Both the position numbers and the translations under genes were made by a program. A stretch of 64,000 nucleotides of DNA from Karstenula rhodostoma CBS 690.94 (Eukaryota; Ascomycota; Dothideomycetes; Pleosporales; Didymosphaeriaceae). The stretch is from contig MU001508.1 in the NCBI GenBank assembly GCA_010093485.1, positions 386,051 through 450,050 of the forward strand. Reading direction: 5' to 3'. This document shows, piece after piece, positions 1-64,000 of the stretch (its first letter is position 1; the number at the start of each line of letters is the position of its first letter). Under the pieces are notes generated by a model. That model was given only the letters and a program-made list of their open reading frames with translations. It was not told where the DNA came from and did not search any database.

Positions 1-1287
1 GGGTCATCCATTCAGGACGTGATCTACCGTGAGAGAGTACCGGCGAGTTTGCTACCAGAAGGTCAGCGTACTTCTCGCTCTCGGTCAAGAGAATGGTGTT
101 TGCGTTATCAGTCCTGCTGAGCGCCGGCGGCCGAAGCCATGCTTTTACTAAAGCGTAGATTATGCTGGTACCGTTTCCCCAGACCTGTTGAATGATGCCC
201 AGAAAAGACATTTTGGTCTTGATGTCTCGTTATCCAAGGTTGTGCCTTGGTCCAGGATGTCTTGCTAGATAAGTATATACATAGAGATAAGGGGATAAAT
301 ATTACGGCAACAGCTCTGTATTTAAAAGAAGAACAGATGCACTGTTGACTCACTATGCAACCGCACAATGCGCTAGCCCCATTCATACCTCCTTCTTTGA
401 TGTATTGCATAATGATGCCGCGGCATGTAGATATCCAGTTGCGAACACCTAGCCCAGTGCGGATTGAGCTGCCCTTTGAACTGTGTATATATTCTTTATG
501 TAATACTGTTGTCATCGTTCCGAGTAAACAACCAGCGGCAATGCCATAGGACATAATGGGGGCCACGGAATCCGGCGTTCTCGCTATCCCTCGCCTGCAA
601 AAAGGCCAGTGGAAAGGGACATCCACCGACTTATATCCTCAAGCGGAAGCTCATTCCCTGTTGCGCAATAACGATGGAAGGATCGTGTATTTCCTCCGAG
701 GCTCAAACAAAAACGGGACCACCTCGCGATCATGACACTAGGTCAGGCACGTACTTGCAATGGCGTCGAACATTCCAGCGACACCAGCACCACTAGTGGT
801 TGAAGCTTCGGACCTGCCGGCATCTCCGGACCGCAATCTAAATAAGCTCTCCTTCAGACGCGTTTGCATCTTGCGCCCGACATACTCGAAAGCCATGCAT
901 TAGCCGGCAATTTGACAACCTTCATTAATGAGGGGAGTTCGTGCAGACCGCGCGATGCGGTCGTAATCGTTGTCATGAAGCCTGGTTTGCAGAAACAAGT
1001 CGGACGGGATACCACGGCAAGGGCGTTGCGCACCGGCGAGCTTGAATATTTGAGCTTCGGTAGTTGACGTGATCGTTCCTATTCGCGGCCAATGGTTGTG
1101 TTAGTGTGAGCAGGCTGCAGAGACAGAGTCGAATACGGCAGTTTGTGCGAGAGAGGAAGTATATGCTAACAATGTTTTGAGTTGACCAATAACTCTACGC
1201 GCGATGATACTTTATTTCGCTAGCTCCTTCCTCAACCACTGATTCCGTCTTTAACCACGGTTCCCTTCCTCACGCACCGTTTACTCT
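1..1287. other. left-edge spacer, no supported gene
   Basis: No reading frame here looks like a recognisable protein. On the minus strand, positions 1 to about 117 stay open in one frame behind a possible AG acceptor, so the tip of an exon of a gene lying to the left is possible. About 39 open codons is not enough to call it. The longest minus-strand frame (108-626) has no recognisable motif. Confidence 0.4.
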
Positions 1288-2539
1288 TCACGCAGTTGGG
1301 GGCTTTCCGCCAAATCCGCAGTTCTTGCAGCTACAACCTGTCAGTCTGTGGTCCCGTGCATTAGAAGAGTGAAAACTTACGTGTCGGGATATCCAGTCCA
1401 AGGGCTGTTTGGGTATGGCTTGCCACCAGACGTTGTCCACATATTGACGGGCGCCGGGTTTCGCCTAGCCTTGGGGTTCACGCCAACGTCAATCGTTGCA
1501 TAAAGACCGTCTTCGATTTTACTACCGATGAGCGAGATCTTCATGACTGGATCATCGCCTCCCTGCTTGCCCATGTTGAAGAGGAAGTCCTGAGCATTGG
1601 TAGTCTGCTTCTGGGTGTTGGTGTTGTATGGTGCAGTCTTCTCGACTTGATTGAGGAAGTTTTGCTCGATGTAGAACTGACCGACATGAGAGATGGTGCC
1701 GCCAGAGATTGTATTGTTTGGGAGAAGGGTGGCGCCGTGGTGAACGATGGCTAGAAAGGATTAGACCATACAGTGTTCAGAATCGATGGAACGCAGGGTC
1801 TCACTATGTAAGTGGTTCGTGCGGCCAACGTAGTGGCCTGGAATGATAGTGATGAAGGTCGCGGTTCCGTTCGCACTAGTCGGCTGCAAGCCGCGAAGCG
1901 CATTGCTTACTAGAGACGATGGACCTCCGTCGCCATTACCACGGGCTTGAACGCCAGTATAGACACCCTATATTGTCAGCTCAAGTGAAAAGAAAGACAC
2001 GTCTGCTTACAGTCGAGTTAGAGCCCCACATCTCCAGATATGCGTCGGTGACAGGCTTGCAGGTCGAAGTGTCAACGACATTAATGTCCAGGTGCGTTAT
2101 TGCACCCTTCTCGCCGGTCAGTAAGTCCTGGCGGACCAGCTCACCCACAACCCCTGTTCATTTCAGTGGTTGCCGTAGTTTGCAGATGAATGACTGGCTT
2201 ACAGTATGGGCCCTCAGTCGCCTCGGGGTCAAGAGTGCAAGAAGCCTCAACACCGTAATCTTCCTCAACCTCGCCAACATCTCGACGAACAAGATCTCCC
2301 GGCTTAGCAAAGCCAGCAGCAACTCGGAGTTCGTGTAGCCTGGCCTCGCGCCTCCGGTGTTGCTCCCTTACCCAGCCGCTTTCGACAAGATCTCTCTTGC
2401 ATGATTGGACAGTACGGCGTTCAGGATGATCGAGATGAGCCTGACGCCTCAGAATCTCCTTGTTGACGTTGCCACCTGGATGAGCAAGAATCCCAGTTGC
2501 CAGAATAGCGGCAGTCACAGCTTGGGAAAGTTGAACCAT
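1288..2539 (-). CDS. secreted intradiol ring-cleavage dioxygenase-like protein
   Basis: Five exons on the minus strand (2203-2539, 2011-2153, 1805-1967, 1381-1750, 1288-1330) give 351 residues with closing phases. The start is the ATG at 2539, chosen because it begins a signal peptide (MVQLSQAVTAAILATGILA); a longer frame upstream has no better start. The core matches the secreted fungal branch of the intradiol dioxygenase superfamily: GPYWVVGELVRQD at the domain entry, LEMWGSNSTGVYTGV with Tyr163, and PGHYVGRTNHLH with Tyr206, His212 and His214, together the expected 2-Tyr/2-His non-haem Fe(III) site. The family cleaves catechol-type aromatic rings between the two hydroxyls. An extracellular form would act on lignin- or plant-phenolic-derived catechols, but the substrate is inferred. 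The last exon encodes a short Cys/Gly tail (CKNCGFGGKPPTA). Confidence 0.9.
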
Positions 2540-4373
2540 CTTGAGTCGCTGTAGCAGAACCTCGTGTATAGGAAGGAGAATGCTCTGCAGTCCGGGCACA
2601 GGGTGTCTCTTGGGCTATTATACTCCCAGCATTTGAATTGTGATATTGGATGACGGGAGCTGAATGCCGCAAACAACAACACAGGGATACTGTGCAAGAC
2701 GGCTCGTTTTCTGCCCACATCACACACCACAGCTTCGCCAAAGTGCGCGGCGTTGCGTTTCTTCTCAGATTGCTATTCATAATCACCAACGTCGTGATAG
2801 GTTGTGTAGATGAGTGCCGAGTCCCACGTGCTTCTGCTTGATTGTGATCATCAACAAGAGGGATCTGTGAGACCTTGGCATCTGGGGTACATGGCAGTAC
2901 TAGGGAAAGCTTGGTTGGGTAAATGTTGTGCAATGGCGAAGCACGATCGGAAGATTAGCCGGGCCTATGGCGAACGAAGATCTGGCAACGTCGGTAGTTG
3001 GAGACGCGGTGAGGGGATGTTGGAGAAGCTTGGAGAATGAGAGGATTGAGGTGCGAGCGAATAAGATTTTCCAGCGTTAGTGAATATAGATGATATGGAA
3101 ATTGCGGTACTGAGGCAAGAGCACACATTCAGGATCTGCCAACGGGTCGTAACGCCCTGCTCGGCATGGCCCACCGCGAAAAGGTTTATGCCTGGCAGGG
3201 AAACTGGATATAGAAGCTTCAACATTGCTGAAGTTGGCGGAACAAGATAGTAGCATTTTAGGGTGAATCATTGCTGCGGTCATGACAAGAGCACGACACT
3301 GATCTCGTCACGCTCTCGCGCAATCATGTCTGCATTTGCAGGAACGACGCCACCCCGCAGTCCCGAATATCAAAGCTGGGGAGTTATAGATAGATGCGCA
3401 CACGTGCGCCCAGGTTCCCTCGGCCCAATTGCACTTTACTCGGATGCAAGATAATTGTCTGCAGCGCTGCTCCAGGAAACCCCATGTGGCCAGCGACAAA
3501 TCGGCTTGAAGCGAGTACGTGGGCGAATGGGATGATGGCGAAATGGCCATTCGGGCGAAAGCTGACGCTGCGGGATACAGGTATCGGGGATGTGTGGCCG
3601 ACGAAAGCTGCCGTGGTCGAGGTGTGATGCAATTCTGAGACTGACAACAACGCGGGAGGCGCAACGACATTGCTTCGTGGACCTAAAACGACATTTGATC
3701 AGTGCTTTACAAGCCGCCGGCAAGATGGAGTCCCGGAGTCACAAGGCGCCATGCAGTTGTTTTGCAACCCAGGACGTTGCTCTACATTCTCGGGGGCTCT
3801 GCACCAAGACGACCGTCGACCGTCGCCTGTTCGCCTTCCTCGCAATAGCGCACAAAGCTGATGATCGCGATGGTTTCACGGGTTGCAAATAGACGGCCTG
3901 GTGGTGATGGAGCGGACACGCAGGGGGAAAGCACGCGGCGTTGGTGGCGTAGGTGCGGCGCCTTAGTCACGCAAGCTTCCCAAAAGGCTTAGCGCAAAGT
4001 CTCCGGAAGCCACGACCGAGACCCAGCCATACGTTGTGTGCAAATGCTCTTTTTTCGCTCACCCTTACGGTCCCGATTGCAAAATTAATCCAGAAGTACG
4101 TACATCGCTTTGCACATTGTCACGAGGCCGAAGCTAGGTTCATATAGTCCAGGTGGAGCATCGATCCTCGCGCAATGCGGAGGCTGGGATGGCGTCACGT
4201 TAGCGGGGACAACCTCAAACGTCTTATCTTGACATCGACAGCGTCAATGACCTTCCTATTCCATCCCAGGGGAACGGAGCAACTTCTTTATATCTAGGCT
4301 TGGGTACGCCAGGATTCTATCCTTTTGCAACCGGACCCAGAGCATCTCATAAACCTGGGTTGCCGCAGCCAAC
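2540..4373. other. divergent intergenic region
   Basis: This 1.8 kb spacer separates the minus-strand dioxygenase from the plus-strand amidohydrolase and must hold both promoters. Short overlapping frames on both strands (for example 3308-3670 minus) have no family signature and look like chance frames. I see no RNA gene or repeat. Confidence 0.5.
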
Positions 4374-7314
4374 ATGGAGAAGCGACTTCCCGATGACCTC
4401 CCCACGTACCGCGATGCGACCACCCCTTCTTCCGTGCCACTTCCGACATGGATAAACCGCAGACGAAGGAGAAGAGGCTTCCGCGTCCTTGCTACAGCTT
4501 GTCTAGTATTTCTCGCGTTCTCTGCGTACCAGATTGCCAACAACACGCGGAAGCCTACTAGCACCCTTTCGATTCAACGGCTGCACCAAGACCACGCCGT
4601 ATGTGCTGCTTTACGCAGGAAGCCAGCCCAAGTCAGTGCAGCACGGGATCACAACAAACGCTGGGTCAAGGGCACCAAACCTTTGCTCATTCGCAATGCC
4701 ACCGTCTGGACTGGCGAGCCTGCAGCAGGTACGTCTGAGTCAGATGCAAGGACTGGCAAAGGCTGGTCGTGGATATTGTCCGATGTTTTTGTTGACAAGG
4801 GCCTGATCGTCGACCTACGCCCTAGCATTTCTCCGAGGTCTCTGCCGTCTGATACCAGTATTTTCGAGGCCCATGGCCGCCTGTTGACGGCGGGCATCGT
4901 CGACATGCACAGCCATGCTGGTTTATCGAGTGAAGGTGGCTTACAAGATGACACCAACGAAATGTCGGCCGACATCACTCCTTATGTACGGTCAATCGAC
5001 GGCGTGGACCCTTTGCAGCCGGAAATGGAGTATATCAAGAGCGGTGGTGTAACGACAAGCCTGTTCCTTCCTGGAAGCGGAAACAACATGGGTGGCGAAG
5101 CCTACGTTCTGAAATTTGCCGTGGGCGAGAAGAACGGAAGAGAGGAGATTAGCCAGCAAGATCTTTACGCGGACCCAGACAGAAACTGGCGCTACATGAA
5201 GATGGCTTGCGGTGAAAATCCGAAGCGTGTATATGGAAAAGTGGGCGAGCATGGGCCAGTCAGTCGATTAGGAGAAGCGTGGGAGTTTCGACATGCGCTT
5301 GAGCAGGCGCAGAAGTATGTCAGGGAGCAAGATGATTGGTGTACCTCTGCCGATGCTATGGGTGCTGAGAACATGGCTACGTACTTAAAACAAGACTTGC
5401 AGTGGGAGTCCCTGGGGGCAGTGTTGAGAGGTCAGGTCCGGATCAACACTCACTGCTACACAATTCCCGATCTGGAGGCTTTCGTGCGGCACACGAATGA
5501 GTTCAAGTTCCGTGTATATGCGTTCCATCACGCTCATCAAACCTTTCTGGTACCCGAAGTGTTGAAGCGAGCCTATGGGGGAACACCTGCTGCAGCACTA
5601 TTCGCTGACAATAGTGAGTCATTCAGCCCCACCGTTTACCACCTGGGCATACCGCTGATTGCATGCAGTGTACTACAAAGTGGAAGCCTATACTGCCTCT
5701 GAGCGCGCAGGAGCCCATCTTTACGCTCACAACATCACCCCGACCTACGTCTCCGACAATCCAGTTCTGAACTCCCAACACGTCGTCTTTGAAGCTGCAA
5801 AAGCCTACGGGAACGGACTCCCTTACCACGCTGCTCTTGCCGGTGTAACATCGGCTCCTGCCGACCTCTTAGGCTTAGGAGATCGCATTGGAAAGATCAA
5901 GACGGGCTTCGATGCAGACATCGTTGTCTGGGATTCCGACCCGCTGACCGCTGGCGCAGCGCCTGTGCAAGTATGGATTGATGGTGCTGCACAGTTCAAG
6001 GATCCTTATGAGCTGAATAAGTCGGACCCAGAGCCGATCACACCAAACACGAACCTTGCAAGCGAACTTGAGATGACCTCGGTCCCTGGATCTGTCGTAT
6101 TCGCAGGCATCTCGTACGCGTATCCTGGAATCTCTAGGGGTAAATCTCACAAGGAGCAGCATGTTGACAACACCTCCGCGGTCTTCCACAATGGAAAACT
6201 TATATGCTTGGGCACCTGCACTGGCGAGATTGAAGCTGCAAGGTCCACAAATGCACCTGTTGTACAGCTTGAGAACGGCCATTTGACGCCTCCTCTCACC
6301 GCCTTCAGCACCACACTGGGCCTTGCAGAGATCGACTCGGAACCTGATACTCATGATGGTCCACCCCCCAATGATGGCATCACGCGCGCGACCGATGGTC
6401 TTCTCTTTGGTGGCAAGCAACTTGCACATGCCTATGCGCATGGCGTCACACGCGCCATATCCGCCCCTAACGAGAACGGTTTCGAGGCCAAGGGCGTTAG
6501 TGTTGGGTTTCGTACTGGCGCTAAACATGTGCTAGAGGAGAATGCGGTATGGGCCGACGAGGTGGCCTTGCATTATGTGTTGACGCTTGCGGCGAAGGGT
6601 AAAACAACGGTCAGCATATCTGCTGCCATCGCAAACCTGCGCGGGAAGCTTCTCGACGCAGTCAATGACAACAGCACTGTTACCGATGTGCCAACCAAGG
6701 ATGTCTACGCAGAGAAGACATACCTCAAACGCGTGGTTAACGGTACCCTCCCACTAGTCCTTGCCGCTCACAGCGCTGATACGATCGCTTCCATCATCCG
6801 CTTGAAATCCACGATCGAACACGCAATCTCGAAGGCCACCTCCTCGCCTGACGAGCCAAATCTTCGTCTTGTTGTTATTGGTGCCGCGGAGGCGCATCTC
6901 GTAGCAACAGAGCTCGCAGCAGCCAAAATCGCCGTCATCCTTGCCCCACTGCAGCCACACCAGGGCTCATGGGATCAGAAGCGGTGTCTGACAGGTGCCC
7001 CACTCACGAACGGTACGACCATCAACTGGCTCCTTGATGCGGGTGTTTTGGTAGGAATCAGTGTTGAGGAGACGTGGGAGACAAGGGACTTGGGGTTGCT
7101 GGCAGGCATTGCGTATGCGAACAGTGAGGGACGGCTGGAGTTGAACCAAAGTCTTGATCTTGTGGGCAAGAATGTGCACAAGGCGCTGGGGATTCACAAA
7201 GCAGATGTGAGTAATAGCGAGGAGTGGGTTGTATGGGAGGGGAGTCCGCTTGAGATCGGAGGGAGGGTTCGGGCCATTAGTGGGCTAGGTGGTCGGATGG
7301 ATGTTTGGCAATAG
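4374..7314 (+). CDS. membrane-anchored double amidohydrolase-like protein
   Basis: Two exons (4374-5613 and 5669-7314, joined across a 55-bp GT-AG intron) give 961 residues. A basic stretch (RRRRRR near residue 23) is followed by a hydrophobic helix at about residues 34-52, which suggests a type II membrane anchor. The first half is a complete amidohydrolase fold. It has a composite-domain start (TKPLLIRNATVWTGEP), the metal-binding HxH at His179/His181 (VDMHSHAG), a later conserved Asp in YVSDNPV, and the closing GFDADIVVWDSDPL strand typical of imidazolonepropionase-like enzymes. The second half repeats the plan (VVFAGISYAYPG, FHNGKLICLGTCTG, ENGHLTPPLTAFST), but its HxH position is replaced by LTPPL, so it is probably catalytically dead. 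The family hydrolyses amide or cyclic amide bonds with bound Zn or similar metals; the substrate here is unknown. Confidence 0.88.
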
Positions 7315-8127
7315 ATATAGCTAAAGGAAAGCTGTCGCTGGGAACCTGCCATGAATAGGCCCGGATCTGAAGGATCATAAGAGCAGGTTAACATCAAGCT
7401 AAAGGCTTGTCATCAGGAGTATTCCTCACCCCTCTGTAGAGATCCTTCAAATCTCTATCAGGAAGCTATTAGCCATAGACAAGGCCTTATACATGATAGA
7501 GAGTCCATATTCCTAATAGCATCCTTGACCTTTTCTTTAAGAATCCATCTTAATATATACTTCAAAAAAAAATGCGCCACGCGCCCCTCCCCTCCCCTCC
7601 CCTCCCCCAAGCAATCCACTCTTCCCCTCGCACCCAGCACCGCCAAGCAACAAAGTGAAGAGGACCCTCTCAGGCCACTATCCAAAAATTCCCCGCCGAC
7701 CCAGCGGGCCAACAGGAGCGGTCGTAGTTGTAGTTTTCAACTAGCAAAAAACCGAGCTCAGACGAATCTTCACTGCTGCGGTTAATGCCCTTGCACTTGG
7801 ATGGGGAAGGGGAAGAGGGTGCGGGGGTGGGAGGGTTTATATAGGTGGGTGGGCGGCGCTAAGCAGGCAGCAGGGGAGGTCACGTGCGTGGGTGCCTAGG
7901 GCTGGGGTATGATCTCGGTGAATGGAGGGTTTAAATTTGCGTGCGCATCGGGTGTAACGGGTACATTGCGTCATGATGGTATACAGGGCCTGCGACTGCG
8001 TGTCGCATAGTAAGTAGTCCAGTTCAAGCCGGTCATTCCAATAAGAATTGGTACTGTCCACTCCTTCATTGTAGATTTCTCGAGTTATACCAGGCTGCAG
8101 TACAGCTACTGCTCATAAAAACACGTT
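7315..8127. other. convergent intergenic region with C-rich repeat
   Basis: The spacer lies between the 3' ends of the amidohydrolase (+) and the surface protein (-). It contains a run of nine A at about 7564-7572 and a pyrimidine tract of four CCCCT units at about 7585-7606. No coding signal is seen. Confidence 0.45.
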
Positions 8128-9460
8128 CTACGTCCCCCTGGCACCGGAGGGAAGCTCCGCCGTATGCTGCCCACCCATCGGGCTGCTGACGCCTCCCAAC
8201 TCCGCTGCGTTGGGGTGTTGCGGCTGCGGCGCGGTATACCCAAACTTCGCATCTTGCGCGGCGTATGCAGTCTGCTGGTGTTGCACTGGTGAAACCGGCG
8301 CACCGTAAGGCTGCTGTTGCGGCGGCGGAGAGTTCGGTGCAGCATACTGTTGCTGGTACTGTGGTGCCGGCGAAGTGGGCTGTTGCGTGTATCCTTGCTG
8401 AGTGTAGGCTTGTTGGTTGTAAGTGTCGTTGACACCTGGGGGCGATTGACCGTACGAAGGGGTTGTGAGCTGTGGTTTTGCCTCGTTATAGTGCTGCTGT
8501 ACCCCAGGAGGGCCAACGGCTGCGGCCCCAGTTGGTGGCATATTGGCCTGCTTGTTTTTCTTGCTACGGCGCATGAGGAGAAACACGATGAGGGCGATGA
8601 GTGCGATACCAACGATGGGTCCTACGACGGCACCGGCGATCCAAGCCTTGGATCCAGATGAGCTCTTTTTTCCGGAACTGGGGGATCCGCTGCTGCTCGC
8701 AGAGGCTAAACAGATTGTTAGCTGGAAGGCCTACTGCTGGCGTATAGAATTAGGCTTCGTAGGCTTATACATCGCCCTTTTCTGGGATGATACACATTGT
8801 AAAAATGTGCCTGGATGTTGTGTATGCATCGAAATTTACTTACGAGACTCTGTGACAGAGGCTGGGACTGATCGATAGTAGCTCCAGACTTGCGACTTAT
8901 CTCCACAGATGATGTCGGTCTTAGGTTTGGAATCTCCGAAGCTTTCGTAGATGAACGCGGTATTACAGATACTATAGGTTGCGTTGTTGTAGTTTTCGGT
9001 GCTGCCATAGATCAGCATGAATGGTCTGAACAGTCTCTTATATCGATCTTACCAGGCAGTCGTGATCGTTGTGCCACTGAATGGATATATTTGACTGCCT
9101 CGTACGCACGCAGTCGGGGCAGGACACGCTGTCAAGGTTTCCGCACAGCATTGTGCGTAATCACCTGGATGGTTGTCAGCAACATGTACCGCGAAGCACC
9201 TAGGTCTATTCTCACCAGCCTGATACCATGTGAGGCCAGGAGCGCACGACTCTGAAGTCCCTTTGATCTGTCAGATTCACGACCGTTTGCAATAACGCGT
9301 GCATACAAGTTCCGTTGTCTTGTACCCAACCAATCCAAGCCGCATCCAGTTGCCTCGGCAGTATCGCAGGGGGCGTGATTGTCGGATCAGCTGGTATAAC
9401 GTTCGCCAGAGCCACACAGACGATGGCCGACAGTAAAGTGACGGGTAATTGAAGAATCAT
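8128..9460 (-). CDS. single-pass cell-surface protein with Cys-rich ectodomain
   Basis: Five exons on the minus strand (9307-9460, 9216-9260, 9053-9164, 8844-9001, 8128-8705) give 348 residues. The small exons were placed from reading frame continuity, and all phases close. The start is the ATG at 9460, which opens a signal peptide (MILQLPVTLLSAIVCVALA) followed by a Kex2-like PRQ. Residues about 50-155 form a Cys-rich extracellular part (SCAPGLTWYQAGDYAQCC, CGD) of a type common in ascomycete surface proteins. A Ser/Gly stalk leads to one transmembrane helix at about 178-201 (WIAGAVVGPIVGIALIALIV), a basic stop-transfer (MRRSKKNK), and a Pro/Gln/Tyr-rich cytoplasmic tail of about 145 residues. 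The layout resembles wall-sensing or WSC-like anchors, but I see no classical WSC domain, so no function is assigned. Confidence 0.8.
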
Positions 9461-10621
9461 AGTTGCGCGTGATAGTACTTGAGCACCAAAATACTGAACG
9501 GACTCGAAAGTTTTGAGGGTCTGGCTGACACGAGGACTATATAATGACTTACACGGACTGTCCCACAGCGAAGCCACCGCTCAGTACTTGGTGCGGCTCC
9601 ACCCACGCCTCCTTCGGCCGTTCGAATGACAGCTGGGCACTCCCATCGCAACCAGTGACGAGCGTTCGTGTCCGAAACCGGTGAACAGATTCGAATCAGA
9701 AAGTACCTTTTGGGCGTAGTGATAACCAGGGTAGGCGATGTCTGAGGCTGCGGCGTGCTAGCGCGCCTTGGCTTGCCTGCACCACTTGGAGATGCGAGAG
9801 TTGAAAAGAAGCAATTAAACAGCGAAGGGACTCTACAAGATCTTGCCAGCCCTCCTGGAGCGACCTTGTTCGTGAGATCGTGCACAGCTCGTGAACTCAT
9901 CGATATTTCATTGGGATGCGTGGCTAGAATTCACCCGTGTTGATGCTAATCAACGTGTTCGAGGGACGCTCAACCCCTTTAGGAAAAGGTAGGCGAGAAT
10001 ACGAGGTTTGCGGGACGTGGATGGGAATAGGGCGGCCTGTTGACCTCCGGGCCTCGTGTTGGTCAGTACAGCTCGTGAGGGCTCCGGGTATGCAAGTGCA
10101 CCCAGGAGAGAGCGTATCGCGTAAGAGCCGATTCGAAGCCTGTACGATTGTACTTGGTTCACAGTTGACCTGCGATGATTCAGCTGTTCTCTAGTGTGCA
10201 ACATCCGGAGATAGGAGCGAGCATCCCCACCTCGGCCGCCCCCATCTCTCTGACGGCAGGAAAAGAAGAGAGATTGGTACGCAAGCGTCAAGGTCCATCC
10301 AGAAGATGATCAATATCTTACATCGCGGGGTGCGATGTGGACATTCGAGTTGGAGAGCACGGCTCGAACAAAAGCCGGCCGCCGGCCCAAGAAGAGGAGA
10401 CTAGCGAGAGCACGGACCATGAGCTACAGCAGTCCCACGGGAAGGTGAACACCGGCGACACAGTATCACGTCTAGAGTCAGAACTCGTATAGTAGCCTGA
10501 GTCACTCCATGATTAACTATTCGATATCCGACTGGCGATCACGCTCTCTACACGTAACAAAGTTCGACTGCCCCTCTCGTATACGGCATCGTCGCACGCG
10601 CTGACCCTCAGCACAGCTGCT
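9461..10621. other. divergent intergenic region
   Basis: This spacer lies between the surface protein (-) and the F-box gene (+). Minus-strand frame 9457-9900 and plus-strand frame 9937-10194 have no recognisable content. Nothing else stands out. Confidence 0.45.
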
Positions 10622-11860
10622 ATGGGTACCGAGGTGAAGTGGCACCGACTTCTCGACAGCATACCTGGATTCAAGCGTCAGAGCGGTGTCACGCGTGGCC
10701 GGCAACCGTTGCGCTTGAACGATCTGCCCGATGACATTCTCATACTTATACTCTCCCAGTGTCGCGTTGACGAGATCTTTGCCTTACGTGGTACATGCTC
10801 CACCTTCCGCAATGTTTTCTCGACCTATTCAGCCCACATCATTCCCTGGGTCGCCCGATGCACTTTCCCCGGGGGTAAGCTACTTTTGGAGCCACCCACT
10901 GCTCCCACCGGTTACACCTTTGCGTGGCTGAAAGAACGTATCCCTCTTCAACTGGCGGCCATCTTGATCGACAGATATCGGTTCATCTTTGAAGAGCAGC
11001 CTGTGCGATCTCAAATTGGAATACCAGCTGAAGATGCACTTGGTTCAGTGTTTCGCAATAGAGTGGCCAACGGCTGGCGGGTCTTAGGTCGTTTATCCAA
11101 TATCTCGAAGGAGATATACAGATTGGATGCGAAGAAAATCTTCTCGATGTTGAACAAGAAAGCCACGTGGCTGCTGGCACACACATCACGCTACGAAGCC
11201 GAGATTGTCCGGCTCCGAGAGGAGCTGGTATTGCAACGGCGACTGCAATTTATCGACACAATGTCTTTCCACGAAGCGGAGGACTACGTCATGATGTTCA
11301 CGCTACTTTCAGGCGTGTGGAGGGTCAGGAAATCCGATAGCCTTGTTTCAAAGGATGAACCTACATGGCCATTCGACTTCGGACGCGGTATCGATGCCCC
11401 GAGAATGATTCGTAAAGGAGAGTCTTGGGTGACGTGGTTCATTCTGCACCAAGGTCCGGGACTATTCTGGGAGCAGTGGTGGTCTTTGCCATCAGAAGCG
11501 CCCGAGACGACGAACCATGTACGCGACCGTGCCATCGAAGCCTTCTTCTCGCCGCTGCGACGGGAAGAAGATGCAACGCATCGTCGAGCAGATTTTTCAG
11601 ATCCGCAAGAAGAGTTGCACGATATGCAGCGACTATGTGCGGAAAAGGTGCAGCGTGCCATTGTGGCAACGTGCGGCGCATCGGCACCAACTCTACACTT
11701 TCACTACCAAATCAAATATGCCCAAGACCGTCGTTTGATTGACCTTGACTCGGATATCAACCCGGCGACATCTGGCGTAGCAGAGACCATGAACGGCGTA
11801 CCAGCCTTCATCAACTTTTCCGTCTACGAACCTGCAAAGGGTGCGGCGGAGTCAGGTTGA
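10622..11860 (+). CDS. F-box protein
   Basis: A single exon encodes 412 residues. The start is the first ATG of the frame. Residues about 31-75 fit an F-box (LNDLPDDILILILSQC, then an ALRGTCSTFRNVF segment), the motif that binds Skp1 and brings substrates to an SCF ubiquitin ligase. The remaining 330 residues contain no visible WD40 or leucine-rich repeats. They are mostly helical and rich in Trp and Arg (for example WVTWFILHQGPGLFWEQWW), like the large family of Pezizomycotina F-box proteins whose substrates are unknown. The F-box assignment is firm; the target cannot be read from the sequence. Confidence 0.85.
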   Translation: MGTEVKWHRLLDSIPGFKRQSGVTRGRQPLRLNDLPDDILILILSQCRVDEIFALRGTCSTFRNVFSTYSAHIIPWVARCTFPGGKLLLEPPTAPTGYTFAWLKERIPLQLAAILIDRYRFIFEEQPVRSQIGIPAEDALGSVFRNRVANGWRVLGRLSNISKEIYRLDAKKIFSMLNKKATWLLAHTSRYEAEIVRLREELVLQRRLQFIDTMSFHEAEDYVMMFTLLSGVWRVRKSDSLVSKDEPTWPFDFGRGIDAPRMIRKGESWVTWFILHQGPGLFWEQWWSLPSEAPETTNHVRDRAIEAFFSPLRREEDATHRRADFSDPQEELHDMQRLCAEKVQRAIVATCGASAPTLHFHYQIKYAQDRRLIDLDSDINPATSGVAETMNGVPAFINFSVYEPAKGAAESG

Positions 11861-12918
11861 TACAATTCCGCACTAGCCAGATGTCTGATGGTTCGCCAGA
11901 AGCGACAAAAATAGGCAGTCGAAAACGGCATAAGCGATTCGACGAAACGGCTGCACCTGCATGCAGGCGGATATGAAGGATCGGCGGTAGTTGGAATTGG
12001 GCACAGATCGCAGATGCAGGCTTTGGCGGGACAGCTGGTGTGGCAAAACACGAAGAAGTGTGCGGGAATTTTTGTTTGTTTTCACAATAGTGGGCCTCTC
12101 GCGGTGCAGCGCTGTAGCTAGGCTGTTTTGCAATAAAGGCTGGCTGCAAGCAGATGGGGGGCGTCCGTATCCAGGCCGGACACCGGAACACTTGGCCAAT
12201 GGGTGGTGGTTTTTGCTGATGGCCACGGCGGAGGCCTGACAGCAGTGCAATGCGACCATGGACGAAGCCTCAGGTGGTACTGGATAGCGTTTCGAGGGTG
12301 CAGGCACTGCAGGGGGCGTCGTTCCAGGGCCGTTCTAGTGCAATGGGACCCGCGTTCTTGGCGGGCCTTGGTTCGCCATGGAGCTTTTTGTGCTGGCGAC
12401 GTGTTGAAGTGTTCCCAGCCTCGAGGCGTGCGGGAGCGTAGCGTGTACGTGGTTACGAAAGCAGACAGAGGTCGGCCCGCCCGACGTTGCATTTCGAGCG
12501 CGACGGGGGCAGAAGCACGGGGCTCCGGGGACTCCAAGTGGACCTCACTTCATGCTGCACGTGACGGGCGCTCTATAATTAGGCCGTGCTAAGACGTAGC
12601 TGCTTCTTTGGGCGCCATGGATCAGCGCCCCGGGGTGGGTGGATCCAGCGGACGGCAAAGAATGACCTGCCGATGCAGTGGGCGATGTTGCGGCCACGGC
12701 CACGGCCACGGTCACGGCCACGGTCACGGTCTGACGCTACTTGCCTTGCCTCGGAGTGAACGCCATCGCCATCGCCATCGCTGGCCTGTCTGCCCTCTCT
12801 GCCCTCTCTGCCCTCTCCCTCCATGGGTTGCTAAGAAAACAGCACGCCGGAATGCTCTGCGTCGTCGTAGTGTCACCACCGCCGCCCTGAACCACCGCCC
12901 CGTCCCGTCGCCCAGAAG
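11861..12918. other. intergenic region, promoter side of the propeller gene
   Basis: This roughly 1 kb GC-rich spacer separates two plus-strand genes. Overlapping frames on both strands (12118-12537 minus, 12203-12592 plus) carry no family signal. Its 3' part is dominated by hexamer repeats, listed separately. Confidence 0.45.
12692..12730. repeat. hexamer microsatellite (GGCCAC/GGTCAC)n
   Basis: About six tandem copies of GGCCAC, with GGTCAC variants, lie 190 bp upstream of the propeller gene start. They are followed by CATCGC copies near 12764-12782 and CTGCCCTCT copies at about 12788-12812. The cluster of simple repeats opens long frames on both strands without coding meaning. Confidence 0.85.
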
Positions 12919-15738
12919 ATGGTGGCGAGGAGAGCACCGCCCGACCACGGACCGACGCTCGCTCTCCAGACCGACTACAGGGGAAAGGCGCCTGATGCCA
13001 GCCGCCAGCCTGCGCGCGACGTCTACGGACGCTCGCGCACCGCGTCGCTGAGCTCTGCCGACAACGACAACGACAACGACAACGGGGACGACGACGAGCA
13101 GATCCACACGCACCTGTCGGCCTCGTCCGCCGCCCACACGGACATCTCGTCGTCGAGTGGCATGTCCGGCAACTCGACGGCCCGCACCTCGACCATGACC
13201 GACGACGACCGGCTCGCCGCTGCCACAAGGACGAGCCCCTCGCCGCACGCCCACCCCGCACTCACCCTCCTCGAGCTCGTCTCAAACACCGCCTCCTCGT
13301 CGGCCCTGCCCGATGCCTTCTACTTCAATGTCTCGCGCAAGGGCAACTTCGTCGCCGTCTACTCCTCGTCCAACATCTGGCTGGTCAAAACCACCCAGCT
13401 GCCGCGCCTGTGGGCCCGCACCCTGCAGGTCAAGCGCAAGCCCGTGGCCATTGACATAACAGAGGATGGCTTCTTGCTGGCCGTCCTGTCGCGGCCCTCG
13501 CAGGTCGACTTGTACGAGATACACGGCGAGCAGGACCGCCAGATCAAGAAGAGGCGGACCGTCTCGCTGGTGCACGAGGCTGAAACCCTTGCCATATCAC
13601 CCGACGGCCTCATCATCATCACAGGAAACAAGTTCGGAATCGAGGTCGTGGCGATTGGCACCGATGCTCCTGAGACGGCGCGCCGCACGCTCACAGGGCC
13701 AGTGGGTGACACGCTCGAATTCTCAGACGACGGCCGCACCCTGCTCATCACCAGTTACGCACGTAAATCCGCCCACTCCTCCCTGTACATACTACCTGGC
13801 CTCTTCGATGGCCCGCTCAACGAGGAGGGCGTACCGATCCCCGAATCGCCAGATACCCTCTGGACAAGGTCGATGCTCTTTCCCGAAACCGCAAAGATAG
13901 CTCGGCAAGCCACCCTCCTTCCGGATGCAGACACAGGCCACGTCAGCGAGCTATTCGCCTTCAACTCGCAGGAAGATACGTGGGGTGTATACGACATTGC
14001 AACCCAGCGATTTACCCAGCGAAAGATGTTCCTGCCTGATCAACAGCGATGGACACGCTCCGAATTTGTCGACGATGCAATGCCCGCCGTTTCTCCGAAC
14101 GCCGACTTGGCTGCAGTCTCACTCAGGATGCGAGGCACGACCAGCATCTGGATTTACCAAGTGCCCGAGTGGGATTTCCAGTCTACCACCAAATCTGACC
14201 TCTCCCCGATTCAGCCATGCTTCTGCATTCCGATATTAACCGATAGTCCCAACATCTATCAGGAAATCTGCATTCTGCGATGGGTGACCATCAATTCGCA
14301 TGTACAGCGTCTGATCGCTGTCGGGAACTCCAGCACCGCGTCCGCCGACCAGGTGCCAGGTGCTTCAGCTGGATCAAAGGGTGTCGTGATCGTTCTGGAT
14401 TTTGACAAGTCAAAGCCTGCTGGCAGTGCTGTACCACGCCCTACGAAAACCGAGTACGACTTGGATCCACTCTGCCCAGGAGAGATGCTGCCAGAAGGGT
14501 CAATTGACTTTGAGCGTGAAGTGGAGCTAGTGAGGACGAGAACATTAGCCCAGCGAAGAGCTCAGGATGCCAATAGCAGCGGTAGCCGCCGAAACTCCAG
14601 AATCGACTCTGCGCCCGTTCGTGCGCGAACTTCGGCCAACCGAGAACGTCCTGCGTCCATTCGCCGACCCACCGATGAGGATGAACTGACCGCTGAAGAA
14701 GCCCAAGCTGCTTTCGAAATGCCCTATGATAACCAGCAGCCACGATCCCAAATGTCACTAGCAAGAGCCGCTACAGTCGCTGCAGTTTCTCCCGCCAACA
14801 GGCGCCATCTCAGAGCATTGCCTTTTCGACCCTTGGAGTACAGACGGGCAGATGGCATGCGGGAAATGCCACATGAGAGTGACGCTGACAACTGGGTTCC
14901 ACCTCCCCCGGCATACACTGCCACCGCAGAAGCCGCCCAAAGTGTCAGCCTAAGTCATCCCAGTGGAGCACCACCTGTTTCAGGCCCTTCGGCTAGTAAC
15001 GCCGAATCCGCAATACCTCCGGTTCCTGCACTACCGACGAACCTGGCGCAGTTCATCCCTCCCATGGCACCGACTCATCCTTACCAGTCTCGCGGAGCCA
15101 TGCAATCGCAGTCATCGACCGACCTCCCATCAACGCGGGCAGTCTCGCCAACATTTGTCACACTTCCACAACAACGTCGCCCATCTCTCTTGCACCCTAC
15201 TACGTTCCCGAGCCCAGAAAGCTTCAATCCAGGTCGAAGACGTAGTTCTACTGCGAGCCGAAACCCTCTGCCTCAAATACCTCCACAAATGCCCAGGGTA
15301 CCGTCGCAGCACCGATCTGCTTATCAAGCTACAGCGTCGAATTACAGCAATCCGACCAGGCCGAACATCCGCCCCGACTTTCGAGCGCGCAGGGCCGTCG
15401 AAAGCACAGTCGATCTACGCCTTCCGCCCATCATCAATCCTTTCAATGGTCGCAGAGGCTCCGAACCACTTGTAGGCATCCAGGGCAGACCTGTACCCGC
15501 AGGTGCATCACCAAACCGCGCGAGCATGCCTCCACCAAACGCCAGACGCAGTCTCCTCCCGCGGCTGACGACACGTGGCGACGCAATACTACAACCGAAC
15601 GGTGTGCCGCTCTCTGCGCCACCGGGCGTGGGCGCAGGACATGCGAGGGGGCCATCAAGGTTTAACCTCAGAGGAGGCAATCCGGGGGAGAAGACGACGA
15701 GCAGTCCGAAGAGGAAAATCAATTGCGTTGTCATGTAG
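12919..15738 (+). CDS. beta-propeller-like protein with C-terminal CaaX box
   Basis: A single exon encodes 939 residues. I took the first ATG (12919); the ATGs at 13162 and 13195 are alternatives, because the first 90 residues are low complexity (a DNDNDNDN run). From about residue 115 the protein has WD40-like blades (FYFNVSRKGNFVAVYSSSNI, VAIDITEDGFLLAVLSRP, ETLAISPDGLIIITGNKFG, DTLEFSDDGRTLLITSY), continuing to about residue 500. The second half is disordered and Ser/Pro/Arg-rich. The last residues are SSPKRKINCVVM: a basic patch followed by Cys-Val-Val-Met, a canonical farnesylation-type CaaX box. Membrane attachment is therefore likely. The propeller is seen only as blade-like sequence and no partner can be named. 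Confidence 0.8.
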   Translation: MVARRAPPDHGPTLALQTDYRGKAPDASRQPARDVYGRSRTASLSSADNDNDNDNGDDDEQIHTHLSASSAAHTDISSSSGMSGNSTARTSTMTDDDRLAAATRTSPSPHAHPALTLLELVSNTASSSALPDAFYFNVSRKGNFVAVYSSSNIWLVKTTQLPRLWARTLQVKRKPVAIDITEDGFLLAVLSRPSQVDLYEIHGEQDRQIKKRRTVSLVHEAETLAISPDGLIIITGNKFGIEVVAIGTDAPETARRTLTGPVGDTLEFSDDGRTLLITSYARKSAHSSLYILPGLFDGPLNEEGVPIPESPDTLWTRSMLFPETAKIARQATLLPDADTGHVSELFAFNSQEDTWGVYDIATQRFTQRKMFLPDQQRWTRSEFVDDAMPAVSPNADLAAVSLRMRGTTSIWIYQVPEWDFQSTTKSDLSPIQPCFCIPILTDSPNIYQEICILRWVTINSHVQRLIAVGNSSTASADQVPGASAGSKGVVIVLDFDKSKPAGSAVPRPTKTEYDLDPLCPGEMLPEGSIDFEREVELVRTRTLAQRRAQDANSSGSRRNSRIDSAPVRARTSANRERPASIRRPTDEDELTAEEAQAAFEMPYDNQQPRSQMSLARAATVAAVSPANRRHLRALPFRPLEYRRADGMREMPHESDADNWVPPPPAYTATAEAAQSVSLSHPSGAPPVSGPSASNAESAIPPVPALPTNLAQFIPPMAPTHPYQSRGAMQSQSSTDLPSTRAVSPTFVTLPQQRRPSLLHPTTFPSPESFNPGRRRSSTASRNPLPQIPPQMPRVPSQHRSAYQATASNYSNPTRPNIRPDFRARRAVESTVDLRLPPIINPFNGRRGSEPLVGIQGRPVPAGASPNRASMPPPNARRSLLPRLTTRGDAILQPNGVPLSAPPGVGAGHARGPSRFNLRGGNPGEKTTSSPKRKINCVVM

Positions 15739-16345
15739 GCCGAGGAAGATGTTATCTGTATATTTGTATGTGCGTGAACCTGGAGTCTGGGATTTTGGGT
15801 GCTATTGAGATTTGGCGTCGAGAGTACATTATATACCCACCTAGTGTTTCTGGCGCGCTATCGCTCGCGAGCCGAAGATGTTTGATCCTCGAGGTGTGAA
15901 GGCGTGGATGTGACGCAGCAACACAGTGAGTAGATCAGCGAGCTGTGTTGCAGCGCGACGAAATGAGAAATTTTCTTTTCTTGACTCTCGATGTTTGTCT
16001 TTTGTAGATGCATGCGAGAAGCCGCACCCGTGTGGCACGACGTCGATTGCGTGATGCTCAACATGGCGCAATATGCAGCGACGAAGGCGCAAACTTTGAC
16101 GGGACGGCGCGCGTGTCGTATAAGAATCGCACGTCTGCCCGCTTACCCTCTCTTCGTGCTGTTTTGGCTGTCGGAATAGCTGCGCCTCGTACTGTTATGT
16201 TTATCCCGTTTTATTCATCGCCGGTGGGAAGAAGCACGCGTGCCTGGATGGAACGAACTACAGGATGTGATAAACACGAATGATCCCGGCTAGTCTTCAT
16301 TGTAACCGCTTCCATTCAGCGCAGTTTAGGATAAGGAAGAAGAAG

Positions 16346-16365
16346 AAAAAAAAAAAAAAAAAAAA
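16346..16365. repeat. poly(A) tract, 20 bp
   Basis: Twenty consecutive A residues follow a short GAAGAA-rich lead. The tract lies downstream of the minus-strand tRNA gene and is separate from its terminator. Confidence 0.9.
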
Positions 16366-16402
16366 GTACGAATTAGTGGTGGGTTGAGGCGAGAGAAAAG
16401 GC

Positions 16403-16408
16403 AAAAAA
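16403..16408 (-). terminator. RNA polymerase III terminator of tRNA-Cys
   Basis: Six A on the plus strand read as TTTTTT on the minus strand, 13 bases beyond the tRNA 3' end. This is a standard polymerase III stop. Confidence 0.8.
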
Positions 16409-16421
16409 CATGTTCGAAGGA

Positions 16422-16509
16422 AGCGGCGAACCAGAATTGAACTGGTGACCTTCAGGAACCACGAGCTTGGTGACTGCAGCCCGCTGCTCTACCACTGAGC
16501 TACCGCCGC
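16422..16509 (-). tRNA. tRNA-Cys (GCA) with a 16-nt intron
   Basis: The 88-nt minus-strand gene folds as a tRNA. The acceptor stem is GCGGCGG paired with TCGCCGC (last pair G-U). The D-arm is GCTC/GAGC with loop AGTGGTA. The anticodon loop starts CTGCAG with anticodon GCA. The variable loop is AGGTC, and the T-arm is ACCAG/CTGGT with loop TTCAATT. U at the discriminator position is the known Cys identity base. The loop is interrupted after position 37 by about 16 nt, where eukaryotic nuclear tRNA introns sit. Four of five anticodon-stem pairs form; G27 faces A43. The internal A and B boxes are present and a T6 terminator follows. Confidence 0.85.
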
Positions 16510-17095
16510 GGTATTGATTTGATGATAAAACCCCTACGTTTTGAATATATATCTGCAATTATAACCCGGGCTGGAGAGGGCGGAAGAGGAAGATGGAGGG
16601 GCAAGCTAGTGGCGGGTGGGGCGGGGCGGGGGGGGGGGGGGGGGGTGGGGCGACAAGCGCTGTGTAACCGAGGGTTGATAGGCCTGTTTTCGATGGGGTT
16701 GGGGATTACCGGATGGGGAATGTTGGGGTTGGTGGACTACCCTGGAGCGGTGGTGCGGTGTTTTGGGTGGTGGTGATGTTTTGTTGCGGTGATAGATGTT
16801 TACTATTCCTTGGAGATCTGGAGGGATTGGTGTTGGATACTACGTTCGGTCCGTCTGTGTGCGCGAGAGACGCTGGCGATGGTGAACTGGGATAGTGACG
16901 GTTTTCAGGCTTGGCAAGGGTAGGGCTGTGTGTACTTTGTTGATTTTAGCTGATTAGATCGTGGTCGTAGGCCATCGCTGGGTGCTCGGTGTGGATATGG
17001 TATCATTCACGCCGGCCATCTCAACGTCCACCACCACAAGCTGCTTCATCTCCATCAACGTCGTCATCTCCCCCTTCACGCCCATTTCGCTAACA
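16510..17095. other. intergenic region with poly(G) tract
   Basis: The spacer between the tRNA and the ZIP 3' end is strongly G-rich on the plus strand and carries a run of 18 G. No gene is seen. Confidence 0.45.
16628..16645. repeat. poly(G) tract, 18 bp
   Basis: Eighteen consecutive G residues are embedded in a G-rich stretch (about 16610-16655). Such a tract can form a G-quadruplex and is prone to length error in sequencing. Confidence 0.9.
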
Positions 17096-18739
17096 CTAAG
17101 CCCATTTTCCTAGCAAACTCATCAGCGCCATGCCCGCAACCAAGAAAAACATGGCCACCCCCGTCCTCAGCGCGCCCGCGCCCACAAGCCCGCCCTGCAG
17201 CCAGTCCCGCGCCAGCATCTCGTGGATGCCGACCCACGCGAGGATCCCCGCGCTCAGCGCATCCAGCGTGCCGATGGCGATCAGCGTCGACGCGTCGCTC
17301 CCGTTGAACCGGTCGAGCACGCCGATCCCGATGGCCATCCCGATGGGCGTGACCAGCATGAAGCCGCCCGCCATGAGGCACCTGGACAGCATCGACGCGG
17401 CTTGCGGCGGGAGGCCCGCGATGCAGGTGCCGAGCGCGAGGCCTTCGAACATCTGGTGGAAGAGGATGACGATGAAAAGGGTTATGAAGAAGGCGTCGCT
17501 GGAGACGACGAGGGTGATGCCGATGACTGTCCAAGATCAGTTTTGCGCACTGGAAATCGAGAAGGCGAGACTTACGCAGTGAGTGGAAGATGATGCCTGC
17601 CTCCAGTACCAGCACGTTGATCTTTGCGTCCGCGTCGCTGTGCAGATCTACGTGCTCGCTGTGTCCGTGGGCCGGGATGACGGCGCTGGTAGCTGGGCTG
17701 GTGGTCTTTGCGTCGTCAGTGGGAGGAGCAGCGGCTTCGGCGTCTTGTCCGCTTCGTTTGCTCTGGCGCCAGAGGAGAAACCGCTTGCTGATGTAGTCGA
17801 TCAGGAAAGACACGAACAGTCCCGCCATGAAGATGGCCGCTGTAGTGCCTTCGTAAGGCAATTCGCCCAAGCATTCGTTGCCGAACATAAGGTAGGCATG
17901 CGTGAATAGCTGCTTCGGATTAGCATGCGACGTTTCTCTGGGTCGAGTGGATGGAACCGTACATGTACAAAGGCAGTCGAAATGATGACACCGGTACCGA
18001 ACTGCTTCGCCGCCACGAAGACGAGACTGCGCTGGGACATGCGCGTAAATCGCGTCATGATAACTGGCAAAAAGGCTCCGAGACCGCTGGTCACGAGGAT
18101 GACAAAGAGCAGTCCAATCCGGAGCGGCTTGTTGTATTCACGGTCTATTCGTTGGCAGGTAGGCGCTGCTTCTGATCCACCACCACCGGTGCAGTGTCTA
18201 AAGATATCAGTATCCATGATAGTAATTAACAGTTGAGGATAGTACTCACGGGACACCTGCATGCTCGTGACAGTGCACTCCTTCATTTGCACCGCCCACC
18301 TCGGATCCGCCTTCATGGGCATGCTCTTCCTCGCTTTCTGTGCTCTCTGCACCTTCGACGAGGATCTGGACATCATCGCCTGTTGAGTTGACGCAGTATC
18401 TGTGCTGATTAGGAGTGATCTGAGTATCTGCCAGGTCGACGACTCACGTGCTGCTGCCGTGCGCATGGCAGCCAGTATACTGTGCCTCGAACTCCTCGGT
18501 CGCTGTAGGCCCTACAACTTCGTACTCTGCTGTGCCAGCGACGCAATATCTGTTGTTGTGAGATTGGCGATCTCTTCGTCATGGCATGGAACTCACTGCA
18601 CGGTAGAATGGGCATGGCACTCCGAGACAGCAGTAATCGAAGGCGCTGCCGCGGAAGCTGTCGTCGGAGCCGGAGTCGTAGTCTGCGCAAAACCACTCGC
18701 AGAAAGTAGGACTAGCGCGGCTGAAGCCGCAGTCTTCAT
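17096..18739 (-). CDS. zrfC: ZIP zinc transporter, ZrfC/Zrt1-like
   Basis: Six exons on the minus strand (18597-18739, 18448-18549, 18250-18399, 17963-18197, 17576-17909, 17096-17526) give 464 residues. A signal peptide (MKTAASAALVLLSASGFAQ) leads to an extracellular domain with three copies of a Cys-His-x-His-x4-[Tyr/His]-Cys motif at residues 41-50, 75-84 and 125-134. Eight membrane segments follow. Between TM3 and TM4 lies a loop with HGHSEHVDLH, and the ZIP signature is intact: HSLLIGITLVVS (His319) and FHQMFEGLALG (His345, Glu349). The family imports zinc across the plasma membrane. The gene is divergent from the secreted Asp f 2-like gene over a 1.1 kb promoter with ZafA- and PacC-type hexamers, the arrangement of zrfC-aspf2, where the pair is induced by zinc lack at neutral or alkaline pH. 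Orthology rests on domain plus synteny, not on a search. Confidence 0.92.
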
Positions 18740-19823
18740 GTTGGGGCGCATTATGTAGGTGTGCAACGCTCGAGTCGTTCCCGTAACCGCGTGTCGATTG
18801 TGGCAGCAACGAACAAGTTACAAGCAAGCAGCACCCTGTCCCGAAACCCACGAATATAAGTTTCCGCTACTGAGTACACTAATGGAGAAATGCCGTTTCC
18901 GCCCACGCCAAGTTGCCTACGCCAAGCTCAGCGCATACCTTGATGGCCTTCCAAGAACTTGGCGGAAGGAGCTTCATTCGGCCGGATTGCTGTGTTCTCT
19001 CTTGGGCATTCCGAATTTTGGCGATGCCTTCCCACACGGGAAGTAGCGTCCGCCATTGGGCTTGGGGCTGTGCTTGGCGGTGAATGGGCGCAGGTGTTAC
19101 TTCAGTGTGGACCGAGTGAGATGCGCTTGGGTGGATACTCGGATGAGAATTCAGATGTTCTAGTAGAGCTAGCTGTGTGTCATCAATCAATTGTGGGAAA
19201 AGAAAAGAGAGATGGGTGGGATGGTAATGTGGAACGGAGTTAGTGGGCAAGTTCAAGGTGGGTGGAAGAGACATTCAAAGCATGGAAAGCAAAGATTCGA
19301 ATACCAGATAACTACATAAGTATATTCAAGTATATGGTATGTTCTAGGGAAACACCTGGTAGTATGCAATAGCGCTGTATCTGTCCTAGGTTGACTACTG
19401 CCCACACTGTCAGTCGATTAGCAGGGTTTGCGGGGTCCATCTGCTAGACAGGAGAACCACCTCCGTTCGCTCAGGACATCAAGGTACTTTTGTACCGCCA
19501 CCTTCGACATCGACCAAGTCTTTCTTGAAGTTTCGGTCTTGGCTGATCATGATGAGCTTAGCAAATGCCACACGCGGCTCCATGGCTTCCCAACAATCGG
19601 CTTGGGTGGCAGGGAAAGGCCATCATGGTGGATCAAAGTAGGACTTGGGGAGACTTCCGGTGGGCTATCAGTCTCGGCGCGAAAGCTACGTGACCTGGCA
19701 TCCCAACAGGCAGAGTAGCGTAGATCCACGTGGAAAAGTATAAAAGGTGTTGTACCTGCAGCAAGCATCAATCAGCACCGGATTCATTCGCCATCTCAGA
19801 CCTCCTGACAATCGTCATTCACA
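18740..19823. promoter_or_regulatory. shared divergent promoter of the zinc-uptake pair
   Basis: This 1084-bp spacer separates the two start codons. It contains three copies of CAAGGT, the core reported for the zinc-response activator ZafA: 18937-18942 (minus), 19254-19259 (plus) and 19480-19485 (plus). It also contains six copies of GCCARG, the PacC core: 18907-18912 and 18921-18926 (plus), and 18958-18963, 19073-19078, 19538-19543 and 19694-19699 (minus). By chance about 0.5 and 1 would be expected. Four of the PacC-type sites and one CAAGGT fall within 175 bp on the transporter side. The sites are seen; their use is inferred from known regulation of zrfC-aspf2. Confidence 0.65.
19739..19745 (+). 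promoter_or_regulatory. TATA box of the Asp f 2-like gene
   Basis: TATAAAA lies 78 bp upstream of the start codon, a usual distance for a strongly inducible fungal gene. Confidence 0.6.
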
Positions 19824-20858
19824 ATGGATGTTCTTCGATCCGCTGTCCTCCTCTTCGCTGCCTCGGCTGTTGCCTCCCCGGCTCTGCTTCCCCGTCAAGC
19901 CAGCACTGTGACTGTTACCCAGGTCGCATCTGCACCAGCTCCTACGGCTACTGCATGGAACTCTGGGGCCGTTGACGAATTTACCATCCACTCTTCTTGC
20001 AACAACACGGAAGCTGCTCAAATCAAGAAGGGCCTTGGAGAGACGCTGATCCTTGTGCGACACGCGCGTGATCACATCCTGCGATTTGGCAACTCGAGCG
20101 AGATCTATCAAAAGTACTTTGGCAACGCCAGCACGGGCGAGCCAATTGGATGGTACACCAAGATTGCAGACGGCAACAAAGCAGATCTGTTGTTTAGATG
20201 CGACGACCCCGATTCGAACTGTGGCCAAGAAGGTGATTAGATACCAGACTGCAAATGGGACTGATTGTTGACGTGCTCCAGGCTGGGCTGGCCACTGGCG
20301 CGGTGAAAACGCTACTTCAGAAACAGTCATCTGCCCCCTATCGTATGAAGTCCGCAAGCCTCTCGAGGCGCTTTGCGGCTTTGGCTGGGATGTCGCGAAT
20401 GGCAAGACCAACTTTTACTGGGCGTCCGATCTGCTACACCGTCTCCTCCACGTCCCCACGGTCGGAGAAGGTATCGTCGAGCACTATGCCGAAGACTACG
20501 CCGAGGTCATCGAGCTTGCGCAGACAGAGTCCAGCCTATCTGTGAGGGACAGCGATACGCTTCAATTGTTCGCGCTTGAAGCTTACGCTCACGATATTTC
20601 GATTCCGGGCGAGGGCTGTGCTGGAAAGTGGACTGCTACAAGCTCCGATGTTGCAAGTGCAACCAGTGCGGCTGCCAGCCTAAGCAGTGCGGAAGCTGCG
20701 AGCGCGACCGACACACCTTCGCCCACTCTAAGCGAAGAACCTTCGGCAACTTCGGCTGCGCCAGCGGTATGTGATTGAAGTGCTTTTGAAGGTTGATCAT
20801 TGCTAACAGATAGTAGGAGTGCCACACTCATGCTGACGGCGTGGTGCACTGCTCTTAA
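19824..20858 (+). CDS. aspf2: Asp f 2/Pra1-like secreted zinc-binding protein (zincophore)
   Basis: Three exons (19824-20232, 20282-20766, 20817-20858) give 311 residues. The protein has a signal peptide (MDVLRSAVLLFAASAVAS), an LPRQ Kex2-like site, and the family core starting at FTIHSSCNNTEA. It contains HILRFGNSSEIYQKYFGNA, then HRLLH at 189-193 followed by a conserved HYAED segment (204-208), a zincin-like pattern shared by Pra1 and Asp f 2. A Ser/Ala/Thr-rich linker leads to the C-terminus ECHTHADGVVHCS, which is encoded alone by the 42-nt third exon. Known members are secreted under zinc starvation, bind zinc and hand it to a partner ZIP (Pra1 with Zrt1). The neighbouring divergent ZIP carries the same Cys/His motif. 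Asp f 2 is also an allergen family. Function here is inferred from family and context. Confidence 0.92.
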
Positions 20859-21594
20859 GCAGTGCGAGGATTCATGTTAGCGCATAGACAGATGTCGCTA
20901 TAGGCCGCGAATGTAATGGATTCCTACGTATAATGCATCTTATCACGTGTTCTCAAACTGCCGTGATGTGCGGAATCAAATATGGGGTTCAGATACCCGC
21001 GGCCGTGGTGGTGCGTTATCTTAACTCGCAGAGCCTTTTTTTGCAGAGCTTAATAATGGAGACAAAGCGCAGGTACATATACAGCCCAGTTCTCGAAAGG
21101 TATCTCAGCTCGTTCATTAAATTACTGATAGAAATTCGTGGGGCCACGCACATGTAACTTCAGAGTAGCAACCGTGGGGCCCTCTTGGTCATAAAGATCC
21201 CACAATAGTACCCCTATGGCCCCGCTTTGTTGATTGGGACGCATATTGAGCTTTATCAAACTCATGTGCTTCTTTCGTGAATGGGCCTCTGTACTAGTGC
21301 TGCGTAACATTGCTACATTCATCCGATTGGCAGCAGGGGCCGTAGGTCGAACGGCTACTTTCGAATAACTTGGCGTCGTAAATGATCATCAACACCAGAG
21401 ATGGGCGGTCGTCGTATCAACCGGTTCCCAAGGAAGTATTGTTGGGTACCGATAACGCTCTAGGCTGATGCAACTGCGTTGGTCGACATGGTGTGCGTAT
21501 GGCCATGGAGCGACACCATTTTCTGTGATCAGAACATCCGTCACAGTACTACGGCCTTTACCTGCTTCTGTTGTGATCGTCGGACTCATAGACC
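20859..21594. other. intergenic region
   Basis: The spacer lies between two plus-strand genes for secreted proteins and must hold the promoter of the DUF1996 gene. No other feature is seen. Confidence 0.45.
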
Positions 21595-23140
21595 ATGAAG
21601 CTAATTACGGCATTCGCGCTCAGCGCGCCCGTCAGTGCCATGCTACGCTTCTCCTGTTCGACGCTGGTGACCGATCGAATTGATCCGTGAGTGTCCATCA
21701 CAATGAGCAGAGCTTGATTCAAATTATGGCCCTGTGGCAAAATACATACGTAAAGCGTCTGAATGTTGAACAGAGGACTGACAGTTGCAGTCTTGTGAAT
21801 CCAGGAGAGGCTCCGAGCCCTCATCTACACCAATTGGTAGGAGGCAACGCGCTCAACACGACCATGGATCCGAGCAATGAGCTTCCTGATATTTCGACAT
21901 GCACATCGTGTCAGTTCACTGAGGACTTTAGGTAGGTGGTGACTCCAAGCTCGAATGTCACCAAACGGTGGGTTAATGGCCGTAGCAACTATTGGACCGC
22001 CGTATTGTTCTTCAGAGCTCGCAACGGCACATTCAAGCGCGTGCCGACCTTTGCGAATGAATATCTGGAGCCAGCGAACGGGGGGATTACCGTATACTAT
22101 ATCGCTCCGTATGACGGAAAGACGAAAGTCAAGGCTTTCCAAAAGGTCAGTTGACGCAGGCCCGAAACATGCATTCCTCGAACCCTGTAGATGATTGCTA
22201 CAGTTCCAGGGCGAAAGTCCGGGTACAGTGTGTTACCACAGTAAACAATATGGAGGCCGATTGTACACAATTTTTGTCCTGGTACTGTATTGAACAGGAG
22301 CAGAGTGCTGAACAGATGCAGGGTTTCCGAATGATTGTTGGTGATCCCATTAGACGCACGGATATGCAGGACCATGACGCTCGAGGACTCAGCTTCCGCT
22401 GCTGGGGCGAAAACTTCACCAACAGCGTTGGGGCTCCAGGAACAAACCAAGACACGCGATACTTTCCGAAACAGCCGTGCAAGGGTGGGATTCGCGCAAA
22501 CCACTTCTTTCCGACGTCAGTCCAGACCAAGCTCTTGAATTCTCCAGCTAACAGTACGTCACAGCTGTTGGGACGGAAAGAACCTGGATTCACCGGTACG
22601 CGTGTGAAATGGATGTCTCAGACATAGATCCCAGGTACTTATGCCTGCTCTCTGGATTACGCTGACTTGTTGTTCGCGCTTCTAGGATCACAAGTCCCAT
22701 GTCGCATATCCGAAAAACGGCTCCTTTGAGTCCGGTGGCCCATGTCCAGAGTCTCATCCGATCAAGATCCCACAGATTCTATACGAAGTCGCATGGGATA
22801 CCCGGCAGTTCAATGACCCGAACGAGTGGCCAGAAGATGGCTCTCAGCCCTTTGTCTTTTCAACCGGTGACCATACTGGTTATGGCACACACGGTGATTG
22901 TGCGAATTACCTTCCGTGACATCTTCAGCTCATGTGTGCTGATACATGATAGACGTCTTCGGCTGGAAGGGTGATGCGCTGCAGCGGGCGATGGATCAAA
23001 ACTGTCAAGTCAATTGCCCTACCCTCAAAATGCAGTCAACGCAATCGGCGAATAAATGCACGGTGGAGAAAAAGGTCGAAGAGAACATTGACGGGTGGCT
23101 GACTGAGCTGCCAGGCGGAATGCCGATCACGTATCTTTGA
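21595..23140 (+). CDS. secreted DUF1996 domain protein
   Basis: Seven exons (21595-21686, 21791-21931, 21986-22145, 22322-22515, 22564-22594, 22686-22893, 22953-23140) give 337 residues with closing phases; one exon is only 31 nt. A short signal peptide (MKLITAFALSAPVSA) is followed by the typical entry MLRFSCSTLVTDRIDPLVNPG. The DUF1996 landmarks then follow in order: HLHQLVGGNALN, TCTSCQFTEDFSNYWTAVLF, GITVYYIAPYDGKTKV, GFRMIVGDP, CWDGKNLDSPDHKSHVAYP, WPEDGSQPFVFSTGDHTGYGTHGD, VFGWKGDALQRAMD and IDGWLTELPGGMP. The family is common in fungal secretomes, often next to WSC domains, and its activity is unknown. No WSC domain follows here. The third intron (176 bp) is longer than the others. Confidence 0.9.
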
Positions 23141-26100
23141 GAGAAGAAGATGCTTGACTGGTTTGTCGTGGATCTGAAAACAGATCGAGGACGCGAGTCG
23201 TGATGTTGCATACAAAGTATGGGGTCAAAGGACGCGCGTTGAGTTTTAGAATATCAGAACGCGTAATTAGCGTAACTACATTGGTTTAGCGTGGCACATG
23301 TGCTTAACTTCTAGCATAGCGTATCTTCGGTCTCGCTGCTTACGATTAATTCTGGGATTTTCTGTTAAGCATACGGCTGTATGCAGGCATTGATTCTTGC
23401 CAACAAGCCGCGAGAACCATAAGCTCGTCATTCCAGCTAGTACACGCTCACTCGATTCTTTAAGGTTGAGAAACAACTCAAAAGTGAGTTTTGAGTTCGT
23501 AGGGTCTATTAACTTGTCTTGCCCTGCGAAGAGTTGCAACGCGGAAATTAATACACGAGTTCAATAGACGCTGTTACTTCTATTCCAGTTTCACACCCGA
23601 ACTCTAGCTCAATGTACTCCAAGCACCGAGGATATCACAACAAATCACAAAGATGACGAGCATGACTACGTCTGTGACTCGTCTTGCTCTGTTGGCCCTT
23701 GTGTTTGTCCTGTTCCATGGTGGTTGAGGTGTTGAGATAGTTGAGACGACAATAATCCTAGAGCCACGGTTACACGTGACTCACCCTACTAATCACCCTA
23801 ACACTCCCTCCTCCTCGCGGGCGCCTCCCTATTGTCTTCCACGACCCCAGGACTCCCACATGACGAGCATGAAGACACGAGAGCGAAAAAAAGGAACGGG
23901 GAAATTGATTTATTTAGTCCTCGAAAAGACTGTTTCAGGCAGGATCTGCCTGTCAAGAGCTCGTGGCTCGCCAAATTGACGTGAAAAGGGCACATAAATG
24001 TCAGTAACTTGGTCCATTTATCCAACTCAAACTTCATGGGCATGTGCATGGTCTGTGAGAAACGGAAGAGCCCTATATCTTTATACTACAGAACTTGAGG
24101 TAAGGTACGTAATACTTAAGCCTTTAGTCAGACTTGTCTGCATAATTAAACAGTTGAATCGGATATGCCGCTGCACGAGTCCGCATGTTATGCCAGATCA
24201 GCAGTGCTGTGATTGCTGTGGACATGAATACAAACGAGCCCAGCGAGACGGTGATGTGACGTCCTTTTTTCCGCACACCCTTTCGCAATATCCAAAACCA
24301 ATAGTCGTATACCGGAAGCTGAACCGACGTGCGAACCTACGCGCGCAGTGCCTCGAATCTTATTCCCATTTCGCAAGAAAAAAGATGACGATATAGATGA
24401 GTAGGATTGTTGACTCCTGTGACCAAGAACCTTGGTAGATATCATCATCAAAGTCTACACGCAGACAACATCGATATACTTTCTTCAAAGTCGCTTGCGA
24501 GGACCTTGCCAATATCGAAAATCGTTTTTCATACAACTATTCAACGACCAAAACACCCTCTTGCTGCTCCGAAACCATCTGATAAAAGGACAATTTTGCT
24601 AGCGACGGTCGGTAAGGATGTATGTCACAGCAATCATGAAGTTTAACCCTAGACCATCATGACAGCATGCCATGGGCACTGCCTGAGGTACATTCTACTT
24701 GATTATGACCAATGCATATCATGCTCTCATACATAATTCCGTGCAACATATCCCAATCTTGGTGATACCAACATAAGAACATCCAACTTCAAACCGGCAG
24801 TTACAGTAAATCCGACTTCCATCCGCTGGTTAGTCTTTCTGTCGTACCCAGCCACTCTATTGCTTGAGCCGTCGATGTGACTAGAAAACCTATGGGTGAA
24901 GCTTTTCCATGTTAGATGTTTGATCCCAAGTCTCGCGAGGACCAAGACCAGAAATGATGACCTGAAACTACATAGCCAACTTTCACATCTACAGCAGAGC
25001 CGCACCCCTTGATCCATTTTTTCAGCAACTCCCTGAACCTAGTAGCGCAGGCCACCAAAGTTCGAGGAAAAGCGCGGTCACAATTCAACCGAGCACAGCC
25101 AGTGAAGTTTTTCAAGGCCAGTGAATTACATCCTCACAAAACGCCACGTGGGTCAGTCGTGTCTCAGATCCTCCACTGGGAATGTGGCAGTGCGATCTGA
25201 ATGATAGCTTTCCAGACCCAAAGAACAAAGAAGAAAGCACAACCCGCAACCCCAAACCACATAATCCGAGCCTCTACCCGATCTTTCATCCTACCCAAGT
25301 ACACCCTCCTCCCATCCGCGCCCCCCAAACCCCAACCCCCTCAAAGGAGGAGCGCCCGTGATATCCGCAACTCCTCGGCCCATCCCAACGCGGTAACTAT
25401 ATCAGCCCCACATATAGGCTCTAGAGCGCAAGAAACCTGCTTACCAGAAAAAATCCCCAGCGGTCCCGACGCCCTATTCGCCCGGATAAAAAAAAGACCC
25501 CCGTCAAATAAAGCGCTCGCTCACCAAGTCGGTACTGTGGCTTCCATCGTTTTCGCACGATTCAAATTCGCGCGTTCGCATTCGGATGCCCAGCCCTCCC
25601 GTACGTACCCTTCGGGCGAGCGTCTCCATCACGCCATAACGCGGCATGTACTCGCGAGGCACACGCGACCGCTGGCCCGCTGCATTCGAGCGCTTGCATC
25701 GCGACCTGGGATGGTGTGCTGGATTGCAGCGGGGGGTTCGTTCCGTGGTGGGCGGCGCGATCGTCAGGGAGGAAATATTGATTTTCGGGCGAGGAGCCCA
25801 GAGCGGAGGGACAGGCAAGAAGAGGCGATTTTGACGGCGCTGGGGTGTGTGACGGGGCGCTAGGATCGGCGGTGGACGATCTTAGCGTGGCTCTACCCGT
25901 TGCTTGTGAATGGTGCGGTGCACGTGAAGGAGTAGGTGGAGGGTGTTGGGGATGGGGGCTCTATACGGAAGTATCGTCTGTGCTAGATGGGAGATGGAGT
26001 GTTGAGGATGTGGATGTGTTGGATTGCCGCTGTAGCAATCTATCACCTCGAGGTTGTTGCTGTTGCAAGTGGTGCTCATGGGCTACGATTTGGGATTTCT

Positions 26101-29100
26101 AATCGTTCTCTTTTTGTCGGTTTCAATCGTCACTATCCCACTAGCATCTGCTCGTCTGGTCACGGGGGTGATTCGGGTACATGAACTTCTACAGGCAGTC
26201 TGACCATACTTAGAATGTGCAGTCCCACGACAGTGGCAAATGAGACATCATACCACCGTCCTAAAAATTCATGTCGTACTGACTTCTGTTTCTGCTTGAT
26301 TGAACTCTAGCCTGCAATGACTGGGTACAAGTCTCAGGCACCACTATTCGCACGTTGCAGATAAACGAGGTGGATATGAATAGCGCGTTTGCCACTCTCT
26401 CATCTAAATTTACCAGGCCAAGGTCTTAATAACGTGGAACCGAGGGGTGATTTGCCACTGCTGTATGACCAGCCCCGGGTTCACGTGTGGGAGCAAATCT
26501 CTGGGTCAAGCATTTGTAAGGAAGATTCCTATGGCGATCCTGTCTCGGCAACAGTTGTTTGAGGCGAAGGCCCCTCGTTCTGGATCTTCAACGGGATACA
26601 TGCATGGCCAACAGTGAGGGGTATCGCAGTAACGCAGTGTGGATGCAGAGGTAACAGACTCCCCCCTGCCAGGAAGACGCGGATTCGCCATAGAGATAGC
26701 ACAGATTCCTCGGAGCTATTGAAAGTGTTCGAAGAAGTGAAGCTGAGTGGCGAGATCCTCTTACCCGGATGGTGGAAACGACTCCAGGGAGTGGGTAGCA
26801 GAGTGCAACAGCTTTCCGTAGCTTCCGAGTTGGCCGGGGCGAGCAGAGGGAGAACCGCTGCCAGCCTGGCGTAGAAAGATGGAGCCAATCGCGTATGTAG
26901 CCTGTGCCGGTTGAGTTATGACAACTGTTGAGTGTTAAGGCCGGGTAGGGCTGGCTTCGGCCCACCGTGGTCGACGAACCGCAGCGGCGAAAGTGACCGT
27001 CAGCTGCATTCTCGGTACCACAGTCTGGCGAGGCAGCGAAAGTAACGGGCTCCTTTGCACTCGACATGTCTCGCTCTGACCGGTCTTGTCTCCGTACCTT
27101 GCACGTTGCTGCAGACGCAGCATGCGGCGTCGAGCGCGATCCGAACCCATTCGCCATCCTTCGCCTGTACAACCCGGACTTATTCGTGTGCGGCTTTTTT
27201 TCACATCAAATAGCACACGGAACCCCGCTTTTGCGTCTGCAGCCGGGAAACGATGTACGAGGGAGCAGCTGTGGAGGCGATTATCGCCCCTGCGCTGAGG
27301 TGAGGGAGTGGGCGTGTGCGTGTGCAGCGGCAACCCGGGTATTATAAACCAGATTTCATATTTCATTCGCTGGAAGTGGAACATCCATGGGGGTGGCGCT
27401 GCTATATCGATGAACAGACCATCGATAGGACAAGTCGATAACATCGCGCGTTAACATAGCGCGGGAAGTCGCATCGATAGTTCGAGGTTTCCATCTCTTA
27501 AGTAGAATGCGGAGGTTATAGAAACAAAGTCAAATCTGACCTCATTCAAAAGTGAATGCTGTACTCGATGTGTTAGCGATGAGGATCGAGGAGGCAAGAA
27601 GTGTAGTGACGAGCGACGCTGAGGCGACTCTCCGTACCGAATAACGACTCCCCGCGCTTGCTGTTCCTTCCGCAAGGGAAGGCAGTCCACCGAATCTAGA
27701 AGAGCGTTCCAGTGCTTACCAAGGTCAATACGGCGGCCTCCTCGCGAAGAGTAGTCGCTGGGATGCCCACATTGCCAAGCGACTGTACCTTCGGACGCAT
27801 CTCACCGGTGTGACGAGAGTATCAGCTAGAATGTTTGAAAAGTGCGCGTGGTCAACGCCTCACCGCATTTCCAAACCCGAGACTCGAAGTTGGCTCACGC
27901 TTGTTGGTGATGGTTGCTCGCGTGATGTGGCTTCAGAGGTGGTTTTAGGATTCGTAGTGCGCGAGACGCATGCGCAGGTGATACCGCCACGGCTTCTCTA
28001 AACCGCTATGCGACGATCAAGAGCAAGATGCCTCAGAGAGCCTGAGAGTGTCGTAGCAGAAGGCGGTAAATCTTACATGGCCCTGATTCCCAGGCACGAA
28101 CGGTCTTAAGATGGGGGAGATAAGTTTCAGACATTAGCATGCGCTGCGTCATCTGTGCTCGAACCACACCAGAGGATGCCGCGAAGGCTCTTACAAGCGT
28201 GTCCAATCTGTTGGGTTGAATGGCATAAAATTGTACAGAGGTTGATTTTGAAGGGATGCGTGGTATGTTGAGTTGTCCTGGCTCCCTGAAGACGAACGCG
28301 GTTGTGATGCTCGTTGTGATCTCAGCAGTTGACAATTGATAGCAAGCAGATTCCTTGTAGATCCACTACGTGTTCCGGGAGCCAGGGTATTACAATTACA
28401 TTAGGGCTGAAGTTCTGTGCTTTAAACCATGTAGCTGCTCTAAAAATGGACCCGAAAGAAGGTATGCGAAACGCAGCGCCCAAGCGAGTACGCGCGGTCG
28501 GGCTGTGAAGCCAAGGAATCACGGTCTAGGAATATTACGAGTAAGGAGAGTAGCGGCGTATGAATAGCAAAGAAGTTGTTACCGCTTGGGGTGCGGCTAC
28601 AGTGAAACAGCAAGAAATAGTAGTAGTACAAGGGAAGGTCCAAAGCGAACTCTCGCAACAACACGCACTCAAACTCCACACAAATACAGGGTATCTCTAT
28701 CTTCCTTTTTCTAAATACACGTGGCGTCCATTTGCATATGCTGAAACTAAGTACGAAATTGTTGCTTTCCTCGTTCTCGGTGCCATCTCGCCGTGGCCAC
28801 GCCATCTTTGCGACTGTGAGCGGCAACATACTTGTTTCTGAAGTGTGACTGCCTCCATTCAGCATTGCCCATTATGCTTTATCGGTTCCGTGTTTAATTG
28901 GGTAATTCGAAGGGGATCTGCCGGTGCAGACGTAGTGCTTGAACGAGTGTAGTGAATCGAAGTGAAAATTCGTTGTACGTCGTAGGGAAAAAGGTGATTA
29001 TAACATGCTCCATGAGGGTTCCTTCCAACGCGAAGGCGCGTTGTTAGGTCGTGACCAGCACAGTCCCCAGGCTTAGACGTCCCGCTGCCATTAGATCACC

Positions 29101-29126
29101 AGCGCGTCTTGAAATTCGTCGGCTAG
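23141..29126. other. 6-kb region without recognisable genes
   Basis: I read both strands and found only short frames without family motifs. The longest (25201-25863 plus, 220 residues; 26588-27172 minus, 194 residues) lack any recognisable pattern and overlap other frames. I found no tRNA, long inverted repeat or transposase remnant. The stretch 23.2-25.2 kb looks richer in A and T than the gene-bearing parts. Non-coding transcripts or a decayed element cannot be excluded. Confidence 0.4.
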
Positions 29127-30018
29127 TCACTGGTAAGGAGGATTCGGATCGTTCGACTGGAACGAAGGCCCGGCATCGCTGGAACCAGCTGCGCCAAGCT
29201 GCGACTGGGTGTACGCAGTGTCATCCTCCTCAATCACCTCGCCGGTTTCCAACTCATGCGCCTTATCTCTGCACGCCGTCGGGGAGAAGCCGCTACCGAC
29301 TTTTGAGGCAATGATCCTCCAACGATCGTTCTCGTACTCGTGCATTGCAGTGCGAAGCTTCTGGACCTGTGTATCCCCTTTAGGTTAGCACCGCCGACGT
29401 TGTGGGCGCACGACTCGACATCTTGCGTTTCAGGACAGTACTCACCATCTCATCCGTCCAGACAGTTGTCTTTGCTTTGAGCTTCGTGCAATATCGTACC
29501 TGCAGAGTACCAGAGCTGCGTCCTGGGAAAAAATCGGCAATCTGCTTCCAAGCGAGGTTTTTCTTCTCTTTGAGGTCGACGAGTAGCTGGTCGTCTTCTG
29601 GCGTGAACTTGAGCTTGGGACCGCGTGGCCGTGGTGCTGGCGCTGGCATCCCATCATGACCGACGACGTTGGGAGGGCCGTGAGGCTGCGCCGGTGATGG
29701 TGGTGCGCCCTCCATACGGATCCGCTTGCTAGAGGAAGGGCCTTGGTTGGGGAGGTGGTGGTGATGGTGGGTTGGCGCCGCAGCGGATTGCGGGGGTTGA
29801 TGTTGGAATGGTTGGAGGGAAAACCCCGGGTGGGATGGCGGGACTTGTATAGAGCCAGGCGCGTGCGCGTAGGGGTCGTTTTGCTGTTGCGCCATTGGAT
29901 TTGGAAGATCTAACTGCTGGAGGTGCTCCTCGGCACGACTGCGCTTGCGACTTTGCGCGGCCTGCTGCGGGGTTTGCGGATAACCCACATCGTAAGAGGA
30001 AGGAGAGGGATGCGACAT
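29127..30018 (-). CDS. two-repeat SANT/Myb-like DNA-binding protein
   Basis: Two exons on the minus strand (29446-30018, 29127-29366) give at least 270 residues. The first 135 are rich in Pro, Gln and His (a run of five His near 84) with a basic SRKRSRAEEH patch that could be a nuclear signal. The first Myb/SANT repeat spans about 138-182 (KFTPEDDQLLVDLKEKKNLA, WKQIADFFPGR), and the second about 187-232 (WTDEMVQKLRTAMHEYENDR, WRIIASKVGSGFSP). The intron joins the start of repeat two. Upstream of the chosen ATG the same frame stays open to about 30306 with similar His/Pro-rich composition but no ATG, so the true N-terminus probably lies in an upstream exon I could not fix. Likely a nuclear transcription factor; targets unknown. 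Confidence 0.8.
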
Positions 30019-33000
30019 GGAGGGATGGCGCAGAAGGTGATGCGACTGATGGAGTGGTGGATGTGCCTCGATATCTGTGTACGCGGGGTGATGGGCGCCA
30101 GCATGCTGGAGCGTTTGAGACGGACGTGGCTGCAGCTGGTGGTAGTAGCCCGCAGGCAGGCTTCCGTAGGGGTGATGGAGAACATGATGTGGATGTTCGA
30201 CGTTTGACGTCGGAATGGAATGTTCCTCGCCGGAGTCGCCTGGGACGCTGTAGTCGAGGAAATGGCCTCGGGAAGGACTCGCCAGTGTTGCGAATATGCA
30301 TGGAGACTACCAGAGCTAGCTTGCTCTGGCAGGCCGCCGCAGTGAGACCTGAACCAGAAAGGATGCCCAGTTTGAGGTGCGCGGGTTGCGCCTCCGAAGG
30401 TACGCGTTCGGGGTAGGTTCGTGTTTTGTTATATCAAATGTTGTAGCAGGTAAGGCCCGGAAAGACGCGCCATCAGCCAGCCAGCAAAATCTTATCGCGT
30501 GTGTTAAGCGTTGGGATGTCCGGATATAGCCTTGGAAAAGCTAGTAGTGCTCGAGGTACAGACGGGTGCGCTCTGCATTATAACATGTTGCTCACGCAAA
30601 ATAGGAGGGCAAGCATTGTAGAAATTTCGGGTCCTTCTGTGCCTTCCAAAGCCCTTGTCACTTCTAAGCCTGTGCGATTGCCACACGGACTCTGTGTCCA
30701 AGCACGAAAGACACATGGACCTTCCCTCGAGACGGTCCTGGCAAGCCTCAGCGGGATTCCACGTCAAGCACAATGCGGTGATCAACCAGGGCAGCAGATT
30801 GGCGCTAGATCTTGGAGGGTACTCGCAAGGGCATGTACACAGGGCGCACACCGTGGGTCCGTGTTGTGAGTGGCTGACAGCGCAAGATTGAAGACAACGG
30901 TCCATCCCAGGTGGCGGGAGAGGGGTGCCCGTGGTAGTGCGGTCCTCCTTCTAGAATGCACAGAGAAGATCTCCAGCGCCGTTGCTCTGCTGCACGCGCG
31001 ATCCTGGGCGTCCAAGCGTAGTGGGCTGGAGCAGACGCATGAAAAGATCATTCCGAACCGGCTAGCCAGCGCAGGGGAAGATGAGCAGTTCCCAAAGTAG
31101 CGCCGCCACCTAACCGACCACCGTGTGCTAGACTGATGCGACGACAGGCGAAGAGGCGAGCGTGAAGCGCAGGACCGGCGGGCCCGCCAGCGTCATGCTC
31201 GAGTCTCGTGAAATTCCAAGTTGCCGCCGTGCCTGCCGTGCGTTGGCGCCTGACTCTGGCGAAGTCTGACGCCTCCGCAGTCTGGCAATGCTAAGGAGTG
31301 CTAGAGAGCCTTCATGCCCTGAGCGGCAAGCTCCCGACGCGAAAGCAAAGACATGCCGGCAATGGGAGCGTAGCACCCGCCTGGAAGCTGTCGGCAGGCT
31401 GGTCGTTCCCTGACACAGGCATCATCAGCCCATGCAATGCTGTTTCAGGCGCTACATATAGCGACCCCGGTCTATATTCCTCGTCAGATCGACGGTGGAC
31501 GCGAAGGGTTATGACGCACAAAGGCGCTGCAAAGCAGGAAGGCTACAGCAGCAGCAACGTGGTGGCGACGGGAGATGGACAGATGGGCACTGTACAGAGT
31601 ATTGGAAGGTTTCACCTGCACAGGTAACGACGCAGTGTCAAGTGAAGGGTTGCGAGAGAAGGCGGAAGGCAGAAGCGAGGCGCGGGCCTGAGGCGAGTGG
31701 CTGGTGTGAGGCTTGGCGTCGAGGATGTGCTCGCCCGCATTCACTCGACTGCATAGTGCGAGCAGACAAGATGAAAAGGATGTTGCGCGCAGCTCAGCGC
31801 AGAGGGCCGCCGCAGTCGTGCGGGTTGCAAGTCGCACTCACACAGCCCATCCCACGTCCGGGCCCACCCCGAGCAGCTGTCACGAAGGTGCACGTGACTG
31901 TGCGCAATCCATGGATCCATCATCCCTCCGGTCAGCGCACGCCCTGTGGACCATGGCACGGCAGGCCGGGGTTTCCTTGCCATGGCCGTGACGGTACGTA
32001 CTGAAGCGGAGCCTTGGTGTTGTGATCCCGATGCGCCTTGCTGCCACTGGAGATGTCTACTCGACCAGCTGGCTGCATTAGCCAGCCATTTAGGCTGAGA
32101 GGTTGACGAGAGAGGCATGTCGGCACGCCTTCACCAGCGGCGCCCGCTCGATTTGAAGCTCGCTCCGTATGCCATCACCCGTCCTGCCCGCGCGCGCGAG
32201 CCCGAGGCAGTACACTGGCCCCAATACCCGTACCGCCTCTGGGCCGAGTTCCATCATCCATCATCCATCATCCATGGCGTGTCGTGCCTGTGGCTTGGGC
32301 GACATGTCGGGCGCTGGTCGACGTGGTTGTTCCTGGCATCCTTCACAGATCCGCATGCGCAAGCCCACATCCCAGCCGCCAGCCGCGAGCCGCGAGCCGC
32401 CAGCCGCCAACCGCCCGCCGTCACCGTTACGCGAACGCATCGACTACGCAAGCGTATGTGTACACTGTGTAGTAGAAACGTTGAATTTGCCTCGTCGGTC
32501 CCGCGAGCCGTGCGCAGGCCAATCTGTCGACGGCGCAGCAGACAATCGACCGCCGTGGCAAGAGAGGCTGGCTACGTGCAGCAGCCACAGCCAACGATAC
32601 TCCCAATACTGCAAAAGCAAAACGATCGACCAACGGCAAGAGACCATCTCGGCAACGGATGCCTGTCTGTCGAGATGGTTGTCGCATGTATCCGAAACAG
32701 ACGCGTCGGTGTTGGGAGGAGAAGAAAGAGCATATATTCGACCAATAACTGACGGACAGCGATCCCAAGACCTGGAAACACTCACTGCGTCCAGATACCC
32801 CAGATTTGCCCCAGGGTTGTCTCCGACCCGAGCAGGCCCCTCGCCACATTTCGCATACAAACCTGCACCCAGATTAATCCTCCGAGGAAACCCTCGAGCC
32901 GAGATGGATAGCGAAACTCCAAGGAGAGAACGTGACGAATCCTTTTTGACCCAACCTTTCCTGGAAACCCCGCTCTTGGTAGCAGTGTTCAAAGACCCCG

Positions 33001-33148
33001 GCGAGACAAGCGGCTGCCCACAGAGCTCTGTGTACACGATGCGCCTGAACAAGAAACGACTCAAAGAGAATTGGTATCATACGTAAACCCGCAGCGCTAA
33101 GAATCCGTGACGATGCAAATCGTGGTCGTTTGGGAGAGTGCAATCCGC
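30019..33148. other. intergenic region; first 290 bp may be coding
   Basis: The first 290 bp probably belong to the SANT gene on the minus strand (open in-frame His/Pro-rich sequence). The rest is GC-rich with long overlapping frames on both strands, the longest being 32169-33086 plus (305 residues). That frame is Arg/Ser/Pro-rich, crosses a GCCAGCC/GCGAGCC repeat near 32380-32430, and resembles nothing I know. I left it uncalled. Confidence 0.4.
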
Positions 33149-34145
33149 TTAGACCCTCCCGCCAAAGTGTTCCTTCGCATACTGCTCGCAGGCCTGCCGT
33201 CAGTCAGCTGGCACTCTTCTGCATCGTGGTTTGCACGGGCTCAAGTCCAAATTACCTTTGCCGGCTTGCCAACCTTTTGGCCAACGACTTTCCATTTGTT
33301 CGCATCGTACTCCTTGATAGCAGCCAGCAGTTCTGCACTCTGTTTCTGTCTGGTTAGCATGTGCACCTGTCCCCTGAAACGCAAGCCGGGACCCACCTCG
33401 TTTTCCCCGAACTCGGCATAGTGCATGTCCTGCAGCGGTCGTGATCAGTGGAGATCAGTACACCATGGGCAACAGCAACAACATACCTTGTACCAGTGCT
33501 TTTTGACGCTTCCTTCTGTTCGCTGAGGAAATGTCTGAGTCAGCGGGCACGTCAGCACAGCGTTTCTCAAAATCGCACTCTCTTGGGCGAAGCAGACCAC
33601 AATCGACAGGGTCCCCGTATACCTTTGCTATTTCGCTCCAGCTGTGGCCGGCATCTCTCATCTGCTTCAGCCTTTGCTCCTCCGCCGGCGTCCACGGCGT
33701 GTTGGTCCGGCTCTTTTTTGTCTTTGGCTCCTCACTATCGGCGGCAGGCGGAGGTTCTCCATTGTCCGCCGCGCCTGCCGTTGTAGAGGCGTTTGCCATC
33801 TGGTCAGACGAGTCTTTCAGGCCCACTGGCTTGCGCTTGCGTGCGCCGGCCGGCGGAGGCGGTTGCGCCGCCGTTACGAAAGATGCCGGCGGCGCCGTGA
33901 TGGCGGGTTGGATCTTGGGCAGTTCGGTGGACGAGGCGAGCTGGGCGTTCTGCTGCGTGCTTGCCGCTACGAGCGAGGGCTTCAGGCTGCGCTTGGAGGC
34001 TGGTGAGGTGCTGTGGAAGGCAGCGCGTACCACGTCAGCGAGCTCAAGGCGAAGGTGAAGGTGAAGGCGCAGTGAGTATCAAGCGCACAGAGCTCAGACG
34101 CGGCCAGGGCAGGCGCAGCTGTGTTTTAAGGTAGACTCACGACAT
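33149..34145 (-). CDS. SANT/Myb-like DNA-binding protein with a 5-nt first exon
   Basis: Six exons on the minus strand (34141-34145, 33623-34010, 33487-33534, 33397-33429, 33256-33345, 33149-33193) give 202 residues. The first exon carries only ATG plus two bases. I prefer this because the second exon has no ATG in the right place and joining restores MSTSPASKRS with proper GT-AG sites. After a Pro/Ala-rich N-terminal half, with KKSR/KRK patches fit for a nuclear signal, the first SANT repeat runs from about 107 to 155 (WTPAEEQRLKQMRDAGHSW, FPQRTEGSVKKHWYKDMHY). A second shorter repeat follows at about 160-195 (LLAAIKEYDANKWKVVGQKV), and the end is FGGRV. Both repeats are cut by introns. Likely nuclear; target unknown. 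Confidence 0.85.
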
Positions 34146-36387
34146 GTTGCGCAGCTCTCGCAGCGTATCTGGGGTTCACAATGAGCCTATGGGGCGTGGT
34201 CCTGCTACGGCTAGAAAGACACACCCGCACTCGGAGGAGAGGACACGAGGGTGTGTGAAGAGAGTCGATCATCACGATATTCACACGCAGATGGCGCCCG
34301 GGAGCGAGCGCTGATCAGTACATGGAGATACAAGAGGGTCAGGCTGGCCCGAGACGGGCGAATGGGGACAGAGGAGGAGGCATGGCTGTGGAGGACGACC
34401 AGGATACTTGGGGTTCTTAGCCAGATGCCGGGCATGCTGGAGTACCGATGGTGTACCTGGTACCTCGACGGTGGTGTATTTGGTGTGGGAGAGGGAGTCT
34501 CTATACATGGCAGGACACGGCAGAGGAGAAAGCGGGGTAGCCTCGTCCTGTATGAATTAGGTGGCTTTCCAGCTGCGACGACAAAGCAAGCGGGGTGCAG
34601 ACAGCGCGTGACGACCTCGTGCATGAAGCAGACCAACAGCGAGGCGGGGTCTCGGGGCGTTCTGGATGCGAGTGGAGCGCGCAGCGGAGGATCGAGACCG
34701 CGACCGCTGGCAGAGACGGAGACAGTCCCAAGGCAATGCTTCCGCCGCACGCACAGTCGGCCAGCAGGGTGGTGATGGTGCCGTGTTGGTGTTGAGGAGG
34801 CCGCGGTGCAAGTGCAAGTGGCGCGTGCCGGTCGCTGCTTCCCTCGGTGACTCGCGCCTGCCCTGCCCAGTGCCGCTAGCATCGGTGTGGGGAGGCATCA
34901 GGCAGCCAGCACTCGTTGTCGTCCACGGGTGCACACAACCACACCGCGTCGCGATGAGCATCACCCACAACCTCACGAGGCTCACGGCCACCAATTATGT
35001 CGCCCGTCTCGAGATTGCCTCTAATTATCCACCTTCCACCGCTGCCAGCATTCAGCCATACCCTGCGCCTGCGACGAGCGCCAGGGAGAGGTCGTCGTCC
35101 TTCGTCGGCGTGCAGCGCGTCGCACGCGCGCGACACAACCACAGCAAAGTCCTGCCTGCGCTACTGACCAAGAACCACAAACAATGCTGCTTCTCGCTCT
35201 ACCCCGCGGGACGCTCTCTGCTATCAAGTTTGCTCTGCGCTGTTGCCTTTCGAGCCGCCAAGTCATCCCTCAAACAACAAAGGTAGCGTTCGCGTCTCAG
35301 GTGGCTGTGAACCGCTCAACTGCCACTTCCTCAAGCTCACCGCCGCGAGCCTGGCTCACGGCCGCTGTCATGGAGCAGCTGGGACGCACCGTCTTCATCG
35401 TCATGCTCTGGGCGGGTCGCAGCGCTTCCGAGCCTCATTGTTTCGCGCGTCTCACAGCGTCTGCAATGCCTCGTTGTACGCGTGGTCATGTCGACACTAC
35501 GTAGCGCCTCCGTCCTCGGTTTCATTTTGCGCCTCCTCTTTGCGAATTTCGTCGACGATGGCTGCTGCTGCCGTCCAGGTCGTCTCTGTGCACGCCGTCG
35601 CTCTGGGGATACGATTAACCTCACCGCGCACGGCTCCCCCTGGCGCCTGTCACCCTTTCTTTTCAGTTAGCGCCCGTGGTTGACGGACCTCCGGGTGCGC
35701 TTGTTTCCTCCCTTAAACACTCTGTCAAACGTCTCGCTTCGCCAGCACGTCCGCACGTCCCCCGCTCTAACGCGCCGAGTTTTGAAACTGCCTCTGCTAT
35801 TCCTCAACCGTGCGGCACATTCATGCATCCCGGTCTGTCTCTCCGGCATCTACTTCTTGTTCAAACTGTCAACCCATCCCTTTCAAGCTTAGCATGTCTC
35901 GTGTCGAGGGTTCTCCAAACATTTGGGCGTCGAACGCCGACATTCACCATGGCGACGACCAAAACGTAGCTGCGGGATTGGGGTTTGAAAACGCTGCTAA
36001 CATCAGAACCTGCCACTCCAATAAGCCATGCCACCTGCTGGCCCGGGAACCGTTGGTTTCTCGTCATTGTCCTGACTATATCTTGACGGATGCCCCATGA
36101 TTTCCAGGCATTCAACCGCAACTGTTCTAACGTGTCGTCTTTGTTTTGTCTTCGCAGCCTTGTAATTACTTTCTTTTACTCCCCACTGGTTGGGCTGCCT
36201 TACACTCTTTAATTCACATTGCTGAGCAATTACTCCGTGTCACCTTACACACTTGTAATACATTCTTTCACGAGCCAGCCTCGACGACAATCGGAAGACA
36301 TCACTGCAACGAGTTCACGAGATCCTCACTCAAACCGCCAGTCCCTACACAAACACTGACGACATATCCTACCCATACATCCTCGAC
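34146..36387. other. 2.2-kb divergent region between two SANT genes
   Basis: The spacer separates a minus-strand and a plus-strand SANT/Myb gene and may serve both. Frames such as 34211-34882 minus and 34666-35286 plus overlap each other and have no motif. Several short ATG frames precede the downstream gene (for example 35894 onward), so a long leader with upstream ORFs is possible. Confidence 0.4.
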
Positions 36388-37393
36388 ATGCTTCATCATC
36401 AGCCTCAGATTCTCTCGCCGCTGGCTGAGATGGACACCCACACTTCCAGCTCCAGCCTCCGAGCACGCAAGATGTCCGCCGGCGGCAACAGGTCTTGGTC
36501 TGAAGAAGAGGTAATTCCAAGTGTCCCCTTATGCCTACAGCTCCTAACAAAATCAGGAAAACTACCTCTTGCAGACACGCATGCAGAAGATGCCCTACAA
36601 ACACATTGCTGCCCATCTCAAGAAGACTGAGTTGGCATGCCGTCTGCATTACCACCAGTTGTCGCACGGTAGCCATCGCCGTAAGCGCACCTCGTCCGTT
36701 TCTTCGTCGACCTCATGCAGCTCCGCCGGCCAGTCTCCGGCTTACTCAATGGCAGTGGACAATGATGCATACTCTCCATCATCCCGCCACGGTTCGCCCA
36801 TGAGCTACAACGGCGGCAGCCCGCACATGAGGGCCGCTTCGATTAGCACCTCGCCCAATCGCAACCAGCATAAGATCCTGCTTCCTAAGCCGCGTCCAAT
36901 GACACCGCGAGAGTCTCCTGAGCCCCTCAACATGCTCCGCATCAACACTGGCGTGGCACGCCAACCCAAGGTTGTCGATACGGATCGTCTTCGTGCGATT
37001 TACGAAGCCCGCCGTCAACAGTTCTGGGCTACTATCGCCGCTGACTATGGCGCTGATATTTCTCCGGCCCAGCTAGAGGAGATCTGGCGTTCTGGTTCCA
37101 CTTCGGTTCGCCCGCCCACACCGGATGCTTCTCCCGATGGCAGCATTATGCATAACCTTGCACTGAAACCTTCGCCCTTCACCTACGCATCGCCGATCAG
37201 CAGCGATGCCGGCAAGCAGTTTAGCGCCATGAACATCAGCGCTGTTTCGCCTCCCGAGCGCATGCCCTACGTCTTGCCCATGCCGGTTCCGTCTGTTGGC
37301 CGACCGAGGGCTGGTACGTGGAGCTCTGCTCCTCGGGATAACATGCCCATTGCAAGCCTGTTGACGGAGGACAAGCACCCTCGTGCTCACTAG
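36388..37393 (+). CDS. single-repeat SANT/Myb-like protein
   Basis: Two exons (36388-36510, 36557-37393, with a 46-bp intron) give 319 residues. The repeat lies at about residues 35-80: RSWSEEEENYLLQTRMQKMP, YKHIAAHLKKTELACRLHYH. The repeat is cut by the intron right after SEEE. It is followed by a basic HRRKRTSS patch and a long Ser/Pro-rich region with KILLPKPRPMTPRESPEP and VDTDRLRAIYEARRQQFW, a segment that looks helical and may be a second conserved block, then a disordered end. The start was taken at the first ATG in frame, and a distal upstream exon is possible. Likely a nuclear regulator; no target is apparent. Confidence 0.82.
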
Positions 37394-40300
37394 ACAAGGT
37401 AGCGGCTGTCACGACATTTTTGGACGGATTTCCTTTTAACATTTTGGACGACTCTTCTTCTTACTTTCGTTTACTCCTATTTTGCTCTACTCCTTTAGTG
37501 TCACTTATTGGTGGCGGCGTGTTCGTGAGACGATACACGGGCGAAGGAGTGTTATGGACTGGTTTTAATTACTTCAAAATCAAAACTCCCAGGGGGGGTG
37601 CAGTTGTGTTGACGATGGGGTAACAACCAAGGCAGCAAAAAACAATTGAAAATCAACTTGGCCAATGAGCGCCACCCTTGACACGATGGTACCTTGCAGT
37701 TGCTTGTCAGAGATCTGATACATGTGTGATGTTGCTGCGAGAGGTGCATGTTCATGGCTTGGCGCGCGGCTCGTCTTCATGCAGCCCCTCTTGTTTCCTG
37801 AGGCAGACGCCGCTTCAAGATGCACAGAACATGTATCTCGGGGTTTATTGCCGTCTTGGGAACAAAGGAGAACGGGACCGATGAAATCATAAGCATGACT
37901 GTCTAAGGTGCCAGTCCACAGCAGCGATTTTATGTGTCAATCGACCTCGAGGAATGACATGCTCAACTGGAAAGCTGCAATGCCAACGCTGGGGGAGGTC
38001 CACAGCCACAGCTCTCTTAGTTGCCCTCGCGGATTTCTTTTCGCCTAAAATATACATATAGGAGGTGACGCACGGTTTCACGTGGTGCACGTGCGACGAA
38101 TCGCGTAGGAGAAATAGTGACGCTAGTTTGAGAACGCCCGAAACGGGAGGTACGAGCCCCACACAGATGTCTGGAGCTTAACTTGATATATCTGGTTTTC
38201 CTCGGGGAAGAGGCGGGAGAGGTTAGGGCGTGTGGGCTTGGGTCTTGGGGTGGGTGGGCTCTGGGGCACTGAGAAGTGGGCGAGGTTGCGGGATAGCAGT
38301 AGGCGCCTTAGCCGCTGTTTTGGTGCCTTCCTGCATTGGCAAAGCACGACGCCTTGTTGTCGCCTGCTTCAGTGGCTTACCCGCACTCATAGTCGTCGTG
38401 TACGATATATATATCAGTAGCACGTTTTGCAGTCCTTGTTCGGCGGGAGTTGGAGAGGAAAGCTGATTGTACTGTCCACGAACAGTGTGTTCGCGGTATG
38501 TTCCTCAGGCAGGAAAAAAAAAAAAACGGTTGGATTGAACACAGGTTCGCAGGCAGGCGTTGACAGTGGACAATGTGCATGGCAAGGCTCGAGGCCCGTA
38601 ACTCTTCCACGAATCACAAAACCTGCCTCGCACACGAGTCAGAAGGCTCCCACCTCATCATGGGTGACGGGTCGACGACATCTCTACCTGCATGTGCAAC
38701 GCACGGCCAGAGTATTTTTGGTCGAGGCTTTCGATTCGACCACCGTCTGACGCCACATCCCCCAGTTCTGTGGCGCCGCCGTCGCCGTTTCCCCCTTTAT
38801 CGGCCATGTTGATGTAATGCGGTTCGCCGATCAAAGCTTAATCCCACGGCCCGTTTTGGGACGTCTGCCCGCGCGGGGAGGGGGGGTGTCAGTGTCAGTG
38901 TCAAGTTTAGGGTTTGAGATGTCATTGTCATGGAGCGTGGTAGAGGAGCTTCCTTGGACGTTTTTTTCGCCTGTCGGTCGGTCTCATCGCTCGTATGATA
39001 TGATACGACACTCGCATCTTGCATCTTGAATCGAATGCATGCACGCGAGCAGAGCCGCATAGATGCTCGGCCCACTGCCGAATCCTCAGGCTCGGTATTT
39101 GTCACACCGGACCCGCATCTCTGTGGGCTTCTGCCTCTGCCCTGGCCGGTCGCGGTGCCTGGAGATTGAACTTCATGCGCCGTGGAAAGCTCGCTGGGCG
39201 AGAGTCCCAAGGCCAGGCCGCTGGGACCCAGGGCGCGGTGCGGGCGAGCAGATGGCTGGCGCCTGTCTGCATGAATGCCTAATGTCGCTGTCGTCGGAGG
39301 CTTTACCCAGGCAGGGCTGGCATCGTCGTGTGCATGTGTAGCGCAGATCTGAGCGGCTGGTCCGTGGGGCGGAGGGGGCCAGGAACCATGGCGGGCGAGT
39401 GGAAGGCTGGCGAGTCAAGCGTACAGGAACGCGCACCGCTGCGTCTGCTGTCGACGTCCAACGAGGGGGGGCTTCCTGAACGGGTGCTTGCCCACATGCA
39501 CGCATGCGCCCGCCAAAGCACGTGCCCCCGTCGCCCACCAACTCCCGGGCCTGCTCTCGCCTACCCTCCTGACTCGCATCGAAACGTCATGATCCATCCG
39601 CTCTGCTCGCAGTCACCCACCCACGCGCATGGAGCTGCGGCCCTGCTGCTCGCCTGCCCTTTCGCGCATGATTTTCATATGACAGCGGCATATGCCATGG
39701 AGTGACAAGCGAGATTGAATCGGAGCCTCCGAAGAGGGCGAGAAGATGGGAGGTGTGGGCGGGCTGCGCGATGCGGTCATGACAGCGACGCGTTGTGGAC
39801 GTGTGTTGGTGGTTGTGGTGGTGGATGTAGGAGGTACGAGGTACGAGGTAGGGCGAATGGGTTTGTAGGATTGGGGCGGTCTGGACATGCGTGCTCTGCT
39901 GACGGGAATACGAGCGGCGGGAACGCTGTGAAGAGGGAGTGCAAGTTTGAGCAAGTCAACATCCGGAAGCAGGTCGTCGAAGACGTTGAGCTTGAAGCGG
40001 GGTACCACAGCGAGACTTCTGCGTGCTTCCATCAGCTTCGAGTAGTCTGGTATACGCTAGAGGAGGGGTTGTTAGGCATCCGACTTCGTAATACCAATCG
40101 TCGTGGCAGCTGGGAAGCTCTGAAAGACCTTGAGGGAGCACAAGCAGAGCAAGAAGATTACAGCGGCCGAAAGGAAAACTCGGGCTACTTTAAGAGCTCC
40201 ACTCCTATATCTTGCTATATTATCATAAGAAAGTATCATATACATATTGGGTCATAAGTTAACATAGTATATGTTATTGTAGATAATGAATAGATCCATC

Positions 40301-43300
40301 GTCTTATTGATAGTTTCTATCCACAGACCCAGAGATGAGGAAATCCCATATGGTCCATGTTGTACCCATCAACCCCTATAGATCTCGCAGTCGGCTGTCA
40401 AAGCAACGACACCAAGCTGCAGCAGCAAACTACAGTCCCACTGAACACTCAGCAGAGAACGATTATCTCATGGGCAAAAGGTAAACACAAACCGTCCGCA
40501 CCTCTCGATAGTAACTTTCCCATTCGCAAGGGTACCAACTATGCAACCTAGAAACTGAATAATAGAAACATCACTTCTCCAATACCACGCGTCCATGACG
40601 TCCCCACCTCCATGACTCCATCACGTAGCTAGGATCCTCAGACCGGTGTCTATGACCCCGACACCAAACCTCAAACTGAGCAGATCTTTGCAAACGTGGC
40701 CCTGAATCTGCGCGATGCCGGCGGTGAAGGGTGGGGGCTGGTCTTCTGGGTGGATAGCTGTCACCTCCCACTAAACAGTGAGGCGTTAGAGGCACCGAAG
40801 AAGGGGTTTCGAAAGTGCGTGCTGGGACACTTGCTACTTTGGACGTGTGAGGGTGAAGAGGTTAGGCTAGGATGCTAGGAGTGAGGGTTGAGATTGAGGT
40901 TGTGGCTTAGGATTCGAAATGAATATATCCAAGTACGGTGATTGTTGGGTTGTGTTAATGCAGTCATGTTCAGTGGTGGATAGGTTGGAGATCCGGGGCT
41001 CTTCGCGTGCTTTTGCGAGGCGCGGTGGTACGCAGAACAGGAACTTGATGATGGGTGTCAAGAGTTAGTTATTTTAAATAGTCAGAGGTATCGTGTTATC
41101 GGCTTGTGAAACGTGTTGGCCAAATACGAAGCTTGTGTAAAGCGTTACTTAGGGACTAAGGGCAAGATGGGTATCTAACCTTCCTAATTCTATGGTGGCC
41201 AGCAAGGGACCATACTCTCGTTCAGGCAAGAAGTCAATTGATATAACCATTGGGAGGTTGACTGTTGCTCCACCACACGCGAAGTGAAGATCTGTAATCA
41301 AGAATGCTCCGGACATAGCTAGGTACACACGGATCCTATTACCCGTTCAAAGAACAGATATGGGCGGCGTCGGGTTTGCCGAGATCTATTCTACATTACT
41401 ATGCTACCTATGGTATGAAGAAAGAGAACTCCCATACAGAGACGCGTGATCCGTAACGTACTAATCGTTTCAAAGATTTCTCAAACTTCACTTAAAATAA
41501 TCCTACTGAGGCGGCTATAAACGCTGACGTGATGGTCGCGAAGGCGCTTGATGTTACCCTGGATGTATTTAATAGAACCGAGGGATGTTTTAATAAGGGC
41601 ATGGATCTGAATTGCCCGATATGTGTATGTTCAACCCAACACGCTGGAACAAAAAATAGACGTGTGAGGATTCCGGGGCCGTGGAAGACAATAGGAAGTC
41701 GTGCGTGGGCTGCATCGCGGAGAGGGAAAGCTTCAAGTAAAAATTTCCATGATCCGGCCACCACAAACGGGGTTCAGAAGCACCGACAAAGTCACATTGC
41801 ACAGCATACAGAACCAGGACAAAAGCCCGAGTACAATCAGCCCACGTATTGGGGTGACATTGTACCCAGCCTTTCACCCTAGTACTGTACAAGAGACGCT
41901 GTCGAGCATTACGTGTGCGTGCTCGAAAATTGCGAGAGAGAGAGCACAGTAACAGCAAAGTCGGGCTCAAACTTATGCACTACGATAGCGCTGCAGAGCG
42001 CGCACTCAAGAAACCCCTGTCTTTCACGACAGATTAAAGTATGAGTGGCATACAGCCACGATGTCCCCAATTTTTAAACAAACTCCGAGTATTAGTTACC
42101 TAACCTCTCAACCCCACCTCTCCATCCGCCACCTGCCCACTCCATCGCAGCGCCAACGTTCCAGGTAGTATATTCCTCGCCTCATCCCATCGCCCACACA
42201 ATACCAACTGCCCCACGCGGCTCGCCCACAATCTACTATCCCCAGGAAACCAGACCTCGACTGTTCCCTCAAAACCCAAAGCCAAGACCACTGCAACCCC
42301 CTAGCTAGCAGTCTATCCCCCATATCCCCTCCCCCCGCAGTCCAACCCAGTCCCTTCGCATCCGACATCGCCCAAAAGACCACCGTACCTGGTCACGCAC
42401 CTGTGTCTGGGGATCCTGCATACCTAGGGTAAGATACCGCTTTGCAACCTTTCCGTACTGGAAGGTTCTATTGTAGATAATCCCATGGGCCGGGGTGGAA
42501 CTATGAAGCAAGGGGGACAAAAAGGCGCGTTGGAAGGTTATAGTCTAGTTCCAGGACCACCGACCCGCCGCCCAGAAGCCTGATGTAAAGCACGCGAAGC
42601 GCACGCGTAAGCGGTGAATTTCTAACGGTAGGAACTGGGCGTTGCAGCTTCAAAAGATAGACTGGGTAGGTGAGTCGGGCCGGGAATGGATATGGCGAAG
42701 GGTATTTCGGTTGTCCAGAGGGTTGGAGTGGGAGTTGTGGTGTGTTGCTGCTAGACTGGGACTGGTTTTCTTCGCCAAACGCTGGTGGGGCTTGGAAGAG
42801 GGCTAGGTATTGTGAAGCAGTCAGTCTAGGCGGCTGTGCTTGATCACCTACCTGCGATCTACCATCTACCCTTCAGACCTCTACGCTGCATCCCCACACC
42901 GCCGAGCAAAGACTCGCAAAACTCGCACGCAGCACCCCCCACTTCACATCACCAGAATTCACAGCACAGCACGCACTCCTCGCGTAAGCAATTCACGTAC
43001 TCTGAAGCGGGCTTTCGGGGTGGGACAACAAAAACTGACTTTCTGGCCACATGAGCCAAGTCCTAGGTATCATATAGAAAGCACGTCAACCCCCCGCGTC
43101 CCTCCACAGTCATCCCCAACACGCAAAACCAATTTAACACATACTGACCCCAGCACCCAAACGCCCACAGTGAAATCCGTCGCCTCGTGCCGATCCGCAT
43201 TGCAGCCCCAGAAAGGAAAGAAACAAGTCCCTGCTCCGTGCTAATGCTACGCTGTATATGGCCATGAGTGCCGCAAATTCAAGATGAAAACAAAGGAAAA

Positions 43301-43391
43301 GAAAAAAGAGATTAAGGTGTGTATGCTTATGCATGTTGAGCGAGGTCGACGGGTGGACAAGTTGTAGGTTCCGGGGCACGTCTGAGGCGTA
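37394..43391. other. 6-kb region without recognisable genes
   Basis: Only short frames without family motifs are present. A weak candidate is the minus strand at 39.6-40.1 kb (139 residues, Pro/Thr-rich in its second half), which I could not join to anything. The stretch 40.2-41.5 kb is AT-rich compared with its surroundings. A run of about 13 A lies near 38513-38525. I found no tRNA or clear repeat element. Confidence 0.4.
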
Positions 43392-46300
43392 CTAGATCTT
43401 CCGCCGGACCGTGAACTTCCGCGAGACCGTTGCTGATGGGAGCGCTTGGGCGAATTTATCGCGTGCTACGAGTAGGTCAGCGTCTCTTCTCCGTCAAGGG
43501 GAAGAAGGATGTACGTACTCTCCTGGCTATCGAAGGAAATGATCATATCATCGTGCTCGCCGGGATACTCAATCTGGTCAAGACAGACGAACCGCCTCTT
43601 CACGCCAGCCCAGCCGGTCAGCCTCCCCTCTTCCTTACCCATCTTGCCTTCTCCCTTCCGCTCCTCAACAGGCAGTGCAAACTTGCAATCCACGAGCCGG
43701 ACTGAGGCCTTCCCGCCTTTGTCCGTCTTCTGGAATTCGTCTTGCGGCTTTAGTTGAAAGTTCATGGCGTCTGCGTGGGAGAACTCTTCGAAGAAGGCGA
43801 GAAGTTGGACGATATTGTCTTGCTCGACGACCTGGATTCGGACCGTATTTGCGGTCCATTGCTTGTAGATTGGGACGACCATGCGGCGTCGAGCGATAGA
43901 CAGCGTGGAAGCGATACTAGACTGGTTAACAACGGGGCAGGTATATAGAGGAGGTGGCCGCAATCTTACCCATCGAAACGGACCGAGAACCCAGTGACGG
44001 CAAGTTGGAAAGCGTGCAGGTCCTGATATGAGGCGAAGGTTAGTCGTCTTATGGTGGAAGCGTTTATGAGGGTCTTGAGTAGTTCGGCAAGTGCATCCGG
44101 TATGTCTTTCTCTGAACGCGACGCATCAATCGCGATAGCCATATCGCGCTGCGGGTTTCTGAGGAAGGTGAGTTCAGGATTACCGGAAGTTGGTAGCCGA
44201 ACAAGCAACTCTCCGGTATCTAGTATAGTCAGAGAGAAGCCACACATTACTGGGGTGGTCTGCATACCAAGGTTCATACGATCGGAGAAGACACCCGCGC
44301 TGTGTCTGCACAGAATTCTCAGGCTTTCACTCATGACGGTCGGCGCAGATTCCAGGCCATAGACATCGGGATCCTGATTCATGGTCTTTGCTTCGACCCA
44401 CTGTAGCTTGTTCAGGACATTGCTTCCGCTTTGACTGAAGCCTTCCGCTGGATCCGCGCTCTCTATGTTGTAGGCTTTCAAAGGGACTTGAGCGAACATT
44501 TTCTCAGATTCACCGGTGTTCAAGGAGGTCAAGAGACCAAAGACGTGATTCCGCTCCTTGCCCTCATTGAATACCATGCGCATGGTGCAGACCTTTATTC
44601 TCGTGTCCGGTATTTCCTCTTTGAATCGAATGACCAATGAAGGAGCTTGATCAGGTTCGGTCGTATAGGCGAAGTTCAACGGTTCTTGCTTTGTGCCTGC
44701 TTCGTGGGTCACGAATCCAACGGTGCGATTCCTGGGATGAGTGACCATGACCACTCGGTACCCGCGGTGAAGCTTCCTCTTGCCTGTTCCCTCGCTGCTG
44801 AGGTCAAACTTCTCAAAGAGAAGCAGTTTGCTACCTCTAACAGGCTCCCCTGGGAATGCGGCGGGATTAGTCGGGTCCTTGTAGATACCTTCGCGGAGCA
44901 TCATAACGCATGAAGTTCGTTCGTCGCTCCGCGCTCGGAGAGCACTGTCAACGCGGTTCGTGTGGTGGACAATGTTCCAAAGACTCCTGAAATCGGTATC
45001 AAGTAGTTCGACATTGAGAACAAACCCGTGACGGAGCTGAAGTGCAAAGCCATGGCTCTTCGCTCTCCAAGAAACATCTTTCCACGTGGCACCGAGATCC
45101 GCAGACGGCCCGACCATGACATTGACGAGCTCGCTTTGGCTACTGATTGCGAGTCTGAGACTGAAATTCTCACGTGATCGCAGTATAGAAACCACGACTG
45201 GAAAGAGAGCGCGATCGGTGTTGGGATCTTCTGTCGACATGGAAACCTGAGCAAACATCCTGAAATAGCAAAAGTCCGCCCTTGTGTCTGAAACGGGCAT
45301 GAACTTGATAGGGTTAATGCGCGGCTGCGCACCATCGGTAACAATTAGTTTAGCTGAAGCGTAGGAAAGAACGCTCGCGGCGTCTGGAGCAAACTTGGGA
45401 TATGCCTCCCAGATATCCTGCTGCTGTCCTTGTATGAGAGCTTGTGTAGGTGGCATGCTCTGATGTCTTTTCATGGACCCTAACAGCATCTTCAAGGCCC
45501 CGAGAACGGCATCATGTGCCTCGTATATTTCTGCACTGGGCGCATCCCCGGCAGCTCTGGCTGCATTGGCCTGCGCACCCATTTCTTGATCTCCGTACTT
45601 GCTTAGCTTGGGATGATTAGCAATGATTTCAGTGAGTATCCACCATGTTTTGGCGAGATCGACGTGCGCTTGGATGAGGCGTTCCGGCTGCAGTTCTGCA
45701 GTCCTGGGTCGACTCCTGATGGCTATCTCCATTGCCGCACGTCCTTTCAAAAACCACCAACTGGCAACACGCAACCACACAGTAGGTGCATGATCGTAAA
45801 TTTGTCCGTTGAGCTGTGCCATTAGTTGGAAAACACCACGCATGTGCTCCACTCGCTCGGCGAAATCAAGCAAGGCGCCTTCCGCTTGCGATTTGGCATC
45901 TGAGTGGCCCAAAGTTGACGTGGCTGTATCTTGGCGCGAGTGGAGCGGGGCCCGACTACTGGGAGGGGCGGGCGGTTGCTCTGCCCTCGACGGTGAGACG
46001 AAGGCCTGTCGCTCGAACTGCGGGGGAGTCGGTATTTTGGATGTCTGGCTTTGGGCGGAGAAAGGCTGTTTTTCTAAAGTGGAGGGCGTTTGTTGTATGG
46101 ACGTAGTTGTGGCTGCAGAGTATGGCTCACATGGCGCCGAGGGCATTGTATGGCCAGAAGATGAAGAAGAAGGGCGGGGGTCTGTGTCCAGCGAGAAGGT
46201 TCCGGGAGGCATCGGTCCCCGTCCAGGGGAGGACCCGCGAGCTCCCCTCGATCCGTGGGGATCTTCTGCGTCCAATGCGCGCTGCGGCGACTCTGGGGGT

Positions 46301-47662
46301 GGCACGGGATCGCGTGCTGCAAATCGTGGTGGTGTCTTGCCAGCAAGCGTGGTGATGGTTGTGGGCGGCGTCCCAACTACGAACCCACTGGACGGCACCG
46401 AGCCTGGCTGCAACGAACTAGCACTAGAACCAGAGTCGCTTTTTTCGTGGTTGGCAGCTCTTTGTTGAGCTTCGTGCAAGGCTCGACCCTCGTCTGCCCG
46501 CATCTTATGTATCACTCGTGCGGAAAAAGAATCAGAGTCAGTGGGTTCGCTGTGCAGGTAAGCCTCTGCAAGCAGCGCCTTTGCGTCCATGGGTGATTCG
46601 GCTTCGGCCGCGTTCACCTCTGGCAGTCGAGGGACTTCGGGCACAGGCTCGTTGTCAGAATCCCCAGCATGCTCGCTCCATCCCGTCTGCGTTCGCGACA
46701 GCGGTTTCGGCCTGAAACCATCCTCTTCCTCTTGCATTGGTGGCAGTTCTGGCGCTTTTTTCGACAGCACTGGTGATGCATTCTCCGACTCGAACGAGTA
46801 GGCAGAGTCCATGCTGGGCCGTCTGGGATCGTTGGTCTGCGCTTCGGTGTCCTGGATGTCAAATCCGGTGGGTGCTCTCGTTAACGGCTTTGGTCGCTGG
46901 CCCAGCCCCATGGGGCCCAAGCCTTTGGTGGGCTCAGGCGTCGGGCTGGCATGCGTGTTGATGCTGCCCACCTCGAGCTTCTGCCGCAACGGCGGAGACA
47001 GCTCACCGCCGCTGGTCAAGGTCCTGGTGACGATGCCCCTCTGCGCAGCCTGCGCATTCTGGCTGCCCAGAGCGTCGAATTTAGGGCTGCGTGCGCCGAG
47101 GCCGATGTCGTCCTGGTGCGACTGCGTTGCCAGCTTCTCCACGTCCGAGACGCTGTTCGATTTCTTGTGGTTGTACACAGCGATTGGCGGCTCCTCGCAC
47201 TCGTCGCCGCCCTCGCCGATGACAATGGGCTGGGTGCGCACGAACGACACGCTGAGGCCCTTCTTGCGCGTGCCCTTCTTCAACCCCCCGTTCTTCGCCG
47301 CTACGCTGTTGAGTACAGCCTTCGAAGAAGGCCATCGCTGGGCCCTGACGACGTCGATCTTGGGCCGGCTCGAGTGCAGAAAGGCTTGGGCGGCGACTTC
47401 GGCTTGCTTCTGGGCTTGTGCCCGCTCGGTGGAGGGCTTGAGGAAGCTAGAGGGTTGCGGTCAGCACGATGCACGATGCACGCTGGAGGGGGGGTTGCAA
47501 TGGACACTGCAGGCAGGGCATGGGGGTCGCATACTCGTTCACATCGTCGTCCAACTTGAAGGACGTCTGCGTTTTGGGCTTGGGGTCCTCTGGTGGAGAG
47601 TCTCCCGCGTTGTCCTTGGCGAACAGCTTGGCCTTCCACCTGCCCTTGAATGCGTCGACCAT
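43392..47662 (-). CDS. large conserved-type fungal protein of unknown function
   Basis: Four exons on the minus strand (47535-47662, 43970-47446, 43519-43916, 43392-43465) give 1358 residues with closing phases. The start MVDAFKGRWKAKLFAKDNAG is the first ATG of the first exon. Residues about 40-530 are disordered and rich in Ser, Pro and Glu, with a basic KKGTRKKGLSVSFVR stretch near 96-110. From about 540 the sequence becomes ordered: a helical part (FAERVEHMRGVFQLMAQLNG, then WLRVASWWFLKGRAAMEIAI), then a long mixed alpha/beta part that looks like several beta domains (HRGYRVVMVTHPRNRTVGF, CGFSLTILDTGELLVRLP). It ends SRKFTVRRKI. I do not recognise the family. The ordered half and clean gene structure support a real conserved protein. 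No signal peptide or membrane segment is seen. Confidence 0.82.
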
Positions 47663-48657
47663 TGCGACGTCTGCCGGCAGTCTCGCGGTGTGCGTGTCGC
47701 AGTGCAGTCCCTACGGGCCGCCGGGGCCGGTCGTGGGAGCGTGGGAGGAAACGGGGCACGCGACAATGGGGCAGCTGGGCGTGGGCGTGGACGTGGGCGT
47801 GGGAGGGGTGGAAATGGTTGAGCGATGTCTTTAACGGCGCACCACTCTAAAACCAAGCGAGGTCCGCCAATCAGTGCCGGGGTGGGTGGCGGCACGACGG
47901 CCTGACTGTGTATATGCTGTTGCGGGCGCGAAGGTGGGATCGTCGACTTTGTTTGGTTGCCAGGGCTATCGAGGTAGCAATGCGGCCCTTAGCCTGAGGC
48001 GGAGACGGAAGTGCAGCTAGTCAGTGTGGGACGAGCGGACCGGCGTCTCACCACGCTTGTCAGTCACTGTGGAAGGTCGCGAGGTGCAATGTACAAGTAG
48101 GACACCGGGACCGCGCCAAAGAGCAGCGTTCCTGCGTGTGTGCGTGTATGCGTGCATGCGGCGTTTGCCCGCCGCCCGTTGTCCAAGCCATGGCAGTCAG
48201 ACGGACCCCGCCATCTCGGAAAGCGATGCTCTAACCAATGCGCACGGCAACGTCGCTGCTTCACGCGGGCCGATGACTAACAGACCCTAGAACAACACAG
48301 TGTGCCCAAAACCAATGGCGCAAGGGTCCTCCCGCGATACTGGCGTAGGTACAGCCGCATGCGCGTCGTCGTTGCAAGCTGAGGTGGTGACGGGAGTGCT
48401 TTCAGGACCCTCGACGCCTTTCATTCGCCTGTGCCTGGCATCTCATCAAGCGTGTCCAGAGACCCTGAAGAGTTGTTGACTTGACGCAAGCAGCAACAGT
48501 AGGCTGAGATAAGACTGCCTATCTGGCCACCAACCGTGCCACGCGTGAGCTTTCGTCGAGGTATCCCGAGGCTTTTCGATAGCACGGTCCATATCTACCC
48601 CATCTAGTAGTTCGGCAACCCTTGGCATCTACCTTCCGAACCTGTCGACAGGCGGGA
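47663..48657. other. intergenic region
   Basis: This is the promoter side of the large minus-strand gene. A GTGGGC-rich repeat lies near 47775-47810. No other gene or RNA is seen. Confidence 0.4.
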
Positions 48658-48666
48658 GCCTTCGAC

Positions 48667-48748
48667 GGATCCACGTCGCGGGCAGGCCTCTAAGTAATCG
48701 CGGGCAGGCCTGCAACCGAATCCAGTCAAGTTTCATGCAGGCCAAGGA
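48667..48748 (+). repeat. left terminal inverted repeat
   Basis: This arm pairs with 49163-49246. Agreement is perfect from GGATCC through CGAATCC and then falls to scattered mismatches and small indels. Confidence 0.85.
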
Positions 48749-49162
48749 GCCATTTTGGGATACCGCTCCATAGGGTAAATTACTATAGGGAGAAGGTTTT
48801 TTTTGATGACTGAGCTGCCGTATCGCTTGACGCGTAGATCCTTGGTGTTGGTGTTTTGGCTGGCATCGCGCATCGCGCATCGCGTCTATCGCTCCCCATC
48901 GCCGACGCCAGCCATCGCTCCCCATCGATTTGACCAATCGTACGCTTGTTTTATATAGAAACTTGGTCGTAATTATGTCGAACTCTGTTCTTGATATCCC
49001 CGACGTTAGGTCGCAGAGCTTTCCTATGTAGCCAGACTTTCACCCGATCAAGTTCACCCTATCAAGCCTCTAGCAACGTTACAGCAGCTCCGCCATTAAG
49101 AAATACCGTACGCCTATAGTAAATTACACTATAACGCGGTTTATCCACATAGTGCCTTGGCC

Positions 49163-49246
49163 TGCAGGACCCCCTGCATGCACTTGACCGGATTCGGTTG
49201 CAGGCCTGCCCGCGATTACTTAGAGGCCTGCCCGCGACGTGGATCC
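49163..49246 (-). repeat. right terminal inverted repeat
   Basis: This is the inverted partner of 48667-48748. Further inside, TACTATAGG near 48781 and its inverse near 49111 suggest that the arms once extended deeper. Confidence 0.85.
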
Positions 49247-49255
49247 GCCTTCGAC

Positions 49256-50974
49256 GCACGCAAACATGCCATGGATGGCTCTACAGAAAGCAATAGGAGG
49301 CGGCTGAGGTATTCGACAACGCTGCAGATGCCTCCTATAATCGAGGCAGCGGGAATTGCGAACTGCAATGCCATCGACACTCCGTACAGCTAGTCGATCG
49401 TGCTAACCAGCCGCGGTTAGAATCCGTCTGGTGCCAAGACCGGAGAATCATCGCGAGCTGAGCTGGATCCACACGCTCAAACCTCAGCTTGTAAAGACCG
49501 TTGGTACGAAAACTCTGAAGGACGTCTTCCTTTAGAAGAGGTGTGCAACGGAGCTAGGTCTTGGGGTTCCCTTGCTGTGACAAGCACCAAGGAACTCCAA
49601 CCAGCCACGAAAAGGTAACCGGCACTAACAGTAATGAAGAGCACCGAGAGCATGAGCAGGTGCAGCGGGTATGCACCGTGTTCTCGGTAACAGTATTCCA
49701 TGCCACGTGGATACTCCTCCGGAGATGCCGACTGGTTTGAGAGCGTGCCGTGCCGAAGCCAAGATCCACGGTTCGGTCACCACTCTCTCGTGTGAACGCA
49801 AAGACTGTAGGTAAGCTGTCTCGTCGGCCGGATTCTGGACAATTGACCGTGGAGTTGCTCGAGCTACTATGACCATCTAGAATCTGGATATGATGCCTTA
49901 TCGCCGGTGTTCATATTGCCGCGAGAGAGTGTCATGGTGACATATTCGACCGAGAAATATCCCCGTCCTCACCAGAAGCAAGTTCCCACACGCTCAGTGC
50001 AGACACACGAGTTGCAGCCTTGTCACGGTAACACGGTGCATGGACTGGCTTGAACATGAACATGCAGCGCATATGGAGAACATTGTCCTTCACACGGCAG
50101 CCCCAGCCCTTGCGCAACCTGTCTGCGTTGTCCGTGATCGCGAGCTAGCAGCTTGAGGCATCTGGGCCGAACTCAAGTGCCCCGAACAGGTGTTCGGCTT
50201 GTCCAGATAGAGCCGCGAGACGTGAACATGGTATCGCAACTGGGCACATGACTGTCGTTTGATGCGTGCTGATCACGTTCGTATTGCATGGTGAGGGGCT
50301 CTTGCAGAAGGTTGGCACTCGCAGTGCAGCTGGATGACGCCAACGCCAACCGTCTGGCCAACTTGGAAGCAGCCGAACCAACCACTCATTCCGCACGTCG
50401 CTACACAGCGAGCTTTATTGTCGACCCACGCTCTACAGAAGCCTGTCCATACGCGGAATCACGCCCCAAAGTCTCACGTTCGGCAATGCTTCTGTGATTG
50501 GGCGGCATCCATCCTTCCGCATTGCGCAAGCGCGACCAACGTCCTGCGACCTGGACCTGCTCGTTCTCGCCGCCTGCCTGCGTTCTGCGCTCCAACTCTC
50601 CCCTCCACCACGAACCCAGCGCAGCCCACCGTGGGGAGCCGGATATCGCACACAATCACCTGGACGACGACCTGTCGACTCATCGCCATCGCCATCGCCA
50701 TCGCCATCGCCATCGCCGTTGCCATCGCCGTTGCCATCCGCATAGTCCTACCAGCGCACTCTCGGCTGACGGAACCTGCGTCACCACCCACGCCTCCTGC
50801 AAGCCGCCTCAACCGCTCCCTCGCACGCATCCTCGCACGCCCAGTATTGTCGCCGCATGAACTGTCGCTCTATTGCTTTGCGCGCATAGGGGATGGCGGT
50901 GAAGTCCAGAGGGTTGGCAACCATCGCATCCGACGCCTGACCCGCACCGCGCTCAGCCGTCCTGTGTCACAAGA
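49256..50974. other. intergenic region with CATCGC repeat
   Basis: This spacer lies upstream of the plus-strand disordered protein. Frame 50334-51290 is open only because of the hexamer repeat and overlaps the real start. The repeat is listed separately. Nothing else is seen. Confidence 0.4.
50682..50735. repeat. hexamer microsatellite (ATCGCC)n
   Basis: Six perfect ATCGCC units are followed by units with GTTGCC changes, about 240 bp upstream of the next start codon. The same hexamer occurs near 12764, upstream of another gene. Confidence 0.85.
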
Positions 50975-53900
50975 ATGTCCGAATCGCCCTCAGACGCATA
51001 TGATTTGCTCGAATCCTCTTTTGCCGCATCGCCCAACTTTCGCGCCCACAGGCCACTTCCGCGCCGGACCGACGACCACCGCAGGCTTGAACCTGCTGCA
51101 ACCAGAGAGCAGACGCTGTGGCAGGACGATGAGACCGAGTCGCAGGCCAGCAGCCGGCTACCGACACCGTCACCCCTGGCTCCTCCAGCTGCAGCTCCAA
51201 ACGGAGCGGAGAGTGGACTCCCGCCAACACCGCCATCAAACTCGCAGGACGGGCTGCCCGCGACCGATTACAGCCCTCCACCCCATGTAGACGGCGTGGT
51301 CGCCTCGCTGAGGTCGCGCAAATCGACTTTGAGTACCCCTGTTAACCAGCGCAGCCCTCCTACGCCCGACCCCAGTCCACCGAGGAGCGCCACCGCATCC
51401 ATGACGACGCCGGAGCGCCCCGTACTTTTCACGTGTCCCTCGTCCCGCGCCGAATCCTTCACGACTGCCAGAGAAGAGCCGGTTTCGTCCGAAGCAGAGA
51501 GTCGATCGAGCACCCCGCTAGGCCCACGATTAAGCGTTGTGGAAGAGGACCGAGGATTAGGACTGGCGTTTGAGCGCGAAGAAGAAGACACTACTCCGAG
51601 AAACACCTTCGCCGAAGTCCCGCTCGAACATGAGCCGAAGAAATATGAAAGCAGGCTGGATGGCCAGGGTGACCCGTACGTGGAGGAGATACCGAATCGG
51701 GAATGGGACGCAAATATGATGCGCAATGTGACTGTGCGCAGCAAGCGGAACGCGAAACCGCCACCGAAGAAACCGGATGTTCCTAAGCCTACATCTCCAG
51801 GTGTGTCCCCTATAGTTGCCTCGACGCCGCGGCGCAGCTCCAGTCTTCGCGAGCGCGTCGAGGCGAGCAGGCACAGTCCGCACACATCTTCCATCGAGAA
51901 TTTCGCAAAAGCAATCAATTGGCCGATCGAGGCTGCGTATGCGCGGTCCAGCGACTCTGAGCAGAAGCGCTTCTCCGCCTCGTCCATGGCTTCCACTGTG
52001 GTGGAAGCAATGGTTGTTGTGACACCTCCGCAACCACAAAGACGACACAACCTGCGTCATTCGGGAAAGAACCTGGCATACAGACGAGATGCAGACTCAC
52101 CCACGGATCATGGATCGCCCATCTACTCGCGGACGTCTATGCGGTCGGACGATGTGCCGCTGCATCGGCTTGTCCACAAAAGAGCTAGCATTAACGACAG
52201 GAGCAATCGTAACAGTTCTGACTTGGCTACCATGTACGACCGTACTGCTACGCCAGCCTCTCTTCGTCAACGTGCAGAAGAAAGTGCAGCGGTCACTCTC
52301 GCCCATCAACGATCGATCAAGAGCGTGCTGCAACCGGCGGCCGAGATCATGAGCCGGTCAAACTCGGTGACCCGAAATCTACCTTCTCGGAACGCTCATA
52401 AACGCATCGCATCTGCGCCTGAGGCTGTCAATCGGGCACGCACTCCCTCTATATCGCGTAGCACGTTCGACATATCCCCACCCGCGAGCCCTACTCCCAA
52501 ACGCGAGCGGAAGATGTCATCGAGGCTAGCTCACGTAGAAACAGCCGCACCGTCCTTGGATGTCGAGAATGTGCACGATCTTCTGCTCCCCAAACTGATC
52601 CCTGAAAGATCACCGACACGCAGAAACGCAGCACCCCAGGCAACGCCTGATGTCAACAAATCGCTACCCGAGATCCCGTTGGAGCTTCCTACCCAACATA
52701 CGGATGAACTGGGAAAGGATGCAGATGAGGTGCATGATCCGGAAGAGCAGGACACTCCTTCGTCTGCCATGCTTGACAGGGTTCGCCACCTGCTAGCGGC
52801 CACCGACGCCACACAACCTACCGCTGTCGAATCACCGCAAGTGCAAGAGACTCCGAGGACGCAGACGTCATCTACCGATGCTGTGCCGACTGCGCGCCGA
52901 GGATCAGTGTCTACGCGTGAACGTTCGGAGGAGACACGACGAAGCTCACTCAGCCAGGATCGCACATCGAACCCACGTGACGTGCTCACGCGTTCCAGCA
53001 TAGACGGCGTGCATACCGAGGAGTATCCCCGATCCAGCCGTGAACGGCATTCTTTTCACACCGACGAAAATGGTCGCGTAAGCTTCGACAGATCCACTAC
53101 GAGGACCGATGAACACGCCATGGCTCGTCATCTTTTCTCACAGACGACTCCTTTCTCGCAGTTCTCCGATACACCCATCGAGGTCAGCGAGGCAACGGCT
53201 GTCAACATCTACCCCCACAACAACAATTCTTTGGTGGTTGTGCAACAAAGCGCGCGAGTAAGTCAACAACCTCAAGCACGTCAGCACATTGCGAACGAAG
53301 CGCATTTCGCCATACCTGACGTAGAGGAGCTCGAGGAACCTTCTACGCCACCCTGCGTTCCCGCAAACGAAGGCCCACAGGCGCAGCTTTCGAAGCCAAC
53401 CCTCACCTTCGAACCTTCCACTCCACCCATGCAGATCGATCTCCCTACTTTCACGGCGGTTGATTCGCCGCTCAAGAACCCTCGCAAGCCGCCGGAGCCG
53501 CCCGTCATCAAATTCATTCCGCCCACTCCCGCTGAGGAACTCGAAAGACAACTTGTTCTCGCCCCCCCGGGTCCCCCGAAGCGGTCCGACTCGCATCCGC
53601 AACGTCGCCTCTCGCTGAAACAACGCGCACGCCGCTATTCAGACAATCTTATATCGCCTTTTCTTGCCCGTGCGTCTAGCATGCGCGGTCGGTCTGACAG
53701 CGTGTCACATGGTCAATTGCAGATTCCATCAGCCAACGACGAAGATGGCAGTCTGCATCCGTTCTGGCGCCCGCGCGGCTTCTGGGACGACTTTGACGAC
53801 AGCGACTCCGAAAGTGACGATAATGTCCTGCCGCCTGGTGGAGACACAAGCGACATAGAAGACTCAGACTCCGAGTCACCGTTGCCTCGGAAGAGAGCAG

Positions 53901-54376
53901 GTGCCCTAAGCAGGCGGCTGACCAACAAAGTCAAGAAACCCAACGGTTTCCTAATCGGCAACTCTCTCGGCGTCGAAAGGTCCGGCACCAACAAGCGGAA
54001 GCCTCAGATCAACCTCCCATCACGCAGCATGTCGAACCGCTGGACCAAACGCGAAGTCCCCAGGCTTCTCATCCAGCCGCCCACGCTCCCCTTCCGCCGC
54101 ACACTATCTGCGGGCGTCCAGAAACGACGGTCAGGCGCGTCGGTGGCGTCGTCGAGTACGCATACGCTGGAACGACCCAGGCGCCGCCATACCGACCGCG
54201 GGACGTGGCGACAGGGCAAGAGCATCCCCGGTTTGAAGAACATGCAGGTCCAGTACATTGGCCTGAGCGGCGTGAAACAGCGGTTCCGAGAGAAGAGGGC
54301 GGAAAGAAGGCGAGACGCACTGCGGAGAAGCATCGGTAGGCCTGGGACGCCGGGTGGGTCGCATATTCATACCTAG
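50975..54376 (+). CDS. large disordered Ser/Pro/Arg-rich protein of unknown function
   Basis: A single exon encodes 1133 residues starting MSESPSDAYDLLESSFAASP. Almost the whole length is low in hydrophobic residues and rich in Ser, Pro, Thr, Arg and Glu, with many SP/TP sites. More conserved-looking short blocks are VEEIPNREWDANMMRNVTVR, IENFAKAINWPIEAAYARSS, RRYSDNLISPFLARASSMRG (a pattern seen in fungal scaffold proteins), LHPFWRPRGFWDDFDDSDSE, and near the C-terminus KSIPGLKNMQVQYIGLSGVK followed by a basic helix (KQRFREKRAERRRDALRR). I do not recognise a named domain. The composition suggests a phosphorylated scaffold or regulator, probably cytoplasmic or nuclear; this is inference. The first ATG is used and no intron is needed. 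Confidence 0.8.
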   Translation: MSESPSDAYDLLESSFAASPNFRAHRPLPRRTDDHRRLEPAATREQTLWQDDETESQASSRLPTPSPLAPPAAAPNGAESGLPPTPPSNSQDGLPATDYSPPPHVDGVVASLRSRKSTLSTPVNQRSPPTPDPSPPRSATASMTTPERPVLFTCPSSRAESFTTAREEPVSSEAESRSSTPLGPRLSVVEEDRGLGLAFEREEEDTTPRNTFAEVPLEHEPKKYESRLDGQGDPYVEEIPNREWDANMMRNVTVRSKRNAKPPPKKPDVPKPTSPGVSPIVASTPRRSSSLRERVEASRHSPHTSSIENFAKAINWPIEAAYARSSDSEQKRFSASSMASTVVEAMVVVTPPQPQRRHNLRHSGKNLAYRRDADSPTDHGSPIYSRTSMRSDDVPLHRLVHKRASINDRSNRNSSDLATMYDRTATPASLRQRAEESAAVTLAHQRSIKSVLQPAAEIMSRSNSVTRNLPSRNAHKRIASAPEAVNRARTPSISRSTFDISPPASPTPKRERKMSSRLAHVETAAPSLDVENVHDLLLPKLIPERSPTRRNAAPQATPDVNKSLPEIPLELPTQHTDELGKDADEVHDPEEQDTPSSAMLDRVRHLLAATDATQPTAVESPQVQETPRTQTSSTDAVPTARRGSVSTRERSEETRRSSLSQDRTSNPRDVLTRSSIDGVHTEEYPRSSRERHSFHTDENGRVSFDRSTTRTDEHAMARHLFSQTTPFSQFSDTPIEVSEATAVNIYPHNNNSLVVVQQSARVSQQPQARQHIANEAHFAIPDVEELEEPSTPPCVPANEGPQAQLSKPTLTFEPSTPPMQIDLPTFTAVDSPLKNPRKPPEPPVIKFIPPTPAEELERQLVLAPPGPPKRSDSHPQRRLSLKQRARRYSDNLISPFLARASSMRGRSDSVSHGQLQIPSANDEDGSLHPFWRPRGFWDDFDDSDSESDDNVLPPGGDTSDIEDSDSESPLPRKRAGALSRRLTNKVKKPNGFLIGNSLGVERSGTNKRKPQINLPSRSMSNRWTKREVPRLLIQPPTLPFRRTLSAGVQKRRSGASVASSSTHTLERPRRRHTDRGTWRQGKSIPGLKNMQVQYIGLSGVKQRFREKRAERRRDALRRSIGRPGTPGGSHIHT

Positions 54377-57115
54377 CGCCGCTTTCTGGCGTACATTTTC
54401 CTCACTCCAATCTTTGGCGATGTTGGCGTCTAGCATTTGGTTTGGAACCTTTTTCTTTCTTGGGCAATGGGGTGGGTCTATTATGAGTATATGATGTCAC
54501 GGCTGGCTCTGTTCTTTTCTGTTACGCTACCTTTACGCTATGTTCGGCGCCTCTTTTTTTTTTTTTTTTTTTTTTAATTACATACACTCTATTTAAGTGC
54601 CCGAGAGGGGGCTGTATAATACGGTTTTTTGGTATGTGGTTGGCTATGTAGCTGGATCGTGGACGGACGGTTGTTGGCGGGTGGGGGAAGGGAGGGAGCG
54701 GAAATGAAAGAACGATGCTTCATGATCATGGCAGTCCTTTTGCATCTTGCACTGATGTCGGTCGAGGTTCTGTTCTATAGGAAGGTGCTAAAGTGTTGGC
54801 TAGCAGAAACAGGTAAGAGTTGGGAATCTGTCCGTCATAGTCTAGTCTACTTCTTCTGGAGGAACCAGTCGTATTTTGTCTTCCGCTCCAGCCGATGCAT
54901 GTACAGCTGACAATACGAGAAGCAGCATGTCTTACTTCCAATCATGTCTCGGCCAGAGCTGGAACACACCGCATACCGGATGCCCCACCCGTTCGAGCAC
55001 ATTCCATACCCTCACTCACAAGAAGATGGTCGCTTGAGACATGTGAGCGAGTCGTGCTACGTTGTGTATCGAGCGTTACTCCATATCATCGGGGATGGAT
55101 GGATGTCGTGGGTTAGGGTCGGAAAGCCTGACAAACCAAACCCCATCCGTGACCTTCGGAGATGTGTACAGGTCCACGCGGAACGGGTTTGGAAGGTGTT
55201 GGTGACGGCCGGCCCCTAGTCTGTGGTTCGACGCGGATGGGATCATCGTTGGGTTGCAGATCTTGCCTGCTGTATCCGAGCGTTGAGTCTGAGCACGGAC
55301 GGCGGTTATCTGCACATCACTTTATGTATCTACGGTACACGGTACGTACCTCTGCCGAAGCTTGAGGGCTCACGTGGGGTAGCTATCGCGCGGCTTTCCG
55401 CACCGCGCTTGGACACTTATTAATCGGTGCAGGGTAAGAAGGTGTTGGTAATGGTTATGTGACTTTTCAATACCTGCCAGGACTCTACAGTATGCATGCT
55501 TCCTGTACAGTATGCAGTGAGGCTATTCGAGACGGACTTGCAGATCTAGCGGACCCTGCATGGGCGTACGGGCGAGTGATCTTGTCTGGCAACAGCCAGC
55601 AACTGTAGATGAAGCAGCAAGGGTGTAGGATTGCAGGCGCAGGCGTCGTGCGCACCTACGCCAGCCAAGCAGCAGAAGGTCAGGTTTTGCGATGTGGGCT
55701 CCAGCCGTCAGCGTCTCGTATGTTTCAAATGCGTGGTAGGGTAGACGATAGTCTGCCCCACCACGCTAGTAGTGACATCATCGGCTAGACCCTGCATTAG
55801 CTCTGCGCGCCGCCAAGCATGTTGCTGGAGTAGAGATGCCATGAGCACACGCAGAGCAATAATCGGCCTCTTCCTACCGCACGATACACGGTCTTGGGTG
55901 ACGCGCGAAGAGGGTCTCCGCGGAGTGGCCTGTCGCTTGAGCGGAGGGAGCAGCAGCGTCGACAGCGACATGTCGGCTTGCAAGTAGTCCTGCATGGTGG
56001 CGCTACCGCCGGCGTCTACCACCGTAGCGACGGTAGCGTGTGTTGAGGGATGCATTCACGGTAGAGAACCTTGGAAGTAATGCCGGGGAAGCCCGTCCGC
56101 CCGCCGCGTTACCGCCGGCCTCGCAAGCAGAGGGTGTGCAGCTCGTTGGCGTGGCAGACCGGACGCCGCGAAAAAGCACAGCACCTATTACCTCCAAGCA
56201 GGACCCAGACCTGACTTGACTCTCTCTCACCTTTGTCTGGCCATTGCATTTTGCCCTCACCTACGCATCAGCATCGCGATCCGGACGCCAAACGAGGCAT
56301 CCATCGACGGGCTAGACACCTTCCCACGGAGCCCTGCCAGCGATCACGACCGTCAACGACCAGGACTGCATTTCTGTATCCCCAGCGCCATATCATCCAG
56401 CCAGCGACCCTTGCACAGCGCTACGGGCCAGCTGCAAGATCTCCCGTCGGCGAAACGCACACCGTCATCTTCGTGCTCACTCCACACACCAACGACGTAA
56501 CACGGCATACTGCTCCCGTAAGCGAGCACTGAAGTGGGCTTGCAGGCAGTACACGGCCGCGAGCGTATGCTATTCCAGCGCGACCAGCACGCAGACGTCG
56601 ACGGACGCAGAGGCAGCAGGATGGCTGTCATTGAGGTGAGTGAAAGCCGCGACATTCCATTCCATCCCATTCCAACCCTTCCCCGGCGGCATGGGCAATC
56701 TCGGAGCGGCAGCGGCAGGCTGTTTGATTTGATTGATGGCGTGCCTTCTAGGCTGGACGCAGTGGACGCAGTGGACGCAGTGGACGCGCTTCTGGGTATG
56801 ATGTCGAGCGCAGCGTCATCGCGCACGGGCCGCTTGCAATGACGCACCACCGCAGGACCACCAGACGCCTTGTTCTGGCGGGCCAGCGTTGCCAGGGCGC
56901 TGCCTCTGCATCTCTGCTTGCCCTCGACAAGTCCCCAAGCGTGTTTTGCTGCCCATCTTCGCCATCTCCACTGCCTCCGCCTCTGCCGCCCTGCCTGCTC
57001 CGGACTGCCTCAGTGCCTCCGCTAGCCGTCCTTTCACAGCGCCTCCTTGAGCGCTACCCCGCCCTCAACTCCCAAAATTCCTTACACACCCCCAGCCGGC
57101 ACGCACACGACTAAG
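54377..57115. other. 2.7-kb intergenic region
   Basis: The spacer lies between two plus-strand genes. It contains a run of 22 T (54554-54575) just after the upstream gene and about four copies of a 9-mer (TGGACGCAG) at 56754-56787. Frames at 55.7-56.9 kb on both strands have no motif. The kinase promoter and leader lie at its right end. Confidence 0.45.
54554..54575. repeat. poly(T) tract, 22 bp
   Basis: Twenty-two consecutive T residues lie 180 bp downstream of the stop codon of the disordered protein gene, likely in its 3' flank. Confidence 0.9.
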
Positions 57116-59382
57116 ATGGCCGCAATACAGAACTTCAAGAACTTCCTGCGCCATGGCAAACAGGCGCGCGGAAACGCTGCCCCCCACGGCGAGCCTACCA
57201 CAAACGTGTCCAACGTCCACGCACAGCACCAGCCCCAGCGCCATAACAACCACCCAGAGCCCCACCACGCCGGCATCAGTGAGCCCGTCATGCACCAGGC
57301 CCACAAGGAGCACGTCGTCGCGCCCCACGGCGACTTCTCTGTCGGCGCTGTCGGCAACCGCAACATCGCCGCAAAGGCTGGGGACGTAGCAGCTCGCGCA
57401 GCAGGCGACAAGCAGAAGCAGGAGGCTGCCGCCGCGAAGAACAGGGACATTGACCCGACCGTGCTGGAGCGTATTGTCGCCGAGGAGCGCGAAGCCAAGG
57501 GCAAGCTGCCCAAGTACCCCGGCCTCGAGCGTTGGAAGCTGGTCGAGAAGATGGGCGACGGCGCCTTCAGCAACGTCTACCGAGCACGCGACAACGACGG
57601 CCAGCACGGCGAAGTCGCCATCAAGGTCGTACGCAAGTTTGAGATGAACTCCAGCCAGGTCAGTATGCCCCGGTGGAACTACCCTGTGATACCCATCTCC
57701 TTTTACCTTCATCCCCCTCCCCGTATCACGGATCTTCGGGTGGTGTGCGAGTGAGTGGCAGTTACCAACACATGGTTCCGATGTAGGGCGATAACCACAT
57801 GCATCCGGACTTCAAAAAAGCACCGAAAACGGTCGAGGTGCGCATACAAAACGAGTCTCATGCGCGGTCCCGGCAGCATCGGCCTCCCCCAGCACGTGGT
57901 TAGAGAGGTAGACACTGACGTAATGCCGTACAGAGAGCGAACATCCTCAAGGAGGTTCAGATCATGCGCCAGCTGGACCACCCCAACATTGTCAAGCTCA
58001 TCGACTTCTCCGAGTCCCGCCAATACTACTACCTCGTCCTGGAGCTGTGCCCCGGAGGCGAGCTTTTCCACCAAATCGTCCGCCTGACGTACTTCAGCGA
58101 GGACCTGTCACGGCACGTCATCCAGCAGGTGGCCAAAGCGTTACAGTACCTGCACGAGGAGGCCGGTGTTGTGCATCGGTATGTCTCCATCTAGTCCTAC
58201 CCGCCAAGGCCCCCTTCACTGACGTCATGCTCCAGTGACATCAAGCCAGAGAACCTCCTGTTCTACCCCACCCCCTTTGTCCCCACCCGCACCCCGAAGC
58301 CGCGCGGTCCTGACGATGAGGACAAAGCGGACGAGGGCGAGTTCGTCAAGGGCGTAGGTGCTGGTGGCATCGGTCTGATCAAGATCGCGGATTTCGGTCT
58401 GTCAAAAGTCGTTTGGGACAGCCAGACCATGACGCCGTGCGGCACGGTTGGCTACACTGCCCCTGAGATCGTAAAAGATGAGCGTTATTCCAAGAGTGTG
58501 GACATGTGGGCACTGGGATGTGTCTTGTACACACTTCTCTGCGGTTTCCCGCCATTCTACGACGAGTCGATCCAGACGCTTACCGAGAAGGTCGCACGCG
58601 GCCAATATACATTCCTCTCGCCATGGTGGGATGAAATTTCCAAGCCTGCTCAGGACTTGGTCTCACATCTTTTGACTGTTGACCCCGAGAAGCGATACGA
58701 CATCAACCAGTTCCTGAACCACCCCTGGATGCGGGAAGCGGATGAACTTACTTATGCAGCTCACGATGCGCCACCGCTAGCCACCCCGGCCATTCGCGAA
58801 AAGCAGAACTCGTATGAGGGAGGAAGTGGTGGAGACCCTCTCCGACAGAACTTCGCTTACCTCGAGTCACCGGGAGCGAGGCGCATGGACTTCCGTTCTC
58901 CAGGTGCTGTCAACCTACGAGAAGTATTCGATGTTGGTTACGCCGTGCACCGACAAGAAGAGGAGGGTAAGAGGAGAAAGAACTTCAAGCAAGGTTACCG
59001 GGGCGCAAACGCCATCAATTCTCTCAACGCGCTTGACGAAGACGAGGACGACGAGTTTACGGCCGAGTCCGCTCCGTACGATGCATCAGCGCAACATCCT
59101 CCCGCAAAGCTGCCAAAGTCGCAAGCATCAGATGTCTCCGCCATGGAGCAAAAGATGCGCAACACATCGCTGTCGGCCGCTGCACAAGCACGGCAAACCG
59201 CCGTACCCGCACCCCGCCAAGAACGCGGATACGGCCAGCATTCCCCCGCCGTCGCCGCCGCCGCTAAGCGCCAGGTTAAGACCAAGGGCGCTTTCGAACT
59301 GAGCCTGGACAACGCAACGCTGCTCGGCCGAAGGCACAAGAAGCCCGAGCCCAGCAGCTTGCGCGAGCAGGTCTCTACATGA
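57116..59382 (+). CDS. RCK2: RCK2/Srk1-type serine/threonine protein kinase
   Basis: Four exons (57116-57658, 57787-57837, 57934-58178, 58236-59382) give 661 residues; the 51-nt second exon is needed for phase. The ATG at 57116 is the first ATG in frame. The N-terminal 135 residues are His/Gln-rich and disordered. The kinase domain runs from about 140 to 445: glycine loop GDGAFSNVY, Lys170 in VAIKVVRK, HRDIKPEN (279-286), DFG (332-334), activation loop CGTVGYTAPE (348-357), and DMWALGCVLYTLLCGFPPFY. Between HRD and DFG there is a charged insert of about 35 residues. This CaMK-group pattern matches yeast Rck2 and fission yeast Srk1, kinases activated by the Hog1/Sty1 stress MAP kinase that control translation and cell-cycle entry. 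The C-terminal tail has a basic KRRKNFKQGYRG segment. MAP kinase control here is inferred. Confidence 0.93.
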
Positions 59383-60015
59383 CAGCCAGCCCTGGCCAAG
59401 GACTGGTAATGTAACGTCATAGTCATTCACGAAAGATGCATAGGACACGATGGGTGGCGTTTGAGATGTTTTCATTGTCTTGTCAGTCCGACTTTCCTTG
59501 GGCTCGGTTGGGGGCTCGTTCATTTCCCTTTCACTGTTCTGGTCTGGTCAGAGTCTCCGCTTATGGTTATGGCATATTGCGAATGTTTCAGTTTTCGGTG
59601 GGGTTTCGCAGAGGGGCTGGTACGGAGAGCATCATGGATAGCGATGGCAATGTTACTGGTAGAGAGCATGGGAAGGGTTAGCTAGACGAATTTGTGGAGT
59701 GTGTCTGCATACTAGTAGGGGCCATAGCGGAATGCATATTTATCTTGGAAAAAAAAAAAAAAAAAACACTTTCTTGTTTCAAGCATTTCTTGTGCGTGAT
59801 TATGGATGAGTCCTGCATATGGATGAGCCCATGTGTACCGCAAAACCAACAACCAATCCCAAGAAGCAAGACCCTGCAGTGCGCAGACCTTTCGGCAACA
59901 TGGGGACATGGTTGTCCCGGCTTGCCCCCGGCGTCTCTGCCTCTTTCTCTTTCTCCTTCTCCGCCTTCATCTTCATCTCCGCTTCCCACTCCATCAGCAG
60001 TGTGAACTGTAGCTC
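59383..60015. other. convergent intergenic region
   Basis: This is the 3' flank of the kinase gene (+) and of the acidic-tail protein (-). It includes a run of about 17 A near 59750-59766. No gene is seen. Confidence 0.45.
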
Positions 60016-61334
60016 CTAGTCTGTCTCGCTGTCGCTGTCGCTGTCGGTGTCGCTGTCGCTGTCGGTGTCGCTGTCGGTGTCGTCGCCGTCTTGCTCTGCG
60101 TGCGAGGAGGGATCTAGGGGGTGTGAGTTCAGCCACGACAGTCTCGTCCATACACATACTGCAAGGCGAGTGGTGCGGGACCCAACGAGACTTACCCTTG
60201 TGCACGAGGTTGGCGAGCTTCACGACGCTGCTGGAGAGTCTGTTTTTGGCGGACTTTGTGAAGGAGGGTGCGGGTTCGAGGGCGGGCATGTCGTCGTCGG
60301 CGGCGTCGGATGGGGGAGGAGGGGGTGTGCTGGGACGGAGCGCGAGCTGGGCGCGCTTGAAGAGGGCGTTGCGGTACATTTCGTGGATGCGGAGGTGGGT
60401 TGGTTCGCCGGGGGTTGCGGGGAGCGGCCAGTGGTGCTTTGCGATGTGGTGGCTGTTTCGTTCTCGTTAGCCCTCGTCTTAGGTTCATGTCCATATCATG
60501 TCATCCCAAGCCCCCGTGTGTAGTAACTTACCAAACCCTCATCTCCATCTCCCCACCCCCCTGCCCAAGCTTCCCCACTCCTTCCACAATAAACGCCCCC
60601 ACGGGCTCCAGCCGCTCCCGCACCACCTGCAGATGACTCCTCATGCGGGGGAAATACGCCCGCATGCCCGGCGACGGCGCCGCGCTAGCCGTCGCCTGCC
60701 GCAGCTTCTTGAGCTGCTGCTTCACCGGCTCGAGAAACGCCTCCGCCACGGGGTCCGGGTCGGGGTAGCTTCTCGGTGCCATGGCTACGGGGTTGGACTG
60801 GTGCTGTGTAGATGGGCCGTCAGGGTCGTTTAAAGTTGAAGTTGAGCTTGGAGCGAGTGTCGTGGGTGTTGATGGCGCAGAGGCGGCGGTGGGATCGTTC
60901 GCGCTGGGACTGGGGCTGTGGCTGTTGGGACTGGTCGGAGAGGACGCTGGTGAGGATAGCGATGACGAAGAGGTAGTGCCGGGTGAAGGCATGGTAGCGA
61001 GCGGGTTGAGCGTGTCGCCCGTGACTAACGCCGCGCTTCTAGAGACGGTCGATGGGTCTGGGAGCGAAACCACGGGCCGCGCAGCCTCGCTCTTTCCCTG
61101 TTGCGCGAGTAGGGAAGGCACGGGGCGTGGCCGGTGCAGGGTAGGTGTGGTGAAAACGTGTGCATCTGTCGAGTGCTTCTGTCGTTTGGAAACGGCTGGT
61201 TTTGGGGACGGAGAAGTAGGTGTCTCGCATGCGTGTGAATCGTCCTTGTTTTCTTTCTTGGTTTCTGGGTCCCTCGATGGGCCGAAGGTCCACCGCACCA
61301 CGCTATCCCACATCTTGCGGAGGGGGCTCTTCAT
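60016..61334 (-). CDS. unknown protein with acidic Asp-Ser repeat tail
   Basis: Three exons on the minus strand (60532-61334, 60196-60452, 60016-60113) give 385 residues. The start is MKSPLRKMWDSVVRWTFGPS; the frame stays open upstream without an ATG. Residues about 20-195 are Ser/Thr/Pro-rich and disordered. A more ordered helical part follows (PVAEAFLEPVKQQLKKLRQA, then MRSHLQVVRERLEPVGAFIV), continues into exon two (HHIAKHHWPLPATPGEPTHL, RIHEMYRNALFKRAQLALRP), and ends with alternating Asp and Ser residues. I do not recognise the family. The helical core spanning the first intron suggests a conserved domain, and the acidic tail looks like a casein kinase 2 substrate. No signal peptide or membrane helix is seen. 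Confidence 0.75.
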
Positions 61335-61673
61335 GGACCTGGTTTTGGTGGGGTTTACGGGGAACCGCGTGGGGAAGTCTGGATATATGAAGAGGCAAAG
61401 TCCTGCGTTTGCTCGGGGTACTTGCGGCAGGTGGTTTGGTAGAAAGTGATTTATAGCAAGTGAGATTCCCAAACGCCTCAGCCACAAAGCAAGAGAGACA
61501 CGATATGGGGGCTAAGAAATGCTTTGTTCGATCCAAGACACGCTCACAAGTGTCCGAGCACGTTCGATGTTCTATGAAGCTCATCATGAAGTCGTATACA
61601 GTATGCTACAATGATTTACAAGGTGCGAGACTCACCAGTACCCACAATGCGCGCCACGCTCCAGAGGTCAGTT
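61335..61673. other. short intergenic region
   Basis: The spacer lies between two minus-strand genes. The upstream frame of the acidic-tail gene runs into it without an ATG and could hide a leader exon. Nothing else is seen. Confidence 0.4.
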
Positions 61674-62473
61674 TCAGACCTTCCGCGCCTCTCGAAAGCC
61701 GATCGGTATCAGCGCCGCAGCAACCTGCTGCACCCCGCGCTCCGTCGCCAGCAGATTGAACTGCGCCGACGCGTTCCTCGTGTCCTGGACATCGAGCCGT
61801 ATGCCCAGCCCGTTCAGGTATTTCCTCGTTGCCGGCGCGAGGGGCGTGATGCGCTCTCCCGTTCCGATGATCAGCAAATCTGCGAGACCGCATGTTAGTC
61901 AAGCTCGCCATGAAACATTCGTCAGCATCATGTCGTACCCGGCTTCGGCCACACCACATCGAACAGCCCCCACGCTTCGTCGGGCACCTCCCACTGGCCC
62001 TTCGCATTCAGCAGCCACCCCGTCATCGCATCCTCTCCTGCCGCGCCCTCTTCAACAGTCTCTTGTTTGCCCCGCGGGCTGAGCCACGGCCGCCAGCGGT
62101 AGGCTTCGCCGCCGACAAGTAGGACGCCGCATCCGGCTATGCGCATGTTGTTGTTCAGCGCGAAGCCCTCACTAGTACAAGCATCGATGGATGTTGCGGG
62201 CTGGGCAGTGTTGCGCAGGACGTCGAGAGAAGCGAAATCGGCCTGTGTGTTGTCGTCGGACGGTGGGTCGCGCCGCGATCTGGGAGCACGAGATTCGTTA
62301 TACGAAGGCGTGGAGTGGAGGCAGCGGCGATGTCTTGCGGTCGTCTGCGAAGCTTGGGGCAATAGTGCAGGGCGCAAGGCCGTCGAGATGCTTCGTGCGG
62401 CGGTTTTGGACGAAGTGGAGGAGCGAAGTGATCGTGAGAGCGACCGCGTGCAAGTGAGGAAAGAGCGCTCCAT
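61674..62473 (-). CDS. NDUFAF3-like complex I assembly factor (DUF498)
   Basis: Two exons on the minus strand (61939-62473, 61674-61879, with a 59-bp intron) give 246 residues. The N-terminus (MERSFLTCTRSLSRSLRSST) is rich in Arg and Ser without acidic residues after position 2, a mitochondrial targeting pattern. The DUF498/Mth938-like fold is recognisable from SIDACTSEGFALNNNMRIAG, CGVLLVGGEAYRW, WGLFDVVWPKPDLLIIGTGE, TRKYLNGLGIRLDVQDTRNA and FNLLATERGVQQVAAALIP. NDUFAF3 works in the matrix side of the inner membrane in early assembly of respiratory complex I. A glycine-rich linker after the RW segment (about residues 130-160) is longer than in animal homologues as I remember them. The family call is firm; the role is by homology. 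Confidence 0.9.
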
Positions 62474-62892
62474 GGCGATTATGCGATTATGCGATTAGGT
62501 AGGTAGATGCAGCTATGTACAGAACGAACTGATGGACTGACGTTCGCCGAAGCGCCGTCATCGAATGCAAATCTGGGAGCTTGGGCCGCACTGCGGTCAC
62601 GACTCGGGACGCTGTGAGAGCAGATGCAGACGCGGATTCCCGAAATAAACCACCAAACAAAGAACAGCCTCGCGCTATTCATGCGGGAAAAAAAACATGC
62701 TGTCGTTCTGTGTCCGAGACACGTCGGGGTTCGTCGATTCAACTCTTTTCGGCCATGCTGGACCGCTCAATGGACCCTGCTCTTTCGGTGGGGCTGGAGT
62801 CTGAGTACTGTTGCCCTGCGCATCGGGCATGACAGGACCCTCATACTTTGGTCAGTAGTGTAGGTAATCTTCCTGTTCTCTCTCCTCTCTTC
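62474..62892. other. short intergenic region
   Basis: The spacer lies between two minus-strand genes. Overlapping plus-strand frames at 62581-62863 have no motif. Nothing else is seen. Confidence 0.4.
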
Positions 62893-63720
62893 TCAATCTC
62901 CGTCCTCACTGTCCGACTCGAATGCGTCCTCTGGCAAGTCGTCAATGCTCAAGCTCTCGATCCCGAACTCCTTCCCGATCTTGTCCAGCACGACCTTGGG
63001 CGGCTCCGTGCAACGCGATGCCTTCGGCGACCCCTTGAAGCTCATGGTAAGAAGGGAGCTTGTGCTGGCCGGCCTAACCATCTGCTTCTCGAAGGTGATC
63101 GGCTCCGATGCTCCCGGTTGATAGCTGCCCTCACTCGCGAACGTCGACCAGGAGCTTGTCGAGCTCGTCCGCCTGGACTGTGTGCGCTGGAAGCGCGGGT
63201 AGTAGCGCGGATTCCTGTTGCGTTGTCGGAGCTGGGGCAATTCTTGTGGCTCGGCTGTGGGGTTTCCACACAGCACCTCTTCGGCGATGCGGAGGTTGCA
63301 GCGTTCTAGCACCGGCGGGTCGAACTCGGGAGCCAGACCGTTTGCTCCTAGGAGAGCCGAGGCCGTCATCTCGTCGCGGGACTTGGACTGGTTGGAAGAG
63401 GTAGCGGAGAAGTGGCGCCAACTGCTGTAGCTGACTGCGCGGCACGCCGGCGGTGTCGAAGAGAGGGATCCCCACGGCGCCATGATTTGGCGCATGAGCG
63501 CGTTGTGCTCTGCAGAAGAGGTACGGCGCATTTCCGGGCAGGCGACGTTGATAGGGCGCGATTTCGTCTCTGCGCGGCTCTGGTGTGATTCGTATAGTGA
63601 GGAGGAAGAGGTGTTCCGGCTTGCGGTATCCATGATTTGGTTCGACGCTGAGTTGCGCTCCGCGCGGAGGAAGTGCTGTGAAGTTTGAAAATGTGTCGTG
63701 GAGCGTGGCGCCTGTGACAT
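62893..63720 (-). CDS. unknown Ser/Arg-rich protein with acidic C-terminus
   Basis: A single exon on the minus strand encodes 275 residues. The ATG at 63720 is used; a second ATG at residue 30 (MDTASRNTSSSS) is an equally possible start. The sequence is Ser-rich with an Arg-rich middle (RQRNRNPRYYPRFQRTQSRR). A C-terminal block looks more constrained: PPKVVLDKIGKEFGIESLSI, followed by DDLPEDAFESDSEDGD. No domain, signal peptide or membrane helix is recognised. The coherent composition and clean open frame suggest a real gene, but no function can be given. Confidence 0.65.
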   Translation of the reverse strand: MSQAPRSTTHFQTSQHFLRAERNSASNQIMDTASRNTSSSSLYESHQSRAETKSRPINVACPEMRRTSSAEHNALMRQIMAPWGSLSSTPPACRAVSYSSWRHFSATSSNQSKSRDEMTASALLGANGLAPEFDPPVLERCNLRIAEEVLCGNPTAEPQELPQLRQRNRNPRYYPRFQRTQSRRTSSTSSWSTFASEGSYQPGASEPITFEKQMVRPASTSSLLTMSFKGSPKASRCTEPPKVVLDKIGKEFGIESLSIDDLPEDAFESDSEDGD

Positions 63721-64000
63721 GCGCGGAGAGAAGTGAATCTAGCGAGGGGGTCGGGTCGACCTTGAATATTGCAAACGTCGGTTGAGTGCAGTGTATTGTC
63801 GCCTATTGCCGCCTATTGGAGATCCAGCCCCCTCATTATGCGCTGTGAGAGGGCGGTGAGGGTGAGATCTAATGTTGGAGCTGGGGGTGAATCGCTGGCC
63901 TGTTCATTGTTCGCCTGTTCCGTCCCTTTCACTATGGCCAGTGCTTGCATTCAGCCCCCACACAATGCCTGTTGGAACAAAGCGATGAGCCCTTGAACGA

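What the first reader, a model, noticed from the sequence alone, without database searches (positions are those of the whole stretch)
17096..20858. Divergent ZIP transporter / zincophore locus
A full-length ZIP transporter and an Asp f 2/Pra1-like secreted protein are transcribed apart from one 1.1 kb spacer. The zrfC-aspf2 and PRA1-ZRT1 pairs have this same arrangement and take up zinc by secreting a carrier that docks on the transporter. Both members here are intact, so this genome probably has the two-part zinc scavenging system.
Basis: partly seen in the sequence, partly recalled or inferred. Interest (0 to 1): 0.8.

Follow-up and report, generated by a model that had tools for sequence, protein, structure and literature searches.

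The report
Fungal zinc scavenger and transporter pair
This stretch of a mould's genome carries two back-to-back genes, one for a secreted zinc-catching protein and one for the membrane transporter thought to receive its zinc; the pair is a known kind, but the short zinc-binding units in these proteins look as if they were built and traded between genes as separate exons.

Summary
A 6-exon ZIP gene (18751-17096, minus, 468 aa) and a 3-exon Pra1/Asp f 2 gene (19824-20858, plus, 311 aa) diverge from a 1,072-bp spacer, in what is very probably Karstenula rhodostoma CBS 690.94. Both are intact. The Pra1 protein matches solved Candida albicans Pra1 (E 5.5e-80), keeps its zinc-binding histidine triad and lacks the protease Glu. 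The ZIP is the only one of eight ZIP loci found here with CHxH ectodomain modules. Many relatives have both genes on one contig, and the spacer is enriched for ZafA- and PacC-type sites. So: an ordinary zincophore/receptor locus; induction, docking and uptake are inferred. Not met in the papers searched: each transporter module is split by a phase-2 intron in codon 8 of 10; a surface-type protein on another contig (3x CEPHGDHWHC) has an intron at the same codon and phase; and in a Pleosporales clade the zincophore's CHTHxxGxxHC tail is replaced by that protein's module, apparently with its intron. This suggests exon duplication and tail capture, but introns in other species are inferred from mispredicted proteins, as no other fungal DNA was available.

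The parts
17096..18751 (-). ZIP transporter of the ZrfC/Zrt1(Zrt101) kind, 6 exons (18751-18597, 18549-18448, 18399-18250, 18197-17963, 17909-17576, 17526-17096), 468 aa
   Evidence: spliced model; Zip PF02535 E 6.4e-42; 85% identical to Paraphaeosphaeria homologues
18198..18751 (-). Exons 1-3 and their introns: hydrophobic N-terminus (by eye) and the extracellular-type modules CHAHSTVQYC (aa 45), CHAHGSSTYC (aa 79), CHEHAGVPHC (aa 129; its last residues lie in exon 4)
   Evidence: module positions; exon boundaries
18550..18596 (-). Intron 1, 47 nt, phase 2, splits codon 8 of module 1 (CA|A)
18400..18447 (-). Intron 2, 48 nt, phase 2, splits codon 8 of module 2 (AC|A)
18198..18249 (-). Intron 3, 52 nt, phase 2, splits codon 8 of module 3 (CC|A)
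18752..19823 (.). Shared divergent spacer, 1,072 bp
18937..18942 (-). CAAGGT core (ZafA ZR-like, 14 of 15 to DYYVYCARGGTVYYY)
19254..19259 (+). CAAGGT core (10 of 15, weak context)
19480..19485 (+). CAAGGT core (14 of 15)
18907..19699 (.). Six PacC-type GCCARG sites at 18907(+), 18921(+), 18958(-), 19073(-), 19538(-), 19694(-)
   Evidence: 6 seen, 1.47 expected, 0.3% of 2000 dinucleotide shuffles as many
19824..20858 (+). Pra1/Asp f 2 zincophore, 3 exons (19824-20232, 20282-20766, 20817-20858), 311 aa
   Evidence: PF13933 E 1.5e-103; Pra1 structure 9n47 E 5.5e-80
20817..20858 (+). 42-bp terminal exon encoding the tail ECHTHADGVVHCS (phase-0 intron just before it)
   Evidence: kept in the deposited model P0121

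Best explanation
The locus is a conserved fungal zincophore/receptor pair. Under zinc limitation, probably strongest at neutral to alkaline pH, a ZafA/Zap1-type activator and PacC acting on the shared 1.07-kb promoter switch on both genes. The Pra1 protein is secreted, binds zinc with its His189/His193/His204 triad and with its CHTHADGVVHC tail, and brings the metal back to the cell. The ZIP protein, whose N-terminus outside the cell carries three Cys/His modules of similar chemistry, takes the zinc over and imports it. Shown here: gene structures, family membership, conserved metal ligands, occurrence of the pair in relatives, motif enrichment. Inferred from characterised relatives: induction, secretion, binding, docking, transport. 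In addition, the three ectodomain modules most likely arose by duplication of symmetrical (phase 2-2) exons.
For: 45% identity (126 of 282 aligned positions) to C. albicans Pra1; triad 3 of 3, HAXXH present, 8 of 8 cysteines, Arg in place of the catalytic Glu. ZIP profile nearly full length, HQMFEG in the transport core, and the only one of the 8 ZIP loci found with a CHxH module. One HRXXH gene found in the genome. Both genes on same-length contigs in 26 other species. 3 CAAGGT against 0.71 expected (3.75% of shuffles as many) and 6 GCCARG against 1.47 expected (0.3%). Shared module intron position: chance about 7.5e-6 under a simple uniform model set up after seeing it.
Against: No expression, binding or uptake data. 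Most residues that hold the C. albicans hexamer together are not kept: N-terminal brace 1 of 5 (W33), inter-dimer 2 of 7 (T50, Q54), one of four glycosylated Asn lost; the hexamer cannot be assumed. Only two of the three CAAGGT cores have good context. A control on the upstream regions of the seven other ZIP loci was inconclusive: two had a CARGGT site of 12 or 14 of 15, and several gene starts were not placed correctly. The NCBIfam zip subfamily model scores below its cut-off (207.1 against 231.15 bits, E 3.6e-61). No named ZrfC/Zrt1 sequence was compared directly.
Confidence: 0.88

Rival explanations
1. The secreted-type protein is an active M35/deuterolysin-type metalloprotease that merely lies beside a zinc transporter.
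For: Weak Aspzincin_M35 match (E 2e-4, 22.3 bits, below the cut-off of 30); Pra1 shares the deuterolysin fold (PMC12663325, Results read).
Against: HRLLH instead of HExxH, with His204 as third ligand, as in Pra1; HR..H in 120 of the 120 listed homologues; PF13933 matches far better (E 1.5e-103).
Confidence: 0.03
2. The ZIP is an ordinary ZrfA/ZrfB-type importer and the adjacency is accidental.
For: All share the Zip domain; no tree with named ZrfA, ZrfB and ZrfC references was made.
Against: CHxH modules in 119 of the 120 listed relatives and in none of the seven other ZIP loci found here; both genes on same-length contigs in 26 other species.
Confidence: 0.03
3. The introns at codon 8 of the modules are a coincidence or reflect preferred intron insertion at a splice-prone site in the conserved module end, not exon duplication or capture.
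For: The bases right after each intron are alike (A or G, then TAT, TAC or CAC, then TGC or TGT), so a preferred insertion site is conceivable. Two of the three modules of the surface-type protein have no intron, nor does the window's own Pra1 tail inside its motif.
Against: Of the seven modules examined in this genome (three ZIP, three surface-type, one Pra1 tail) four contain an intron, and all four share codon and phase. Exon 2 (102 nt) equals one module period; 34-36 residues is the commonest module spacing, 123 of 314 gaps in the 120 listed relatives. The replaced Pra1 tail carries the module's neighbouring residues as well.
Confidence: 0.25

Closest known systems
Aspergillus fumigatus zrfC-aspf2
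   Same: Divergent pair on one bidirectional promoter (884 bp there, 1,072 bp here) with three ZR motifs of core CAAGGT; ZIP with repeated N-terminal zinc-binding motifs; zincophore with the Zn site PNCHTHEGGQLHCT at its end (PMC6070888, PMC9785309, PMC9780748: passages).
   Different: ZrfC is reported with four putative N-terminal motifs; here there are three. Co-regulation shown there, not here.
Candida albicans PRA1-ZRT1 (Zrt101)
   Same: 45% identical zincophore with the same triad and tail; Zrt1's zinc site KKCHFHAGVEHC (PMC8773511, passages) resembles module 3, CHEHAGVPHC.
   Different: Hexamer contact residues mostly not kept.
Unnamed fungal surface-type family labelled PF28209 in the source listing (here C11:1254739-1255395)
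   Same: 10-residue C..H....[HY]C module; a phase-2 intron in codon 8 of the first module.
   Different: No ZIP or HRXXH match; 201 aa, three CEPHGDHWHC modules, hydrophobic C-terminus; lies on another contig.

Membership tests
Pra1/Asp f 2 zincophore (PF13933) | HRXXH domain over the full profile | tested here: met
   E 1.5e-103, profile 4-245 of 245
Pra1/Asp f 2 zincophore (PF13933) | Histidine triad HRxxH + H (His178, 182, 193 of C. albicans Pra1) | tested here: met
   H189, H193, H204
Pra1/Asp f 2 zincophore (PF13933) | C-terminal CHTHxxGxxHC (most ascomycetes) | tested here: met
   CHTHADGVVHC at 300-310
Pra1/Asp f 2 zincophore (PF13933) | Hexameric ring (known for C. albicans only) | tested here: inconclusive
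   1 of 5 brace and 2 of 7 inter-dimer residues identical
Pra1/Asp f 2 zincophore (PF13933) | Secreted, binds zinc, needed for growth without zinc | not testable with these tools
   only a hydrophobic N-terminus, residues 3-21, was seen
ZrfC/Zrt101 zincophore-linked ZIP | Full ZIP domain | tested here: met
   PF02535 E 6.4e-42, 3-322 of 323
ZrfC/Zrt101 zincophore-linked ZIP | Long N-terminus with Cys/His zinc-binding motifs | tested here: met
   three CHxH modules, absent from the 7 other ZIP loci found
ZrfC/Zrt101 zincophore-linked ZIP | Divergent arrangement with a PRA1 gene | tested here: met
ZrfC/Zrt101 zincophore-linked ZIP | Groups with named ZrfC/Zrt101 in a tree | not tested
   no named reference among the listed hits
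ZrfC/Zrt101 zincophore-linked ZIP | Induction by zinc limitation at alkaline pH through ZafA and PacC | not testable with these tools
   motif enrichment only
M35 deuterolysin protease | Catalytic HExxH + D | tested here: not met
   HRLLH + H

The most novel reading that the evidence does not exclude
A 10-residue Cys/His zinc-binding mini-module, marked by a phase-2 intron in its eighth codon, has been duplicated and shuffled as exons among the proteins of the fungal zinc-scavenging route: it builds the array on the transporter's ectodomain, recurs in a surface-type protein family encoded elsewhere, and in one large Pleosporales clade (and Aaosphaeria) was captured by the secreted zincophore in place of its original tail, while the transporter's first module has a Trp-containing form in the same lineages. 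Carrier, surface protein and receptor would then hand zinc along through interchangeable modules.
Probability: 0.4. Interest if true: 0.6.

Novelty: new member of a known kind. Interest (0 to 1): 0.4.

Why it matters
The pair itself extends a well-described system to one more genus. The exon pattern makes an open question approachable: how zinc passes from zincophore to transporter. If tail and ectodomain modules are related or co-evolving units, natural tail swaps in Pleosporales are ready-made experiments on which parts must match. It also warns that the zincophore tail can sit on a tiny terminal exon (42 bp here) that gene finders miss, so some reported tail losses may be annotation errors.

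Tried and rejected
Active protease and accidental-neighbour readings were rejected (see rivals). Hexamer by homology: not supported by contact residues, left open.

Co-evolution of the replaced tail and the Trp module: in a hand-picked set of 28 species (26 same-contig pairs, Parastagonospora, the window), 20 carry both traits legibly and agree in 20 of 20 (12 with both, 8 with neither); 8 rows lacked a trait and were dropped. But each trait changes only twice on the tree, only one independent pair lies on well-supported branches, and a single clade is not rejected (AU p 0.303). Suggestive only. Against it: in the wider ZIP list the Alternaria conjuncta protein P0038 has LYC, not LWC (its Pra1 tail was not seen); P0078, P0098 and P0108, which fall away from that clade, have Trp in their first detected module, and eight more proteins have Trp in a later module.

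The ZafA-site control on other ZIP genes was inconclusive. The surface-type gene has one CAAGGT upstream in poor context (7 of 15) and two GCCARG in 1 kb, so its zinc control is not supported. Of three DHWHC-coding matches in the genome, two lie in that gene; the third (L011) was only looked at as raw sequence. A protein search found no second such gene (next hits E 0.08 and 0.23). In-frame intron read-through inside ZIP modules of the 120 listed relatives: none by the pattern tried. The held Pfam copy has no PF28209. Papers holding HGDHWHC or DHWHCPSG: none in the library. Searches joining zincophore or ZrfC/Zrt101 with exon, intron, Pleosporales or fusion terms listed 10 of 4,819, 12 of 186 and 10 of 10 papers; by title and abstract start none concerned this. 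A search for gzbA with zinc and GPI found none, and one for A. fumigatus locus tags gave only a listing that I did not use.
Full report
WHAT IS THERE. The window belongs to a 44.3-Mb fungal assembly in 29 contigs and lies at C17:386051-450050. Contig C17 is 1,506,074 bases long, the same as the contig of P0121, 'zincin [Karstenula rhodostoma CBS 690.94]'. P0121 equals the window's protein in 293 of 311 aligned columns, with a 17-column gap in a low-complexity linker. The genome is therefore very probably K. rhodostoma (Pleosporales, Massarineae, Didymosphaeriaceae). Reading the DNA and splicing at GT..AG gives a six-exon ZIP gene on the minus strand (18751-17096, 468 aa) and a three-exon gene on the plus strand (19824-20858, 311 aa), 1,072 bp apart. 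The finding's coordinates are the two stop codons.

IDENTITY. The plus-strand protein matches HRXXH PF13933 over 4-245 of 245 (E 1.5e-103) and M35 only below its cut-off. The only sequence match among solved structures at E up to 1 is C. albicans Pra1 (two entries, 9n47 and 9n4d, E 5.5e-80). Mapped on the residues named in PMC12663325 (outline with abstract, Results and Discussion read), the zinc triad is H189/H193/H204, Arg190 stands at the place of the protease Glu, all eight cysteines are kept, and three of four glycosylated Asn are Asn. Of the hexamer contacts, 1 of 5 brace and 2 of 7 inter-dimer residues are identical. It is the only HRXXH gene found in the genome: two matches, its two main exons. 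The ZIP protein covers the Zip profile from residue 161; before it lie CHAHSTVQYC, CHAHGSSTYC and CHEHAGVPHC. At least eight ZIP loci were found (ten matches). In the seven others (match plus 1.5 kb on each side, six frames) the CHxH start of a module appears only as three stray hits without a closing cysteine in reach.

NEIGHBOURS IN OTHER SPECIES. Of 1016 ZIP and 445 Pra1 homologues the best 120 each were listed. By eye I matched 26 species in which both proteins lie on a contig of the same length; five have neighbouring locus tags (Paraphaeosphaeria minitans, Plenodomus lindquistii, Neocucurbitaria sp., Aureobasidium pullulans, Oculimacula yallundae). A published survey found PRA1 in 87 of 102 species and synteny with ZRT1 in 61 of those (PMC5751234, passages; also PMC3386192, passages). 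The arrangement is known.

PROMOTER. The spacer holds 3 CAAGGT (0.71 expected, 3.75% of 2000 dinucleotide shuffles as many) and 6 GCCARG (1.47 expected, 0.3%). Against the footprinted consensus DYYVYCARGGTVYYY (PMC6070888, passages), two of the three reach 14 of 15; two further CAGGGT cores reach 10 and 12. In the whole 64 kb eight sites reach 14 or more. In A. fumigatus the corresponding promoter is 884 bp with three such motifs, and divergent genes less than 1200 bp apart are said to be co-regulated by ZafA (same passages). That GCCARG is the PacC site is recalled, not taken from a call.

MECHANISM. By homology: the genes are induced together when zinc is short, the carrier is secreted and binds zinc by triad and tail, and the transporter's Cys/His modules receive it. 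Peptide work is cited as showing that zinc binds more stably to Zrt1's KKCHFHAGVEHC region than to Pra1 (PMC9780748, passages), which would favour hand-over. None of this was tested in this species.

MODULES AND INTRONS. Introns 1-3 of the ZIP gene are all phase 2 and all split codon 8 of a module (Q52, T86, P136). If three introns fell uniformly in the module region, one per module at one shared position has a chance of about 7.5e-6, a figure worked out after the pattern was seen. Exons 2 and 3 are symmetrical (2-2); exon 2 is 102 nt, one 34-residue period. Among the 120 listed relatives, module number runs from 0 to 9, most often 3 (51), 5 (25) and 4 (22). The last module ends in HC in 119 of 120; exactly 2, 4, 6 or 8 other modules and one HC module make up 79 of 120 arrays (51 + 25 + 2 + 1), against 29 with 1, 3, 5 or 7 (9 + 17 + 2 + 1), as pairwise duplication would favour. 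Some of these are incomplete gene models.

THE ZINCOPHORE TAIL. In the window the tail ECHTHADGVVHCS is a 42-bp last exon after a phase-0 intron. Reading on into that intron gives VCD-stop; the P. sporulosa model P0123 ends APAVRD at the same place, so missing tails can be missed exons. Of 120 listed Pra1 proteins, 76 have a CHTH-type tail, 25 PHxDHWH, 2 part, 17 neither; counting tails cut at DHW and with a slightly different CHTH pattern, 121 rows including the window gave 75 CHTH, 30 DHW and 16 unread. The replacement reads about C.PH.DHWHCPPGVPEPT.PPA. This is the repeat of a 201-aa protein of this genome on contig C11, with three CEPHGDHWHCPSGVxEPTTPP units. Its listed homologues (120 of 316) include Claviceps, Fusarium, Aspergillus and Pseudogymnoascus, most labelled PF28209. 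The same PF28209 label is precomputed for three Pra1 proteins, P0152, P0155 and P0166; the held Pfam copy lacks that model, so I could not repeat it. The C11 gene's first unit is split by a phase-2 intron in codon 8 (TG|G); its other two units are not. Four Pra1 models stop exactly at DHW, and one Pra1 (P0151) and three surface-type proteins (P0287, P0300, P0302) read through from DHW into R-HC. Arg before HC in 4 of 4 read-throughs is what an intron ending in AG before a G predicts. So the tail most likely moved with its intron; this is inference from protein models, not from DNA. No listed protein holds both tails and no listed ZIP holds DHWHC. On a quick tree of the Pra1 core, DHW tails need two changes, a 29-row clade (SH-aLRT 99) and Aaosphaeria. 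On a 28-species joint tree one clade for all is not rejected (p 0.303).

VERDICT. The finding is right and ordinary in kind. The exon-level modularity is the part worth following; it is moderately supported and cheap to test with genomes not held here.

Noticed in passing
L012 (G000:C11:1253437-1256451), gene on minus strand from locus position 1959: 201-aa surface-type protein with three CEPHGDHWHC modules, a phase-2 intron in the first and a hydrophobic C-terminus (signal-like N-terminus by eye); its module resembles the replaced tail of many Pleosporales zincophores.
   Followed up: partly
window about 21600-23140, plus strand: A DUF1996 (PF09362, E 1.8e-11 for one piece) gene lies just downstream of the zincophore gene in the same direction; its exon model was not resolved.
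   Followed up: no
window 24425 and 24499: Two CAAGGT sites of 14 of 15 match to the ZafA consensus lie 74 bp apart on the minus strand with no clear gene beside them.
   Followed up: partly
window 16422-16509, minus strand: A tRNA gene for which ARAGORN gives no full anticodon, possibly intron-containing; a run of 18 G lies nearby at 16628-16645.
   Followed up: no
window about 20626-20680: The deposited protein P0121 drops 17 residues of the Ser/Ala-rich linker, apparently as an extra intron, while keeping the 42-bp tail exon (position worked out from the alignment).
   Followed up: partly
window 17096-18751: No row named Karstenula appears among the best 120 ZIP homologues, so the deposited annotation of the ZIP gene may be missing or of a very different length.
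   Followed up: no
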